A DNA stretch of 64,000 nt, taken from positions 1 to 64,000 of the forward strand of contig NZ_MPHJ01000002.1 of the NCBI RefSeq assembly GCF_001957125.1, read 5' to 3'. Shown here piece by piece: positions 1-64,000 of the stretch; position 1 is the first letter of the stretch; every line of letters starts with the position of its first letter. Both the position numbers and the translations under genes were made by a program. Source of the stretch: Shewanella sp. UCD-KL12. GTDB taxonomy: Bacteria; Pseudomonadota; Gammaproteobacteria; Enterobacterales; Shewanellaceae. The notes under the pieces were generated by a model, which was not told the DNA's origin, did not search any database, and worked only from the letters and a program-made list of their open reading frames with translations.

Positions 1-13
1 CTAATAAACGATA

Positions 14-46
14 AATCCCCAGCACTTTGTGTTGGGGATTTTTTCG
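14..46 (+). terminator. Rho-independent terminator of an upstream gene
   Basis: A 12-bp stem (14-25 with 29-40, one G-T wobble) with a TTT loop is followed directly by a T run. It would end a plus-strand gene lying to the left of the window. Confidence 0.75.
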
Positions 47-575
47 TTTAACAGCTTTTGAAATGACCACTCGAACATGGGAAGTAAATAGCGCATGCGA
101 AGCATGCTTCATTTCATGTGATAGTAGGGTGACGAGCCTACGCTTATCAAGCGAAGCTTGATGTTGGCTCTGAACGCGGAGAGCTTGCTCGAAGCTGGAC
201 ATTGAAAGGCGCCTTTGTTGCAGGCTACAAAATAGCTTCTTCCGACGTCGGTCGATAAAGGCTCTAGCATCCTCGGTAACCGCTCCTGCGTTACCCTAAC
301 TCCTGAATCCATTCAGTCGTGCTTCGCTCTACCTCCTATATCCATATAGTCGTTCAATATCGACACTTCCACCATCCATGGCGGTCGACCCGCCGCTGAG
401 CTTGGTCATAAACTGCGTCCATGCGTTTATGACATTCGGCACTTCCATGTGCCTAGCCTCCAGTTCAGCGACTGCGTCGCTTCTCGCTACAAAGTCGCTA
501 AATGCTGCGCATTCGAGGCACTACTTTTCCGCCCCCATGTGTTCGCTTCGCGAACGTCGAGAGTAGGCCATTTCC

Positions 576-640
576 AGGCGCCTAATAAATGGAAGATTTC
601 ATCACTTAGCGGGGGCAATATCAATTTGGAGGGTGGCGAC
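576..640 (+). repeat. Direct-repeat module, copy 1
   Basis: Begins AGGCGCCTAATAAATGGA and ends GAGGGTGGCGAC with CAATATCAA inside. The same order of blocks recurs at 706-762. The opening block CTAATAAA also occurs at position 1 of the window. Confidence 0.6.
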
Positions 641-705
641 CTACATGGATGTAGGAAGTGCAGTTTATGCAGGATGCATTAAACTGCCCCGTAGCTGACC
701 ATGAC

Positions 706-762
706 AGGCGACTAATAAACGGATAATCTCACACGGCTCAATATCAACATGAGGGTGGCGAG
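706..762 (+). repeat. Direct-repeat module, copy 2
   Basis: Begins AGGCGACTAATAAACGGA, contains CAATATCAACAT and ends GAGGGTGGCGAG. It matches the 576-640 module block for block with small length differences. Confidence 0.6.
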
Positions 763-772
763 AGCCTTATGG

Positions 773-800
773 CAAAAAGCCTACTTGGTTAAGTAGGCTT
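773..800 (-). terminator. Terminator after the first chemoreceptor gene
   Basis: Perfect 10-bp stem (778-787 with 791-800), loop of three bases, followed on the minus strand by a short T run. It lies about 80 bases beyond the stop of the minus-strand chemoreceptor gene. Confidence 0.65.
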
Positions 801-877
801 AGGTGAGTGTTGTACAGTTTAGTCTATCAAAACTGTTTATAGGCTCTGATTTTGGCTCTGACTAGATGTAGGGCAAT

Positions 878-2800
878 CTAGATCTTAAACCTAGAGACTA
901 GTTCGTTGAGCTGTACAGCCATTTCCCGTAGATCGCTACAGTCTACAGAGGTTTGTTGAACGACTTGGCTACTGGTGCTTGAGATGTCTGCAATGGCTGT
1001 AACATGTGGGTTTATCTCTCCGACAACATTAGATTGCTCTCCTGTTGCTGTCGCAATTTGCACACTCATCTCATTCATCACTTTGATGTTTTCAGAGATA
1101 CTGTGTAGGTGCTCACCTGAGATAGTGGCTTCAGCCTGACTTTCGGTACTTAATTCTGTACTACGCTCAATGGCTTCTACGGCTTCACGTGTTTTAGACT
1201 GCAGTTTTTCGATAATGCCACGAATCTCTTCGGTTGATGCGTGACTGCGTGATGCTAACGTTCTTACTTCATCAGCAACGACAGCGAAGCCTCTTCCTTG
1301 TTCACCTGCTCGTGCAGCTTCAATCGCAGCATTTAGTGCCAGTAAGTTAGTTTGCTCTGAGACGGCACGGATCACCTCTAGCACTGTATCGATAGAGTCC
1401 GCATCTTCGGCAAGTTGACTGATGGTTTCGCTTGTTTTATTGAGTTGCTCACTCATCGTTGAGACGCTTGAAATAGTTTTCTGCACCGAACTGTTGCCCT
1501 GAACCACTGCTTCTTCAGCCACTTGTGCATTTTCAGCTGCGTTATTCGCACTACCTGCAATTTCCTCTGCTGTCATACCCATCTCATGAATAGCAGTGGC
1601 GATCTGTTCAATCTTACTGACTTGATCGGTGATCTCTCCTTCCATATGCTTTGCTTGGTTATCTATTCTCTCTACTGCTTCAAAGAGATCGTGTCCTGTT
1701 GCCGACACACTGCGTAATGTACTACTAAGATAACTAACAAATTTGTTATAGCCTCTAGCCATATTACCAACTTCATCACTCCTCGTATCATCGAGGCGTA
1801 TGGTGAGATCGCCTTCACCTTCACCTATATCTTCTAGCATTTTAGCCAGTTCGCCGAAGGGGGAGATCAGTTTATTAATAAGCCATGCACTGATAACCAT
1901 AAACAGGAGTGCGATAATGAGCCCCATAACAGCTAATGACCAAGTTGCTCTATTTAATGCGCCAAAAATTTCGTCTCGTGGTACCTGGGCTATAAGATAC
2001 CAACCTATTTCTGGGAGATACCTGCTAGCAACTAGCATCTCTGTTCCAGCTTCTTCATATTCTAATGTGGCGAAATCTTGGCTTTGCAGTAATGAACCTG
2101 TATCTATATTACCTAAACTATTAAGGCTCTTATTTATATAACTTGTGTCAGGATGGATTTTTATTTTTCCTTCACCATCTGTCAAAAATACTCTGCCGTT
2201 GGTCCCAATCTGATATTGCTTGATACTGTCAGATAGACTTGCGAGGGATAAACCGACACCAGCTACAGCACTCGGCTTGCCATCTATCTTCATCAAGTAG
2301 TTAATGAAAAGTGTCGGGATCTGGCTACTTTCATCCACATCTAAACTTAAATCATACTCTTTGCCGCTAGATAAAAAGTTGTAGAACCATTGATCTTTAG
2401 AGTCAGACTGATTGATTGTTTTGAATAGGCCGTTTTGAGTAAAGTAGCGACCTGTGTCTGATGAGACTAAGAAGGCCGTTATTGTATTGAATTCTTGTTT
2501 GATATTACTAAGGTAGTTAATGATGTTTTGATGTGACTCTTGTTGATCGCCATCTCTGATAACAGCTTGGTAGTCGACATTATTAGCCATGACCTTTGCA
2601 ATAGTGATCGGCATAAGTAGCTGAGAGTCTATATCGTTAGCAACCTCACCTAATACTGCTGGAAGCTCCCTTTCAAGCGTACTCTCTAAAATGATTGATC
2701 GACTGGTGCTGAGTGAGTAGATACTAATGATCAAAATAGATAAAACGACAGAAGCTAAAGTAGTGAGTACTACCTTACGGCGGATATTCAGTTTAAACAT
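878..2800 (-). CDS. Methyl-accepting chemotaxis protein, dCache type
   Basis: Inner-membrane chemoreceptor of 640 residues that would pass a ligand signal to the CheA/CheW array. A first membrane helix lies near residues 11-31. A periplasmic double-Cache-like region (about 35-275) follows, then a second helix near 285-310, a HAMP segment (about 310-365) and a long cytoplasmic coiled coil. The hairpin tip is canonical ([20 protein letters not shown], then [12 protein letters not shown]). The Cache region lacks the amino-acid-binding signature seen in the 20.0 and 22.2 kb receptors, so the ligand is unknown. The Shine-Dalgarno sequence AGGAGA sits seven bases before the ATG but inside a perfect inverted repeat (2808-2835), which suggests translational control. 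Confidence 0.93.
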
Positions 2801-2807
2801 TTTTGGC

Positions 2808-2835
2808 TCTCCTATGCTGTGATAAGTATAGGAGA
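2808..2835 (-). promoter_or_regulatory. Inverted repeat covering the ribosome binding site of the chemoreceptor gene
   Basis: TCTCCTAT at 2808-2815 and ATAGGAGA at 2828-2835 form a perfect 8-bp stem with a 12-base loop. In the transcript the 3' arm carries the AGGAGA Shine-Dalgarno sequence (2808-2813), so folding would hide it. Basis: direct reading; the regulatory role is inference. Confidence 0.5.
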
Positions 2836-2935
2836 TGAATATGTTTTTGTACGAAATTTTGTTATTGGATTGTGGAATTCGTGATCTGCAACTCAGTACA
2901 AATATCCCTCAATTATCAATCACTGTTCTGGGGGA

Positions 2936-3247
2936 CTAATCACAGAAACCTTCATGTAAAAATAGGTGTCTAGTTTGATTAAACCTAGATTCATCTGCGG
3001 TGATAAAATCGATGGCGAGCTGGTATTTGGCTAATAGAAACTTTTCTTGTTTCGCGATTTCATATTCATTCATGACTATATTCATCGCTTCGACTGTCCA
3101 CTCAGGTTCACCTAAGCCGATATCATACTCATCGGGATCATAGTTTGTGACCATCCAGTCTTGCAATTGATCTGAGCTAATCTTCTGTTCTCCCCAAGAT
3201 TTAAGTACATCAAGAAGCTGCTTTTTAGTGATATTAGGTTTTGTCAT
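2936..3247 (-). CDS. Hypothetical protein, 103 residues
   Basis: Small soluble acidic protein with no signal peptide or membrane helix. The N-terminal half (KKQLLDVLKSWGEQKIS, then LQDWMVTNYDP) looks like an amphipathic helical bundle, and the C-terminal half is also helical. I do not recognise the family. The gene is read towards the chemoreceptor gene with 135 bases between them, so it may share transcription, but nothing ties their functions together. Confidence 0.7.
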   Translation of the reverse strand: MTKPNITKKQLLDVLKSWGEQKISSDQLQDWMVTNYDPDEYDIGLGEPEWTVEAMNIVMNEYEIAKQEKFLLAKYQLAIDFITADESRFNQTRHLFLHEGFCD

Positions 3248-3592
3248 TGGCTTGCCATTAGTGGGGAATATTTACATTAATGGCAAAGGGTACCTGTTAT
3301 TTGAGATTTGAGCGAGTGTTGTCTGCTATTGATTAGCCTATCAAACAATTCTTCAAATATAGGCATTTAGCTTAATTGAAACTTAATTTTATATTAATCA
3401 TCTCTGTGTGCGTGTTATTATCCAAGGTCAAATTTTAAGGTTGCTAGCCTATTGGAATAGGTTAACTAACTGATAAATCATCTCATTGTAAAATAGACAA
3501 ATAATCGATATAGAAAAGATGTTATTGCAATTGCAGCAGCCATTTCTAGCCATTAACTTATATTTTCTACTTAAGCTCCGGATAACAATAAT
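3248..3592. other. Divergent intergenic region
   Basis: 345 bases between the divergent hypothetical gene (minus) and the transporter gene (plus). It must hold both promoters. It is AT-rich; I see no hairpin, repeat or known operator in it. Confidence 0.5.
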
Positions 3593-4996
3593 ATGAATGA
3601 TAGAGTTTCTTCAAAAGCAGAATTTCCTCGGGTGTTCTGGATAGCTAACGGTGTCGAACTGTTAGAGCGTGCCGCCTACTATGGCGTATTTATCGTAATC
3701 ACCCTATACCTGTCTCGTATCCTTGGCTTCACAGATGTTGAGGCTGCATGGCTAGCGGGTTCGTTTTCTGCAGGCTTATATTTTTTACCTACTTTTAGTG
3801 GTGCATTAGCCGATAAGATTGGGTTCAGGGGCGCCCTGTTGTTAGCCTTTGGACTATTAACTATAGGTTACTCTGGTCTTGCACTATTTCCTGCTTTGCT
3901 AGAGTCTCAAGGTCTTGTTGAATATGGTAAAGAGGCTATTTACCACGGTTTAAAAGAGGCCGATATACGCTGGGCAATAGTCCCAATTTTAGTTGTAATC
4001 ATGATTGGTGGCTCTTTCATTAAGGCTGTTATAACCGGCACTGTCGCTAAATCAACGACTACCGCTAACCGCGCTAAAGGTTTCTCTATCTTCTATATGA
4101 TGGTTAATATCGGCGCGTTTTCTGGTAAGACAGTGGTTAAGCCCTTACGTGAGTCTATGGGCGATCTTGGCCTGATTAACTTAAACTATTTTGCTGCAAC
4201 AATGACCTTGATAGCTTTTGTTAGTATCTATATCTTCTTCAAAAATGCAGAAACCAATAGCGAAGGTAAGTCCCTTGGGGAGATATGGAGCGCCCTGACT
4301 CGTGTGGTTTCTAACGGTCGCTTAATTTCGTTAACTATTATTATTAGTGGTTTTTGGATGGTACAGCACCAGCTTTATGCCACTATGCCTAAGTATGTAT
4401 TACGTATGGCCGGCGAAGGCTCATCACCCTCTTGGTATGCTAACGTTAACCCTTTGGTGGTTTTCCTCTCTGTCAGTTTAGTTACTGCAGTAATGAACAA
4501 GCGTAGTGCACTGTCTTCAATGACTATCGGCATGTTCATTATGCCAGTGTCAGCGCTTCTGATGGCATCAGGCAATATGCTTGCTGGCAATGAAAGCATT
4601 ATGGGAATGCATCCTATCGCCTTTATGATGATTATTGGTATTGTGTTTCAAGGCTTGGCTGAATGTTTTATCTCACCGCGATTTCTAGAGTATTTCTCAC
4701 TGCAAGCTCCTAAAGGAGAAGAAGGGTTGTACCTTGGCTTCTCACATCTTCATTCGTTTATCAGTTCTCTGTTAGGTTTCGGTCTGTCTGGTTACTTGCT
4801 TGAAGCCTACTGTCCAGATCCGAGAATTTTCGATAATCATGCACAGTGGGTTGAGGCCTCATCTCATGCTCACTACATTTGGTACTTCTTTGCTGGAATC
4901 GCCACTGTATCGGCTGTTTCTTTGATTATCTATGGCATGATAATTAAGCGCATAGATGCCAATAAGGCAGAAGAAGCTGAATTCGCTACAGCTTAG
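3593..4996 (+). CDS. MFS transporter of the POT/PTR2 (peptide transporter) type
   Basis: Polytopic inner-membrane protein of 467 residues, about the usual POT length, with 12 or more hydrophobic segments. The first helix carries ELLERAAYYG (residues 22-31). This is the proton-coupled oligopeptide transporter motif ExxERFxYYG with the Phe replaced by Ala; the ExxER charges and the YYG are kept. Likely substrates are di- or tripeptides or related small molecules, with proton symport, but the changed Phe leaves the substrate uncertain. The gene stands alone. A short direct repeat of gctacagctta overlaps the stop codon (about 4988-5010), and a weak terminator-like hairpin follows near 5047-5075. 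Confidence 0.8.
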   Translation: MNDRVSSKAEFPRVFWIANGVELLERAAYYGVFIVITLYLSRILGFTDVEAAWLAGSFSAGLYFLPTFSGALADKIGFRGALLLAFGLLTIGYSGLALFPALLESQGLVEYGKEAIYHGLKEADIRWAIVPILVVIMIGGSFIKAVITGTVAKSTTTANRAKGFSIFYMMVNIGAFSGKTVVKPLRESMGDLGLINLNYFAATMTLIAFVSIYIFFKNAETNSEGKSLGEIWSALTRVVSNGRLISLTIIISGFWMVQHQLYATMPKYVLRMAGEGSSPSWYANVNPLVVFLSVSLVTAVMNKRSALSSMTIGMFIMPVSALLMASGNMLAGNESIMGMHPIAFMMIIGIVFQGLAECFISPRFLEYFSLQAPKGEEGLYLGFSHLHSFISSLLGFGLSGYLLEAYCPDPRIFDNHAQWVEASSHAHYIWYFFAGIATVSAVSLIIYGMIIKRIDANKAEEAEFATA

Positions 4997-5046
4997 CTAC
5001 AGCTTAGCTAGTAATTAGATAGACTGATTCTAATAGACTGATATGT

Positions 5047-5075
5047 AAAAGCTCATAATGCTTGGGGCTTTTACC
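5047..5075 (+). terminator. Possible terminator after the transporter gene
   Basis: AAAAGC pairs with GCTTTT around a 14-base loop and ends in a short T stretch. The stem is weak. Confidence 0.3.
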
Positions 5076-5219
5076 TATCCTATTGTTTTTAAATGATAAT
5101 GGGGCTGTTATTACGACAAATGACAGAGTAATACTGAGTGAACTCTACTCTTATACTAAGGTGGTTAACTCTATTCTCATGTTTCTTTACAGCTTACTGA
5201 TTTACTTGGATGGAAACGT

Positions 5220-5915
5220 ATGAAATCTTATCGAATTGCTGTCAATTTAGTTGTGAGTGCACTTGTACTGTTAGTAAGTGGTTGTGGTGTTATCCAGGAC
5301 TATCGTCAATCACAGATGTTTACAAGCTTCGATGACTTTAGGCCGGGTCCAGAGGGCGGCAGCGACCTTGTTTGGGCAAAACAAGGTATCAAGAGCATCA
5401 AAGATCTCAATGATATTCTGAGACAATACGATAGTGTTATCGTCGATCAAGTCTGGTTGGTTCTGGATGATAAGACTCGCTATGATAATTTATCGGAACA
5501 AGAGATTATCGGCGTGTCAGAATATCTGATCGAAAAGATAAAGCAGAAGGCCAGCAAGAATTTTGAGCTCGTGGATAGTCTTGAGGAGAATACCTTAAGG
5601 ATTAGTGTCGCCCTGACTAACATAGAAACACCAAATCCTATTCTGGCTGTAACCAGTAGTCTGCTTCCCTTTGGCTTAGGCATCTCCACTATCTCAAAAG
5701 TCGTGACTGGAGAGCACACTAATGTAGGTAGTGCCACTATTGAGATGATGATCAGCGATGCTAATTCCGGTGAGCCTATCGTAGCTGTTATCGACAGAAA
5801 AGCAGGGAGTAAAGATCTGAGCTCAATGATCGACTCAACCGATGATGCCAGGGACGCTATTGATTGGTGGGTAGAGAGGATCGGTTCGACTTTGCGCGGA
5901 GAGATGCCCGAGTAA
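5220..5915 (+). CDS. DUF3313 family lipoprotein
   Basis: Exported lipoprotein of 231 residues. A hydrophobic signal ends in the lipobox LVSGC, with the lipidated Cys at residue 22. The mature part matches my recollection of DUF3313: an early D-D-F-R-P-G-P-E-G-G stretch, a central strand-rich region, a short hydrophobic patch (SSLLPFGLGISTISKVV) and a C-terminal DDARDAIDWWVERI helix. The residue after the Cys is Gly rather than Asp, which favours outer-membrane sorting. Function unknown. It is monocistronic. Confidence 0.8.
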   Translation: MKSYRIAVNLVVSALVLLVSGCGVIQDYRQSQMFTSFDDFRPGPEGGSDLVWAKQGIKSIKDLNDILRQYDSVIVDQVWLVLDDKTRYDNLSEQEIIGVSEYLIEKIKQKASKNFELVDSLEENTLRISVALTNIETPNPILAVTSSLLPFGLGISTISKVVTGEHTNVGSATIEMMISDANSGEPIVAVIDRKAGSKDLSSMIDSTDDARDAIDWWVERIGSTLRGEMPE

Positions 5916-6335
5916 CACGGCCTAGATAACGGGTGTGAGTGTTTCGATTAATGGTCTTGGGTAGTGAGATAGGCTTGAGCCTAATCGAATAAAGGCTTTA
6001 GCCATCTGACTCAAACAAGTGATATTCAAAACGAGTCCAATGAGTTGTGACCTGGTTAGACATTTAGATTTATAAATTAGTTTTCTATTAGAAGGCCTAG
6101 GCAAGGATACGAGCAACTCATATCAAACCTTGCTATAATCCCCCCATTAATATTAAGCCCAAATATCATTGAGTTCACAGGATGATAGTTAGCTTGATAA
6201 CTTCGATTTATATCAGCGACATATCAATAGTTATATTTAAATGATTGACCATTACATGGACTATTATTTGATTATGGATTATTGACAGTCGCTATCATGG
6301 CGAGTGTTTTGTCGTGATAAAAATAGGAATAGACC
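5916..6335. other. Intergenic region upstream of dbpA
   Basis: 420 bases. A 64-codon open frame on the minus strand (5922-6116) has no start signal or recognisable protein character and is not counted as a gene. The region should hold the dbpA promoter; no known operator is visible. Confidence 0.5.
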
Positions 6336-7745
6336 TTGAGCCAAGTTACCCCAAATGCAGATACTGATCTGTCTTTTTCGACATTAACATTAAAACCTGA
6401 ACTACTCAGTAACCTGAAAACCATGGGTTATGACTCAATGACGGCCATTCAGGCGCAAAGTTTACCGGCTATCTTGAACGGTGAAGATGTTATTGGCCAA
6501 GGTAAAACGGGCTCAGGTAAAACTGCAGCATTTGGCTTAGGTCTATTGAACAAGCTAGACGTGAAGCGTTTTCGTATTCAGTCATTGGTTTTATGCCCAA
6601 CTCGAGAGCTGGCTGATCAGGTGGCAAAAGAGATCCGTACTCTAGCGCGTGGTATTCATAACATTAAGGTATTGACCTTATGTGGTGGTGTACCAATGGG
6701 TCCGCAAATCGGTTCACTTGAACATGGTGCTCATATCATCGTGGGCACACCGGGCCGTATTATCGATCACTTGTCACGTGAACGGTTAAATTTAGAGAAT
6801 GTTAATACCTTAGTACTCGATGAAGCTGATCGCATGCTCGAGATGGGCTTCTTGCCTGATCTAGACTACATTATGGCCGAGATGCCTCGTGAACGTCAGA
6901 CCTTACTGTTTAGCGCGACATTCCCAAAGCAGATCCAAAAGATCGCCGAAGAGATCATGTTCGAGCCTTTAACTGTCAAAGTCGCTTCGACCCATGACAG
7001 TAGCAGTATCGATCAACACTTCTATCAAATCGACAGCAATAAAGATCGTCAAAAAGCGCTGCGTTTATTACTGCTACAACACCGACCAGAGAGTGCGGTG
7101 GTTTTCTGTAATACTAAGCGAGAAACGAAAGATGTCGCAGCTACGTTAGCCAATGACGGGTTCAGTGTTGTGGCACTGCATGGCGATCTCGAGCAGAGGG
7201 ATAGGGATGTGACCTTAATGCAGTTCGCCAATAAGAGTGCATCAATCATGGTAGCAACAGATGTTGCCGCTCGAGGTCTAGATATTGAAGCTCTGGATAT
7301 GGTGATTAACTACGAGTTTGCTTTCGATACCGAAGTGCATATTCACCGCATTGGCCGTACCGGGCGTGCAGGCAGTAAAGGTGCTGCTTACACCTTCTAC
7401 ACTTTTGATGATGACTACAAGATCAAACTCTTAGAAGAGTATTTAGATCGTGATATCGTCAGCGAAGGTTTGCCACCTGAGAATTTACTCGATACCTTCC
7501 CGACTCAACCTAAGATGGTGACTCTGCAGATTGATGGCGGTAAGAAGAACAAGGTTCGTCCTGGAGATATTCTAGGTGCATTAACTGGCGAAGATGGCAT
7601 TCAAGGATCTGAAGTTGGCAAAATCAAGATCACTGAGTTCCGCTCATATGTGGCTGTCGATCGTAAAGTTGCCAAGCGTGCATTACATAAGATAGTCAAC
7701 GGCAAGTTGAAAGGCCGAACATACCGTGCTTGGGAAATGAGATAA
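6336..7745 (+). CDS. dbpA: ATP-dependent RNA helicase DbpA
   Basis: DEAD-box helicase of 469 residues acting in assembly of the large ribosomal subunit. The Walker A motif is GKTGSGKT, motif II is DEAD ([13 protein letters not shown]), motif III is SAT and motif VI is [10 protein letters not shown]. The final ~75 residues (VRPGDILGALTGEDGI, then KITEFRSYVAVDR) form the DbpA-specific RNA-binding domain that in E. coli recognises hairpin 92 of 23S rRNA; this domain separates DbpA from RhlE and SrmB. The start is TTG, the first codon in frame with a purine-rich stretch upstream. A strong terminator follows at 7765. Confidence 0.95.
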   Translation: MSQVTPNADTDLSFSTLTLKPELLSNLKTMGYDSMTAIQAQSLPAILNGEDVIGQGKTGSGKTAAFGLGLLNKLDVKRFRIQSLVLCPTRELADQVAKEIRTLARGIHNIKVLTLCGGVPMGPQIGSLEHGAHIIVGTPGRIIDHLSRERLNLENVNTLVLDEADRMLEMGFLPDLDYIMAEMPRERQTLLFSATFPKQIQKIAEEIMFEPLTVKVASTHDSSSIDQHFYQIDSNKDRQKALRLLLLQHRPESAVVFCNTKRETKDVAATLANDGFSVVALHGDLEQRDRDVTLMQFANKSASIMVATDVAARGLDIEALDMVINYEFAFDTEVHIHRIGRTGRAGSKGAAYTFYTFDDDYKIKLLEEYLDRDIVSEGLPPENLLDTFPTQPKMVTLQIDGGKKNKVRPGDILGALTGEDGIQGSEVGKIKITEFRSYVAVDRKVAKRALHKIVNGKLKGRTYRAWEMR

Positions 7746-7764
7746 ATTGTTAGTTTGATTATTG

Positions 7765-7795
7765 AAAGGGAGCGATTTAGGTCGCTCCCTTTTTT
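7765..7795 (+). terminator. Terminator after dbpA
   Basis: GGGAGCGA pairs with TCGCTCCC around a 6-base loop, followed by a run of six T. Confidence 0.85.
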
Positions 7796-7921
7796 AATGC
7801 TATTAGCTTAATGACTGTATTCACCCCTTGAGATTTGTCGTTCTATACCTCATCAAACTAAGCTGAAACTCTTAATTAATGAGCTGCAGTACTCCTGTGT
7901 AACACAAGGTGATAGCCGCGT

Positions 7922-8194
7922 TCACACTAGCCTATTGATAACCTCTTGGGCCTTCTTTAAACCGACGCCAGTCTCTTCTTGATATAATCTAATTGCTTTA
8001 AGTTTATGCCCTGCAGCAATTGACGATAAAACCTCTTTTGAAATGTGTAATTTATCATCGTAAATAATGCCGTTATTTTTTAGTAAGGTATCTATTTTCC
8101 GTTCGAGTCGGTTTATTTTTCGCTTGGCAGTCACAAGTTCGCTATAAATAAATACAGAGGCTAAAACGGCAAAAATGATGAGTGCTTCTTCCAT
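7922..8194 (-). CDS. Membrane-anchored protein with an L7/L12 C-terminal-like domain
   Basis: 90-residue protein. An N-terminal hydrophobic helix (residues 3-20) would anchor it in the inner membrane. A short basic coiled coil (KRKINRLERKIDTLLKN) follows. The last ~35 residues (AGHKLKAIRLYQEETGVGL, then KKAQEVINRL) resemble the C-terminal domain of ribosomal protein L7/L12, where a K-A-I/V-R helix is followed by G-x-G-L-K-x-A-x-x-x-V. Such stand-alone domains occur in small bacterial proteins of unknown role. A good Shine-Dalgarno sequence (AAGGAAT) precedes the ATG. The gene is monocistronic. Confidence 0.75.
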   Translation of the reverse strand: MEEALIIFAVLASVFIYSELVTAKRKINRLERKIDTLLKNNGIIYDDKLHISKEVLSSIAAGHKLKAIRLYQEETGVGLKKAQEVINRLV

Positions 8195-8374
8195 GATTTC
8201 AATTCCTTTAAGCTAATGCGGAGCTAGGAGGTCAAACTTATGACCTCCTTGTTAACTCATTGAACTTACAATGGCTTGTGAAGGTATTCAAGATTAATAG
8301 TGAAAGATGAATCAATACTCGGAAAATCATACCAATTAAGGGGGAAAGCCCTTAACAAGTGCGAGCGAATCCAG

Positions 8375-8827
8375 TTAGTCGAATACGTTACTGCATGCCG
8401 AATAAGTGTTGAAAGCATCATCCCAGCGACGAACATCGTTGGCGCGTCTCCATCGTGAGTGCCAGAACTCCATCATGCAAGTACCAGTGTCGAGCTCTAT
8501 CAATAAAGTATCTTGCTCTTTTACCTGCTCATAGGCTGGATAATCTTTACTGCGCCCCCAAGTTATACCACCTCGACTGTTAGCCCAGTTTTGCCAGAAG
8601 TTATCTAGATTAATCCATTGCTGACTCGAGGTTTCCCAAGCCTTAGAGTGACCATTGATGATTAACACTTGGCCGTTGTGATCGCCTTTTTTGATTTGTT
8701 GTTCATCTAAGTGAGTTGCCTGCTCTGCATAGGTGATATTAATGCTCAGCATTCCAACTATTATAAATATTACAGACTTAAGCATTGTTATTGTTTGATT
8801 GGGCTTAATGCTGATGGTTTTAATCAT
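8375..8827 (-). CDS. Small secreted protein of unknown function
   Basis: I chose the ATG at 8827 because AGAGGAA lies eight bases before it; the frame is open further upstream (to 8872) without a binding site. The product has 150 residues. A hydrophobic signal segment (MLKSVIFIIVGMLSINITYA) begins at internal residue 15 and would be cut after YAEQA. The mature part is Trp-rich (WETSSQQWINLDNFWQNWAN) and has two Cys residues (GTCMMEF and YSACSNVF) that could form a disulfide. I do not recognise the family. Confidence 0.7.
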   Translation of the reverse strand: MIKTISIKPNQTITMLKSVIFIIVGMLSINITYAEQATHLDEQQIKKGDHNGQVLIINGHSKAWETSSQQWINLDNFWQNWANSRGGITWGRSKDYPAYEQVKEQDTLLIELDTGTCMMEFWHSRWRRANDVRRWDDAFNTYSACSNVFD

Positions 8828-9051
8828 GAGCTGATTCCTCTTTTTTGTAGTTATAGTGTGCAGATGTAGCAATAAGACCCAGTGTTTGAAGTTTTTTATT
8901 CGAGGGATTGACGTTTTTTATTCGAAGGAGTGGAGTTAATGATAGAACAAGGGCTTTGAGCCGAGTGTAACTGCTTAGTAAAAGGGGGAAATTGGAGCTC
9001 GATAAATCTATTGAGCTCCCTAACAAAGCGGCTTGAGATACTGGTTAGTGA

Positions 9052-10767
9052 CTATTTAGTCACTGCTTTTGTAACGGATGTTGAATCTATATTGAACACT
9101 TTAGTGCCGTTAACCCAGGTTTCTAGCACTTGTGTCTGCCATATCGAACGTGGATCGCCTTGTACTATATCTTGATCGATAATAATAAAGTCGGCAGCCA
9201 TTCCTGGTGCTAATTGACCAATATGATTTTCTTGGTGAGCAGAATAGGCCGCTGCGGCTGTGAAGCTATTCAGCGCCTGATTCATGCTCATCTTTTCATT
9301 AGGGTACCAGCCATTTGCTGGGAGGTTGTTATGATCTTGGCGAGTGACCGATGCATGTAAACCAAAGAAGGGGTTCGCAGGCTCAACTGGGAAGTCAGAA
9401 CCTGCAGCAATAATGGCATTAGCTTCTAATAGTTTATGCCAAGCATAGGCTCCTTTAATGCGCTCCGAGCCGACTCTATCTTCAGCCATATTCTTGTCAC
9501 TCGTTGCATGGGTGGCCTGCATTGATGCGATTATGCCAAGCTCTGCAAAACGTGGAATATCTTCTAAGCGTAATATTTGCGCATGTTCGACTCTATGCCT
9601 GAGTGGTTTAGTACCGGTCTGTTCAATGAGTGCTTCATAGGAGTCTAGGACTAACTTATTCGCATGATCGCCAATGGCATGTGTATTGACCTGGAACCCT
9701 GCTTTCATGGCAGTGGTCATGTAGCTTTTTAGCTGTTTATTACTATGTAGTAATAGGCCTTTGTGGCCGTGAAGATCTGAATAATCTTCAATAAGTGCAG
9801 CCCCGCGGCTACCTAAGGCACCATCTGATGAGATCTTTACACTGCTAAAGTCCAACATGCCAGAGTTGTGATGATATGGGCCTTTTGCCATTAAGGCGGA
9901 AAATTTCGGATCGCCAGCAGCAACCATGCCATAGACCCTAATTGGCATCTCATCTTTATTGGCCAAGTTTTTATAGGCTGTGATCGTTTCGCTACCCACA
10001 CCTGCATCGTGCACGCTAGTGAGGCCGAGCCTAGCTAAGTCTGTCATTGCAGCTTTAAGGACTGTCTCTTGCTCAGCGACACTTAAGTCAGGAATGGCTG
10101 TGCTGATAAGGGACATAGCATTATCGATAAATACCCCACTTGGCTCACCGGTTTGGGTACGAATGATTTCGCCACCCTCTGGTGATTGGGTATTAGAGTC
10201 AATGCCTGCAAGTTTCATTGCCGCGGTATTAGCCCAGCCAGCATGCCCATCAACACGTCTTAGCCATACGGGGGTATTAGGGAAGTGTTTGTCTAAAGAG
10301 GCGGCAGTCGGGAAAGATTTTTCGGGCCACAGAACTTGGTTCCACCCTCGTCCCTGCACCCAGTTGAGCTCAGGGTTAAGTGTTCGAAACGTAATCGTAC
10401 GTTGCACCGCTTCTTCTTCAGATTGGCTGCCACGCAGGTTAGTGCGCATCAAGTTAAGTCCCCAACCTAAAATATGCCCATGAGCATCAATGAGGCCTGG
10501 TAGCATGGTTTTTCCGCCAGCATCAATAACATTGATCTTATCGTTAATTCGCTTGGGGGTCTGAGATATGAAGAGCTTATCAATCTTGCTATCGGTAAAT
10601 TGAATCGCATTAAAGCTGATTAACTCGCCTTTATTGACTGTGTAGCCATTGAGGTTTTTCAGTAGCGTGGTTTGCCCAGGAGTCTGAGTTTCAGCTGCGC
10701 TTAAAGGCACCGATAAGCACAATAGGATAGCTAAGACTTGCGACCTGTGGCCTGTAGTAATCTTCAT
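9052..10767 (-). CDS. Exported amidohydrolase, family 3 (YtcJ-like)
   Basis: 571-residue metal-dependent hydrolase with a signal peptide (VLAILLCLSVPLSAAE), so probably periplasmic. Amidohydrolase features appear in order: DAHGHILGWG, where the second His replaces one residue of the usual HxH pair (H-G-H); VDGHAGWANTAAMKLAGI; a Lys in FSSVKISSDGALGSRGA; THAIGDHANKL; RVEHAQ; and SDFPVEPANPFFGL near the end. This is the PF07969 architecture, whose members hydrolyse amides or formyl groups of largely unknown substrates. The gene is alone and divergent from the NhaC-type antiporter. Confidence 0.9.
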   Translation of the reverse strand: MKITTGHRSQVLAILLCLSVPLSAAETQTPGQTTLLKNLNGYTVNKGELISFNAIQFTDSKIDKLFISQTPKRINDKINVIDAGGKTMLPGLIDAHGHILGWGLNLMRTNLRGSQSEEEAVQRTITFRTLNPELNWVQGRGWNQVLWPEKSFPTAASLDKHFPNTPVWLRRVDGHAGWANTAAMKLAGIDSNTQSPEGGEIIRTQTGEPSGVFIDNAMSLISTAIPDLSVAEQETVLKAAMTDLARLGLTSVHDAGVGSETITAYKNLANKDEMPIRVYGMVAAGDPKFSALMAKGPYHHNSGMLDFSSVKISSDGALGSRGAALIEDYSDLHGHKGLLLHSNKQLKSYMTTAMKAGFQVNTHAIGDHANKLVLDSYEALIEQTGTKPLRHRVEHAQILRLEDIPRFAELGIIASMQATHATSDKNMAEDRVGSERIKGAYAWHKLLEANAIIAAGSDFPVEPANPFFGLHASVTRQDHNNLPANGWYPNEKMSMNQALNSFTAAAAYSAHQENHIGQLAPGMAADFIIIDQDIVQGDPRSIWQTQVLETWVNGTKVFNIDSTSVTKAVTK

Positions 10768-11061
10768 AGTATCAATATCTTATTCTAGTTATTTTATTGC
10801 TGATATTATCAGCTCACTAACAATAAGCAATCAACATAAAAGGTATGGCTTGTGAGTGCATAAAACGCGAATACCTAGCCCTTGGATAATTCGATAATTT
10901 ATCCTAAGTGTCTAAGCCATTTGCTGGCAGTTGATTTTATTCAGGTTTATTCATTTAACTGCTCATCCAATTCAGCATGGGTAGAAAGCTCGCTTTAAAG
11001 GCGGGATTTGTTGTGTGTAAACCTTAAAAACTAATCAAGGTAAAACCTTTTAATTTCAATT

Positions 11062-11080
11062 AATTATGATTATCATCAAC
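11062..11080 (+). promoter_or_regulatory. Fur-box-like sequence upstream of the antiporter gene
   Basis: AATTATGATTATCATCAAC matches 14 of 19 positions of the classical Fur consensus, with the ATGAT/ATCAT core intact. It is AT-rich sequence, so chance is possible. Confidence 0.4.
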
Positions 11081-11168
11081 CTTGGTTTAAAAAATGTGCT
11101 TTAGGAGTGATAATTTTTATTGACTAAAATTCAATTCGGGATTATTTTGCGCCCGATGTTTTCAACTC

Positions 11169-11215
11169 GAGCATGCCATACACCAGCGCTTCCCTATTCA
11201 GCTGGTGGCGTGCTC
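11169..11215 (+). promoter_or_regulatory. Long leader hairpin upstream of the antiporter gene
   Basis: CACCAGC (11181-11187) pairs with GCTGGTG (11201-11207). The stem continues as GAGCATGC with GCGTGCTC through a four-base CATA bulge, giving about 15 base pairs in all. No T run follows, so it is not a simple terminator. It lies about 110 bases before the start codon and is probably in the transcript leader. Confidence 0.5.
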
Positions 11216-11325
11216 ACCCTAAAAGCAGCAATAAACTCATATCACTGAGCGCATAAAAGCCAGTTTACTTTGAGTCTTTTAATTTAATTTGCCATTTTGG
11301 CACTATTTTAGAAGGACATTAGCGC

Positions 11326-12708
11326 ATGTCAGATCCGACAGCCTTAAGTCTTATTCCACCTGCGGTGGTATTGGTGTTAGCCGTTGTTCTACGACGTCCT
11401 ATTCTTTCACTCGTGATTGGTGCATTAGTTGGTTTACTGCTATTGGACCCCGCGACAATCTTGACTCAGTTTGCTGATATTTCTCTGTCTGTTATGGCAG
11501 ATGAAACCATTGGCTGGCTCATTTTAGTCTGTGGTGGTTTTGGCGCACTGATCTCTTTACTGGTGAAAACAGGCGGCTCTATGGCTTTTGGCCGTCATGC
11601 GCTAAAGCTTGCAAAAGGGCCAAAGTCATCCCTGTTTATGACATTTATGCTAGGTGTAGTGATATTTATCGATGACTACCTCAATGCATTAACTGTGGGC
11701 TCAACCATGAAGCGGGTTACCGACAAGTTTAAAGTGTCACGTGAGATGCTTGCTTATGTCGTTGATTCAACTGCAGCGCCAATCTGTGTGTTAGTGCCAC
11801 TGTCTACTTGGGCGGTATTTTTTGGTGGCTTGTTAGTGGATAACGGCGTCGCTGAGCAGGGGCAGGGGATTGCGGTCTATATGCAGGCCATTCCCTATAT
11901 GCTTTATGCTTGGCTCGCTGTCGCTATGGTGCTCTTGGTTATTTTGGGCATAGTACCTGCGTTTGGTCCGATGAAGCGTGCACAAATTGCTGCATCCCAA
12001 GGTGAGCCAGCCCTTAAGCAGGTGGATCTCGATGAGGTACAAACATCAGATGAATATGCCGTTAAAGCGATTGAGGACGAATTTAAACACGCTGATGACT
12101 CAGGTAAGCTACATAATTTCTTTGTGCCTATCTTGTTATTGGTCGGCTTTACGGTTTATTTCGATATAGATGTGCTTAAAGGCTTACTTGCGACTTTGGC
12201 GATAACTTTACCTTACTATGGCGTGCAAAAATTGATGCCACTGTCGGAGATGATGGAGCAGATGATAGACGGCTTTAAGTCTATGCTACCGGCTATCTGT
12301 ACTGTTATTGCCGCATTCATTTTTAAAGATGTGTGTGACAAGCTAATGCTGCCTCAGTATGTGATAAGTACTTTGAGCCCTTTTATGACACCTCAGTTGC
12401 TGCCTGCAGTGGTATTCTTGAGTATGTCTATATTGGCTTTTGCTACTGGTTCTAGCTGGGGAATTTTTGCGGTATCGATTCCGATTGTGATGCCGTTGGC
12501 CCAGTCAGTTGATGCCAATATACCACTGGTGATAGGGGCGCTGCTTTCAGCTTCGTCATTTGGTAGCCAAGCTTGCTTCTATTCTGATTCGACAGTATTG
12601 GCAGCTCAAGGCTCGGGATGTAACTTGGTGAGCCATGCGGTGACTCAGTTACCCTACGCATTAATTGCTGCGCTAGTGACTTTTATCGGTTTCTTATTAT
12701 TGGCATAA
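11326..12708 (+). CDS. NhaC-family Na+/H+ antiporter-type transporter
   Basis: 460-residue polytopic inner-membrane protein with about 11-12 hydrophobic segments. Typical family stretches are FIDDYLNALTVGSTMKRVTDKFKVSREMLAYVVDSTAAPICVLVPLSTW (given here only as a location, about residues 109-160) and the C-terminal ATGSSWGIFAV followed by SASSFGSQACFYSDSTVLAA. These acidic and Ser/Thr-rich helix breaks are characteristic of the NhaC/NhaC-like superfamily. The substrate may be Na+ for H+, or an organic solute as in some lysine or malate/lactate transporters of this family; the sequence alone does not decide. A long structured leader precedes it, and a bidirectional terminator follows. Confidence 0.85.
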   Translation: MSDPTALSLIPPAVVLVLAVVLRRPILSLVIGALVGLLLLDPATILTQFADISLSVMADETIGWLILVCGGFGALISLLVKTGGSMAFGRHALKLAKGPKSSLFMTFMLGVVIFIDDYLNALTVGSTMKRVTDKFKVSREMLAYVVDSTAAPICVLVPLSTWAVFFGGLLVDNGVAEQGQGIAVYMQAIPYMLYAWLAVAMVLLVILGIVPAFGPMKRAQIAASQGEPALKQVDLDEVQTSDEYAVKAIEDEFKHADDSGKLHNFFVPILLLVGFTVYFDIDVLKGLLATLAITLPYYGVQKLMPLSEMMEQMIDGFKSMLPAICTVIAAFIFKDVCDKLMLPQYVISTLSPFMTPQLLPAVVFLSMSILAFATGSSWGIFAVSIPIVMPLAQSVDANIPLVIGALLSASSFGSQACFYSDSTVLAAQGSGCNLVSHAVTQLPYALIAALVTFIGFLLLA

Positions 12709-12745
12709 AAAAAGGCTCTAGAACCTAGGTTCTAGAGCCTCTCTT
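12705..12745. terminator. Bidirectional terminator between the antiporter and rhlE-type genes
   Basis: A perfect 12-bp palindrome arm (GGCTCTAGAACC with its complement, 12714-12739) with a two-base centre. It is flanked by an A run on the left (T run for the minus strand) and a short T-rich stretch on the right. It serves the two convergent genes. Confidence 0.8.
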
Positions 12746-12754
12746 AACGGTTAG

Positions 12755-14251
12755 TTAGCTTCCCCAGATGTTGCTGTTGCTTGTGGGCTTAGAAGCTGCA
12801 GAGCTAGCGCTATTGCTTGCTCGGCCTTGTGATTGAGCCCCAGAGCGACGGCGGCTATGACCTGAGTTATTATCATTAGGCTTATGACCGCGGGCAGCTT
12901 CACCGCTACGCTGACCATCTTTATGTTCCACTTTTCCTTCGCTGTTTCTACGAGGGCGGTTGGAAGCATTCGCGTTGTTACTCTTGTCAGCGTTGCGCGA
13001 ACTGTTATTGCCACGCCCCTGCTGATTACCATTACGCCCATTACCTCTGCTGTTAGCATTTCGTGGACCACGGTTTTGACCATGCTTACGCTCATTAAGA
13101 TCGTTTTCAGCTAGGGCCTGAGTTGGCACAAAGCCCTCAACCTCTTTGCGAGGAATATTTTGTTTAATGAGTCGTTCAATATCTCTGAGTAACTTGCTCT
13201 CATCGTTGCTGACTAGTGATACTGCCTGACCATTTGAACCTGCACGACCAGTACGGCCGATACGATGAACATAATCCTCAGGTACATTAGGTAGATCAAA
13301 GTTAACTACGTTGGGCAGTTGATCGATATCGATGCCACGGGCGGCGATATCAGTGGCAACTAATACGCGAACTTCACCACTTTTAAAGTTAGCTAAGGCC
13401 TTAGTACGGGCACCTTGGCTCTTATTACCATGGATAGCTGCAGCAGTGAGGCCTTTAGCTTCTAGGTTTTTGGCAATACGATTCGCGCCATGTTTAGTGC
13501 GACTAAACACTAACACTTGCTGCCAGTCATTTTGTTTAACTAGATGAATCAGCGCTGCAGTTTTTTGCTTCTGATCTACTGGGTAGATGTATTGCTCTAC
13601 TGTTTTTGCTGTGGCGTTACGAGGCGTCACCGAGATCTCAACAGGGTTGTTGACTAGACCTTTTGCTAGTTTACGAATATCGTCAGAAAAGGTTGCTGAG
13701 AACATCAGGTTCTGTCGTTTAGCCGGTAAAACTTTGAGGATCTTCTTAATATCATGAATAAAGCCCATATCGAGCATACGGTCGGCTTCATCAAGCACTA
13801 GGACTTCAAGTTGACTGAAGTTAACTGCGCGCTGGTTAAAAAGGTCTAATAAGCGGCCTGGAGTAGCGACTAAGATATCGACACCTTTTCCAAGCTTATT
13901 AATTTGTGGACCAATACCTACCCCACCAAACACAACTGCTGATCTAAGAGGTAAGTTTTTACCATAGGTATCAACACTTTCAGCGACTTGAGCGGCAAGC
14001 TCGCGTGTTGGTGTTAAAACAAGAGCTCGAACTTTCTTTGCTTGAGCTCGATTACCACGGGTCAATAGCTCTAAAAGCGGCAAGGTGAAGCCAGCTGTTT
14101 TACCGGTACCTGTCTGGGCTGCAGCCATTACATCTTTACCTTCGAGCACCGCTGGAATTGCTTGAGCTTGAATTGGCGAAGGTGTGTCATAGCCTTTATT
14201 GGCGACGGCTTTCAAAATTGGTGCAGATAAACCCAGGGAGGTAAAGCTCAT
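12755..14251 (-). CDS. rhlE: DEAD-box RNA helicase, RhlE type
   Basis: 498 residues. The helicase core carries [31 protein letters not shown], and [13 protein letters not shown]. The last ~120 residues are a low-complexity tail rich in Asn, Arg, Gly and Ser ([12 protein letters not shown] and similar), typical of RhlE-type proteins and probably disordered RNA-binding sequence. RhlE acts in ribosome maturation and RNA turnover. The assignment to RhlE rather than another RhlE/RhlB-like paralogue is by overall character; there is no DbpA-type C-terminal domain. The leader is long (about 390 bases to the next gene), as is common for cold-regulated helicase genes. Confidence 0.88.
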
Positions 14252-14640
14252 AGATTGGTCTCTTGGCGCGGCTAAATACGGCGGCTTTCATGGGGCCAGG
14301 TGCTCTGGCGGTCGTGCAGCTTACAGGATCTCTACTAAAAGCGCTAATTATTAAGCAGTGAGGGCGCAGTTATTAAGCCACTTAGTTAAGTGTAGCTGTA
14401 GAATTGCAGCCTTTGTAATGCAATCTCATTTTTCGATTGAGGCGAGCAAAAAGTGTCACTGGATTGCTCTGCGGAATTAAAGGTATATTAAAAGTGATAT
14501 AGATCACGTTTTATTGGCGATAAATGGTTCGTTTGAAAATTGATCTATGTCAGCTTTATCTACCCAAACCTCCCTATAGTGGTTTAAAACCAGAAAGATA
14601 ATAACAAAAAAACAGACCAGCAGCCTTGAAGGAGAGCAAG
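14252..14640. other. Divergent intergenic region between the helicase and dioxygenase genes
   Basis: 389 bases. It holds a CRP-like site at 14491-14510 on the dioxygenase side. The helicase side has no clear operator. Confidence 0.5.
14491..14510 (+). promoter_or_regulatory. CRP-like site upstream of the dioxygenase gene
   Basis: AAAGTGATATAGATCACGTT contains GTGAT-N4-ATCAC (14494-14507), a perfect 5-bp inverted repeat close to the CRP consensus TGTGA-N6-TCACA. It is 130 bases before the start codon. FNR-type regulators have related half sites, but the G/C at the outer positions favours CRP. Confidence 0.6.
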
Positions 14641-15180
14641 ATGGCATTACCAAAAGCACTCAACCTACACAAATGGATCAACGATAACCAACATATGCTT
14701 AAGCGTCCGCCAGTAAATAATGAACTGATCTGGAAAGATGCAGATATGATGGTGATGATGGTCGGAGGGCCTAATGAGCGTTTAGATTATCACTGCAACC
14801 CCGTTGAAGAGTTTTTCTATCAGATGAAAGGCGATTGTTATCTGAACTCGTTCGATGAAAATGGGCAGCCTTGTGAGATCCATATTAAAGAGGGGGAAGT
14901 GTTGATGCTACCAGCTGGTACTTTACACTCACCGCAAAGGCCAGATCCTGACAGCGTAGGGTTAGTTGTAGAGCCAGCAAGACCGGAAGGTGAGTTAGAT
15001 AAATTGCAGTGGCATTGTCTCAAGTGTCATAGCATGGTGTATCAGATCGAAGCTAAGATCCTCTCAATAGTGAAAGACCTACCCGAAGTGTATGATGCAT
15101 TCCATGCCAATATGGATGCCCGTACTTGTAAGGAGTGTGGTGAAGTTCACCCAGGTAAAGATAAGTTTATTGCTGCTTAA
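14641..15180 (+). CDS. nbaC: 3-hydroxyanthranilate 3,4-dioxygenase
   Basis: Cupin-fold Fe(II) dioxygenase of 179 residues that opens the ring of 3-hydroxyanthranilate in tryptophan/kynurenine breakdown or quinolinate synthesis. The ATG at 14641 is chosen because AAGGAGAG lies just before it. Iron ligands are His51, Glu57 (YHCNPVEEFFYQMKG) and His96 (AGTLHSPQRP), almost the numbering of the characterised bacterial enzyme. The C-terminal rubredoxin-like site of the bacterial form is complete: Cys126, Cys129, Cys163 and Cys166. No other kynurenine-pathway gene is in the window, so it works with enzymes encoded elsewhere. Confidence 0.93.
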   Translation: MALPKALNLHKWINDNQHMLKRPPVNNELIWKDADMMVMMVGGPNERLDYHCNPVEEFFYQMKGDCYLNSFDENGQPCEIHIKEGEVLMLPAGTLHSPQRPDPDSVGLVVEPARPEGELDKLQWHCLKCHSMVYQIEAKILSIVKDLPEVYDAFHANMDARTCKECGEVHPGKDKFIAA

Positions 15181-15388
15181 ATTGTGATATTTCCTTTGGA
15201 GGTTATTACTTGCTATTGCTTGCTTATGTTGCATAAATAGATAAAAACTCGTTAGCTTCAGTAAAGCTTCTTTGATTGTCTGCAAAGATAGCTAGTTTAA
15301 TGATGTTGTTTAAACTCTGTACGTGTTAATCTCGCGCCCTTAATACTCATCGCTGTCGAGGCGCTTGAGCTATGAGTCTTTAGGTTTT

Positions 15389-15598
15389 ATGAAACAGTCG
15401 ATAGTTGGTTATCTTAAAGATGATGAAAATCATTGGGTTGCTATACTTCAATGTGGGCATTATCAGCACGTGAGGCATAGACCTCCTTGGGTCGTTCGCC
15501 CTTGGGTGATAACGGCACAAGGCAGAACGTCTATGCTAGGTTATAAACTGAATTGCAAAAAGTGTGATTTAGGAGCCGCGAAAGACGTGAGTGAGTAA
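15389..15598 (+). CDS. DUF3565 family protein
   Basis: Small protein of 69 residues from the ATG at 15389; an in-frame TTG at 15365 is a weaker choice. It shows the DUF3565 hallmarks in order: DDENHWVAILQCGHYQHVRH, then RPPWVVRPWV, G-R and a C-x-x-C pair at the end (LNCKKCDLG). The Cys and His residues suggest a metal site. Function unknown. Confidence 0.8.
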   Translation: MKQSIVGYLKDDENHWVAILQCGHYQHVRHRPPWVVRPWVITAQGRTSMLGYKLNCKKCDLGAAKDVSE

Positions 15599-15677
15599 AA
15601 TCGCTAGAAAAATTTTTGACTTATCGCGAGTGACTTATTGTCAGGCGGTAAGATTATATCTGTAGGAAATAAGTAAT

Positions 15678-16022
15678 ATGACACAAACAAAGAAGTTCGA
15701 TTTTCGCATCAAACAAGATAAAGATGTTTGGGCTGCTGAGATCACTCGCCGTCAGACAGCAAGAAAAACCGTTGTTTCGAAGAGAAAAACAGGTTTTGCT
15801 ACTGAAGCTGAAGCTACGGCTTGGGGTGAGAAAGAGCTTAAGTCTTACCTTGATAACTTGATGGAGCGTAACGAACGCAAAGCCAAGCAACGTGAAGAGC
15901 GTACTGAAGCTGCAGCAGCGAAAGAGCAAGCGGCTGATGCATGGCGTGAAGCGCGTGATGTTGCAGACGGTGACTCAGGTTCTTTTGACGAAGATAATGA
16001 CGACTACGCGTCTGATAAGTAA
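15678..16022 (+). CDS. DUF3622 family protein
   Basis: 114 residues. The N-terminal half (FDFRIKQDKDVWAAEITRR, then KTGFATEAEATAWGEKELKS) matches the DUF3622 pattern known from Shewanella and Vibrio. It is followed by a charged coiled coil and an acidic tail (GSFDEDNDDYASDK). It is soluble, and its function is unknown. A good terminator follows. It lies 79 bases behind the DUF3565 gene. Confidence 0.8.
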   Translation: MTQTKKFDFRIKQDKDVWAAEITRRQTARKTVVSKRKTGFATEAEATAWGEKELKSYLDNLMERNERKAKQREERTEAAAAKEQAADAWREARDVADGDSGSFDEDNDDYASDK

Positions 16023-16092
16023 TGCGTCAGGTAAATAATTTATAGTATGTCGCTTTGTGATGCTGTCACAAACGTCATATTGTGAATCATTG

Positions 16093-16130
16093 AAAAGGTC
16101 AGTTGAGTTTAGGCTCACTGACCTTTTTTA
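16093..16130 (+). terminator. Terminator after the DUF3622 gene
   Basis: AAGGTCAGT pairs with ACTGACCTT (stem partly extended by GAG/CTC) and ends in a run of six T. Confidence 0.85.
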
Positions 16131-16186
16131 ATGCCTGATACCTATGAAAGAGGTGAAACGAAATCGCCTCAAAGTTCCCCTGTTTT

Positions 16187-16200
16187 TTGATCTAGCTCAA
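16187..16200 (+). promoter_or_regulatory. FNR-like site upstream of cydDC
   Basis: TTGATCTAGCTCAA differs from the FNR consensus TTGAT-N4-ATCAA at one position. It is 118 bases before the cydD start, a reasonable place for activation by an FNR/EtrA-type regulator. Confidence 0.55.
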
Positions 16201-16318
16201 TTTTTGTGAATCTCTTAACATTTACAGCACTGCTAGTTTATTCCGCAACCAATGACTGCGATACTTAAGAAAGCCCCACTATAAATGAACATCACTTGTT
16301 CTATCTTGCAGGAACCCC

Positions 16319-18124
16319 ATGGATAAACCGTTAGAGAAGCAACTGATCACTTGGTTAAGGCAGCAAAAAAAAGCCTGTGGTTTCTACCTTAATTTAACCG
16401 TGCTGTTTGGTCTGTTAACCGGGTTGTCTTTGGTTATTCAGGCATACCTATTGTCGACGATACTCCATGGCATCATCATACTCGAAGTGCCTAAGTCTGA
16501 GTTTACTCACGAATTTATTTTACTCTTAGGGTTAATTCCTGTCCGAGCCTTACTGGCATTCGCGAGAGAGCGGGCAAGTTTTGAATCGGGTAAACGACTG
16601 CGGATGCAGATCCGAACCGCGGTACTCGACAAACTCACTGAATTAGGTCCAGCTTTTATCAAGGGCAAGCCTGCGGGAAGCTGGGCAAGTATTGTTTTGG
16701 AGCAAGTTGAAGATCTTCATGATTTTTATGCTCGCTACCTGCCGCAAATCATTTTGGCAGGCTTTATACCGTTAACGATTCTGGTGGTGGTTTTTCCGCT
16801 TAACTGGGCTGCAGGCGTGATTCTATTAGCGACGGCACCACTTATCCCCATGTTTATGATCTTGGTGGGGATGGGCGCGGCTGATGCTAATCGTAAAAAC
16901 TTCAGTGCCTTGGCTAAACTCAGTGGCCATTTTATGGATAGGTTAAAAGGCCTTAATACCTTAAAGTTATTTAACCGCGGAGATGCCGAGACAAAAGAGA
17001 TAGAGTCAGCTTCGGAAGAGTTTCGTGAGCGTACTATGTCAGTGCTCAGAATGGCCTTTTTAAGCTCGGCAGTTTTAGAGTTCTTTGCTGCGGTATCTAT
17101 CGCAGTGCTGGCGGTTTATTTTGGCTTCAGCTATTTGGATCACCTTAACTTTGGTGATTATGGCCAAGGTATAAGCCTATTTATCGGCTTGTTTGTGTTG
17201 ATGCTGGCACCTGAGTTTTACCAGCCTTTACGAGATATGGGCACACACTACCATGCTAAGGCACAGGCGATAGGTGCGGCCGAAGAGCTGATGGCGCTAC
17301 TCACCTATAAGGTTGAACCTGCAGCGAATGAAAAACAAGCTGCTGATAAGAAGGTTGATCTACAAACTGGTATCCAAATTACCGCCAGTGATTTTACCGT
17401 GATGAGTCATGATGGTGCTCGGCTAGCGGGCCCGTTGAATTTTCAGTTACAACCGGGTCAACACATGGCACTTGTTGGGCCGAGTGGCTCAGGAAAAACC
17501 AGTTTACTAAACGCATTACTCGGTTTTCTGCCCTATCAGGGCTCCTTAAAGATTAATGGTGTTGAGCTTAATGAACTCGATAGAGCGCACTACCGTCAAC
17601 ATCTTGCTTGGCTTGGACAAGATCCTCAGCTATTTCATGGCACAGTGCGTGACAATGTTGCTATGGCAAACCCCAATATGGATGACACTGAGGTTGAAGC
17701 ACTGCTGGCAAAAGCTAAGGTGCTGGATTTCGTTAAGCTGCAAGCATTAGGGCTGAAGCATCCTATCGGTGAGCAGATGGCTGGTATCTCTGTTGGTCAG
17801 GCACAGCGCATTGCTTTAGCGCGAGCCTTAGGGCAAAAAGCGCCTCTGTTTTTATTAGACGAGCCTACAGCAAGCTTAGATAGCCATAGCGAAAAGGCGG
17901 TGTTAACTGCGCTGCAAGAAGCCATGGCGCAAGCTTCATGCTTGATGGTGACGCATAGATTAGAGCAGCTCGATCAAATGGATGGTATTTTGGTGTTAGA
18001 TAAAGGCGCTATTGTTCAGCAGGGCCGCTTTGATGAGTTAAGCCAAGTTGATGGGCTATTTAGGCAGATGCAACAAGATGAGTGCGTTGACAGTTCTAGC
18101 TTTGGTAAGGAGCCACACTCATGA
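16319..18124 (+). CDS. cydD: ABC exporter subunit CydD
   Basis: 601-residue half-transporter. With CydC it forms the inner-membrane CydDC complex needed for assembly of cytochrome bd oxidase; cysteine, glutathione or haem handling has been proposed as its activity. Six membrane helices occupy about residues 20-310. The nucleotide-binding domain has Walker A VGPSGSGKTS (about 385-395), the family-typical signature SVGQ (GISVGQAQRIALARAL, near 490-505) and Walker B LFLLDEPTASLD. The stop overlaps the cydC start by four bases (ATGA), so the two are co-translated. The FNR-like site upstream fits induction under low oxygen. Confidence 0.95.
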   Translation: MDKPLEKQLITWLRQQKKACGFYLNLTVLFGLLTGLSLVIQAYLLSTILHGIIILEVPKSEFTHEFILLLGLIPVRALLAFARERASFESGKRLRMQIRTAVLDKLTELGPAFIKGKPAGSWASIVLEQVEDLHDFYARYLPQIILAGFIPLTILVVVFPLNWAAGVILLATAPLIPMFMILVGMGAADANRKNFSALAKLSGHFMDRLKGLNTLKLFNRGDAETKEIESASEEFRERTMSVLRMAFLSSAVLEFFAAVSIAVLAVYFGFSYLDHLNFGDYGQGISLFIGLFVLMLAPEFYQPLRDMGTHYHAKAQAIGAAEELMALLTYKVEPAANEKQAADKKVDLQTGIQITASDFTVMSHDGARLAGPLNFQLQPGQHMALVGPSGSGKTSLLNALLGFLPYQGSLKINGVELNELDRAHYRQHLAWLGQDPQLFHGTVRDNVAMANPNMDDTEVEALLAKAKVLDFVKLQALGLKHPIGEQMAGISVGQAQRIALARALGQKAPLFLLDEPTASLDSHSEKAVLTALQEAMAQASCLMVTHRLEQLDQMDGILVLDKGAIVQQGRFDELSQVDGLFRQMQQDECVDSSSFGKEPHS

Positions 18125-19923
18125 AAGTTCTACTGCCTTTTATTAAGTTGTTTAAGCACCAATGGCTAATGATGTTGACTGGTTTAGTGCTGAGCATTAC
18201 TACGTTAATGGCGGGTATTGGTCTGTTGTCATTATCAGGCTGGTTTCTGTCTGCAACGGCGGTAGCGGGCTTAAGTGCTGCCACGGCTATGATGTTCAAT
18301 TATTTTACCCCCGCTGGCGGGGTAAGGTTTTTATCAATTGTTAGAACCGCGAGTCGGTACGGAGAGCGCTTAGCGACCCACGAAGCCACCTTTAAGCTAC
18401 TCACACAACTACGCTGCTGGGCTTGGGCGAAGTTATTGCCACTCAGTGCCAGCAATATGCAGGGGGTGAGACAAGGGGACTTACTCAACAGGCTCGTTGC
18501 CGATATTGATACCTTAGATCACCTCTATTTGCGGTTAGTCACACCTATGGCTGCTTCATTTTTGATGCTGGTGGTGCTGTATTTCTTTGTTGCCTGGATT
18601 GATGCTGATTTAGCCTTAATCTTGTGTGGCAGTTTACTGCTAGTTTGGTTGCTATTACCTGGGGTGTTTTATTTTCTTGGGCGAAACCCCGGTATTGAAA
18701 TACTTGAAAGCAAGCGAGCTTACCGGGTGCAAGTGTTGGAGTTTGTCCATGGTTTAGCCGAGATCTCACTTTTTGGTGCGCAAGACCGTTTCAGAGCAAA
18801 CTTGGCTGAGTCAGAAACAAAGTTACTTGATAGTCAAAGGGCGATGGCCAATGTCACCGCACTTAGCCAAGGTGGATTAATCCTCTGCCACGGTTTAGTG
18901 GTCGTACTGATGTTGTACATGGCGGCTTCCGGTGTCGGTGAGCACTTGCCACCAGGGCCTATGCTGGCCATGGTAGTATTTATGACCTTGGCATGTATCG
19001 AAATGCTTATGCCGGTAGCGGGCGCTTTTCAGCACTTATCTGCGTGTGTCTCTGCGGCAGAGCGAGTCAATGACTTGGTGGAGCAGGAGCCTGGGATCAC
19101 CTTTAATACTCAAAGTGACTGCCGAGTGACCCGTGGTGAGCTGGTGCTTGAAAATGTCAGCTTTTCCTACGAACAAGCCACTGTTGAGCAAGCTGAAACA
19201 GACACAGCTAATGTGATTCATGGGGTTAGCTTGTCGATTCAACCTGGGCAGAAGGTTGCACTTCTTGGGCAAACGGGTTGTGGGAAATCGAGTTTACTGT
19301 CGTTAATTACTCGAGAGTGGCAAGCGAATTCTGGCCGGATCTTACTTGATGGTATCGAGACTGATCAATTTACCCTGGCCGCATTAACTGATGGTATCAC
19401 CTTGGTCAGTCAACGTATCTACCTGTTTAGCGGCACCTTAAGGGACAATTTAGCCTTAGCGCAGCCAATGGTTGAACGTTTGCCTACTCGGGCGGAGCGT
19501 AAGGCGGCAAAAGCTGCTAATGATGAATTGCTGATAGCAGTGTTACAGCGCGTTGGCTTGCATGAACTCCTGAAGGGAGAGGCGGCACTTGATACTTGGA
19601 TTGGTGAGGGGGGGAGGCAGTTATCTGGCGGTGAGCAGCGACGGATTGGTGTTGCTAGGGCTCTGCTTCGTGATGCGCCAGTACTTTTACTCGATGAGCC
19701 GACAGAAGGGTTAGATAAGCGTACCGAGAGAGAGATCCTTCAGGTGCTGTTCGAGTTTGCTAAAGACAAGAGTGTCTTAATGATAAGTCATAGGTTGACT
19801 GCTATGGAGCAGATGGATGTTATTCACCTTATGGAGGAGGGTAAGTTGCGGGTATCAGGTAGTCATAAGACGTTGCTTGCTCAAGATGAATATTATGGCA
19901 GTTTAAATCATCAATTGAGCTAG
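18121..19923 (+). CDS. cydC: ABC exporter subunit CydC
   Basis: 600-residue partner of CydD. The first ~310 residues carry six membrane helices. The nucleotide-binding domain has Walker A LGQTGCGKSS (near 382), signature LSGGEQ (near 500) and Walker B VLLLDEPTEGLD (near 523). It follows cydD with a four-base overlap. A bidirectional terminator lies between it and the convergent chemoreceptor gene. Confidence 0.95.
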   Translation: MKVLLPFIKLFKHQWLMMLTGLVLSITTLMAGIGLLSLSGWFLSATAVAGLSAATAMMFNYFTPAGGVRFLSIVRTASRYGERLATHEATFKLLTQLRCWAWAKLLPLSASNMQGVRQGDLLNRLVADIDTLDHLYLRLVTPMAASFLMLVVLYFFVAWIDADLALILCGSLLLVWLLLPGVFYFLGRNPGIEILESKRAYRVQVLEFVHGLAEISLFGAQDRFRANLAESETKLLDSQRAMANVTALSQGGLILCHGLVVVLMLYMAASGVGEHLPPGPMLAMVVFMTLACIEMLMPVAGAFQHLSACVSAAERVNDLVEQEPGITFNTQSDCRVTRGELVLENVSFSYEQATVEQAETDTANVIHGVSLSIQPGQKVALLGQTGCGKSSLLSLITREWQANSGRILLDGIETDQFTLAALTDGITLVSQRIYLFSGTLRDNLALAQPMVERLPTRAERKAAKAANDELLIAVLQRVGLHELLKGEAALDTWIGEGGRQLSGGEQRRIGVARALLRDAPVLLLDEPTEGLDKRTEREILQVLFEFAKDKSVLMISHRLTAMEQMDVIHLMEEGKLRVSGSHKTLLAQDEYYGSLNHQLS

Positions 19924-19954
19924 CCGAGACGAGATAGCACTTTGGTACAGCAAT

Positions 19955-19988
19955 AAAAAAATCCACCTTTTCAGGTGGATTTTTATTA
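19955..19988. terminator. Bidirectional terminator between cydC and the second chemoreceptor gene
   Basis: ATCCACC (19961-19967) pairs with GGTGGAT (19974-19980), flanked by an A run on the left and a T run on the right, so it can act on both convergent genes. Confidence 0.8.
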
Positions 19989-20001
19989 TTTATATCTCTG
20001 G

Positions 20002-21888
20002 CTAGATCTTAAACTGGCCGACACGTTGGCTCAGGTGCTCTGATATTTTTAGCATCTGGTCAGCATTCAGGCTGACTTCCCGTGTTTGACCTGCCAGCTC
20101 ATCTGACACGTCATTAATCGCTTGGGTGTTCTTACTGATATCTTCAGACACCGCTCTTTGCTCCTCAGCGGCACTGGCTATCTGCATCGCCATATCAGAG
20201 ATCTCTGAGATAGAGTGCGTGATCACGCTTAAGCTCTGTTGAGCCTCTTCTGAATATTGCACGCTTTGCTCTGCAATTTCGGTACTTGACTGCATATTAC
20301 TCACTGCGAGACGACTATTTTCTTGCAGGGTTAAGATCATTGCACGGATCTCTTCAGTTGAGTCTTGCGTGCGACGACTCAAGACCCTGACCTCATCGGC
20401 GACTACGGCAAAACCGCGACCTTGCTCTCCAGCTCGGGCCGCTTCAATGGCAGCGTTAAGAGCAAGCAGGTTAGTTTGTTCAGCAATCGATTGGATGGTC
20501 GATAAAATCTGATTGATCTCAGTGGCGTTATGTTCAAGATGATTGACCACTTCAGAGGTTGATACTAGCTGCTGTGACAGCTCGCTGATGCTTGTGTTGC
20601 TCTTAACTATGATGCTCTGGCCCTGCTCACAGGAAGTGGCCGATTGTTGTGAGGCACTTGCTGTCATCTCTGCATGATTGGCCACTTCATTGGCTGTGGC
20701 TGACATTTCGTGGATAGCGGTGGCGATTTGATGCACATCTTGGTGCTGTGCAGACACACCTTTACTGGCCTGGTTTGCCAATGATGATGAGGTTTTCACT
20801 TGCTCGATGAGCTTAGAGGCATCAGAAGTTATCTCTGTCATCATTGTCTGCAGAGTATGTAGGAATGCATTCATATGTTGAGATAACTTGCCTATCTCAT
20901 CCAGTTGTTTCACCTCAAACCTATGGGTCAAGTCGCCGTTACCTTTAGATAATGACTCAACCGCATCGGTTAACCGATAAAGGGGTACGAACATCCGATT
21001 GATGGCAATCGTCGCCAAAGTGAAGATGAGGGCAAACAGGGCAAAGATTGAGATCACCATGTTTCGAACTTGCTCGTCAACAGAGGCATAAGCTAAGGCT
21101 TTATCTTCAACTATGCCCAAGGTCCAGCCTGTCCCTGCAATAGGGCTGAGCTGCACTAGCTTTTCTTCACCGATTCTTCCCCATGAGAGGGTTTCTAGTG
21201 TCTGGGCCTGACGCAACTGTCTCACCATGCCATCGGTAAAGCTAGGGTCAATCGTACTTGCTGCTTGCTGTAATTTTGAGGTGTCGTGGTATGCCAATAC
21301 CTTATTGTTCTCGTCAAGCAGAAAGGCGAAGCCTTGGTTGGCAATTTGCAGCTGCTCAACATGCTCTGCGATATGGTCAACGGTAAGGTCTGCGGCAATA
21401 ACGCCACGTAACTGGCCACTAAATGCTTTTGCCAAGGTCACAACCGTACTGCCATCAAAGTCGACATAGGGCTCGGTTATAATGCTCTGTTGCGAGCCTT
21501 GAGCTTGCTGATACCAGTTACGCGTTCTTGGGTCGTAATCGTCAGGCCAAACTTCCTCTCTGTTGCCGTAAATGACCTCCCCAGAGTCAAGCCCTGCATA
21601 AACAGACATAAAGCCCCCGGCATGTAAGGTGACGAGCATCTCTCGTTCAACATCGGCGCTGTGTTTGATTAAGTTTTCATTAGCCAACAGCATCTGTTGG
21701 CGAGTATTCAACCATTGGCTGATGTAGTAGCTGGTGGCTTTACTGCTCTCTTTAATGCTAGCGGTAATTGTTTTGGTGGTCTCACTTTGAAGCTGGGAGA
21801 TTGATATTGTGGCTTGAACAATACTGATTGCCGCACAGATAGATAATATCGCGAACTGAATTTTTCGTTTGATCGTTAGGGTCATCAT
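20002..21888 (-). CDS. Methyl-accepting chemotaxis protein with amino-acid-type dCache domain
   Basis: 628-residue chemoreceptor. A first membrane helix near residues 11-30 is followed by a periplasmic dCache_1 domain to about 270, a second helix near 280-300, HAMP, and a canonical signalling tip ([20 protein letters not shown]). The Cache domain carries the published amino-acid-binding signature: Tyr118, Arg123, Trp125, Tyr126, Tyr141, Asp143 and Asp167. It should therefore bind L-amino acids or a close analogue; this is inference from the motif. It is a tandem paralogue of the next gene, with 270 bases between them. Confidence 0.93.
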
Positions 21889-22158
21889 GTTTCACTTACG
21901 AGTGCACTGTTGTTAAAAGGTTGTTTATGTTGTTTGCATGTATTCGTCAGTGAATTTATTTGTTGCAATACCCTTGCTTATCAATATCATGCGGTCAAAA
22001 TTAGGGCAGCTAGTATACGCAGCTTGTAGGTAGAGATCTAATGGCAAGGTGAGATTATTTTTGACTCACTCAGCCTAGGTGATGTGTGTTTGCTGGGAGT
22101 GGTTTTCCGCAGTAGCTCGAACCACCTCGATATCGAAGTGGTTCAGTAAGCCGGGAGA

Positions 22159-24042
22159 TTAAATTTTAAACTGTTCGACTCGATTGCTGAGTAAGCTTGA
22201 GGTATCTAGCATGATTTTGGCGTTATTAGAGACCTCTTTAGTTTGGCCTGCAAGTTCATTAGAAACATCACTTATTGCTTGAGTATTACGGTTAATATCC
22301 TCTGATACTGCTCTTTGCTCTTCGGCGGCACTGGCGATTTGAGTCGCCATATCTGAGATCTCACTGATAGAGGAAGTGATGGCTTGTAAGCTAGTTTGCG
22401 CTTCCGATGAGTAGTGGACGCTTTGCTCGGCTATTTCAGTACTCGACAGCATAGAGCTCACTGCCTGTTGGCTATTTTGCTGCAGGGTGGCGATCATATT
22501 GCGGATCTCCTCTGTAGAGTCTTGCGTTCTATGACTGAGCACTCTGACCTCATCAGCAACAACGGCGAAGCCTCGTCCTTGCTCCCCGGCTCTTGCGGCT
22601 TCAATTGCAGCGTTGAGTGCAAGTAGGTTTGTTTGCTCGGCAATTGCTTGAATGGTTGCGAGTATAGTGTTTATCTCCATTGCATTGTTTTCAAGCTTAA
22701 CCACGACTTCTGATGCATCCTTTAGTTGGGTGGATAGTTGCTGGATGGAGTGGCTACTCTTATTGATAATCTCATTGCCGTCATTACAAGAGTTTGACGA
22801 GTTTTGAGCCGCTGCTGCAGTCATCTCAGCATGATTGGCTACCTCGTTGGCCGTTGCTGACATCTCATGAATAGCTGCGGCTATTTGGTCAATATCTTGA
22901 TGCTGTGCACTGACCGCAGCGCTCGCTTTTTCACTTAAGCTTGATGAACTGTTAATTTGAGATTTTAAACTCGACGTATCTCCTGAGATGTCTTTAATCA
23001 TCAGTTGCAGTGTTTCTAAAAAACGATTCATGTGCTTTTCGAGCAGACCGATTTCATCATCACTTTTTGCAGGAAATCTTTGGGTGAGATCGCCATTTCC
23101 CTTAGATAGTAATTGAACGGCAGTTGTGAGTTGCTCTAGTGGAGACAGCATGCGGCTTATGGTGAAACCTGCAATAACTAAAATCAACAGCATGAGTATT
23201 ACAACAGTGATGATAACGAGTTTTATCTGTGCATTGACTGATGAGTAGGCGAGATCTTTTTGCTCAACAATACCTAAGGTCCAATCAGTGCCTGAAATCT
23301 TTGAAAGCTGGACAAGGTGTTCAATGTTATTGCGACCTTGAGTCATAATCGCAATTTGTTGGCTATAAACCATCTCTTTAATCGTACTTGGATTGAGATC
23401 GTTAAAAAGCTTGTTAGCATCTTTTTGGATAAGTGATGAGTTGTTGAATGCTAATATCTTATTATTCTCATCAAGCAGAAAGGCAAAACCATTATTGGCT
23501 ATTTTTAAGTTAGTAATCTGTTTAGTGATAAACTCTATGCTCAAGTCAGCCGCTAGCACCCCAGAGTTTATTCCAGAAAATGCTTTTGCTAACGTGACGA
23601 CGATACCTCCTGCAACGTCAACATAGGGGGGAGTCATCACTAAGGATGTTTCATTTATAGCTTGTTTAAACCAAGGTCTAACTCTAGGGTCGTAGTCATC
23701 TGGCCAGAATATATCTTTATCTCCAGAGAGGATCTCACCATTTCTCAGGCCTGCATAGACATTGTAAAACCCGCCTGCATGTTGACTCAATAGGAGTTCA
23801 CTATCTATATCTGATGACGTGCTTATTAGTGGTTCGTTAGCGAGTAGAATTTGTTGCTTGCCATTAAGCCAAGTTGCAATATTTCCATCGATACCTGCGC
23901 TAATAATTTCAAATCTTTCAGAGATATATTGGTCTGTCTCTTCGTTCAGTTGAGTGATAGACAGGTAGGCGAGTATAGAGCTGATTGTGATGATGACAGC
24001 TAACACGGCTAGCTGGATCTTGTTTTTGATTGTAAGTCTCAT
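22159..24042 (-). CDS. Methyl-accepting chemotaxis protein with amino-acid-type dCache domain (tandem paralogue)
   Basis: 627 residues, same architecture as the 20.0 kb receptor and clearly a duplicate of it: the cytoplasmic parts are nearly identical and the Cache domains align without large gaps. The amino-acid signature is present as Tyr117, Arg122, Trp124, Phe125 (Tyr in the paralogue), Tyr140, Asp142 and Asp166. The rest of the sensor domain has diverged much more than the signalling domain, which suggests altered ligand preference after duplication. The ribosome binding site is weak. Confidence 0.93.
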
Positions 24043-24302
24043 CGGGTACCACTTGCGAATTTAGGTTAAAAGTTGTGCATGGTTCGCTGGTGTCCGCGAA
24101 GCTTCCCTGTTCATACCGTTAGGTATTATTCATGCGGGCGTGAGTATAAGAGAAGTATGATATAAATGATGTGAAACTAGTCACGTTGATTGACATGTGT
24201 GCATTTTGGCTAAAGAGGGCCTTAAAGCGCGGCGATTAGCCGCAGTCAAGCTTACTCGTCAATATCAGGAGAGTAGGGTATAGGAGAATTTGATTGAACA
24301 GG

Positions 24303-24479
24303 CTAGCCTAGACGTTTAGAGAACTCTAAGTAGCGCAGAACCTCCTCCTCGTTAAACATCAGCTCATCATCTTCACCAATATTTGTTAGTAGGTTTTCTC
24401 TGGCATATCGCTTGATAGTTGCGGGTGACTTTTCTAGGATTTTGCTGACTTCATCTAGGTTTAGCACTTTTTCACTCAT
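24303..24479 (-). CDS. Small MerR/excisionase-like helix-turn-helix protein, 58 residues
   Basis: Short gene reading MSEKVLNLDEVSKILEKSPA, then TIKRYARENLLTNIGEDDEL and MFNEEEVLRYLEFSKRLG. The LDEVSKILEKSPATIKRYAREN segment is a winged helix-turn-helix of the MerR/excisionase type (L-x-E-V-A-x-x-L-x-x-S-x-x-T-I-x-R). The rest, with F-N-E-E-E-V-L-R-Y-L, matches the closing helix of that fold. AGGAGA lies six bases before the ATG. It stands alone between a chemoreceptor gene and putA. It could be a transcription factor for either neighbour; no operator is visible. Confidence 0.75.
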   Translation of the reverse strand: MSEKVLNLDEVSKILEKSPATIKRYARENLLTNIGEDDELMFNEEEVLRYLEFSKRLG

Positions 24480-24625
24480 GACACTCTCCTGAAGATAATA
24501 AAGGGGGAATGATTCAAGTATAGACAGTTATGAGCGAGCAGCTTTTGTTTGTAGCGTGATAGCTTATTAGTCATTCGAGCGCGCTAGTGATTTAGGCGTA
24601 TTTCGATGAGTTATTATATGGCGCA

Positions 24626-24656
24626 ATAAAAAGCCAGACACTAGGTCTGGCTTTAA
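24626..24656 (-). terminator. Terminator after putA
   Basis: GCCAGAC (24633-24639) pairs with GTCTGGC (24645-24651) and is followed on the minus strand by a run of T. Confidence 0.85.
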
Positions 24657-24682
24657 AAGGTGCATTTTACTGAGTAAAAGAT

Positions 24683-27600
24683 TTACTCGTCACTGTCACC
24701 GAGTGAAAGCAACGTAGCATTACCGCCAATAGCTGTAATATTGTTAGTGCGTGTTTTTTCAGTAATAAAACGAGTCAAGTAGTGAGGTCCACCGGCCTTA
24801 GGTCCAGTACCAGAAAGCCCCTGTCCACCGAATGGCTGAACACCAACTACCGCGCCGATTTGGTTACGGTTGATATAGACGTTACCGACATTGACTTTAC
24901 TCGCGACTTCTAGGGCATGGCCTTCGTTACGACTGTGTATACCTAAGGTCAGACCAAAGCCTGTTGAGTTGATCTCATCGATCACCTTATGAAGATCAGC
25001 CGCTTTATAGCGGATAATGTGTAAGATTGGGCCGAAGTGCTCCTTCTCAAGCACCTTTATTGAATCAATCTCAACAGCTGTAGGCGCAACAAAGTGGCCA
25101 TTTTCAGTGCCCGCTGGCAGGTCTAACTGCTTGAGTAGTGTACCAACCTGTTTAATATGATCGATATGAGCGTTTAGGTTAGCTTGGGCTGTGGCGTCAA
25201 TAACTGGACCTACATCCGTTTTCACTGAACTTGGATCACCAATGGTTAGCTCATCCATCGCCCCTTTCATCACTTCAAGTACGCGGTCGGCAATATCTTC
25301 CTGAAGGAAGAGTACGCGAAGCGCTGAACAGCGTTGTCCTGCACTGGTGAATGATGAGTCGACAACATCATGGACTACCTGCTCTGGTTGAGATGTTGAG
25401 TCAACAACCATGGCATTTTGACCGCCAGTTTCGGCAATGAGTGGGATAATTGCACCTTCGCGCATCGCTAGCGTTCGGTTAATGAGTTTTGCTGTACCGG
25501 TTGAACCAGTAAAGCACACACCACCAATACGCTCATCAGATGTGATAGCAGCACCAACCGTTGCCCCAGTACCGGGGAGGAACTGCAGCACCTCTTTAGG
25601 TATCCCAGCTTCATGTGCAAGCTGTACTGCACGGAAACCAACAATTGAAGTTTGCTCCGCAGGTTTCGCTACAACGGTATTACCCGCTGCAAGTGCTGCA
25701 GCGACTTGACCGATAAAGATAGCCAGTGGGAAGTTCCATGGGCTGATACAGACAAAGATGCCACGTCCTTGAATAAACAGCTCGTTTAGCTCTCCAGTCG
25801 GGCCAGGAAGCAGCTCAGGCTTAGCCATCATCTTCTTGGCCTGAACGGCGTAATAGCGACAGAAATCGACGGCTTCACGTACTTCATCGATACCATCTTG
25901 AATGCTCTTACCCGCTTCTCGGGTACAAAGTACGATAAGCTCTTCGCGGTTTTCTTCAAGCAGATCTGCAAGCTTTTGTAGTGCTGATGCACGCTCTTCA
26001 ACCGGTGTCTTACACCAGCTTGGGAAGGCTTTATCTGCACCTGCTAGTGCTTGCTCAATCGCTTGGTTATTAGCAAAAGCAAGTTTACCAACGACTTTAC
26101 TGGTATCAAACGGGCTCACTATTTCGTTAGTTTCACCGCTAAGCACCTCACCATTAACTAGAGGACCTGCATTCCAGTTGGTATCTTTAAACTTGTCGAG
26201 GGCGGCGAAGAAAGGCTCAGACTCAGAGATGATGTTCATGTTTAATCCCTTAGAATTTTTACGCGACGAGCCGAAAATATCAGCTGGTTGTACGATCTTG
26301 TTATTTGAGAGTGTCTTGTACTTTTGTAACGTCGTCAGTGGGTGAACCACGAGAGTTTCAATGGCAACTTTAGGGTCGACCAGCTTATGAACAAAAGAGG
26401 TATTGGCGCCATTTTCTAACAAACGACGGACAAGGTAGGGGAGTAGCTCTTTATGCTCGCCGATAGGGGCGTAGATGCGAATGCGTGTAGATGGACACTC
26501 AGCAATAAGCGTGTCGTAAAGCTCTTGTCCCATGCCGTGTAGGCGTTGGAATTCATACTGGCGATCACCTGCCATATCCATAATCACAGCCACAGATTGG
26601 GCGTTATGGGTAGCAAATTGTGGGTAGATAGCACCGCGAGTCGCATCAGACAATAGGTAACGTGCTGAGGCTAAGTATGAGACATCTGTGCCCGCCTTAC
26701 GGGTAAACAGAGAATAGCCACCTTCACCAGCTTGTTGTGCCCATTTGAGCTCGCTATCCCAATAGGCGCCTTTAACCAAGCGTACAGGGATCTCATCGCC
26801 TTGATCTTTGGCTAAGCGAGTTAACCAGCAAAGTACGGCAAGGCCACGTTTTGAGTAGCTCTGGACTACAATACCTAGCAGTCCCCAGCCTTTAGCGGCA
26901 TCAGAGTTATAGAGTTTCTGGAATAGTTTTAAATGTAGCTCGAGTCTGTCCATCTCTTCGGCATCGATAGAGATACCAACATTAAGCTCTCGTCCCTGCT
27001 GAATAAGCTTGATAAGGGTGTTGTAAAGCTCTGACAGCACACGGTCTTGATTAGCGACTTCATATCTTGGGTGAAGGGCCGAAAGCTTGATTGAGATAGT
27101 TGGGCGAGGCGCTTTGCTCTCGTCATAGCTCTGTGCACCAAGTGCAGCGATGGCTGAAGAGTATTCGTTGAAATACTTATCTGCATCGGCTTTAGTCAGC
27201 GCGGCTTCACCAAGCATATCGTAGCTGTGGGTATAGCCAATCTTGCGATTCGCTTCACTATTTTTCAGGCCATCTTTGATACAAGTGCCAAGAACAAACT
27301 GTTTACCCATGATCTTCATTGCGGCAAGCATAGCTTGGCGGATCACAGGTTCACCCATACGGTTAACCAAACGGCTTAGTAGACTACTGGGTTTGCCATC
27401 GATACTTTTATCGAGTGTGACTATCTTACCTGTAAGCATTAAGCCCCAAGTAGAAGCATTGACCAGCGTTGAGTCACTCTGACTCATATGCTCATCCCAT
27501 TTTGCTCCAGATAGTTTATCTTGGATCAGGGCATCGGCAGTTGCTGCATCAGGGATACGCAGTAGCGCTTCGGCAAGACACATAAGGATAATACCTTCCT

Positions 27601-27862
27601 GCGTCTCTAGACTGTATTGCTGCAAAAAAGCATCAATACCAACCATTAAACCTTTCTTATCGTATTGGCGAACTTTAGCGACCAAATCATGGGCTCTTTT
27701 GGTAACACGTTGAATCTCGTCGTTACTAGAAGGCACAAGTTTGATCAGTTCAGATAGATATTCATCTTCATCGACAATGTAGTTATTAGTGATGGCTTTA
27801 AATAGCTCATCGAGGTTAGCTGAGTCGTAATGACCTGCTAGAACTTCACTTGCTTTGAACAT
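24683..27862 (-). CDS. putA: Bifunctional proline dehydrogenase / L-glutamate gamma-semialdehyde dehydrogenase PutA
   Basis: Oxidises proline to glutamate, feeding electrons to quinone through FAD and to NAD+. I prefer the ATG at 27862 (GGAAG eight bases before it); an in-frame ATG at 27877 has no binding site. About 1059 residues. The proline dehydrogenase barrel spans about 100-500, with RLVKGAYWDSELKWAQ and the C-terminal RRLLENGANTSFVHKLVD. The aldehyde dehydrogenase part spans about 580-1030, with catalytic Cys845 in SAGQRCSALRV and AETGGQNAMVVD. The N-terminal ribbon-helix-helix DNA-binding domain of E. coli PutA is missing, so this enzyme should not repress its own gene. No PutP transporter is adjacent. 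Confidence 0.95.
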   Translation of the reverse strand: MFKASEVLAGHYDSANLDELFKAITNNYIVDEDEYLSELIKLVPSSNDEIQRVTKRAHDLVAKVRQYDKKGLMVGIDAFLQQYSLETQEGIILMCLAEALLRIPDAATADALIQDKLSGAKWDEHMSQSDSTLVNASTWGLMLTGKIVTLDKSIDGKPSSLLSRLVNRMGEPVIRQAMLAAMKIMGKQFVLGTCIKDGLKNSEANRKIGYTHSYDMLGEAALTKADADKYFNEYSSAIAALGAQSYDESKAPRPTISIKLSALHPRYEVANQDRVLSELYNTLIKLIQQGRELNVGISIDAEEMDRLELHLKLFQKLYNSDAAKGWGLLGIVVQSYSKRGLAVLCWLTRLAKDQGDEIPVRLVKGAYWDSELKWAQQAGEGGYSLFTRKAGTDVSYLASARYLLSDATRGAIYPQFATHNAQSVAVIMDMAGDRQYEFQRLHGMGQELYDTLIAECPSTRIRIYAPIGEHKELLPYLVRRLLENGANTSFVHKLVDPKVAIETLVVHPLTTLQKYKTLSNNKIVQPADIFGSSRKNSKGLNMNIISESEPFFAALDKFKDTNWNAGPLVNGEVLSGETNEIVSPFDTSKVVGKLAFANNQAIEQALAGADKAFPSWCKTPVEERASALQKLADLLEENREELIVLCTREAGKSIQDGIDEVREAVDFCRYYAVQAKKMMAKPELLPGPTGELNELFIQGRGIFVCISPWNFPLAIFIGQVAAALAAGNTVVAKPAEQTSIVGFRAVQLAHEAGIPKEVLQFLPGTGATVGAAITSDERIGGVCFTGSTGTAKLINRTLAMREGAIIPLIAETGGQNAMVVDSTSQPEQVVHDVVDSSFTSAGQRCSALRVLFLQEDIADRVLEVMKGAMDELTIGDPSSVKTDVGPVIDATAQANLNAHIDHIKQVGTLLKQLDLPAGTENGHFVAPTAVEIDSIKVLEKEHFGPILHIIRYKAADLHKVIDEINSTGFGLTLGIHSRNEGHALEVASKVNVGNVYINRNQIGAVVGVQPFGGQGLSGTGPKAGGPHYLTRFITEKTRTNNITAIGGNATLLSLGDSDE

Positions 27863-28181
27863 AGTTATCGCTTCCATCTGGGCCGGTTAGGGACAGTTTG
27901 CTTGAACAAATCTTATCTAATTGAAACGTTGAAAGCGTGACTAGATAAGAGTAGTAAGATGCATCTTAGTTTTGTATACAATCGGGCATCTTTGCGCGGA
28001 TAGTATCATCAAAATGTGACGAGGGACACTATTGTGATGCTATACGTGAGGTTTGTTTGATCTTGTCGGGCCAGATGAGGCTCTAGGTCACTGTTTATGC
28101 GGCTTGGCTAATTTAGAAACAAAAAAGCCAGCATGTTAATTGCTGGCTTTCTTGAGGTGTTTTTAATAAAAACCGGGTTGT
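27863..28181. other. Intergenic region upstream of putA
   Basis: 319 bases containing the putA promoter region and the terminator of the SH3-domain gene. No known operator is obvious. Confidence 0.4.
28119..28150 (-). terminator. Terminator after the SH3-domain gene
   Basis: AAAGCCAGCA pairs with TGCTGGCTTT (28124-28133 with 28141-28150) with a T run on the minus strand. Confidence 0.85.
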
Positions 28182-28757
28182 TTACCAGCGATTTTTTTGC
28201 TTACGTCTTGGTCTAGGTAAATAAACCAAGATAACACCAATAAGTAGACCGATTGCGGCAATGATGCCACCCTCCTGCCACATCTGGAAACGTTCATTTT
28301 TCTCTATGCTCGCAAGCTTGCTAGTGGCCTCATCTCGCTCACTACTCGCTGTAGCTAAATCTCGTTGAGCTCGGTCTAATGCAGATCTGAGTTTACTGAG
28401 CTGCTCAGTACTATTGTCACTCGTGTTTAATGCCTGCTCTAGTTCAGACTTTGTCTTTTCAAGTTCAGCCTGTACTTCAGGTAGCTGCTCACGAAAACTT
28501 TTCTGGCGAGAAACCATTTTAGATTCAACCCAGCCTTCTCGGCCCTTATGGTCGATTATTTTTGTGAAGTCATCTTTGGTCTCACCTAAGATAGATATCG
28601 CTTGTCCAGCTTCCACACTACCTAGAATACGAAATTGAGTACCTGGTCCACCATGAAGGTAGAGGTAAACTTTATCAGATATGTATCCAGGCTGGCCTGC
28701 GGCCAAAAGGCTCGGAGAGAGTAATAACAGTCCCACTAAAGCAAAGAATCTTAACAC
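28182..28757 (-). CDS. SH3-domain protein with C-terminal membrane anchor (TIGR04211 type)
   Basis: 191-residue envelope protein. A signal peptide (residues 1-19, ending LLAAG) is followed by a bacterial SH3 domain (about 22-85, with YLHGGPGTQFRILGSVEAG and GREGWVESK). A coiled coil of about 70 residues and a C-terminal membrane helix (IIAAIGLLIGVILVYL) with a basic end (PRPRRKQKNRW) complete it. This is the architecture of the TIGR04211 SH3 family (YgiM of E. coli). It would sit in the inner membrane with the SH3 domain in the periplasm. In E. coli ygiM is close to ygiF/glnE, and here too it is in the same neighbourhood. Confidence 0.85.
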   Translation of the reverse strand: MLRFFALVGLLLLSPSLLAAGQPGYISDKVYLYLHGGPGTQFRILGSVEAGQAISILGETKDDFTKIIDHKGREGWVESKMVSRQKSFREQLPEVQAELEKTKSELEQALNTSDNSTEQLSKLRSALDRAQRDLATASSERDEATSKLASIEKNERFQMWQEGGIIAAIGLLIGVILVYLPRPRRKQKNRW

Positions 28758-28944
28758 TTTGAATTCTCATCAACGAAATATAGCCACATGCTATGGATTT
28801 GCTCGATATTTTGCAAGGGTTAGAGGCAAGAGTTCCAATGATTCCTTGATGAAGGTTAATTAATGTCAAAAGTTGAGTGGTGATTAGAATTCATTTTATG
28901 GAAATAGCAGGGTGAGCAGGATTGCTCTTATAGAGATGCTAAAA

Positions 28945-28977
28945 GCAAAAAGGGAAGCAACAGCTTCCCTTTTTATC
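28945..28977 (-). terminator. Terminator after pit
   Basis: AAGGGAAGC pairs with GCTTCCCTT; the run of T follows on the minus strand (and a T run also on plus). Confidence 0.85.
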
Positions 28978-28996
28978 AGTACTTCAAGCTGATGCT

Positions 28997-30265
28997 TTAG
29001 CTGAAGATGCCTTTAATCATGAAGAAGAACATGATTGAAAGGGCTGCGCCCGCAGGTAGTGTGATAACCCATGAGACAACAATGTTACGTACTACACCGA
29101 TATTAATCGCAGCAATACCACGTGCCATACCTACACCTAAGACTGCACCCACTAAGGTTTGAGTCGTAGAGATTGGCAGGCCAGTACCTGATGCAATAAC
29201 AACGGTTGAAGCTGCAGCGAGTTCTGCTGCAAAACCACGGCTTGGTGTCAGGTGGGTAATGTTCTTACCTATGGTTTTCATTACACGCTTACCAAAGATA
29301 GCAAGACCCATAACGATACCAACAGCACCTAGTGGAAGGATCCACCATACCAATGGTGCTTTAGCACCAATTTCACCGCCACTTTCAACAACAGATACGA
29401 CGGCTGCTAGTGGACCAATGGCGTTAGCAACATCGTTAGAGCCGTGAGCAAATGCCATACAACATGCAGTGACAACCATCAAGATGGCAAACACTTTTTC
29501 AACGTTACCAAATTGAGTTTGACGATCCGCACTCTGACTCATCTTAAGACGTCGAATAGCAACTGTGCCTGCAAGGCCAACAATAACCGCAACGACTGCT
29601 GCTAATGCATAAGCTTCAAAAGTAGAGAAGTGAAGTCCGATATGCTTAAGGCCTTTAGTGATAGTCACTAGAGACATTACAAAGCCTGCAAAAGCCATAT
29701 AAAATGGTACGTAGCGCTTAGCATTCTCTAAAGGATTATCTGTATTAAAGATAAGTTTTTGCACACTCTGGAATATCATAAAGGCGATAAAGCCTGATAT
29801 TGCTGGTGTTACAACCCAAGAGCCAACGATGCCTGCAACCTTCCCCCACTCAACAGCTTCTGTACCAACACCTACCGCGGCGAAACCGACAATAGCACCG
29901 ATAATAGAGTGAGTAGTTGAAACCGGCCAGCCTAAAGCTGAAGCGGCAATAAGCCAGATACCAGCGGCTAACAGCGCTGCAATCATGCCGTAAACGAGTA
30001 ACTCTGGTGACTCAACGAAATAAGCTGAGTCGATAATACCTTTACGAATGGTACTTGTTACTTCACCACCTGCTAGATAAGCACCTGCGAATTCGAAAAT
30101 CATCGCGATGATAATCGCTTGTTTAATCGTAATAGCGTTAGAACCTACAGAGGTTCCCATTGCATTGGCTACATCATTTGCGCCAATACCCCATGCCATT
30201 AAAAAACCAAATGCGGCCGCAATTGCAATTAGCAAAGGGCCGTTGGTGACTAATACATCAACCAT
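28997..30265 (-). CDS. pit: Low-affinity inorganic phosphate transporter, PiT family
   Basis: 422-residue polytopic inner-membrane protein with about 10 helices. Both inverted PiT signatures are present: GANDVANAMGTSVGSNAIT near residues 28-46 and HGSNDVANAIGPLAAV near 274-289. It imports phosphate or metal-phosphate, driven by an ion gradient. It follows the PhoU-like gene after 24 bases, and a terminator follows it. Two Pho-box-like sites lie upstream of the operon. Confidence 0.93.
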   Translation of the reverse strand: MVDVLVTNGPLLIAIAAAFGFLMAWGIGANDVANAMGTSVGSNAITIKQAIIIAMIFEFAGAYLAGGEVTSTIRKGIIDSAYFVESPELLVYGMIAALLAAGIWLIAASALGWPVSTTHSIIGAIVGFAAVGVGTEAVEWGKVAGIVGSWVVTPAISGFIAFMIFQSVQKLIFNTDNPLENAKRYVPFYMAFAGFVMSLVTITKGLKHIGLHFSTFEAYALAAVVAVIVGLAGTVAIRRLKMSQSADRQTQFGNVEKVFAILMVVTACCMAFAHGSNDVANAIGPLAAVVSVVESGGEIGAKAPLVWWILPLGAVGIVMGLAIFGKRVMKTIGKNITHLTPSRGFAAELAAASTVVIASGTGLPISTTQTLVGAVLGVGMARGIAAINIGVVRNIVVSWVITLPAGAALSIMFFFMIKGIFS

Positions 30266-30289
30266 GTTGTTACCTTGATAACTTTGTTG

Positions 30290-30970
30290 TTAGACGCGAG
30301 CTAGCATCAGCTCTAAGCGGGAACCTACGCGTTCAGCAAGATCTGCTAGATCGCCAACCCACTCAATTATCTTATAGAGGAACATCACATCGACAGGGTT
30401 CATATCATTTTCGATAGCGAACAACTGACGGCGGATCTTGATTTGAAGATCATCCGTATCTTCCTCGATTTTATCGAGTTCGGCGATCATCTTAGCGACT
30501 AGATCGACTTCACGGCCTCTAAACCCTGTTTCTAAAAGGTCATCGAGTTCGTTAATTGCTTGTTTGGCTTGAGCTACTGCATCAATACAGCGGGTCAAGT
30601 AAGCACTGAAGGGGGCTTGTATCTCTTGAGGTACAAGAAGTTGACGGCCGATGATACGACCGGAGATATCTTTTGCCTTGTTAGCGATCTTATCTTGCTG
30701 GGTCAGAAGCTCCAGAAGATCCGTACGCTCGACAGGCATAAACAGGCCGCCAGGAAGTGTTAGACGGATCTCACGTTTTAGAGAGTCCGCTTCACGTTCC
30801 GTAGCACTGATCTGCTTACGTAGTTGAACTGCTTTATCCCAATCTCCTGCGACTGTAGCGTCGAAAAATGGGACAAGTATCGATGCACATTGGTGCACTT
30901 TATCTATATGCTCTTGTAGAGGCTTAATTGGCGATTTTGCAAACACGCCCAAAATAGAGTTTACTGGCAT
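30290..30970 (-). CDS. DUF47 / TIGR00153 PhoU-like protein, partner of Pit
   Basis: 226 residues, all helical, no membrane segment. It opens MPVNSILGVFAKSPIKPLQE and continues with acidic-basic helices (KQISATEREADSLKREIRLT and MIAELDKIEEDTDDLQIKIR) that form the PhoU-like three-helix repeat with E/D-rich metal-binding faces. Members of this family are regularly encoded just before pit and are thought to control its activity. The pair forms an operon with a 24-base gap. Confidence 0.9.
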   Translation of the reverse strand: MPVNSILGVFAKSPIKPLQEHIDKVHQCASILVPFFDATVAGDWDKAVQLRKQISATEREADSLKREIRLTLPGGLFMPVERTDLLELLTQQDKIANKAKDISGRIIGRQLLVPQEIQAPFSAYLTRCIDAVAQAKQAINELDDLLETGFRGREVDLVAKMIAELDKIEEDTDDLQIKIRRQLFAIENDMNPVDVMFLYKIIEWVGDLADLAERVGSRLELMLARV

Positions 30971-31126
30971 TGCCGTGTACCTATTTAGGTTATTCCACTG
31001 TTGGAAAAAGCGGGCGCATGTTAACCCAAGCGACCGCGTATTGAAACTGTGATTTACATTAAAACAGACAGTTTTTATTCTAACGAGTTATATCTTAACT
31101 GCAAACCGCAATCCTACGGTTTGTTT

Positions 31127-31144
31127 GTGACAGTAATATTACAT
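31127..31144 (-). promoter_or_regulatory. Pho-box-like site 1 upstream of the pit operon
   Basis: On the minus strand the site reads ATGTAATATTACTGTCAC, which matches 15 of 18 positions of the PhoB box (CTGTCAT-N4-CTGTCAY). It is about 157 bases before the PhoU-like start codon. Confidence 0.4.
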
Positions 31145-31178
31145 TTTATCGAACAGATGAAATATTGATTAAATATTA

Positions 31179-31196
31179 ATGAAACTTTGATGACAG
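31179..31196 (-). promoter_or_regulatory. Pho-box-like site 2 upstream of the pit operon
   Basis: On the minus strand the site reads CTGTCATCAAAGTTTCAT. The first half repeat is perfect and the second matches 5 of 7, in the same orientation as site 1, 52 bases away. Confidence 0.4.
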
Positions 31197-31255
31197 TTTA
31201 AGCCCTATCGTCGAAAAATAATCCACAAAAAATTTTCAGAGTGAGCAATTGGCGA

Positions 31256-32758
31256 ATGAATGCCGAAATAGAACTAAAGTTATTTTTTCAATTAGAACAA
31301 CAAGAAACATTGATTAACTTACTCGATAGCTTGCCTAATAGCGAGCCAAAACCGTGTCGTAAGTTAACAAATGGCTACTTTGAAACCCCAGATCTGCAAT
31401 TAAGACATTGGGACATGGGGTTAAGAGTGCGTGGCTGTGATGGCCAACGTGAACAGACGATAAAAACAGCAGGAAGTGTGATCGGAGGCATTCATTCTCG
31501 TCCTGAATACAATGTAGACATTAATCAAGATGAGCCAGATTTACATTTATTTCCTGCAGAAATTTGGCCTGAAGCGGCGAATATTTCAGCAGTGCAATCT
31601 CAACTGACCTGTTTATTTGATACTAACTTCGAGCGCAGAACTTGGCATATTTATGTCGATGATAGCTTAATCGAGGTTGCTCTTGATATTGGCACTGTGA
31701 GTGTGAAAACGGACAATGAATGTAAATCTGAACCAATTTGTGAGCTTGAGTTTGAATTGATGGCGGGTAAAACCGCAGCCTTAATTAAGTTGGGCAGCTT
31801 AGTTGCTGAGTCTGTGCCAGTGCGCTTAGGCAAAGCCAGTAAAGCACAGCGAGGTTATCGATTGGCAGCTCAGTCCAGCCCGCTGAGTCTGGAAGTTTTA
31901 CAATTTATCGAATTGGACTCTCAGCAAGACCTTAAACAGGCGCTTATATCGTTGTTAAGCTCAGGTGTTGAACGCTGGCAACAGCTCGAGGCGATGATAT
32001 TAGAGTCAGCAGAGCATGACATTGAGCAATTGCCTTTTCTCTGTTATCGGTTACGCGCTTGTGTACGCTTACTAAGATGTACGCTTGAGCAGTTTGATCT
32101 GCTCAGTAGTCAACATATTGCTAGGTTTGAATGCATAGAAGCTCACTTAGATTTTGTGGAAACAGGCCTAAGTTTAACTGAATTGTTAAAGCACAACAGT
32201 CAGCTTATCGGCAAGCTTCCTAGTAAGAAACTGCTAGAGCAACAAGCTAAAAAGCAGTTAGAAGCATTATCTATCCCCGCTTTGTTTAATAACACGCTAA
32301 ATGATACCTGTTATGGCAGTTTACAGCTGAGTTTAGTCTCACTTCTTTTTGGCGTAAGAGGGGGAGAGGTGCAGGTTACGACTCAGGTTGAGCTGAAAGT
32401 GTTTGCCGATAAACTACAGGAAGCCTCTTGGCAGAAAATTGTGGGCTTGATGCCATCAGATTCAGCGTTAACGAGCTTAGCGTACCAATCATTAGCGCGG
32501 GCACTGGATGACAGTATGTTTGTTGGTGTGGCTTATGGTGAGCTTTATACCCAAGAGAGCCGGGATATATTCAGAGCGCCTTGGCAAGATCTTGTTTTGG
32601 GCATTAGAACGTTAGCCGCTTATAGAATGCTCAAGGAGTTAGCTGCGGCATTAGATCTTAATATTAATGACTGGCTACTGAATAAAGAGGAAAGCTTAGT
32701 ATTCGCGATGGAGCACTCGAGGTGCTCGGCGCTGAAAAATCAGCCCTATTGGCGATAA
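31256..32758 (+). CDS. ygiF: Inorganic triphosphatase YgiF (CYTH-CHAD protein)
   Basis: About 500-residue cytoplasmic enzyme that hydrolyses tripolyphosphate. I prefer the ATG at 31256 because it puts the CYTH signature ExExK (EIELK) at residues 4-8, as in E. coli YgiF; an in-frame GTG lies at 31241. The CYTH domain covers about residues 1-200 and the helical CHAD domain (polyphosphate-associated) about 220-500. In E. coli ygiF is directly followed by glnE; here they are 7.4 kb apart on the same strand. Confidence 0.9.
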   Translation: MNAEIELKLFFQLEQQETLINLLDSLPNSEPKPCRKLTNGYFETPDLQLRHWDMGLRVRGCDGQREQTIKTAGSVIGGIHSRPEYNVDINQDEPDLHLFPAEIWPEAANISAVQSQLTCLFDTNFERRTWHIYVDDSLIEVALDIGTVSVKTDNECKSEPICELEFELMAGKTAALIKLGSLVAESVPVRLGKASKAQRGYRLAAQSSPLSLEVLQFIELDSQQDLKQALISLLSSGVERWQQLEAMILESAEHDIEQLPFLCYRLRACVRLLRCTLEQFDLLSSQHIARFECIEAHLDFVETGLSLTELLKHNSQLIGKLPSKKLLEQQAKKQLEALSIPALFNNTLNDTCYGSLQLSLVSLLFGVRGGEVQVTTQVELKVFADKLQEASWQKIVGLMPSDSALTSLAYQSLARALDDSMFVGVAYGELYTQESRDIFRAPWQDLVLGIRTLAAYRMLKELAAALDLNINDWLLNKEESLVFAMEHSRCSALKNQPYWR

Positions 32759-32763
32759 AAATT

Positions 32764-32798
32764 TTTAGGTCCTAGTCGCTAGAAGCTAGGACCTTTAT
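32764..32798. terminator. Bidirectional terminator between ygiF and the channel gene
   Basis: AGGTCCTAG (32767-32775) pairs with CTAGGACCT (32786-32794), with A/T-rich flanks on both sides. Confidence 0.65.
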
Positions 32799-33605
32799 CT
32801 ATCTGTTCTTATCTTCCTTAACCTCTTTAATCTCCTTATGCAGTTCGGTGATCTCCTGCATAAGTTGGTTTTGGTTCTTTTCCATGCGATCTAAGGCCAG
32901 TTTTAGTTCGCACTTTATCTCTTCACTTTGGGTTTCAAGTTTTTCTGTTTCATCGGGCGCGATAAAAATTGAAGCCATATAACCAGAAATTACCCCGAAA
33001 AAGCTGACACCACATATGATAACAATTGCGCCTATTACATGGCCTGCGGTTGTGACGGGATAAAAGTCACCATAACCAACTGTGGATATCGTCACTAATG
33101 CCCACCAGATGGCATTCTCAGCAGTTTGTATATTGGCATCGGGTACACCACTCTCTACGATTAACATTAAAACTGAAGAGAGGGTTAAAATAGTGACCAT
33201 GGCGACTAATAAGCTCGCCATAGTGGCTTGCCGCCGCTGTTTAACCATTGGAGCTATCAGTGAGTGTGTCATCCTTATGAGTCTAATGACCCGTAAGATC
33301 TGGAATAAACGCGCTAATCTAAGGGGCTCAATGGCGGGTATGCTGGCAACAAAGTCAATCCAGTTATGTTGCAGATAGAGTAACTTGTTATCAGCTTTAA
33401 ATAGATTAAAGAAAAAGTAGCTGAGGAATATCATGCAGATACTGAAGTCTATCATCAGTAATAGTCGCCTGGTTTCCTCTTCAACTTTTGCAAAGGTGAG
33501 TACAAGCACGACAATGACAGAAAGAAAAGACAGCACCATCATGGCTAACTGAAAGGGTGTTGGATGTGTTTCTGTCTCTGGAAACCAGCGACTTAAATTT
33601 GCCAT
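32799..33605 (-). CDS. Voltage-gated K+ channel (6-TM ion transporter)
   Basis: 268-residue inner-membrane channel subunit. Six membrane helices are visible. The fourth region carries regularly spaced Arg residues (RLARLFQILRVIRLIRMTH), a voltage-sensor-like S4. The pore loop has the K+ selectivity filter TVGYGD (TISTVGYGDFYP). A C-terminal coiled coil of about 45 charged residues (KLALDRMEKNQNQLMQEI and onward) could drive tetramerisation. It lies at the end of the minus-strand cluster, 67 bases after the ribbon-helix-helix gene. Ion channels of this type have been reported next to PspA-linked genes in genome surveys, so it may be part of the membrane-stress system; this is inference. Confidence 0.88.
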   Translation of the reverse strand: MANLSRWFPETETHPTPFQLAMMVLSFLSVIVVLVLTFAKVEEETRRLLLMIDFSICMIFLSYFFFNLFKADNKLLYLQHNWIDFVASIPAIEPLRLARLFQILRVIRLIRMTHSLIAPMVKQRRQATMASLLVAMVTILTLSSVLMLIVESGVPDANIQTAENAIWWALVTISTVGYGDFYPVTTAGHVIGAIVIICGVSFFGVISGYMASIFIAPDETEKLETQSEEIKCELKLALDRMEKNQNQLMQEITELHKEIKEVKEDKNR

Positions 33606-33672
33606 AGGAGATAAAATCCATTCTTCTGCCTACTTTATTTATAGGCTTTCCGTTTTTATATGACTGAGTGTA

Positions 33673-34002
33673 CTAGTTTTTATCGCTAAAGTGGATGAGA
33701 TCATCAAGAACCCGTTTTTTTATTTCGAGTTGAGAATCAGGAGATAAGTCATATTTTTCGGCTAATAACAGATAATCTTCAGGACTGAGAGATACGGTTA
33801 GGCGTGGACGTTTAGGGCGCTTGGTTACCGAAAGGCCAAGAATAGTGCGTATCTGATCTGAAGGGCTGAAACCTGAGTCGAGTGCTGCTTTACGTATGGA
33901 ATACTGAAATTGTTCATCTAAGTCGAATGCTACTTGAGTTGCCTTGGCGGCTTTCTGGTTTTGTAACCATTGCTCGGGAAGTGGATTCTTTTTCTTAGTC
34001 AT
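33673..34002 (-). CDS. Putative ribbon-helix-helix protein with two similar halves
   Basis: 109-residue basic protein. Two segments resemble ribbon-helix-helix units. The first is residues 22-57 (QVAFDLDEQFQYSIRKAALD, then SGFSPSDQIRTILGL). The second is 65-102 (RPRLTVSLSPEDYLLLAEKY, then DLSPDSQLEIKKRVLDDLIHF). Each starts with a short strand of alternating hydrophobic residues and continues with two helices. Such proteins usually bind short palindromic DNA as dimers. It is the only obvious DNA-binding candidate in the PspA cluster, so it may recognise the GACATAATATGTC palindromes. I do not know a named family. Confidence 0.7.
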   Translation of the reverse strand: MTKKKNPLPEQWLQNQKAAKATQVAFDLDEQFQYSIRKAALDSGFSPSDQIRTILGLSVTKRPKRPRLTVSLSPEDYLLLAEKYDLSPDSQLEIKKRVLDDLIHFSDKN

Positions 34003-34037
34003 TCGGTATTACCTTAAAAATTATAAAATCTTGAAAC

Positions 34038-34084
34038 AGAGGTTCCTAGAGCCTAGGTATTAAAACTAAGCTTCTAGGAACTTT
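34038..34084 (-). repeat. Imperfect hairpin between yjfK-like and downstream gene
   Basis: GTTCCTAGA pairs with TCTAGGAAC, with a partly paired interior. It lies just after the DUF2491 stop codon. No T run follows, so it may be an attenuating or RNA-processing hairpin rather than a terminator. Confidence 0.45.
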
Positions 34085-34089
34085 AGAGC

Positions 34090-34746
34090 TTATTTAGCTG
34101 GCCAGTAATCTCGTATATCGGCAAGCGGGCGGTACAAGGTTAACATGACATCGGTATCGCCATCTGCATAGACTTCGACATCAATGGCATATTTTTCCTC
34201 TTCATCTAAACAGTGGTAGGACTCAAATTCGTCACCTGTTGCGCCATCTGCGTCTTGAGGTGGTTTTTTACCACGATAATCTTCACGATGAAAATACCCA
34301 AACTGAGCAAAGTTGACCTGATGATACTCTTTGCCAAGCCATTGAGCGTACTCGCTAACCAACTCTTTACTGAGTGTCTGTGTCGTTAAATGAGCCTGCT
34401 CTTCCTCTTCGAAAATAGCCCCGAACTGATCGAGATCGAAAATCTGCTCCACGATAGAACGGTTGAGCTTAATTGAAAATGCTAAGTAGGTTTCGTCATC
34501 CTCATCAAGAGAAAGGAAAATCGTATCGCTACCATGTCCTTTAAGTACCCACTCTGTTTGCTGCTTACGTTGATATTCGTAGGTACTGATAGACTCAACC
34601 CTAAGCTGCTGGCCTCGTAATTGAGGTGGCAAGGCAAAGCTATCATCGAGAGAGATCACATCTCCCTTAAGGAGCTTAGAGGGGTGGTCAAGCTGACGCT
34701 TTGGCTCTTCTTTCTTGCCAAAAAGACCTTTTAAGAAACTCATCAT
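34090..34746 (-). CDS. yjfK: DUF2491 family protein, YjfK-like
   Basis: 218 residues, soluble and acidic, with no signal peptide. It opens MMSFLKGLFGKKEEPKRQ, a short amphipathic membrane-binding-like helix. A strand-rich region follows, with EWVLKGHGSDTIFLSLDEDD, and a conserved C-terminal part with Y-H-C-L-D-E-E-E-K-Y and VEVYADGDTDVMLTLYRPL. This is the character of DUF2491, encoded in E. coli as yjfK directly after yjfJ, the same order as here. The role is unknown; it is probably a partner of the PspA-type protein. Confidence 0.8.
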   Translation of the reverse strand: MMSFLKGLFGKKEEPKRQLDHPSKLLKGDVISLDDSFALPPQLRGQQLRVESISTYEYQRKQQTEWVLKGHGSDTIFLSLDEDDETYLAFSIKLNRSIVEQIFDLDQFGAIFEEEEQAHLTTQTLSKELVSEYAQWLGKEYHQVNFAQFGYFHREDYRGKKPPQDADGATGDEFESYHCLDEEEKYAIDVEVYADGDTDVMLTLYRPLADIRDYWPAK

Positions 34747-34824
34747 CTCTCCTGAGTTATACCAACCTACATAAATATTTGAACACTTATTTATCCAGGT
34801 TGGTATTTGTGGCTGCTAAGACGA

Positions 34825-34862
34825 AAAAGCGCCTTTCTTTATGAAAAGAAAAGCGCTGTATT
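34825..34862 (-). repeat. Hairpin between the pspA-like and yjfK-like genes
   Basis: AGCGC pairs with GCGCT with an inner TTTCTTT/AAAAGAAA helix. It lies in the 160-base gap after the PspA-like stop and before the yjfK-like start; weak poly-T on either side suggests partial termination. Confidence 0.4.
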
Positions 34863-34907
34863 TCGCGTCTGTGTGAAACTTAAAATTTCACAAATAATGA
34901 TTGGCGA

Positions 34908-35594
34908 TTACTTACGCGCTTTAAGGCGGTCAAGTACAGCATTGGCGTTCGACTTCTGCTCACCAATACCTGCAGCCGCTAGTTTGTCATGTAGAGACTT
35001 ATCGCTATTCTCTTCAGCTAGTTGCTCTGAAGCGACTAGCTTATCATCAAACTGCTGTTGACGAGCCTTAATACGCTCTAATGAGTCTTTAGCATTAAGC
35101 AGCTTAGAGCTACTACCTGCAAAGGAGTCTGTAATACTGGCAGTCGCTTTTTGTACGCTTTCAGTCGTCTTTACCATGCTCAGTTGACGCTGGTAATCGG
35201 TTAGCTGACGTTCAGTTTTACGTACAAGCTCTTTTAGGCGTGCTGCATGTGCGCTAAAGTTGTCATTAGCTGACTGCTGCTCTGAAAGCTCTTGGTCAAG
35301 CTGAGAGATTTTCTCGGCGACTTCCAATGCAAGGGCTTCGTTTTCTTGCTCAAGTGCTTGAGTAGCGAAACCTTCGTGCTCAGCAATAGAGCGCTTTAAT
35401 CTGTCAACTTCACGGCTAGCTTGCATCTCTTTAGCCATAACATCAGTTAGTTCACGCTTAGCCTTAGTCAGGTGCTTCTCTGCATCACGGATCTCCTGTT
35501 CGAAGATACGAGTAGAGTTTGCATCTACTATGCCTTGACCAACTTCAGTCGCGCCGCCACGAAAAGCGGTTAAAATCTTGTTTAGTATGCCCAT
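34908..35594 (-). CDS. yjfJ: PspA/IM30 family protein, YjfJ-like
   Basis: 228-residue membrane-remodelling protein of the PspA/Vipp1 superfamily. The start MGILNKILTAFRGGATEVGQG is the amphipathic first helix of the family; it is followed by about 180 residues of almost continuous coiled coil. The C-terminal end (KLAAAGIGEQKSNANAVLDR) is that of the YjfJ branch rather than of classical PspA. There is no PspB, PspC or PspF gene nearby. The gene is in an operon behind the DUF2170 gene (yjfI-yjfJ-yjfK order as in E. coli). AAGGAG precedes the ATG. The likely role is to stabilise the inner membrane under stress. Confidence 0.9.
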   Translation of the reverse strand: MGILNKILTAFRGGATEVGQGIVDANSTRIFEQEIRDAEKHLTKAKRELTDVMAKEMQASREVDRLKRSIAEHEGFATQALEQENEALALEVAEKISQLDQELSEQQSANDNFSAHAARLKELVRKTERQLTDYQRQLSMVKTTESVQKATASITDSFAGSSSKLLNAKDSLERIKARQQQFDDKLVASEQLAEENSDKSLHDKLAAAGIGEQKSNANAVLDRLKARK

Positions 35595-35665
35595 GATGTG
35601 GCTCCTTTTTGATAGTGACTGCTTTCAAAGCAGTGACTTAAATTAGTTAATTAAATGCGTTAGCA

Positions 35666-36079
35666 TTATTTGAGGAAGTCAGACATCTCGTCGATGACTT
35701 CCAAACAGTTATCGGATAGAACGGATAGCTCTTGCTCTATCTCTTCCATATCTGATTGCACTGAAAGTGCGCCATATACCACATACTTGTCATCAACTTT
35801 TGCGAAAGAAGACAGTGGCATTGGGATGTTAAGCTCTAACATTGTTTCGAACATCTCTGTGCGACGTTCCTGCTTAACTTCACTTTCACCCCAAAGGTAA
35901 CTGATGCAAAGAATCTGGTTTTCTGTAACCGATACGAATACCGGGATCTCTTCACGACCAACTACATTGACTTGTAAAACTTCTACGTCACCATCGATTG
36001 GGTAGCAATCGAATTGAAGGCCTGTGTGACTCTGGTCACAAAGATCATTGAGGTAGTTAGCAATATTGTGGATATTCAT
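35666..36079 (-). CDS. yjfI: DUF2170 family protein, YjfI-like
   Basis: 137 residues from the ATG at 36079, which has AGAGGA five bases upstream. An in-frame ATG at 36097 lies inside one operator palindrome and is less likely. The protein is acidic, with a mixed alpha-beta pattern (YPIDGDVEVLQVNVVGREEI, ILCISYLWGESEV, VYGALSV). It matches the DUF2170 family, represented by YjfI of E. coli, always next to the PspA-like YjfJ. Function unknown. It is the first gene of the second unit of the cluster, and two copies of GACATAATATGTC sit at 36093-36105 and 36127-36139 just before it. Confidence 0.83.
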   Translation of the reverse strand: MNIHNIANYLNDLCDQSHTGLQFDCYPIDGDVEVLQVNVVGREEIPVFVSVTENQILCISYLWGESEVKQERRTEMFETMLELNIPMPLSSFAKVDDKYVVYGALSVQSDMEEIEQELSVLSDNCLEVIDEMSDFLK

Positions 36080-36092
36080 ATTTGTCCTCTTT

Positions 36093-36105
36093 GACATATT
36101 ATGTC
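36093..36105. promoter_or_regulatory. Operator palindrome GACATAATATGTC, copy 1
   Basis: A perfect 6+1+6 palindrome, 14 bases before the yjfI start. At this place it would block transcription or early elongation. The same 13-mer occurs at 36127 and 40102. Confidence 0.65.
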
Positions 36106-36126
36106 TGCGATTAAAGATAGCACTAG

Positions 36127-36139
36127 GACATAATATGTC
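36127..36139. promoter_or_regulatory. Operator palindrome GACATAATATGTC, copy 2
   Basis: A perfect copy 34 bases from copy 1 (centre to centre), about three turns of DNA, so two dimers could bind on the same face. Confidence 0.65.
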
Positions 36140-36198
36140 AAGTGCTATTTCTCAAAAAATTCATTAGTCCTGAATTTTGCTAATGGCTTAGTCTTTAC

Positions 36199-37941
36199 TC
36201 AGAAAAGTGTGACTCCCTGGTTTTCTGACCAAGCTTGTTGGTGATACTGGTATAGCTGCATTGAACCGATTCGGTTTGGCTCAATATTATCTATCTCTTG
36301 ATAGAAGTTGCCCGGAAATTCGAAAGAGCCCCTGATTAGGCCTGGCGTGAGCCAGTCGTCTTCTATCGACAGTTGCTGAATGTCAGTGAGCCTTTGTTTG
36401 GCATTCTTACCCGAAGCTGTCGCTATGCTCCATCCCCATTCACCAAAACTCGGTACGTTATGGTGATACTGACTCACATCGAATCCGGCTAAAGCTAAGG
36501 TCTTTCCGACCGAGATAAATGCTTTAGGTGCATGATAGGGTGAGGTCGACTGTACGGTTAGAGCACCATCAGCACTCAAGAGTTCCTTTAGTTTCTTATA
36601 AAAAAGATCTGAGTATAGTTTGTTAAGATCTGGATGACTTGGGTCTGGAAGATCGACAATGATGGCATCATATTTCTCGCCCTTCCTGAGTAATTTATCC
36701 ACCCCATTAAACGCATCATCAACAACCACATTAACTCTAGGATCGTTTAGGGCATCGCCATTGAGTTTAAGCAAGGTTTGGCTCAAACGCTTAGGCATGT
36801 CTGCATCATGGGAGGTAAAGAGCTCAAGCAGGTCTTTATCTAGATCGATCAGAGTGACAGACTTAGGTTGCCATTTAAGCACTTGTTTAAGCCCTAAACC
36901 ATCACCACCACCGATAATCAACACATTGTCATGACGGGCGCTGGCTTCCAGTGTTGGGTGAACCAGAAACGCATGATAGATATGCTCATCAAGACTAGAA
37001 AATTGCAGACGTCCGTTGATATAGAGCGAGTATGCGGGTTCTATACCGCTGCCACGTAATCGTTCAGTAAAGGTGAGCTGCTGAAAACGCGTCGATTTGG
37101 CATAAATCACATCATCTTTATAGAGCAAATTGTTGAAGTTTTGCTCCCAACTCGGGCCGTGCCAAGCAAGCACCAGTAAGATGCCTGAGGCAATAAAGTG
37201 GCCAACTAATAAGGTTTTTACAAACTGGATGCGATCCCAGAAACGCCAGATAAAGATGAAACCTGCGAGTAAATTGAAGCTTGCTGTTAACGCGGCTGCA
37301 AGCTGAATATCGATGGCCAGCATAAAGGTTACCCAGATAGCTGCGCCGATACCCGCACCGACATAGTCAGCGCCATAAATGGTGCCTGCATTATGCATCA
37401 AGTGTTCATCACATAGCGATTGCCGTACACGAGCAATGAGCGGGATCTCCATACCGATCATTAAGCCGAGTATGACACCCCAGAAGTAAGGTAAATACTC
37501 ACTTAAGTGCTGCAATAAGCCAATAAAGCCCCCCTCGGGAAGCTGATCAGGTGGTAGGCCAAGTGTACTGGCAATAATAAGGGGAAGTTGCTGGCCAAAA
37601 CCGATAATGGCGGCGGTGATTAAAATTGCGAGTGAGCCACACAGGGCGACACTGAGTTCTAACACGGCGAAGCCTGTGAAGGCACAGCGAATCTTTCTGG
37701 CTGCGAAGGCACCGATACCCATGGAGACGATCATAAGACCAATCATGGTGTAAATAGCAGCTTCTAAGGCCCCTAGAATACGGCCGGCATAATGAGATAA
37801 GAGGTATTCATAGATTAAGCCACACCCGGCAAGTACAGCCATGATGCCAAGCAGTAGGGTGTCATCGAACCAACTGAGCTTTCTTTGTTTATCAGATTTG
37901 TTGGTATTAAGCGCTGTTTCAGTCACTTGAATCTCTTGCAT
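36199..37941 (-). CDS. Membrane-bound spermidine-synthase-like aminopropyltransferase
   Basis: 580 residues. The first ~250 are seven or eight membrane helices. The cytoplasmic C-terminal part is a spermidine-synthase fold with the SAM-type motif IIGGGDGLGLKQ (near 340), DLDKDLLELF, and the catalytic-type Asp region VDLPDPSHPDLNKLYSDLFY. It should transfer aminopropyl from decarboxylated S-adenosylmethionine to an amine, but no S-adenosylmethionine decarboxylase gene is in the window. It is the last gene of the first unit (lipoprotein, DUF350, this gene). Membrane-bound enzymes of this type are known beside PspA/DUF350 genes. Confidence 0.85.
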   Translation of the reverse strand: MQEIQVTETALNTNKSDKQRKLSWFDDTLLLGIMAVLAGCGLIYEYLLSHYAGRILGALEAAIYTMIGLMIVSMGIGAFAARKIRCAFTGFAVLELSVALCGSLAILITAAIIGFGQQLPLIIASTLGLPPDQLPEGGFIGLLQHLSEYLPYFWGVILGLMIGMEIPLIARVRQSLCDEHLMHNAGTIYGADYVGAGIGAAIWVTFMLAIDIQLAAALTASFNLLAGFIFIWRFWDRIQFVKTLLVGHFIASGILLVLAWHGPSWEQNFNNLLYKDDVIYAKSTRFQQLTFTERLRGSGIEPAYSLYINGRLQFSSLDEHIYHAFLVHPTLEASARHDNVLIIGGGDGLGLKQVLKWQPKSVTLIDLDKDLLELFTSHDADMPKRLSQTLLKLNGDALNDPRVNVVVDDAFNGVDKLLRKGEKYDAIIVDLPDPSHPDLNKLYSDLFYKKLKELLSADGALTVQSTSPYHAPKAFISVGKTLALAGFDVSQYHHNVPSFGEWGWSIATASGKNAKQRLTDIQQLSIEDDWLTPGLIRGSFEFPGNFYQEIDNIEPNRIGSMQLYQYHQQAWSENQGVTLF

Positions 37942-38005
37942 TTAGGTAAATAAAACGGCTAATCAAATGATTAACCGTATTTAGGGTTAGATTGGCTAGT
38001 CTGAG

Positions 38006-38905
38006 TTAGTACATGAGGCTAGTAAGAATAAGTGCCACGGCGACACTGATAGCAAGCTCTACAGTCGCAATACCGATATTGTGTTGCTGCTCAACCTCTT
38101 GTGCCAAATTAATATTCGACAGCACGAGTTTCTTTACTATTTTTATCAGTACAGACAGAGCAACTAACATGATAATCGAGAAGACTAGCCAACCAATGAG
38201 ATTCGCAATATAGGCTTCAGGGTTATAGATGATGAAGTGACTTGCCGCATTGAAGCTCAGTGCCATCGCTAACATGTAACCGCTATGACGAATTGCTACG
38301 GCCTTATGTCCTTTAACTAACGCTTCCTGCATAGAGGCATCTTGATTACGCTTGGCGTACCTATGCTCTCTAAAGCGGGTAAGCAGCACTAGCATAAGCT
38401 GCGAAATCGCGAATGCACTAAAGATAGCGATAAAGGTATCGACTGTTAGATCTTCTGCCCAGATAAGTACTGAACGAATGATAATGGCTGTGGCTATTGC
38501 CGCACTGGCATCAACGATGGCAACTGAAATATTGCCTTTCAGGATCTGCTCGCCTTTGTTGAACTCGTTCAGGGCTATCTTATCGTGAAGATAGCGGCCG
38601 AGCTTAATCAGTGCTAAACCAAAGAGGCCATAGATACTCATGCCGATAGCTTCGACAAGATAGGACTCTGCTGCTTCACCAGAGATAGCCCCAGTAAGCA
38701 CAATCCCCAAACCAGCAATAGCACCGGCTGTACTAATACCGAAGGCAAAGTTATCTTTCTCTGCCAGTTCGACGCGGCTATCAACTTTTGCTGTCCAGCC
38801 CTGAAGGTAGCGCATTAAGGTTAAAAGAATAATGGCGATAATCAGATCGATCACTAAAATGATCGCAAGATCTGCTGTTAAGCCGAAATTTTGAAAAAAT
38901 GTCAT
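38006..38905 (-). CDS. DUF350 family membrane protein, YjfL-like
   Basis: 299-residue inner-membrane protein with about eight helices in two similar halves: one DUF350 unit at about residues 10-130 and a second at about 155-295. E. coli YjfL has a single unit. Typical stretches are NFAFGISTAGAIAGLGIVLT and the paired G-I-A-T-V-E-L-A-I-S near the end. The function is unknown; YjfL-type proteins are consistently linked to PspA/YjfJ and polyamine enzymes. AAGGAA precedes the ATG. Gaps to its neighbours are 13 bases upstream and 64 downstream. Confidence 0.83.
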   Translation of the reverse strand: MTFFQNFGLTADLAIILVIDLIIAIILLTLMRYLQGWTAKVDSRVELAEKDNFAFGISTAGAIAGLGIVLTGAISGEAAESYLVEAIGMSIYGLFGLALIKLGRYLHDKIALNEFNKGEQILKGNISVAIVDASAAIATAIIIRSVLIWAEDLTVDTFIAIFSAFAISQLMLVLLTRFREHRYAKRNQDASMQEALVKGHKAVAIRHSGYMLAMALSFNAASHFIIYNPEAYIANLIGWLVFSIIMLVALSVLIKIVKKLVLSNINLAQEVEQQHNIGIATVELAISVAVALILTSLMY

Positions 38906-38918
38906 GTGAGTTCCTTAC

Positions 38919-39878
38919 CTATTTGCCTCGGCGTACACCGCGAGTCGTGCGACTATTAGAATTGCGGAAGTTACTGTTCTTAGAGTAATTAGAACGGAAC
39001 TTGCTGCTGCTTTTACTGCGAGTACCTGTTGTGCTCGCCTTAGGTGTACTGGTGCTTTGTCTAGATAGGCTAGTTGAGCCCGTACGAGATTTTGCATAGG
39101 GGCTATCGAACTTTCTACCTTGCGAACTGAACTGCTTTTTGGTTCGCTGATACGTATTGTTTTGTGCCGTAGCCTGCTTAGGTGAGGTATAACGAGCACG
39201 GCCTACATCGTTGTAGTAACTGTAGTTTCTTCGGCTTGACCAGCGGTCATAACCAATAGGGCCACGCATCACATTTGAAAACATGGAGTACATGCCATAC
39301 CAGGCCCAAAAAGACATGCCGTTAGAGCCTGTCTGCCAGCTACCGTAACCTGGGTTACCTACTAGTTGGCTACCGGCGCCAAAGTCATCTGAGCCGTTAG
39401 CCAGTGCAGATGCTTCACGGCTTATAGAGTTAACCCTAGCGAGCGCGCCATTTGACATGTCGGCGACCACGTTGAGCGGATCGGAGATCATATCGTTATA
39501 CAAGCTTGGATCGGCGGCGTGGTAGATGTTTTCCGCTTCAGCGAGTTGCTGATCGAGATCGACATAGTTACTCGCACTGCCAAGCTCTTGATATCGACTG
39601 ACCAGAGAGCTGTACATGGGACCTTGCGTGGTCGCATCTTTGGCTAACTCATTAAACAGTGGTGCCATATCTGGCTGCTGTTTTTCCATAATGCCCGTGT
39701 ACTGTTTCAGTAACATCGCATTTCGGATTTGGCCGTCATTGAGCATTTTACCCAAGGTGTCGATTCTCTGGCCGGCTAATTGCTGAAACTGCGCAATCTT
39801 GTCTGGCCTGTCATCGCCACAACCCACTAAGGTTAATAGCAATGTAAGAGTGAGAATACGCATAAGCATCGCTGCCAT
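38919..39878 (-). CDS. Lipoprotein with basic Ser/Arg/Thr-rich tail
   Basis: 319 residues. The start at 39878 has GGAGA just before it. The signal ends with the lipobox LTLVGC, then GDD; an Asp at +3 may affect sorting. A helical region (about 25-175) precedes an aromatic Gly-rich part (GYGSWQTGSNGMSFWAWYGM). The last ~100 residues are strongly basic and repetitive in Ser, Arg, Thr and Lys, probably disordered. It occupies the position held by yjfM in the E. coli operon, but I cannot show homology. It heads the first unit of the cluster, behind one copy of the operator palindrome. Confidence 0.8.
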   Translation of the reverse strand: MAAMLMRILTLTLLLTLVGCGDDRPDKIAQFQQLAGQRIDTLGKMLNDGQIRNAMLLKQYTGIMEKQQPDMAPLFNELAKDATTQGPMYSSLVSRYQELGSASNYVDLDQQLAEAENIYHAADPSLYNDMISDPLNVVADMSNGALARVNSISREASALANGSDDFGAGSQLVGNPGYGSWQTGSNGMSFWAWYGMYSMFSNVMRGPIGYDRWSSRRNYSYYNDVGRARYTSPKQATAQNNTYQRTKKQFSSQGRKFDSPYAKSRTGSTSLSRQSTSTPKASTTGTRSKSSSKFRSNYSKNSNFRNSNSRTTRGVRRGK

Positions 39879-40101
39879 GTTTTCTCCATTTATTCTGTGG
39901 TGACAAAAATATTATTAGTTAGCACTATATTTCACTACACAAGATAGTACCTGCTTAGGTTATAGTAACCTCTGAAATGAGAATATAAATAGTCGTTTTA
40001 GCTCTAATATCAGTTAACTGCTTATCTTTACTCAAGACGGTGACTAATATATATCATTCGAGACATAAGCGGATCATTTACGTCATATCTATATCACCTA
40101 A

Positions 40102-40114
40102 GACATAATATGTC
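40102..40114. promoter_or_regulatory. Operator palindrome GACATAATATGTC, copy 3
   Basis: Identical 13-mer between the divergent lipoprotein and glnE genes. A half site GACATAA lies 40 bases away (40062-40068). It could control the lipoprotein-DUF350-synthase unit. Confidence 0.65.
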
Positions 40115-40146
40115 GACAGCCAAAATTGTTAGGGATTATTATTGCC

Positions 40147-43017
40147 ATGGAAAATATCAGTAACAAGCCTTTATCTGCCCTTATCACTGAAGCCGCAGAT
40201 CGTTACTGGCAAAGGCTCAATGAAGTGTGGCCAACGCTTAAAACTGACTTAACTCCCTCTGAGGCTGATGAACTCTATCGTATTATGGGATTGAGTGATT
40301 ATATTGCTGAGCAGTTATACCGTCACCCAGATTGGATTAAACCCCTTTTCAGTGGCGAGCTTGAAAGTCTTCAGCGTCAGAGTTTTGATCTAGAGCTACA
40401 CCAGCTGCTTGAAGCGTGCACCAATGAAGACAGTGTAAAGTCAGTACTAAGGATATACCGTAATCGTCAAATGGTACGACTCGCTTGGCGAGATTTTTTT
40501 GGCTATGCCACCCTTGAAGATTCATTACTCGACCTATCCGCGTTATCTGAAGCGCTCGTGATAGCGGGTCGTGACTGGTTGTATAAAGATATGTGCCAGC
40601 AGCTAGGCACACCTTGTGACAGTGAGGGGAACCCTCAGCCTCTACTCGTGCTAGGCATGGGAAAGTTAGGAGGTCGCGAGCTTAACTTCTCCTCTGATAT
40701 CGATCTTATATTTACCTTTCCTGAGCATGGTGAAACCCAAGGAGGTCGTCGTAGTTTAGAGAATCAACAGTTTTTTATTCGCATGGGCCAACGTCTAGTT
40801 AACTTATTACACCAAGTGACCGTCGATGGCTTTGTTTATCGTGTCGATATGCGCCTGCGACCTTACGGTGAAAGTGGCCCGCTTGTGGTGAGTTTTAGTG
40901 GTCTTGAAGATTACTACCAAGAGCAAGGAAGGGATTGGGAGCGCTATGCCATGGTGAAAGCGCGAGCATTAGGGCCTTGGACTGCCTATTCGGACGAGCT
41001 TCACTCTATGCTTAGGCCTTTTGTTTATCGCCGCTATATCGATTTTTCTGCGATTGAGTCCCTGCGTAAGATGAAGCAGCTGATCACTCAAGAGGTTAGG
41101 CGTAGGCAGCTTACCGATAACATTAAATTAGGTGCTGGTGGCATACGTGAAGTTGAGTTCGTTATTCAAAGTTTTCAGCTTATACGTGGCGGGCGAGAGC
41201 CTGCCTTAAGACAGCAAAGCTTATTTGCTGCTATCGATACCTTATATAGCTTAGGTCAACTCGAGTACTTAGCTGTTGATGAGCTAAAGCAAAGTTACCT
41301 GCTACTTAGACGAGTCGAGAATTTGTTGCAGGCAATTGGTGATAAGCAGACACAAACCTTGCCAGACAACCCATTAGATTGGTATCGACTATGTCACTGT
41401 ATGGGAATGGCATCGGAAGCTGAATTAAGGACGCATATTGAGTCGGCGATGAAGAAGATACATCGCCACTTTAAAGATACTGTCGGTGGTAATGATCAAG
41501 ATGAGATCACCGATCTGTGGACACAAGATCTATGGAGTATTCAAGAGGATGAACATGCTCAAGGCTTGATCTCTGAGCAGTCAATTGAAGACCCAGCGCT
41601 ATGGCCTTTGCTCAAGCAGTGGCGTGAAACCATTACTAATCGCAGCATTGGGCCGCGTGGGCGAGACACTTTAGATAAATTGATGCCTTGGTTGCTGCGT
41701 GAATTTACTCACTTAGCTTCACCTTCAAAAGCGTTTGAATCTGTGTCCAAAGTATTGGACCAGATTTTGACTCGAACAACTTATTTAGAGCTTCTCTATG
41801 AGAACCCTGGCGCGAGACAACAACTGGTCAGCCTGTGTCAGGCAAGTCCTTGGATCGCACAGCAGTTGTCAAAGTTTCCTATGTTACTCGATGAGCTTAT
41901 CGATCCCACACAGCTATATGACACCACCTCGCTCGATGACTATGGCAGTGAGTTACGACAATATCTACTTCGTGTCCCTGAAGAGGATATGGAGCAGCAG
42001 ATGGAGGTGTTAAGACAGTTTAAATTAGCTCAGCAGCTTAAGATTGCAGCAGCCGATGTTACTGGGGTATTACCTGTTAGCCAGGTTAGTGAGCACTTAA
42101 CCTTATTGTCTGAGGCGATTATTGAGCAAGTGGTGACACAAGCCTGGTTACAGGTGAGCGCCCGTCATGGTGTACCGACACATCTTGAAGCCGGTGATAT
42201 GGGATTTGCTGTCATAGGTTATGGTAAAGCGGGGGGGATCGAGCTGGGATATGGCTCAGATCTCGATCTGGTCTTTTTACATAACTACTCTCGTGAGCTC
42301 TTTGCAGAGCATACAGAAACTGACGGCGACCGTGCTATTGAGATAGGCCATTTTTATCTTAAGTTGGCTCAGCGAATACTGCACCTTTTCTCTACTCGAA
42401 CAACCTCTGGTGAGCTTTTTGAAGTGGATATGCGCCTTAGACCATCAGGAGCTTCTGGCTTGCTAGTGAGTGAAGTTGAGCACTTCGGTCAATATCAGAA
42501 AGAGGAAGCTTGGACTTGGGAGCATCAAGCATTAGTACGAGCTCGATTTATGTTTGGTAGTAATCGTTTATCTAGCCGCTTTAGTGAGTTGCGTGCAGAG
42601 GTTATTGAGCAAAAGAGAGATAAGCAGGTATTAGCCGACGAAGTGCATAAAATGCGTCTCAAGATGAGAGAGCACCTGTTGAAGGTTAAACCTGGCATGT
42701 TCGACCTAAAGCAAAGTGAAGGCGGGATTGCCGATATTGAATTTATTGCCCAATACTTGGTTTTGGCCAACTCACATGAATATAGTGAGCTTTCCACTTG
42801 GTCAGATAATTTAAGAATTTTTGAGACCTTAGGTGAGCTCGAGTTGCTGCCACTGAGTGACGTGCAATCTTTGATTCAAGCTTATTTCTTCTTGCGAGAT
42901 GAAAATCATCGATTGTCCCTGCAACAACTTCCTAGTCAGATAGCCATTGAGAGCATTAAAGAGCACTCAGATAGAGTGATAGCGGCCTACAAAGATATAT
43001 TGCTCAGAGAGTCCTAA
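40147..43017 (+). CDS. glnE: Bifunctional glutamine synthetase adenylyltransferase / adenylyl-removing enzyme
   Basis: About 956 residues (E. coli 946). It controls glutamine synthetase by adding or removing AMP in response to PII and glutamine. Two nucleotidyltransferase domains are visible: the N-terminal adenylyl-removing domain with [20 protein letters not shown], and the C-terminal adenylyltransferase domain with [20 protein letters not shown]. Each keeps its D-x-D pair. The ATG at 40147 is preferred over a TTG at 40126; AGGGA lies 11 bases upstream. It is followed by a terminator. Confidence 0.95.
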
Positions 43018-43034
43018 GCCGATATATGGATATT

Positions 43035-43072
43035 GAGAAGCCTCATTCTTGTAAAAAAAGGCTTCTCGTTTT
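43035..43072 (+). terminator. Terminator after glnE
   Basis: GAGAAGCC pairs with GGCTTCTC around a 17-base loop, followed by a T-rich stretch. Confidence 0.7.
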
Positions 43073-43219
43073 GCATTTTGCATCTCAATACGCTTAAAAA
43101 ATGCCACCTATACATCTTGTCCTAATACTCGCTTTTTAACTTACTGAATTTACAAGACTCAATAAGGTTGGCTTAGCTATTGCAGCATTTCCACTACACC
43201 AAATTGAGGGGAGTGGATT

Positions 43220-43987
43220 ATGAAAGCAGCCAACTTGAATCAACAAAGCGATATATCTTCAGCGAGAAGCTTAGCTGTGATGAGCCTCATTGGTGCTAAT
43301 AACAGGAGAGTATTGGGGAAAGTTAAGCTACCTGTATTGAAAAAGAAGCGGACACCCTTTTTCACGTTCCCTATCTCTTGGTTCGCCGTGCTATTAGGGC
43401 TCTTTATTTTCCAGGCGTATGGGGCCGATTTATCTCAATCTGGCAAAAATGTGCCTTATAAATTTAGTGAGCCAGACACTGTAACTGCCACTGATATAGT
43501 GACCAACAATGAGCAAGGTTCGAAGCGTTTAACTGTCACTGTGAAGTTAAGTGGCGCTGATATTCCTTTTGAACTGGGATATCAACTTTTTCCTGACTGG
43601 CAGTTATCTTTTGAGTCGATTGAACTGGGTAAAGATGAACTCTTCAGCGATACTCAGTTTGACCCTATGGGTCATTATCATTCAGTACAGAGTGAGCCTC
43701 AAACGGGAGGCTTGGTGGGCTGGGGTGGGAAAGTTGGCCGTAATGTGAAGTTTACCGATAACTTATCTGGTCAGATTTTTCTTGGTGCATACAAGTGGGA
43801 AGAGACAAAAGATAGTTTTAATCAACGCACCGTAGCGCCTTATTCTACAGGAGTTTCACCTTACGGGGGCATGGGAATTAAGTACCGACTCTCTAATGAG
43901 GCTACTGTTAATTTTGATTGGAATCATTTTGAAATTCAAAATAGTAGTTATGATCAGATAGGGATTAAGCTTCATTATCAGTTCTAG
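43220..43987 (+). CDS. Outer-membrane beta-barrel protein with unusually long N-terminal region
   Basis: 255 residues. GAGGGGAG precedes the ATG, so the start looks firm. About 50 mostly polar and basic residues come before a hydrophobic segment (SWFAVLLGLFIFQAYGAD), giving a signal sequence far longer than normal. The mature part has alternating strands (LTVTVKLSGADIPFELGY, GLVGWGGKVGRNVKF, SPYGGMGIKYRLS) and ends in HYQF, the aromatic C-terminal signature recognised by the BAM complex. An eight-strand OmpA/OmpW-like barrel is likely. Function unknown; the gene is monocistronic. Confidence 0.75.
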   Translation: MKAANLNQQSDISSARSLAVMSLIGANNRRVLGKVKLPVLKKKRTPFFTFPISWFAVLLGLFIFQAYGADLSQSGKNVPYKFSEPDTVTATDIVTNNEQGSKRLTVTVKLSGADIPFELGYQLFPDWQLSFESIELGKDELFSDTQFDPMGHYHSVQSEPQTGGLVGWGGKVGRNVKFTDNLSGQIFLGAYKWEETKDSFNQRTVAPYSTGVSPYGGMGIKYRLSNEATVNFDWNHFEIQNSSYDQIGIKLHYQF

Positions 43988-44124
43988 TGCTCTGCTCTTA
44001 AAGTATGCAGCTGATTGCATTGTGCTGCATCTAACAGATGAGTGGAAGTGATGAAATGTAGAGCTGAACTATTAATTACTTAGGAGTCAACCTTCATTAT
44101 CCATTTTAAAATAGAGATCACTCT

Positions 44125-44152
44125 CCCAATGATACAAACTGTATCTAATGGG
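44125..44152 (+). promoter_or_regulatory. Inverted repeat upstream of the small acidic protein gene
   Basis: CCCA-AT-GATACA-AAC-TGTATC-TAA-TGGG: two nested paired blocks (4 and 6 bp). It lies 66 bases before the start codon and could be an operator or a leader hairpin. Confidence 0.35.
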
Positions 44153-44217
44153 TTGTTTACCGCCCTAGATGTTAAATAGTATTATCAGTCTGTACTAAGG
44201 TTGTTTGGGCGATAGGA

Positions 44218-44607
44218 ATGACAATAACGAGTGTTGGAGCGCCAGTTAATGGGCTAAGTAGTTATACAGTTAATGCTCCTATGTCGAGTAATACAGTAGT
44301 ACCTGCTACCAGCATTCCAACAGAATCTTCACAAGTGCATCTTTCTACAGCAGCTAAAACTATGGCAGCTGATCCCGGGGGGACTGCTAGTGCCATTACT
44401 CCAAGTGCTGTTGAAGCTAGCACCGCTTCCAAACAAAGCTCATCTTGGCTTGATGATGCGCTTGATTCAATCTTACCTGATGATAAAGACGATGAAGAAA
44501 GCAGTAATACTGACCCAAAAGATAGCGATGATGATTGCACCTGTACTGTCGGTAAATACTTAAAAGCAGCAGCAACGATTGGCAGTGTTATCGCGTTGTT
44601 TGCCTGA
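44218..44607 (+). CDS. Small Ser/Thr/Ala-rich protein with acidic region, CTC motif and hydrophobic tail
   Basis: 129 residues with no N-terminal signal. The first ~75 residues are low-complexity Ser, Thr, Ala and Pro, with LSTAAKTMAADP, a short motif like that found in small motility-associated proteins. An acidic stretch follows (DDKDDEESSNTDPKDSDDD), then C-T-C-T and a C-terminal hydrophobic helix (VGKYLKAAATIGSVIALFA). GATAGGA precedes the ATG. I do not recognise the family. The layout (leader-like part, Cys pair, small hydrophobic end) resembles a secreted or processed peptide only loosely. Confidence 0.6.
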   Translation: MTITSVGAPVNGLSSYTVNAPMSSNTVVPATSIPTESSQVHLSTAAKTMAADPGGTASAITPSAVEASTASKQSSSWLDDALDSILPDDKDDEESSNTDPKDSDDDCTCTVGKYLKAAATIGSVIALFA

Positions 44608-44656
44608 GCTTTTTCTATCTCTTCCTGTAAATTATCCTTTTATCGATTGCAACATC

Positions 44657-45547
44657 TCATAAAGCAGTGGCGAACTTATTTTCTAATAGGGTTAGCATAG
44701 CGCGGACTTTTGGTGTGATGCTTTTACGGTTAGGATAAAGCGCATAGACCTTTGAAGGCGAGCACTCCCAATCAGGCAATAGTTGGATCAGCTTCCCGTC
44801 GATAAGGGCTTCATCACAGAGGTAATCGGGCAACATAGTCACTCCGCAACCAGCGAGGCAGAGGTTTTTCAGGGAGAGAAAGTCATTAGCCTCAACTTTA
44901 GCGACTACCTCTACTTGTTCAATTTCATCTTGGCGCTTTAATAACCATTGCTTCTTAGGCGTGGTATTGCTCATAAGTAACTTAGGGAGCAGTGTCAGCT
45001 CTGAGGGGTGTCCCAGCGCTGTATATTGATTGATGAGAGAGGGACTTGCACATAGCTTTCTACCTAGCTTACCTAGATACTTTGCAATCAAGCTCGAATC
45101 AGCGAGTTCTCCGACTCTAATTGCTAAATCAAACCCCTCTTCAATGAGATCTACACGTCTATTGGTCAACTCAAGAGTCACATCGACATCTGGATACAGC
45201 TCAATGTATTCATTTAAGTATTTACTGATTAGCTGCTGACCCATAGTGACAGAGACACAGATTTTGAGTCGGCCTCTGGGACTTTCAATTAGGTGATCGA
45301 CACAAAGGGCTGCTGACTCAACCTCCTCTTGAATACGCTCGCAGTGTTGCAAGTATATTCTGCCAACTTCAGTGAGATGAATGCTGCGTGTGGTTCGCTC
45401 AATTAAGCGGACGCCTAATTGTGTCTCTAGTCGAGTCAGCTTTCGGCTGATATTGGATTTAGGCAACCCTAGTACTTCAGCTGCCTTGGTAAAACTGCCA
45501 GCCTTAACGACCTCGGCGAAAACCAGCATATCATTAATATTCTGCAC
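44657..45547 (-). CDS. LysR-family transcriptional regulator
   Basis: 296 residues from the GTG at 45547, which has AAGGGA seven bases upstream and places the helix-turn-helix (FAEVVKAGSFTKAAEVLGLP) at the usual position near residues 10-30. The C-terminal part is the LysR substrate-binding fold. It is divergent from the pirin gene with 170 bases between, a typical arrangement for control of pirin and the isochorismatase-like gene. Confidence 0.92.
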   Translation of the reverse strand: MQNINDMLVFAEVVKAGSFTKAAEVLGLPKSNISRKLTRLETQLGVRLIERTTRSIHLTEVGRIYLQHCERIQEEVESAALCVDHLIESPRGRLKICVSVTMGQQLISKYLNEYIELYPDVDVTLELTNRRVDLIEEGFDLAIRVGELADSSLIAKYLGKLGRKLCASPSLINQYTALGHPSELTLLPKLLMSNTTPKKQWLLKRQDEIEQVEVVAKVEANDFLSLKNLCLAGCGVTMLPDYLCDEALIDGKLIQLLPDWECSPSKVYALYPNRKSITPKVRAMLTLLENKFATAL

Positions 45548-45717
45548 TCTTTGTTCCCTTCGCTTATTGAAGCACGACGCTATATCGAAACTTAATTGTA
45601 ACCATAATTGCAACAGTGGTTTTCATTTTAGCTTGTTTATCCCACTTTGTAAGCTAGCTATTATTCATGCATCAACAGTTATTAATGACTGTAAGCCGTT
45701 AGCTAAGGAGTCACAGG

Positions 45718-46395
45718 ATGCAAATTTTACGAAAGTCAGATCTAACAGAGGGTGGCTTTGCTGGATTGAAGGAGCACCAACTGGTGATGGATAAACAAGC
45801 CTTCGGTTCACACCGTAATCCACAAACATGGGATGGCCTAGGTAACTTTGTCTATCTCGCTGATGCGAGGTTCATGCCTAAAGGTGAGACCTTAATGCAT
45901 GGACATAAAGAGGTCGATGTTATCTCTGTAATGGTCAAAGGGCGTATCAATCATGAAGGCTCACTTGAGCATGGGCAGATGATGCATGCCAAGCAAGCTC
46001 AGGTTCAAAGAGCGGGTGGTGAAGGTTTTTCTCATAATGAGGTCAACCCAGATAATGAAGAAAACCAGATGATTCAGCTATGGGTGCTGCCAGAGCAGAA
46101 TGGGCAAAAAGCAGGATATAAATTTTATCGTCCCAAGTTAGGTGAGTTAACTCGGATTTATGGTGGTGATAGTGAGCAAGATACAACTTTTGCCAGCAAT
46201 ACGCAGATCTATGTGGCTAATTTGGAGGCTGGCAACGTCATAGAGCAAAACGCTGAGAGTTTGATGTATATCAGTGAAGGTGAAGTGATTGTTGATGGAG
46301 AGCGCTTTGAAGCTGGCACTTTAATACGTAGTGAGGCATTTAAACTCGAAGCGACTTCCTCAGCTCAAGTCATCGTCATCGATGAAAAAGCCTAA
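45718..46395 (+). CDS. Pirin-family bicupin protein
   Basis: 225 residues with two cupin halves. The N-terminal cupin carries the pirin metal signature: HGHKEVDVISVMVKG, then H in NHEGSL, and QVQRAGGEGFSHNE. The C-terminal half is a second barrel (VIEQNAESLMYISEGEVIVDGE). Pirins act as dioxygenases such as quercetinases or as redox sensors; the role here is unknown. It follows the divergent LysR gene and precedes the isochorismatase-like gene, so the three form one regulated unit. Confidence 0.88.
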   Translation: MQILRKSDLTEGGFAGLKEHQLVMDKQAFGSHRNPQTWDGLGNFVYLADARFMPKGETLMHGHKEVDVISVMVKGRINHEGSLEHGQMMHAKQAQVQRAGGEGFSHNEVNPDNEENQMIQLWVLPEQNGQKAGYKFYRPKLGELTRIYGGDSEQDTTFASNTQIYVANLEAGNVIEQNAESLMYISEGEVIVDGERFEAGTLIRSEAFKLEATSSAQVIVIDEKA

Positions 46396-46477
46396 AACGC
46401 GCCGAGTTGAAACTTGGTACGCACACAAAATCAACCAATAGCATGTGCTAAAAATAGTTAAGATGAAGGATAATCAA

Positions 46478-47095
46478 ATGAGTAAATTTTCAGAAGTATT
46501 AACACCCGATAATGCAGTTCTGGCCATGATAGATCACCAGACTGGCTTATTGGTGAGTTGCGCCGATGAGCACCCTTTAGTGGTAAAGAATAACATTAAG
46601 GGTTTATGCAATATGGCTAAAACTTTGGACTTACCTTCTGTGGTGACAGCGAGTCTTGCTGACGGGCCTAATGGTCCTATCATGCCTGAGATCCTCAATA
46701 TATTGGGTGATAAGGTGATTAATCGTGAAGGTGAGATTAATGCTTGGCATAGTTCTGAATTTAAATCTGCTATTGAAGCCACCGGACGTAAAAAGATCAT
46801 CATGGCGGGAATTGTCACTGATGTGTGTTTGATGTTTCCAGCGCTGAGTGCCGTTGAGGAAGGCTATGATGTTTATGCCGTCATCGATGCATCGGCTACT
46901 TGGAATAAGACAGTACAGCAAGCATCTATCCATAGACTAACCCAAGCGGGTGTTAAGGTGACAACTTGGGCATCGGTGCTTGCAGAAATTATGTCTGATT
47001 GGCGCAGTGATAAAGGCATGGAGCTAGGTCAGGTGTTAGCCGACCATACGACCTCGTATAACTATGTGATGAATAGTTATTTTGCCAGAGCTTAG
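46478..47095 (+). CDS. Isochorismatase-family hydrolase, YcaC-like
   Basis: 205 residues from the ATG at 46478, which has AAGGA seven bases before it; a GTG at 46445 is in frame but poorly placed. The catalytic triad of the fold is visible as Asp19 (MIDHQTG), a Lys following the central helix, and Cys in GIVTDVCLMFPA. Its length and layout are like YcaC. The substrate is unknown. It is probably co-transcribed with the pirin gene (82-base gap). Confidence 0.88.
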   Translation: MSKFSEVLTPDNAVLAMIDHQTGLLVSCADEHPLVVKNNIKGLCNMAKTLDLPSVVTASLADGPNGPIMPEILNILGDKVINREGEINAWHSSEFKSAIEATGRKKIIMAGIVTDVCLMFPALSAVEEGYDVYAVIDASATWNKTVQQASIHRLTQAGVKVTTWASVLAEIMSDWRSDKGMELGQVLADHTTSYNYVMNSYFARA

Positions 47096-47127
47096 TAATA
47101 GCTGATTGGCAAGTTTATATCTCCCCG

Positions 47128-47162
47128 AACACCTTGGTAAGCCTATCAAGGTGTTACTTTTT
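47128..47162. terminator. Terminator between convergent isochorismatase-like and fetB-like genes
   Basis: AACACCTTG pairs with CAAGGTGTT, followed by a T run on plus. It overlaps the end of the fetB-like gene on minus. Confidence 0.75.
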
Positions 47163-47942
47163 TACGCCAACTTTAATTAACCCGCTTGGGTCGATACAGC
47201 TTTTGATGGTGAGTGTGAGCGAAAGGGTGACTGAAACTGTCAGCATGACAAATATGGCGATTAATATAATCAATTGATACTTAATGGCTACCATAGGATC
47301 GCTACCACCGAGTATTTGGCCTGTCATCATACCGGGCAAGGTAACTAAGCCTGTGGTTGTCATTGATGCGAGTATAGGGGCAAAGGATTGCTTTAATGCG
47401 GACTGCATAAAAGGAAATGCAGCTTGGTAAGGAGAGACCCCTAAGGCTAACGCACCTTCATACTGATCTTTTTTCTCATCAAAAGCGCTGAATAGACGTT
47501 GCAGAGCAACGATATTGCCACTGAGGCAATTGCCTAAAAGCATACCCGCCATAGGGATCAGATACTGGGCGCTATAAACTGGGGTAGGTTTTAATAATAT
47601 TAATAACAGAATTGCCATTAATGGTGTTATCCCAACTAAAAGGCCTGTCGTTATCGGCAGAAACAGTGGCCTTTTAGGTAGCTTAGCACTTCCTATAATA
47701 GCACTGGCACCGATAAGCAGCATTACAGTAAGCCAAATCAAATTGAGCGCCAAACTATTAAGTGCAAATAAAAACTCTAGATAGAGGCCGACTAAGATGA
47801 GTTGAGCCGTCATACGAAAAATTGCAACGGTTATCTCTTTGCCAAGTGCCAATTTAAGAAAGCGATTGATGAGCAAGGGGATGGATAAAACCAACATAAA
47901 CAGTGCTAGTTGAGTCCATGAAATATCAATAGTTGGCTGCAT
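47154..47942 (-). CDS. fetB: FetB-like ABC transporter permease (UPF0014)
   Basis: 262-residue polytopic inner-membrane protein with seven or more helices. The central cytoplasmic loop has the FetB pattern ALALGVSPYQAAFPFMQSAL, then the helix TTTGLVTLPGMMTGQILGG. In E. coli FetA (ATPase) and FetB export iron under oxidative stress. Here no FetA gene is next to it; the gene 14 bases upstream is a nucleotidyltransferase. The ATPase must be encoded elsewhere, or the permease works differently. Confidence 0.85.
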   Translation of the reverse strand: MQPTIDISWTQLALFMLVLSIPLLINRFLKLALGKEITVAIFRMTAQLILVGLYLEFLFALNSLALNLIWLTVMLLIGASAIIGSAKLPKRPLFLPITTGLLVGITPLMAILLLILLKPTPVYSAQYLIPMAGMLLGNCLSGNIVALQRLFSAFDEKKDQYEGALALGVSPYQAAFPFMQSALKQSFAPILASMTTTGLVTLPGMMTGQILGGSDPMVAIKYQLIILIAIFVMLTVSVTLSLTLTIKSCIDPSGLIKVGVKK

Positions 47943-47956
47943 TTTTACCTATCCGA

Positions 47957-48418
47957 TTATGGTGTCTTGCTGAGAAGCGCAATATCTTCTAAATCGACCT
48001 CTCTGGCAAGGTGGCTCTTATACTTTATGAGCTCGATCATAGGTATTACCGAGATCTCTCGCTCAAAAACATTGCGCCTACAGGACGCAGTAAAATCGGG
48101 AACGAGCTCTATCCAGCAGGATTTTATCTGGCTATAAATCCTAGGTGTTTCATCAGTACTAAACTCGATTTTCATGCCCTGATAAACAAGCTGTAGCCCT
48201 ACAACGTCCCACTCATGATCTTTATACCTCTGGGGCCCGAAGGTGAGGTAGTCTTTGCCGAACTTAGCTATTTTTTCTATGTCCCTTTGACGAACGGTCA
48301 AATCAATATCATAGAGCTCTCGTTGTGCTCCATAAGCAATGGCGGCGATCCCCCCAATCATAAAATAGGGAATAGACTCAGACTCAAGAAAATCGACAAT
48401 CCAATTCAGGGCTTTCAT
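47957..48418 (-). CDS. Nucleotidyltransferase-fold protein
   Basis: 153 residues. The N-terminal part carries the nucleotidyltransferase signature FMIGGIAAIAYGAQREL with D-I-D-L after it (G-G ... D-h-D-h). A third acidic residue may be the Glu in MKIEFSTD. No HEPN partner is adjacent, so this is not an obvious MNT/HEPN toxin-antitoxin pair. It resembles stand-alone nucleotidyltransferases related to AbiEii/kanamycin-transferase-type enzymes. It probably shares transcription with the fetB-like gene. Confidence 0.75.
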   Translation of the reverse strand: MKALNWIVDFLESESIPYFMIGGIAAIAYGAQRELYDIDLTVRQRDIEKIAKFGKDYLTFGPQRYKDHEWDVVGLQLVYQGMKIEFSTDETPRIYSQIKSCWIELVPDFTASCRRNVFEREISVIPMIELIKYKSHLAREVDLEDIALLSKTP

Positions 48419-48643
48419 AGATTCAAGGTGTCAACAATTACGGGTTTTAATTAACAGCTTATCACACTGATAAACATAAAGATTAAGTTGTTTAAACTGC
48501 TGTTGGTTATATTAGTTTTATAAAATCAAATGATTAAAGGTGATATCGACGTTGCTGATACAAGTTGATCCACTTTAGCAACCTTTCTGAAATAGGCCAT
48601 CACTAGGATTCGCAGCACTGAAATTTATCCTTTGGAGTCTGCT

Positions 48644-50218
48644 GTGTTTAAAAAAACTGTTCCTATTCTTGCTATGAGTCTTGCTGGTTTAGCCATTACT
48701 GCCTGTTCTTCTGATTCTTCAGAAGAAACACCTGAGGAGAAGCAGGGTCAATGGCTAAAGGGAGACCTTCATGTCCATACGGCCATTTCGTCTGATGCCA
48801 GAGAAACCTTGAGTGATGTTTTAAAGTGGTCTTTTGAGACCTTTGAGATGGATTATGTCGCGCTATCAAACCATATGCGCAACAGCAGTCAGGATAATGA
48901 TGATAACGATCTGGGTGGGATCTTATTTTATGATGCACTAGTGGATTATGAGATTCCTGGTGTTTCAGAGCTACAGTCGAGCCATTACCCGGATAAAACG
49001 GTTATCTCAACGTTTGAGTGGGATATGCCGACTCATGAACACTTCAATATTGGTATTTTGGGTGATGAGGTGAACTCAGCTGAAACACTTGAAGCGATTA
49101 AGACCTTTGAATATCTGTTTAGCTATCAAAATGACATTGAAGATTTTGATCCGAAAGATGTCGCGAACTGGACCGCACAAGGGTTAGTGAGACAGAATCA
49201 AACCCATCAAGATGGTGTGAGCGCTTTGGCTTGGCTGCAGCAACATTTCCCATCGACGAGCTATGGCATGTTAAATCATCCTAGGCGTTACTTAAGTAGT
49301 TACAGTATTGCTGATGTAAGAGATCTACATGACGCAGCACCCGACGTATTCTTTTTAGTTGAGGGGATGGTCGGTGGTCAGTTTAGTGGTAATCGAGGCG
49401 ATTATGCCGAAACCAGTAGCGGTGTGTATGGCGGTGTTGACCCTGTCGTTGCTGAAGTGGGTGGCTGGTGGGATGCGTTACTTGGTGAGGGGCGCAGAAT
49501 TTGGAATGTTGGGAATTCAGATATCCATTTTAAAGTTCGCGAACCCTATGCCAGCAGCTACTTTCCAGGTGAATATGCAAAAAATTATACCTATGCGCTT
49601 GATAACTCTCCGCAGGGAATTATTGATGGATTAAGAAGTGGTAAGACATTTGCGGTATATGGCGACTTGATCCATGAACTGGACTTTACCATGAGCGGCA
49701 CGGCTACCACTGAATATATGGGCGGTGTTTTATCCGCGAAGGCCGGAGAGAAGGTGACCATTGATATTCGCTTCAAGAGTCCTGAAACCAATAATAAAGA
49801 ACAGGATATTGGTGATGAGAACTTTAATGGCCTTAACCCAGGTGTGCACCATATTGACTTGATAGCAGGGAGCGTTGGCACAAAAGCCCTGCCTGATAGC
49901 GGCGACTACCACAAGGAAACCAATGATACGACCCAAGTCGTTAAGACGTTTGTCGCACAAGATTGGCAGCTTGATGCCGATGGGTACTACTCTATGAGCT
50001 ATAGCTTTGTGGCGAGTGATAATCAGTACTATCGTTTAAGAGGGACTAATCTTGATTATAACGTCGAAGGGCTAACGTATAAGGGAGATCCGCTTCAGTC
50101 AGAGTCATACCCTCAAGCCGATGAAGGCCAAACCCAAGCTTGGTACAACAAGATTAATCAGCGAAACTATGACGATCTTTGGTTTTACTCTAACCCAATC
50201 TTTATAAAGACCCAGTAA
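48644..50218 (+). CDS. PHP-domain lipoprotein
   Basis: 524 residues from the GTG at 48644, with TTGGAG six bases upstream; the frame is open to 48632. The signal ends in the lipobox ITAC (Cys21). A PHP-type metal-dependent phosphoesterase motif GDLHVHTAISSDARET (His43, His45) and a later NVGNSDIHFK give the metal ligands. The C-terminal third looks like an Ig-type or beta domain (AKAGEKVTIDIRFKSPE). It would act on the outside of the inner or outer membrane; the substrate is unknown. It is convergent with the DUF6351 lipoprotein gene. Confidence 0.82.
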   Translation: MFKKTVPILAMSLAGLAITACSSDSSEETPEEKQGQWLKGDLHVHTAISSDARETLSDVLKWSFETFEMDYVALSNHMRNSSQDNDDNDLGGILFYDALVDYEIPGVSELQSSHYPDKTVISTFEWDMPTHEHFNIGILGDEVNSAETLEAIKTFEYLFSYQNDIEDFDPKDVANWTAQGLVRQNQTHQDGVSALAWLQQHFPSTSYGMLNHPRRYLSSYSIADVRDLHDAAPDVFFLVEGMVGGQFSGNRGDYAETSSGVYGGVDPVVAEVGGWWDALLGEGRRIWNVGNSDIHFKVREPYASSYFPGEYAKNYTYALDNSPQGIIDGLRSGKTFAVYGDLIHELDFTMSGTATTEYMGGVLSAKAGEKVTIDIRFKSPETNNKEQDIGDENFNGLNPGVHHIDLIAGSVGTKALPDSGDYHKETNDTTQVVKTFVAQDWQLDADGYYSMSYSFVASDNQYYRLRGTNLDYNVEGLTYKGDPLQSESYPQADEGQTQAWYNKINQRNYDDLWFYSNPIFIKTQ

Positions 50219-50237
50219 TATGGGGTCGTAACTGACA

Positions 50238-50270
50238 AGACAGGAGGCTAACCTCCTGTCATTTTTTTAA
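50238..50270. terminator. Bidirectional terminator between the PHP and DUF6351 genes
   Basis: GACAGGAGG (50239-50247) pairs with CCTCCTGTC (50252-50260) around a four-base loop, followed by a run of seven T on plus. It overlaps the last codons of the minus-strand gene. Confidence 0.8.
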
Positions 50271-52502
50271 GCTCTGCATGTCACCTACAGTTGAAGGGGA
50301 GTCTAGTTGCTTACTCTTTTTAGCCTGCAGCGTGGGTATTAAACCGAGATCAGGCTTAGCTATGTCTCCTTGAGTATAGTCACAAACTCCGTCGGGAAAG
50401 ATATTCTCGAGTTGCCGCTGGTAGCCCTGCATGGGTTTATCGCCATATATACCAGACTTTATTGCATCAGCAACGGGAATCCTGCCACACTTAAAAATGC
50501 TCCCAGCCCAAGGTCCGCCAGCCTGTACACGAATATTGCTGTAGGTTGGGTAAATTTGGCTGCATTTTCCTTCGGGCCGATTGTTCCACTCTCCATCCCA
50601 GACGCTCTCTCCCTCAAATTGCACGTTTCCTTTGGCATCAATACAGCTATCTACGAGCGCCTCCGGCTTAGAGCTTATTGGGTCTTTATCTTCAGACTCT
50701 TTTATCGCAAGCAGCCATTGATCTAGGTATTCAATCCCTTTGTCGATTGGGACATGATCTTTATGGGAGATCCAAATAATTTGATTGTCATTATGTCCCT
50801 GATACTCTTGCATTCTCAGCCGCGTCTCGAAAGAGGCCAAGGTATGATGCATATTCAGTTCCTCTTCAAGGTAATGGCGAATTTCTAGAATAGGTAGTTC
50901 AGCTTTACCAATAAAAACTTGTCCATAGCGATAGCCATTAACAATGGCCTTAGGGTCAGAAGGTTTTCGTTGGGCTACTTGTTGTTCTGGCTCAGTGATA
51001 TTGTTGCGACTCCATAGACTTAGCCAAATAGGAAATTTCATCCCAAAGGGAGTGACAGCACTCTCTTTACGCATCTTGTCTTGAGGTACCCATGAGCCTA
51101 TATATTGATTGAGATGAATAAACTCATCTATGCTGATATCGCCGCGCTGCATTGCCCTCAATCCATACTGTACGCCTTCATTCCCCCATGTTGTACGGGC
51201 AAAACCATGTTCATCGGTGCCATAGATTTGAGCTAAGTCTTGCCAGTAAGTCCAGTTGACTTGCTCTTTAACTTCATCGGAAAAATAGGGTTTGACGAAG
51301 CCTTGCTTAGGGTTATAGAAAAAAGTCGCGGCGATAACCCAGGAGTAGACACATTCGCTACTACCATTTGGCATAGAAGGCCAGGCGCCTGCAAAAAGCT
51401 GATTAAGGGGGACTAAGAATGTGTAGGGGTGCTCAAAACCATTAATGCCGTTCATGCCCTCAATATTTTCTCTTTCCTCCCAATCTTTCCATTTACTATT
51501 ACCATTATCAGTGACATTAAAGTAGTGCTGGAGTAGATCGCAATCAAGCAGGAATATTGATTGTGAAACCATATCTGGGTAGCTATAGATAGGCATAATG
51601 CCATCTAAGATCCCCGTGCTGTTTTGTGCAATAAGATATTGAGCGAGTCCGCCTCCAGAGCCACCTATGCCTAATGTATACAGGGGGTCGCCATAGAGGG
51701 AGGTAAACTGCATTTTTACGCGTCTTGCAGTATCTTCTGCAAGTAACATGTTATAACCGTAGCTGGTATTATTGCCGCTTGAGGCGATAATGGCGTAGCC
51801 CTGTCTAAGCAGAGTGTGCCGTCTATTCAATAACCGCCCAGGTCCTTCCGCTCCTTGTCTGAAACCTATGCTCGCCCCTCCATTAAATTGGTAGATTAGC
51901 TTGTTATTCCATAGACGTTTATCGTTGCGATCCCCAAGCCCATCTTTTGCTACTAGCATAGAAATAAAATAAACATAGCGATTAATGCTGCCTCTTTCTA
52001 CGCGATAGATCTCTGGAACCGTTTCACCGTTGATTTCTGTTTTTGCTATCTTGTCATCTGCAGGGGGGTTGTTAAGGTCATACGGTTTGGAATCATCTGT
52101 GCCGGTTAAGGTATAAAAATAGTCCACTCTGGTGCGTATCATGCAATCTTTACTGTAGCCGGCTATCTTGTCATCTTTATCGTAGACTTTGACTCCATAG
52201 CCCTGCTGGTTATCAACAAGTGGCTGGCCAAGACCGCCATCGACAGTCATACAATAGAAGGGGTATTGTCGCTTACCTGAGTAGAGACTATCTGCGGGGC
52301 CGACTTCACCAAGTTTTATTGGGAATTGAAATGTTTCGTTGGGCCTATCTGTAAGGCTAATATGTTTATCTACTTGTAATAAAAGGTTATCTTCGTCAGA
52401 TGGGGCGATTGATATGACTTGACGTTTGACCAGAGGATCTTGCCCACAGGCTGTCAAAAAGCTAAATATAACCAGTAGTGAAACCAATAATCTTCTGCTC
52501 AT
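50259..52502 (-). CDS. DUF6351 family lipoprotein, alpha/beta-hydrolase-like
   Basis: 747 residues. The signal ends in LTAC (Cys19). Early conserved stretches are YPFYCMTVDGGLGQPLVDNQ and SKDCMIRTRVDYFYT. An alpha/beta-hydrolase-type core has GIGGSGGGLAQYLIAQN (G-x-S-x-G-like nucleophile elbow, Ser near residue 284), preceded by NGGASIGFRQG and IIASSGNNTSYGYN. This fits DUF6351. It could be an extracellular esterase; the substrate is not known. Confidence 0.82.
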   Translation of the reverse strand: MSRRLLVSLLVIFSFLTACGQDPLVKRQVISIAPSDEDNLLLQVDKHISLTDRPNETFQFPIKLGEVGPADSLYSGKRQYPFYCMTVDGGLGQPLVDNQQGYGVKVYDKDDKIAGYSKDCMIRTRVDYFYTLTGTDDSKPYDLNNPPADDKIAKTEINGETVPEIYRVERGSINRYVYFISMLVAKDGLGDRNDKRLWNNKLIYQFNGGASIGFRQGAEGPGRLLNRRHTLLRQGYAIIASSGNNTSYGYNMLLAEDTARRVKMQFTSLYGDPLYTLGIGGSGGGLAQYLIAQNSTGILDGIMPIYSYPDMVSQSIFLLDCDLLQHYFNVTDNGNSKWKDWEERENIEGMNGINGFEHPYTFLVPLNQLFAGAWPSMPNGSSECVYSWVIAATFFYNPKQGFVKPYFSDEVKEQVNWTYWQDLAQIYGTDEHGFARTTWGNEGVQYGLRAMQRGDISIDEFIHLNQYIGSWVPQDKMRKESAVTPFGMKFPIWLSLWSRNNITEPEQQVAQRKPSDPKAIVNGYRYGQVFIGKAELPILEIRHYLEEELNMHHTLASFETRLRMQEYQGHNDNQIIWISHKDHVPIDKGIEYLDQWLLAIKESEDKDPISSKPEALVDSCIDAKGNVQFEGESVWDGEWNNRPEGKCSQIYPTYSNIRVQAGGPWAGSIFKCGRIPVADAIKSGIYGDKPMQGYQRQLENIFPDGVCDYTQGDIAKPDLGLIPTLQAKKSKQLDSPSTVGDMQSLKK

Positions 52503-52625
52503 TTTTAACTCCTATCTTGAAATTACCCTCCTTTTAAGTCTTGTTCTATTCGATAAAAAAGCAAACAAAAATAGGTAAAAAATCTGGATGAAGTCGATAG
52601 AAATAGTGAAGAAAAAATAGTAAGA

Positions 52626-52668
52626 AGCGCTTGCGAAGGACTCAAATAATGAGCCCTGCACAAGCGTG
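52626..52668 (-). terminator. Possible terminator after the fourth chemoreceptor gene
   Basis: CGCTTG and CAAGCG enclose an inner CTCA/TGAG pairing. A T-rich stretch follows on the minus strand about 10 bases on. The stem is bulged. Confidence 0.4.
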
Positions 52669-52681
52669 TTAAGGAGAAAAA

Positions 52682-54769
52682 TTAATAGCGGAAGTGATTA
52701 ATCTTTTCGTTTACCTCATCGACGAGTCTCGCAGAGCTTGTACTTTCCTCTTGAGCTGCATTTGCTCCCTCTGCCAGCGACTCTGCTGCATCGTTTATGG
52801 CAACGATATTACGGTTTACCTCTTCAGTAACAGCAGCTTGTTCTTCTGCTGCACTGGCAATTTGATGTGCCATATCCTGAATTTTACTACTTTGATTGCT
52901 CACCTCATCAAGTTCAATCACCGCTTGTTGAGCATGGCTTAAACAAGTTTGACTAAGCTCTCGACTCTCGGACATGGTATTAACCGCTTGCTTGCTCTTA
53001 CTCCGCAGCGCATCGATCATCTGCTGGATCTCATCGGTGGAGTCTGCTGTTCGGGTCGCTAATACTCTTACTTCATCGGCGACAACAGCAAATCCACGCC
53101 CTTGCTCTCCGGCTCTGGCAGCCTCAATCGCCGCGTTAAGGGCTAGCAGGTTGGTTTGCTCTGAGATATTACGGATCACATCTAAGATAGAGCCAATGCT
53201 CTCTGTCTGTTTCTCTAGATCGACGATTTCATTCGTTGCATGGTTGACGTGCTCAGACAGAGACTGCAAGCCTTCAGCATTGGCTTGGACGACCTCTTGT
53301 CCTTTAGATACCGACTCTTGAGTATTGGATACTGAATCTGCGGTAACTTGCGCATTATCAGAGACACTATGCGCTGTTGATGACATCTCATTGGTTGCCG
53401 TAACGACTTGTTCTATCTCCATCTGCTGATTGCTTATCTGTTCTCTGCCTGAGTCGGAGAGTGCTGCATTTCTCTCAGCGCTGTGGGTCAGTTCCCCCAT
53501 ACTGGTTGCAACATCAGAGACTATAGAGCGGACATTGGCGATAAAAGTATTGAGATGAGTTGCAAGTTGGCCTGTCTCATCTTTACGCACTATCTTGATC
53601 TCTTGAGTCAGATCGCCCCCTGATTGAGTTAAGTTAGCAACTACATCGACAAGCTCACGGATAGGGCGGTTGATAGAGCCTGACATAATCCAGATGAGTA
53701 GCATGCCGAAAAGGGCACTGATACTACCCACAAGCAGTTGGCCTCGGAGGTTATCGCCAAAGCCTGTTTCTAGTTGCTCGACGATGGCATTCGCTTCAGC
53801 AAGCGCTAAGGCTTTGGGTACTTGTATAATGATCTCCCATTGGGAATCAGTGCCAGTGACGGCGAAGGCTTTACTAGCGATGATACTGTTATCGGTTATA
53901 GAAGCTTGAAGCTTCTGTCTTGAAGCGAGAATGTTACTGATGTCTGAATTCTTTGCCACTTTACTGACGTTGCTCTTATTACCGCTATCAGCACTAATCA
54001 GCCCCCTAGGGCTAAGAATAATAACTCTTGCTGCACCACCATATAGGTTACTCGCTGCTTGGGTTGACAGCTGTTGTAAAAAGTTGAGGGAATAGTCGAC
54101 GCCAACCATGCCAACAAAGCGATTAGCACGAATAATTGGAGCAACAAATGAGCTTAAAAGAGTATCGACTCCCTGAACTTCATAAGAGGCGGGATCGACA
54201 ACACAGGGTCTGCGGCTTTCCATGGGACAAAGGTACCATTCAGATCCTCTTACACCTGTGGCTGATAGCTTCTCAGTGTAAAAGCTACTTAGAGGTTGAA
54301 TATCTATTTTGCCAGAGGCTGAACGAGTCCAGTAGGGGGCAAAGTTACCACTGGGAAGCGAATATCGGTTATTGGTGTTTTGAGCATCTAGATCATCAAA
54401 CTGGTTTGCCTCCCAACCTGTATAAATACCGAGAATATCGTGATTATTTTCGACTAAGTTTTTGAGCATAGTATTGACTTGGTCACGATTAAGATTAGGG
54501 GCTTGTGGGAATAGCCCCCCAGCGACAGAGGTCGCGATATCCATAGCATGGTTAAAGGCTGAGCTAATTTTCAATGACTCTTGTTGAGCGGCTAAGTTGA
54601 TATTATCTATCACCTGCTCTTGCGCTTGTGTGAGCACACTATCATGAACTTCATGACGTAATGATTGGCTCGACATATAGCCGTAACCTATGATTGCCAG
54701 TGTGACTACTAGTAAGCTGGCTGTGCTGAAAAGCAGTATTTGGTGCCTGATGCTGGAAAATTGAAACAT
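52682..54769 (-). CDS. Methyl-accepting chemotaxis protein with large dCache domain
   Basis: 695 residues. A membrane helix near 12-30 precedes a long periplasmic region (about 35-345) with two Cys residues ([13 protein letters not shown]) that could be disulfide-linked. A second helix near 355-375, a HAMP segment and a canonical signalling domain ([20 protein letters not shown]) follow. The sensor has W-Y-L-C and PYWTR features but not the full amino-acid signature of the 20-24 kb receptors, so the ligand is unknown. The final [10 protein letters not shown] lacks the CheR-tethering pentapeptide. Confidence 0.92.
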
Positions 54770-54867
54770 TTCGCCCCCTGATGGTAAAACAACTTCTTCA
54801 ATATTAGTTCACTCTCACGAATTCAGGAGTTTAGAGGGGAAAAAAGTGAGATTCCAATATCTTTACC

Positions 54868-56127
54868 TTACTTGCTGCTGTCTTGCTCGTTTATCCAGCT
54901 GTTTCTATCTGCTTTTGGTGAGGGTTTAAGTGATAAGTCCTGTATCGCGAAATTACTAGTACTAGTGGTATAGGTGTTAGCTGGTAATTGACTTGGTATA
55001 AGATACTCTTTTGATTGCATCTCTTGTAATCGACTCAAGGTTCTTCTGAACTCGAAGCTAAGGGCACCGTCGCTATACAGCTCATCTAATGGCACTTCGG
55101 CAGATAGGTAGAGATTAACTTGCTGATCGTAAAGCTCATCAATTAAAGCAATAAATCGGCGAGCAGGATCGTCACCGACTGCATAGGAAAGTTGGCGCTC
55201 TCCAGTTTCAGTCGCAAGTGCGCCATCTTCAGTCCCTCTGGCACGGATCCAAGATTTAGGCTGACCACCAAGTACGGGGATATCACTGATATAAATCGTG
55301 TTGAACAGGCTAGCTAGTTCAATATAATCGAGCTGAGATCTCGGGCCGTCGCACAGAGCGTTGAAGGTAAACCAGGCTTGTGAATGACTGGTTTTAATCA
55401 CAGGAATAGGTCGTCCTAAGATCTGTAAAGCCGCATCCTCTAAGATGAAATACTGATTAGAACTGTTAAATAAACGTGAGAAGTTGGCGTGTTGACGTAG
55501 AAAGTAGGTTTGCTGAAACTCTAAGGGGCGTAATCTGTGGTCCTGATCGCCATCGAGATGAAACTCAATGCAATGGCCTTGTAGCAAGGCGATAGTTGGC
55601 AAAAATCGATCGCGCTGGAGGCCCGACTTATACAAGTCTGCAATGGGGATGTTAGAGGTGGCGACTAATACGACCCCTTGCTTAAAAAGTGCCTCAAACA
55701 ACCTGCCTAAGATCATCGCATCGCCAATATCAGATACAAAAAACTCATCGAAACAGAGTATCTTGCACTCAGCTGCAATACGTTTGGCGATATGCTTTAA
55801 CGGGTCTTGCTTGCCAGACTCTGCCAGCAACTCTTTGTGGATACGAGCCATGAAGCGGTGGAAGTGTAGGCGTATGGTTTGCTCTTGCCCAATCGCCTCT
55901 ACGAACAGATCCATCAACATGGTTTTTCCGCGTCCGACATCACCCCACAGATACAGTCCTTTGACTGCTACAAGAGTAGAGCCATCTTGAGCTAAGTCTA
56001 GGTTGGTGAGTGCTATTTGTCGGTATAGTTTCTCGAGTAGAGCTATAGCTTGTTGTTGCTGCAGATCTTCATTAAAGCCAGGTTGTGACTGTTTTACTTG
56101 GTATCTGGCTTGCGGGGAAAGGCTCAT
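54868..56127 (-). CDS. zapE: AFG1/ZapE family AAA ATPase
   Basis: 419-residue cytoplasmic ATPase. Walker A GDVGRGKTMLMD (near residue 78) and Walker B ILCFDEFFVSDIGDAM (near 143) define the core. The sequence RLHFHRFMARIHKEL and the C-terminal RRFIALIDELYDQQVNLYL are typical of AFG1/ZapE. In E. coli ZapE modulates the Z-ring under low oxygen or heat. A disordered C-terminal extension (TSNFAIQDLSLKPSPKADRN) exceeds the usual length. Whether this is the main zapE or a paralogue cannot be told from the window. Confidence 0.87.
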   Translation of the reverse strand: MSLSPQARYQVKQSQPGFNEDLQQQQAIALLEKLYRQIALTNLDLAQDGSTLVAVKGLYLWGDVGRGKTMLMDLFVEAIGQEQTIRLHFHRFMARIHKELLAESGKQDPLKHIAKRIAAECKILCFDEFFVSDIGDAMILGRLFEALFKQGVVLVATSNIPIADLYKSGLQRDRFLPTIALLQGHCIEFHLDGDQDHRLRPLEFQQTYFLRQHANFSRLFNSSNQYFILEDAALQILGRPIPVIKTSHSQAWFTFNALCDGPRSQLDYIELASLFNTIYISDIPVLGGQPKSWIRARGTEDGALATETGERQLSYAVGDDPARRFIALIDELYDQQVNLYLSAEVPLDELYSDGALSFEFRRTLSRLQEMQSKEYLIPSQLPANTYTTSTSNFAIQDLSLKPSPKADRNSWINEQDSSK

Positions 56128-56238
56128 AATGACAAGGGCTGTGATGACAATGGCGCCAGTATATCAGTTGTGGCTGTTGAATGAAGATATCAGTTGTCAC
56201 TCTTGATTGAAGCTCTTAGTGACAACTGATTAGTGGGC

Positions 56239-57681
56239 TTAGCCTTTATCGGATCTTAATACCAGCTCAACACGGCGATTGAGCTTTTGCCCAGCTTCAT
56301 TGCTATTGTTGGCAACGGGCGAGTATTCGCCGATACCTTTAGCAGTAAGCTGACTTTTAGGCACCTTGTAAGCAGAGGTGAGTTGCTTAACAACTGCTTT
56401 AGCGCGTTTATCTGACAATACCTGATTATAGCTTTGCTTACCTTTATCATCGGTATGGCCAATGACATAGAAGCTTTGCTTAGGATGAGATTTCAGATAG
56501 CTAGCAACGATTTCAACGACAGGCTCGGCATCGGGGAGCATCTCGTCGCTATCGAACTTAAACAGTAAACCATCGAGCGCCACATGACCTGTTTGAGCGA
56601 TTTTATCTGTCAGTCCGTCAAGGTCTATACTCACCCTATCATCGACTAAGCTCGTCTCTTCAACCAGTTTAATTTCACCCCATAAGCCGCCTTCAAAACC
56701 GATAATATAGGTCATAGCATGCACATTTCCCTCTGGGCGTTTGAGGGTATATAGGCTGTAATATTGCTGATTAGCATCGCCAATATGGGCTAATGTTTTA
56801 GTGCGCTGCTCAATATGACGTGGCTTACCACAGGCTTTGCCTTGGCAGTTAAAGGTCTTAACAAACCCAAGTTTTTGTAATGCAGATTGATAATTAGCAT
56901 TTACCTCAAATTCAGAATAAGTGCGCGGTAATTCATAATTAATATCGGTAATTTTACCTTCTAACTGTTTAACAGTATGTTTGCCGTTATTCACCGAGGT
57001 GAATACTGCAGTTTGGCCAAAATCAAACTGTTGGTACTTTTGAATATAGGCGCCTGGTAGTCTGGCAATCATAGGATGGTCACTGGCGTTTTTGATATCT
57101 TTGTGACTCATATCTTTAAAGGTTTTTTGTATTACCTCTGCACCTAAAAACTCAGGGTTAACGGCGATAAGATCCAGCGGCTCTTCAATGACCTCAATGA
57201 CATCAAGCTGCAAGACTGCACCTTTTTCCCAGTTTGTTGAGAAAGCGGACAGGTAAACTAGCTTTTTTTCTAGTTGAACCTTTGCGGTAAGCAAGGCTGG
57301 TGAGTTTTTATAGATACTATGAAGAGGCTTTAATTGCGTCATCAGTTTTTTTACATTGCCACAGCTTTTCTGATGACATTCAAATAGAATTTGGCCATTT
57401 AAGGCACTGATCTGCTGTTTATAATTATTGATGATATGACTAGGTTCAAAACTGACAGGTACTTTATAGTTAACGCGGGTTAGCTTGCCTTGCACTGTTG
57501 TGGTGTTGATTGTTGACTTTTTTATCGCTGAGATAAGCTCAAAAGGGGAGAAGTGACGCTCTGTCTGTTTATAAACTTTGGCATCTGTTAGAGGGGTAAA
57601 CAGTGACTCGTTCGCCACGGCTTGCCAACTCAGTAGTATATTGATGGCTAGCAAAGTCGCTACCCTAGCTCGTAAGGTCAT
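56239..57681 (-). CDS. OmpA-family protein with duplicated N-terminal region
   Basis: 480 residues. A signal peptide (residues 1-24) is followed by two copies of a DUF4892-like unit: about 36-110 and 213-287. They are offset by exactly 177 residues, with matching Cys pairs (102/107 and 279/284) and a matching G-K-x-T-x-x-N-Y-x-x-P motif. The C-terminal ~120 residues form an OmpA peptidoglycan-binding domain (LLFKFDSDEMLPDAEPVV, YVIGHTDDKG, NRRVELVL). It should be anchored to peptidoglycan from the outer membrane or periplasm. The role is unknown. Confidence 0.85.
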   Translation of the reverse strand: MTLRARVATLLAINILLSWQAVANESLFTPLTDAKVYKQTERHFSPFELISAIKKSTINTTTVQGKLTRVNYKVPVSFEPSHIINNYKQQISALNGQILFECHQKSCGNVKKLMTQLKPLHSIYKNSPALLTAKVQLEKKLVYLSAFSTNWEKGAVLQLDVIEVIEEPLDLIAVNPEFLGAEVIQKTFKDMSHKDIKNASDHPMIARLPGAYIQKYQQFDFGQTAVFTSVNNGKHTVKQLEGKITDINYELPRTYSEFEVNANYQSALQKLGFVKTFNCQGKACGKPRHIEQRTKTLAHIGDANQQYYSLYTLKRPEGNVHAMTYIIGFEGGLWGEIKLVEETSLVDDRVSIDLDGLTDKIAQTGHVALDGLLFKFDSDEMLPDAEPVVEIVASYLKSHPKQSFYVIGHTDDKGKQSYNQVLSDKRAKAVVKQLTSAYKVPKSQLTAKGIGEYSPVANNSNEAGQKLNRRVELVLRSDKG

Positions 57682-57752
57682 TATTCTACTCCATGAACAA
57701 AGGGAGCTAAGCTCCCCGATAAATAAATTGATTGGCCTACATCAGTTAAGCT

Positions 57753-58067
57753 TTATGGTTGTGATGTGGGCAGTAACGCCGATAGGTGCGCTAAAAAGCG
57801 TTGACTAAAATTGTCTGTTTCACCGTCGTAAGTAATAAGCAGGTAATCGTTCATATCGTCGAAACTGCTGCTTTTATGCAGTTCGACTTCAATGAGCTGT
57901 GTATCTTCGATAAGGTACTCACCAAAAATAGCGCTGCCTTGTAGGTCAAGGGGTAAGTTTATTTCCACTATGCTTAATACAGGCTGGTCTGTCGGGCTAG
58001 TGCTCAATGCCCATTCGAAACTGCTTATCTCACCAGGCGTATACTCTACTGATAGTTGCTGGTTATC
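57753..58067 (-). pseudogene. Frameshifted 3' end of the 58.0 kb lipoprotein gene
   Basis: An open frame of 104 codons (DNQQLSVEYTPGEISSFEWA, continuing through the fragment called from TTG at 58007) with no ribosome binding site. It begins 22 bases before the stop of the upstream lipoprotein gene, in a different frame. It reads as ordinary protein from the point of overlap, so the two were probably one gene of about 620 codons. The end TYDGETDNFSQRFLAHLSAL looks like a natural C-terminus. Confidence 0.6.
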
Positions 58068-59602
58068 TCATCAATAACCACATCTTGTGGATAAAAGTCA
58101 TCCCAAAATAATCTAGCAATATCAGCAGTGGTTAGCATCTCAGCAGAGTTATGTGTAGGCATATCCCAGGCATTAGCATTACTCTCTGCTCGGCAAATAA
58201 CATCGTCAGCTTGCTCAATATGGTAACGGTAGATATATTCTGGCCATTGCAGCTCAGACAGTTTCAACTGCTCTGGCTGAGCGTTCAAAATAGCGCCCCA
58301 AGTTTCAGTATTCGTGAGGTGCTTCTCTATCTGTATATTGATAGCTACTGAAGTACCCAGGTAGTGAGTATTAACAGTATTGTTTGTATATTGAGCGACC
58401 ACAGGGGTGTAACCTTGATCGTCACGCTCTGGGTTTATCCACTTTTCAAGTTGCTCATTCCAGCAGGCGGTAGCCACTTCTTGTGCGTTACCCGTATCAA
58501 TTACACTGCCTGTAAGCTGGTTATTGGAGATAAAGCCCGATAGTGTTCGCTCTGAATCTCCGAACTCTAAGCTATAGAAGTTTAAGTAATGTGCTGGAGC
58601 CAAAGAGAACTTATGTGGATGAGTATCATCGCTTAGCAAACTGGTTTGTAGCACCTGCCAGTCACCATCAGCCATGATTTTGTCATCGAAAGGCGTGACA
58701 ATATATCCTTGAGCAATCAGTGTATCGTTAACCAGAAAGCGAACGTCGATAGGATCATTAGCTAAGTAGTCGCTGATAGTTACATCACGGTGAAGTGCTA
58801 AATATGCTATTGAGGCTTTACTTGCAGCCATCACTTCATCAATGGCAAGCGTCGCCATTAATCTATCACCAATAAGCGCTGCGATATGCTGATGGCTAAA
58901 GTAAGTGTCTAGGAACTCAGCAGAAGCGGAACGGTCTGCAGTGACTTGATAAGCTTCGCCTGTGAGCGGCGCGTACAGAGCGTCGAGGATAATGGATAGC
59001 TGTAGCCTTAACGCTTGTATCTCATCTGCAGATAACTCTTGAGTTAGCATCTGCTCATAGCGTTGAAACTCAAGGTGCGTCAGCGCATTAATGGCACCCC
59101 CATGTTCGCTCATAGCGATAAGTTGTGCATCACCATTACTGATTACTGCTGTAACCTTTGATGAGCTTGCTGCGGTGCTTGAAGTGCTTGAAGTGCTAAC
59201 AGTATGCTTCAGCTTTTCTGCTTTAAAGGCGCTAGAGAGTAATTGGGGCTGGGCTGGATTGCTATTACTAGTATCAGTCCAGTTTGCCAGTAAATAAAAA
59301 TGAGGAGTTTCAGTCGTGCTTACCCAATCTATTTGATAAAAACCATCATTGTCAGTGCTAGAAGTAGGCTCCTCAGCACCACATAGTTGGTTCATATCTA
59401 AATCTACACACACATCGGCGCCCGCTACGGCACCTTGGTAGGCAACGATCCCCTGAACTTGATGGTTGTACTCAGTCGTATCAGGTGTTTCTGTGACTGG
59501 TGGTGGCACATCTGGGAGTGTTGTGTCATCAGAGTCAGAGCCGCCACAAGCGACCAAAAAGCTTGATGATAATAGTAAAAGTCCAAGTTTTTTTACCAAC
59601 AT
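58046..59602 (-). CDS. Lipoprotein with carboxypeptidase-regulatory-like domain, 3' end frameshifted
   Basis: 518 residues. The lipobox is LVAC (Cys19), followed by an acidic linker (GGSDSDD and PPPVTETPD). A short Ig-like regulatory domain (about 45-110, with VAGADVCVDLDMNQLC and DGFYQIDWVS) follows. Then come a helical middle and a beta-rich part. The frame stops at TAG 58046-58048 after VIDEITSNYQ, while an adjacent frame continues sensibly for 104 codons, so the end is probably damaged. I do not recognise the family. Confidence 0.75.
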   Translation of the reverse strand: MLVKKLGLLLLSSSFLVACGGSDSDDTTLPDVPPPVTETPDTTEYNHQVQGIVAYQGAVAGADVCVDLDMNQLCGAEEPTSSTDNDGFYQIDWVSTTETPHFYLLANWTDTSNSNPAQPQLLSSAFKAEKLKHTVSTSSTSSTAASSSKVTAVISNGDAQLIAMSEHGGAINALTHLEFQRYEQMLTQELSADEIQALRLQLSIILDALYAPLTGEAYQVTADRSASAEFLDTYFSHQHIAALIGDRLMATLAIDEVMAASKASIAYLALHRDVTISDYLANDPIDVRFLVNDTLIAQGYIVTPFDDKIMADGDWQVLQTSLLSDDTHPHKFSLAPAHYLNFYSLEFGDSERTLSGFISNNQLTGSVIDTGNAQEVATACWNEQLEKWINPERDDQGYTPVVAQYTNNTVNTHYLGTSVAINIQIEKHLTNTETWGAILNAQPEQLKLSELQWPEYIYRYHIEQADDVICRAESNANAWDMPTHNSAEMLTTADIARLFWDDFYPQDVVIDEITSNYQ

Positions 59603-59825
59603 ATTTGCATCCTTACAAATACTGAAACTAAGTTAATTTAACCGCGACATTATCCTGATTTTTCTTTGGCTTACTATTACCCTTTAGGATGTATTTTTAC
59701 TTTGGCTTAATACCCTTTGTATTACCCAAGTTGTATTTGTGACAGGGGCTAGCATTGCTATTAGCTAATAATGTATTCGAGCACGACTCTCAAACAGGTG
59801 CCAAAGAGCGCGCTTTACAAGGTTA

Positions 59826-61355
59826 TTAATAAACTTGCTCCTTGGTGCAATCTGTCATCACCATCACAGATTTTGTGCCGTTATCGACTTGGCGCATTGT
59901 TGCCATTAACGTATTTGGATCTAGATTTTTATACATCACCGCTATATTGCTTGCATTAGTTAACGGTTGAATAGATTGACAATTTTTTAGCTGATTGATA
60001 CTGATTGAATCAGCGTTAGATTGAGCCAACTTTGCCCAATCCTTGCTGCTGACGTGGGTGAAATTAAGCGAACCTCGATACTGGTTCAACCCATCAAGTT
60101 GTTCTACCACTAACTGGCTGAGGTAAAGGGTACCTAAAGAGGGCAGAGATGCTAAAGGTACAAGTGACTCAATAGATCCCCCTTTTACACTTAATAAATT
60201 AAGTTGCTGTAACTGGCTAAGATCATCGAGTTTAATATTAGTAGTTTGATCAAATGTACAATTAAGCTGAGTGAGCTGGTGGCTGTAAGTAATTTGATTC
60301 AACTGTACGGCTTGGTTTACACAGTTTTTTACTTGCTGATCGATAAATTGAATATCATCAATAAGAGATGTTGCAGCACGTTCTATGGTGATATCTAGGG
60401 TAACAATCTCAGTATCTGTCTCAATGGTTCCATTAATCTTAGCCTGGTAGCGTTGGTCGATATTAATCAGTGCACTGGCTGGAAGTTCGAGTGATAAGTC
60501 ATTGTTAACCGATAAGCCATTAGACAAATTCAGATTTTTAAGTTGCGCAATATTTTCAATGTACAGATAAGTGAGCTCATTAAAGTGGGGCACAGCACCA
60601 GCCTTAAACTGGTAGGTTTGCACAATATTATCGCGAAACTTTTCTGTCATTTTTGCAAGATTGTCATCATCAATGAGTGAATTGGTTTCAGCGTGGTTTT
60701 GTGAGTCAATAGCTTGCACATAGCCTTGTTTCGCAGCTTCTTGTTCGAGGGCTCTGGTTAGTGCTTCGAACTCTTGGCTGAGAGGGCCAATAGCTTCAGT
60801 AAGATAGCAAAGCTTGAACATCTCAAATTGATTAACCACCATAGAGACACGGGCTTGATTAATATTAATCTCCATTAAGGCCGTGAATGCTTCGCTGTCG
60901 CTTTGAGTTGCTGCAAGCTGTTGAATATTGCCGACATATACCTCAAGTTCTGCAATTGTGTGTTCAAACTGGCCCACTTGCTCAGGCTGGTAACAAGTCG
61001 ACTGTTGGCTTATTGAGTGAACAAAGGTTCGATAGTGGCTAAGGTACTGATTAGCAACTGCCAGCATACTTGAGGCGTTATACTCAATATCCCCAATTAA
61101 GTTACTTTGTAATACGCTTTTTGCACTTTCAGTCTGCTGTAGAGTCGCACTTAAGGTTTGCATTTGAATCGCATATTGAGCATTTAACTGGTGTGATTTA
61201 TCTAACAGGCTTTTTGTATTGCTTTGAAATACTTCAATTGCCTGGTGAGTATCTTGTAATGAATTATTGGTTTTTTGCTGGGCTTGATTAGCAGCCGTAA
61301 AGCCAGTAAAAAAAAGTGTAATAATGAATACAAATATTGGTTTTGAATGAGTCAC
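59826..61355 (-). CDS. Exported protein with coiled-coil and leucine-rich-like C-terminal part
   Basis: 509 residues from the GTG at 61355 (AAGGAA six bases before it); the frame is open to 61424. The signal peptide is FVFIITLFFTGFTAANQAQQ. The first ~220 residues are helical and coiled-coil-like with a Cys pair. The C-terminal part (about 370-480) has repeats such as LDDLSQLQQLNLLSVKGGSI and LVPLASLPSLGTLYLSQL, like leucine-rich repeats. Function unknown. Confidence 0.7.
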   Translation of the reverse strand: MTHSKPIFVFIITLFFTGFTAANQAQQKTNNSLQDTHQAIEVFQSNTKSLLDKSHQLNAQYAIQMQTLSATLQQTESAKSVLQSNLIGDIEYNASSMLAVANQYLSHYRTFVHSISQQSTCYQPEQVGQFEHTIAELEVYVGNIQQLAATQSDSEAFTALMEININQARVSMVVNQFEMFKLCYLTEAIGPLSQEFEALTRALEQEAAKQGYVQAIDSQNHAETNSLIDDDNLAKMTEKFRDNIVQTYQFKAGAVPHFNELTYLYIENIAQLKNLNLSNGLSVNNDLSLELPASALINIDQRYQAKINGTIETDTEIVTLDITIERAATSLIDDIQFIDQQVKNCVNQAVQLNQITYSHQLTQLNCTFDQTTNIKLDDLSQLQQLNLLSVKGGSIESLVPLASLPSLGTLYLSQLVVEQLDGLNQYRGSLNFTHVSSKDWAKLAQSNADSISINQLKNCQSIQPLTNASNIAVMYKNLDPNTLMATMRQVDNGTKSVMVMTDCTKEQVY

Positions 61356-61416
61356 TGTGTATTCCTTGTGCTCGTAAAAGTTGTTATCAGTTTTAGCATT
61401 AATGACGGCGTTATAG

Positions 61417-61881
61417 TCAATCACACTGCAATGGAATCGTGCAAAACTGTGATAATTGCTGACCCAGTTTTTTCATTTTAGATAAATTTCCATATTCAAA
61501 TTTCAGTGGTTCAACTTGTGAGTCCATCACAATGAGTAGGTCATAACCATTAATTTGTCCTAGTCGTCGCTGTATTTGAAACGCTGAGATATGCTTGATA
61601 GGGATGACTTGCTGACTAAGAGGGTAGAGCGAGCTAATTTTATGGGTGATTATCTGACGCTCCAGATCAAACTCGACTCGGCGACGCGCAAATAAAAAGT
61701 GCCAACTTAGTAGGGCGGGAAATGACCAGATAAACACTTCGCTGTAGGGCCAGCGCTCAAAACCCGTGGTAACGAACAGTGTCAGTAATGCGACCAAGCT
61801 TGCACAAAAGTACCGGCCGATTGTCTGCGTTTGAGTTTTAGCCATTATAGCTTGGGTGGGGGAAAGCTGTTTAAAGTACAT
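61417..61881 (-). CDS. Two-helix membrane protein with C-terminal soluble beta domain
   Basis: 154 residues from the ATG at 61881; GGAGG precedes it by eight bases. Two membrane helices (near 23-40 and 45-66) are followed by about 80 residues of alternating strands (RRRVEFDLERQIITHKISSL, ISAFQIQRRLGQINGYDLLI). This resembles the bacterial PH-like domains that follow paired helices. It overlaps the stop of the upstream gene by 11 bases, so it is co-transcribed. Confidence 0.65.
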   Translation of the reverse strand: MYFKQLSPTQAIMAKTQTQTIGRYFCASLVALLTLFVTTGFERWPYSEVFIWSFPALLSWHFLFARRRVEFDLERQIITHKISSLYPLSQQVIPIKHISAFQIQRRLGQINGYDLLIVMDSQVEPLKFEYGNLSKMKKLGQQLSQFCTIPLQCD

Positions 61882-62578
61882 GGAGTAGGCCTCCAATAAA
61901 CTTTATGGCAACGCCAAATGCCATAAAAAATGGCAAGGGATAAAAAAATCGTAACGCCACTTTGGGGGACCAAAGCGGTGGGATAATTATCGGAGGAAAT
62001 ACCTCATCTGTAGCGTGACTATTTTTATCTTGATTGGCGTTTGCAGGTGACTGCGAGGTTAAGTCATGAATACTAGGAAAGTCACTTATCTGCTCTTTGG
62101 CTGGGATCTTAAATGTGTGAGCAATAAACATCACTACTTGCTTTGTGTCGGTTAAGTTGCCGATTGAGTAAACCAAAGTATCGATTTTGAGCTCATATTG
62201 GCTCCTGTCATGGCTATCATGACGTAAGAGTAACTCGGTGGATTGCAGTGGAGCTTGGCTGGCTTTTTTAAAGTGAAAGCCCATAAACTGCAATTGCTTA
62301 AAGCGTTGATCACTTGGGTTATCGAGTACTAAATAGTGCTTCAGCGAGCATAGTATCAATACCACGAGTATGAGAAACCCAACGACAAATAGGTAAAAGA
62401 CTTGCTCAGTGCCATCGAGGGAGACTGCCATCAAAAATGATGCACAAAGTGGCAAAATCCCTAGGAGTGCAAGTCCTCGAAACAGGTAGTGGCTTTTGCT
62501 TGCAAGAAGCAATTGTTGTGGCAATCCTGTCGGTTTAATAAACCTGTAAGCTTTTTCCGGTAATTGCGAATACTGCAT
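61871..62578 (-). CDS. Membrane protein with soluble domain, same layout as neighbours
   Basis: 235 residues from the ATG at 62578 (AGGGAAG upstream); the frame is open to 62638. Two membrane helices near 34-80 (YLFRGLALLGILPLCASFLM, then FVVGFLILVVLILCSL) precede a strand-rich domain (HYLVLDNPSDQRFKQLQFMG and YELKIDTLVYSIGNL). A C-terminal hydrophobic segment (YPLPFFMAFGVAIKFIGGLL) may be a third helix. Function unknown. Confidence 0.65.
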   Translation of the reverse strand: MQYSQLPEKAYRFIKPTGLPQQLLLASKSHYLFRGLALLGILPLCASFLMAVSLDGTEQVFYLFVVGFLILVVLILCSLKHYLVLDNPSDQRFKQLQFMGFHFKKASQAPLQSTELLLRHDSHDRSQYELKIDTLVYSIGNLTDTKQVVMFIAHTFKIPAKEQISDFPSIHDLTSQSPANANQDKNSHATDEVFPPIIIPPLWSPKVALRFFYPLPFFMAFGVAIKFIGGLLHVL

Positions 62579-62644
62579 GTATGACTTCCCTGTTGGCGTT
62601 ATCCAAATAAAGCTGGTTAAAAAAAGGTCATTAAGCATGAAGTG

Positions 62645-63064
62645 CTAAGGCAGTGAAGAGAGGAACCAACCTTTTGGGGTCTTGATAAATTTGCAGCTCA
62701 TCGTTGAGCGGTAGTTTTCACCGAGAATGAATAAGCTGACTTTAGCCTGCTCTTGGGCTTGGTATTTTTCCTGTTTTGTTTTTGAAGGTGCTTGATAAGT
62801 CACTTTCTTTGGTTCAATACTGATGATTTTTTCTTTTACGAACCAGCGTTCATGTACCCTTTCTAACACTTTCATGGAACGTTTTATTTCATGCTCTGAA
62901 GGGGAGACCGGCATTTGAGCAATAAAGGTTTGCAGATCTTTGCTCTCAATAAACTCGAATGTGTCTAAACAGCGTTGAGTTAACACCTCTTCTTGCGTTT
63001 TTGAGGCATCAGCCATGCTAACGTTTAGCCAAAGTAGGGGAGTAAGAGCGAGGTAACGTAACAT
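62645..63064 (-). CDS. Small secreted protein of unknown function
   Basis: 139 residues from the ATG at 63064, six bases after AAGGA. Signal peptide MLRYLALTPLLWLNVSMADA. The mature part is helical and basic, with two Cys residues (TQRCLDTFEF and TMSCKFIK). The C-terminal KGWFLSSLP resembles lipocalin- or NTF2-like ends. I do not recognise the family. Confidence 0.65.
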   Translation of the reverse strand: MLRYLALTPLLWLNVSMADASKTQEEVLTQRCLDTFEFIESKDLQTFIAQMPVSPSEHEIKRSMKVLERVHERWFVKEKIISIEPKKVTYQAPSKTKQEKYQAQEQAKVSLFILGENYRSTMSCKFIKTPKGWFLSSLP

Positions 63065-63304
63065 TATGATTCCTTTCAAAATGAAGAGTAGTAATACGAT
63101 CTAGGGCATATCATTGATATGTTAAGCTGTACCATACTCGTTATTGTGATGATTTTTGGTGCTAGTCTCATTCTAATCTCCGTTTAAAGCGCTTACGCGA
63201 GACAAAGTCTATTTGAATTGTTGTCATATAATCATCGCTATCGTTTTAGCTTAATTACTCATAAGGCTGTGAAATTTTCTTGGGGACTTCCTCTTCAGTT
63301 ATCA

Positions 63305-63985
63305 CTATAAAAAATACTGCTTAAACAATAAGCCATTGACAGTGATATTAACTAATACTGGGAATGTAACCGCTATAATGCTGGGAAGATTACGCCATGG
63401 CCACTGACTGTGTTGCGTGGTCAATGGATAGTCAAAAAATCGCAACATATAAACAATACGCTTAAGCGGGAAGTACATCGCATTAAGAGAGATAACTTCG
63501 CCAGTTTTTAACTCTAGGTTGCAAGCAATAATATTATTACGTACATGTAAACGATGCATTTTGGATTTATATTGAACGGTAATGCATTCGATTTTATCGC
63601 GGTATAGCTCAAGCTGCCCTGCAGGCTTGTTGATGATCGCATTCGCTGGAATTGATAAGCGTTGCTGACTGACGTAACAACGTAATGTGCCTTTAATTGA
63701 GTAACGTAATCTAACTAAAATATACCTAATAATTAAATAAACTGGTAATAGCCCAATATTAATAAGTACCATCGTTCTAGCAAGCTCGGTATTGGCAAAG
63801 CTCAAAGGAGCCACTGCCAGTCCTACCATTACAGCAAAAAGTAGCAATGATACGCCTATTGATAAAGGGTAAAACAGATTGGCTACATATAAGCTAACGT
63901 CACTTTGGGCATTTAAATTACGCATCCCTTTTATGTGCAGGTCATAAAACCAAGACTTACTGTCTAATTCTATTGTTTCAGCCAT
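63305..63985 (-). CDS. Membrane protein with soluble strand-rich domain
   Basis: 226 residues. Membrane helices lie near 38-58 and 70-90, followed by a beta-rich domain (about 95-185, with LRCYVSQQRLSIPANAIINK, DKIECITVQYKSKMHRLHV and NNIIACNLELKTGEVISLNA) and a further hydrophobic segment near the end. It shares the layout of the 61.4 and 61.9 kb genes. The start codon is 16 bases from the window edge, so its own upstream region is not visible. Confidence 0.65.
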   Translation of the reverse strand: MAETIELDSKSWFYDLHIKGMRNLNAQSDVSLYVANLFYPLSIGVSLLLFAVMVGLAVAPLSFANTELARTMVLINIGLLPVYLIIRYILVRLRYSIKGTLRCYVSQQRLSIPANAIINKPAGQLELYRDKIECITVQYKSKMHRLHVRNNIIACNLELKTGEVISLNAMYFPLKRIVYMLRFFDYPLTTQHSQWPWRNLPSIIAVTFPVLVNITVNGLLFKQYFL

Positions 63986-64000
63986 ATCGTTATGAGTATT

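Follow-up and report, generated by a model that had tools for sequence, protein, structure and literature searches.

The same 13-letter palindrome, GACATAWTATGTC, stands in front of both units of a PspA gene cluster in Shewanella, which raises the question of what this element does and which protein reads it. YjfJ-type PspA clusters are widespread, and our literature searches turned up no account of the regulation of this type. We consider it likely that GACATAWTATGTC is the operator of a 109-residue protein of the ribbon-helix-helix (RHH) family, encoded at the end of the yjfI-pspA operon, in a repressing circuit. The features below are located in the window, which is the whole 64-kb stretch of DNA analysed.

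32799-33605, minus strand: ion channel protein gene (Pfam), adjoining the operon and possibly part of it; adjacent in many relatives
33673-34002, minus strand: candidate regulator, 109 aa, at the end of the pspA operon; N-terminal half RHH, C-terminal half possibly a second RHH
34090-34746, minus strand: DUF4178-like protein, under the Pfam cut-off; a similar gene is called DUF4178 in PMC11237479
34908-35594, minus strand: pspA (YjfJ-type PspA/IM30), Pfam match with E 2.7e-39
35666-36079, minus strand: yjfI (DUF2170); assigned to the CesT/Tir-like chaperone family after PMC11237479
36093-36105, minus strand: predicted proximal operator, just past the predicted transcription start
36114-36119, minus strand: predicted -10 box TATCTT, with a 16-bp spacer to the -35 box
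36127-36139, minus strand: predicted distal operator of the yjfI-pspA-regulator operon
36199-37941, minus strand: membrane-fused spermidine-synthase-like protein (Pfam); the fusion is known from PMC11237479
38006-38905, minus strand: YjfL-type DUF350 membrane protein (Pfam)
38919-39878, minus strand: first gene of the second unit, without a Pfam match; its place corresponds to that of the 'novel lipoprotein' in operons of this type (PMC11237479)
40062-40068, plus strand: half site GACATAA, probably a chance occurrence
40102-40114, minus strand: predicted operator of the second unit
40147-43017, plus strand: glnE (Pfam), divergent, start codon 32 bp beyond the third operator

Copies of the palindrome in the window and the genome

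Exact copies of GACATAWTATGTC were re-found at 36093-36105, 36127-36139 and 40102-40114, together with the half site, all where the original prediction had placed them. The first of these reads GACATATTATGTC on the plus strand, equal to GACATAATATGTC on the minus strand, and the relaxed form of GACATAWTATGTC is GACATWWWATGTC. There is no further site in the 64 kb, as had been claimed, even when up to two mismatches are allowed. The copies are beyond chance, also as claimed: none of 100 dinucleotide shuffles of the window reached 6 matches (mean 1.38), and the whole 5.69 Mb genome contains five sites, three in the window and two elsewhere, compared with ~0.29 per genome expected from the window base composition. 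The reversed control of the 13-mer has zero copies in this genome.

The two extra sites are located upstream of htpX and upstream of the nfeD-SPFH operon, and in relatives the same 13-mer is found before AIM24, bPH_5, nhaA, SPFH and second pspA genes. The idea of a cluster-specific operator is therefore ruled out. Copies outside the cluster do exist in the genome, but only these two. We note that htpX and nfeD-SPFH are both membrane quality-control genes. Across genomes, the same site is kept before several functionally linked genes, as in a regulon, and the predicted sites precede a recurring set of membrane-maintenance genes. The palindrome is also kept when the upstream regions of orthologues are compared in related genomes, and it behaves as an operator would, as originally proposed.

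Distribution of the site and the candidate regulator

The best candidate for the protein that binds the site is the one originally suggested, the small protein at 33.7 kb, because the distribution of sites follows its gene. Among 97 Shewanella genomes, the site is present in 96 (584 copies, compared with 3 of the reversed control), and the regulator gene is also present in 96; the genome lacking both, G063, has no yjfI either. Shewanella sp. ANA-3 (L126) has both the operator pair and the regulator gene, as S. oneidensis MR-1 presumably does. In the order draw (295 genomes, 91 carriers and 204 non-carriers of the regulator gene), at least two sites were found in 64/91 carriers and 2/204 non-carriers. 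In the class draw, leaving aside G000 and G101, the corresponding figures are 4/8 carriers and 0/264 others. At least two sites were found in 7/7 carriers of family f6 and in none of its 13 genomes with yjfI alone, and family f7 has two sites in 5/5 carriers and none in 18 non-carriers; genome counts of this kind are not phylogenetically independent, and the strongest contrasts are those within Shewanella, f6 and f7.

Exact sites are lacking in 22 order-draw carriers, of which 14 loci were read. Lineage f11 has no exact site in 21 of its 22 carriers, and a diverged palindrome pair precedes yjfI in all 14 f11 loci read. One locus, G609, has the regulator gene and no site within the 8.3 kb read. 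Exact sites were found in 13/204 order-draw non-carriers (a single site in 11 genomes, two in G176 and four in G203) and in 3/264 class-draw non-carriers (one site each), and the reversed control matched in 5/295 order-draw and 8/274 class-draw genomes. The order-draw non-carrier figure is somewhat above this background, and G176 has its two sites without a regulator gene. In G203, the contig ends inside the DUF4178 gene, before the regulator's place.

Sequence comparison shows that site presence follows the gene of the 109-aa protein and not yjfI. Although yjfI is present in all 91 order-draw carriers, 32 of the 35 genomes having yjfI without the regulator gene contain no site, and only G203 has at least two, which rules out that YjfI determines where the site occurs. 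It is improbable that some other DNA-binding protein, either YjfI or one encoded elsewhere, binds the site and that the 109-aa protein is a mere neighbor. The RHH homology of the 109-aa protein, the putative binder, is modest, but the site follows its gene within the genus, the order and the class, and another binder would need nearly the same distribution.

The assignment of the 109-aa protein to the RHH family comes from its N-terminal half, which by modest sequence homology aligns with the RHH_1 alignment at an hhalign probability of 92.6, compared with at most 3.6 in 100 column shuffles, and at only 6.1 with a narrower alignment. The match of the C-terminal half is weak (37.4 vs a shuffle best of 10.2). 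A Pfam search gave no significant RHH match, and comparisons with solved structures and NCBIfam gave nothing convincing. The AlphaFold monomer model (pTM 0.45) contains predicted helices at residues 10-28, 30-43, 47-54, 74-83 and 91-108 and zero strands, with the expected first strand modelled as a helix. Foldseek found no significant match to this model (best E 0.89). A structural comparison of the model gave 15 rows at Z >=2, of which 5 are the RHH proteins Arc, MazE-mt10, AtaR, VapB and FitA (Z 2.3-2.9) and 10 are not RHH proteins.

Promoter overlap and the mode of control

At yjfI, the GACA of the distal operator, together with the two T next to it, makes up a -35-like box, TTGACA, on the minus strand (plus coordinates 36136-36141). 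This box was found in all scored yjfI promoters, 48/48 from Shewanella and 29/29 others (mostly Pseudoalteromonas), all of them loci picked for carrying the operator pair. The sigma-70-type pattern TTGACA-N16-TATCTT is present in 42/48 of the Shewanella promoters. The 29 others have a poor -10 box, with TANNNT in 1/29 and two A/T plus TCTT in 23/29. The ATG at 36079, which has AGAGGA in front of it, is a likelier start of yjfI than 36097, and the proximal operator would therefore be outside the coding sequence.

The pair before yjfI is spaced 34 bp, which had been read as about three helical turns. This spacing is kept in at least 12 further Shewanella genomes among the matches listed, but not outside the genus, where it is 15, 17, 18, 30, 31, 33 or 35-40 bp; the Pseudoalteromonas loci with 34 bp were chosen for that spacing. 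In G429, the outer spacing is 46 bp, with a one-mismatch site in between. The varied spacings in other lineages rule out helical phasing as a general rule. In Colwellia, the pair is present at L089, L091 and L093 with no cluster gene on that stretch, and in L089 and L091, the two loci with a gene list, it sits before a periplasmic carbonic anhydrase gene.

At the second unit, TCGACA (40111-40116) and TATAGA (40088-40093), separated by 17 bp on the minus strand, form a predicted promoter toward the lipoprotein gene, and GACA-N15..18-TATA is present in 19/24 Shewanella second-unit sites scored. The third operator may also control glnE. In 11/14 nfeD sites, exactly 21 bp separate the end of the operator from TATAGT, with an extended -10, TGATATAGT or TGTTATAGT, in 10/14 and no good -35 box by eye.

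The majority of target sites share bases with a predicted -35 or -10 box, in varying registers, which makes repression the likely mode. The 109-aa protein would bind the two GACAT half-sites and repress: the operator covers the predicted -35 box at yjfI (distal site) and at the second unit and the predicted -10 box at htpX, and the proximal yjfI site lies just beyond the predicted transcription start. The circuit would be autoregulated, since the candidate regulator is encoded in the operon that it would control. A role as activator, or both roles depending on position, is rather unlikely for this protein at these sites, since the operators at yjfI, the second unit and htpX lie over core promoter boxes, each in another register, and are thus ill-suited to activation. 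The fixed place of the nfeD operator near -40, without a good -35 box, would suit activation too, and the tandem-RHH protein AvtR does both (PMC5569661). We regard it as very improbable that the palindrome is itself a promoter or structural element, such as fused -35/-10 boxes or a hairpin. It does contain TTGACA or TATTAT in several promoters, but all 13 positions are kept where promoter boxes need fewer, its register differs between genes, and it is missing from most genomes having yjfI alone. Upstream of htpX in G063, which has no regulator, CTTGAA is retained and the operator is absent.

If the 109-aa protein is the repressor, membrane damage may relieve repression, possibly via YjfI or PspA, and PspA, NfeD-SPFH, HtpX and lineage-specific proteins would then rise together. 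We tentatively suggest a partner-switching scheme for marine Gammaproteobacteria, in which CesT-like YjfI and/or PspA would be the stress sensor that binds the RHH repressor and frees a regulon made up of genes for PspA, flotillin-type proteins, proteases and ion transport; that every order-draw carrier has yjfI fits this scheme. If true, PspA-type membrane repair would have a third mode of control.

Comparison with known systems

MetJ, CopG, ParG and Arc are RHH repressors. The candidate regulator resembles them and AvtR (PMC5569661) in its small size, likely autoregulation and inverted-repeat half-sites; here, in contrast, the half-site is GACAT and the regulon is a chromosomal stress regulon. 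No described site like this one was found in the literature, in agreement with the original statement that it matches no known regulator: a search for the 13-mer gave one unrelated plant paper only, searches for the operator or regulon found no print record (the available part of PMC9239133 gave no description), and the guessed locus tags SO3764-SO3769 gave nothing. Rodionov et al. 2011 (PMC3223726) likewise derived regulons by comparative genomics in the same genus. None of the regulons described in the available part of that paper fitted the site; no entry in its tables 1 and 2 is given a psp or membrane-stress role, some roles being only 'hypothetical', and htpX and pspA are absent from its main text. 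These observations suggest an apparently undescribed membrane-stress control circuit in Shewanella and relatives, which is testable, as it consists of a candidate repressor, a 13-bp predicted operator that nearly all genomes of the genus share, and a handful of targets.

The gene cluster is the same as the YjfJ-type PspA operons of Ravi et al. 2024 (PMC11237479), in which the last gene is in some cases an RHH transcription factor and YjfI is CesT/Tir-like; the available part of that paper gives no operator or regulon, and its main text mentions neither HtpX nor Shewanella. The orthologous yjfIJKL operon of E. coli is a proposed heat-tolerance operon, whose raised expression in heat-evolved strains was attributed to a one-base promoter deletion, and no RHH regulator or palindrome is named in the available part of that report (PMC12492005). 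The bac cluster of P. aeruginosa likewise encodes a DUF2170 protein (BacA) and a PspA-domain protein (BacB), but bacA is described as having -24/-12 (sigma-54-type) elements upstream (PMC10948618). Shared control by the palindrome would tie PspA to NfeD-SPFH, HtpX, AIM24 and NhaA. This would independently parallel the sigma-W genes of B. subtilis, in which PspA and SPFH/flotillin are likewise co-controlled (PMC8581546). There, an ECF sigma factor is in control, whereas here it is apparently a small DNA-binding repressor.

The palindrome is conserved across Shewanella

The 13-bp palindrome and its half site were found exactly where the original prediction had placed them. As also predicted, the window contains no further copy, even when two mismatches are allowed. 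The features concerned are as follows.

33673-34002, minus strand: candidate regulator, a probable ribbon-helix-helix (RHH) protein of 109 residues
35666-36097: longest open reading frame of yjfI, with the start at 36097 overlapping an operator
36093-36105: palindrome, one of the pair before yjfI
36127-36139: palindrome, the other of the pair
40062-40068: half site
40102-40114: third palindrome, between the lipoprotein gene and the divergent glnE

At least six matches were reached in none of 100 shuffles of the window. For yjfI, the start at 36079, with AGAGGA upstream, is likelier than that at 36097. The whole genome (5.69 Mb) contains five sites: the three in the window, one before htpX and one before an nfeD-SPFH-SPFH operon; base composition predicts ~0.29. 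The site is present in 96/97 Shewanella genomes, with 584 copies in total and a median of 6, and the reversed control pattern has 3 copies in the same genomes.

A scan of named genomes found the 34-bp-spaced pair in at least 117 stretches, 80 of which were analysed; as these were picked for having the pair, they are informative on context and not on frequency. The pair lies upstream of yjfI, with cluster genes present, in 77/80. Of those 77, 65 also have the regulator gene, and the other 12 stop before its place. In all 24 stretches that extend to glnE, an extra site lies in the intergenic region shared with the lipoprotein gene. The remaining three stretches come from Colwellia MAGs and contain no cluster gene; their pairs, again 34 bp apart, lie at L089:1832-1878, L091:4905-4951 and L093:7626-7672. 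Genes were listed for L089 and L091, and in both a periplasmic carbonic anhydrase gene follows the pair. This placement suggests that other genes have been recruited into the regulon.

The site follows the regulator gene

The regulator gene was found in 96/97 Shewanella genomes, and the single genome without it, G063, has neither the site nor yjfI. Among 295 genomes drawn from the order, 82 have the site, 91 the regulator gene and 126 yjfI (DUF2170), and all 91 carriers of the regulator gene have yjfI. Two or more sites are found in 64/91 carriers versus 2/204 non-carriers, and outside the genus in 43/70 versus 2/204. Thirty-five genomes have yjfI without the regulator gene. The site is absent from 32 of them and present once in two; the last, G203, has four copies, and its contig stops inside the DUF4178 gene, short of the regulator's place. 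Within family f6, the seven carriers have 2-7 sites each and 12/13 yjfI-only genomes have none (the other has one), and in f7 two sites are found in 5/5 carriers and none in 18 non-carriers. In a draw of 274 genomes from the class (G000 and G101 left out of the counts; G103, which was counted, belongs to the same order), two or more sites are found in 4/8 carriers versus 0/264 others, and at least one in 5/8 versus 3/264. We note that Fisher values for this association ignore relatedness and are not usable as probabilities. One order-draw genome, G176, has two exact sites and no regulator gene. G555 has two yjfI copies on separate contigs (L369, L368): one has exact operators on a short contig with no regulator gene, and the other adjoins the regulator gene and has inexact sites only.

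No exact match was found in 22/91 order-draw carriers, namely 21 of the 22 carriers of family f11 and G335 of family f25. G202, also of f11, has a single exact copy, which is not at the cluster. In all 14 f11 loci read, G202 included, yjfI is preceded by a diverged pair, GACATTWAATGTC and GACATATAATGVC. Both halves of the GACATTWAATGTC dyad have altered inner bases, which is what separate reading of the two halves would predict. A one-mismatch site is present in 6/6 f25 loci read, G335 included, and two class-draw genomes (G452, G579) have CCCATAWTATGTC pairs 33 bp apart; no site was found in the 8.3 kb read of a third, G609. Fifty loci were checked upstream of yjfI, 48 of them anchored on the regulator gene; the other two are contigs of G555 and G203 that lack this gene. 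Among the 48 that include yjfI, 47 show one or more sites, with two mismatches or fewer, in the 300 bp upstream; at the exception, L283, the contig ends 45 bp upstream of yjfI. The readable yjfI upstream regions of yjfI-only genomes have no site (3/3).

An RHH gene ending some of these operons was already called in a passage of Ravi et al. 2024 (PMC11237479). In profile HMM comparisons with RHH_1 sequences drawn from related genomes, the N-terminal half of the regulator scores 92.6 (shuffles up to 3.6) and the C-terminal half 37.4 (shuffles up to 10.2). In an alignment of 45 homologues, the others being 35-90% identical to the first, Q23, R52, L57 and R67 are invariant, and the consensus GLSPSDQIR is a turn typical of RHH helix 2. 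The predicted monomer structure has five helices and no strands, with the first helix spanning the expected first strand, and its weak structural matches include RHH proteins. At two loci, a coiled-coil protein of 188-205 residues occupies the usual pspA place between yjfI and the regulator.

L270:8442-9008 (family f15): coiled-coil protein
L258:8387-9004 (family f25): coiled-coil protein

This protein is shorter and PspA-like by eye, and may be a reduced PspA; the core operon therefore looks like yjfI, a pspA-like gene and the regulator gene.

Most sites overlap predicted promoter boxes

Before yjfI, the TT preceding the distal operator completes TTGACA in 48/48 Shewanella and 29/29 other loci. 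TATCTT follows 16 bp past TTGACA in 42/48 Shewanella loci. The -10 box is poor in the 29 others, with TANNNT in 1/29 and two A/T bases plus TCTT in 23/29. In the distant genomes G573 and G555, the yjfI operators are 18 bp apart and provide both TTGACA and TATTAT. The third site provides TCGACA in 16/24 loci, with a TATA-type -10 box at 15-18 bp in 19/24, directed toward the lipoprotein unit. Before htpX, TTG plus three A/T bases lies 15-17 bp before the operator's TATTAT in 13/14. At 11/14 nfeD sites, 21 bp separate the end of the operator from a downstream TATAGT. At three of four target types the site thus covers a core promoter box, and the register differs between them, which is the signature of repression. 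Repression is the mode of action we infer from these positions, and activation could occur at nfeD.

Beside the htpX operator is CTTGAA, which resembles a sigma-32 -35 box. Among eight non-carrier genomes searched, htpX was found in six, none of which has the exact site; TTGAA is upstream of htpX in five and absent in the sixth, G375. Upstream of htpX in G063 (L408), CTTGAA is kept and GGCATAGATAATGTC, which looks like a decayed operator, stands at the position of its relatives' operator.

Genes adjoining the sites and possible function

Thirty-nine sites outside the cluster were read in this genome and 12 other Shewanella, picked among the genomes listed. By a hand tally, with Pfam run on one member per main group, they adjoin nfeD (12), htpX (11), a bPH_5 protein (5), AIM24 (3), a small membrane protein with a weak DUF4834 match below the cut-off (3), another small membrane protein (2), and others or unassigned genes (3). 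In five f6 genomes read, the site is followed by nhaA in 4/5 and an SPFH gene in 3/5; other recurring neighbours are NfeD-like proteins, a second pspA and small proteins that appear to be exported. htpX also follows the site in G151 (f12), in G187 (f15) and in all five f25 genomes that have an exact site. G252 has two operators ~1.1 kb apart, at L335:2500 and L335:3613; one precedes a second PspA paralogue, the other a small exported-looking protein.

Sequence comparison thus shows the site, how far it is conserved, its linkage to the regulator gene, its overlap with promoters and its set of targets. The regulator would bind the site and repress from it, its own operon included. We speculate that the signal is membrane stress, perhaps sensed by YjfI or PspA. 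A 2025 study of heat-evolved Escherichia coli strains describes raised yjfIJKL expression and proposes a role in heat tolerance (PMC12492005). In Bacillus, an account of PspA and SPFH genes places them under sigma-W control (PMC8581546). Both studies would fit a membrane-stress reading of the regulon.
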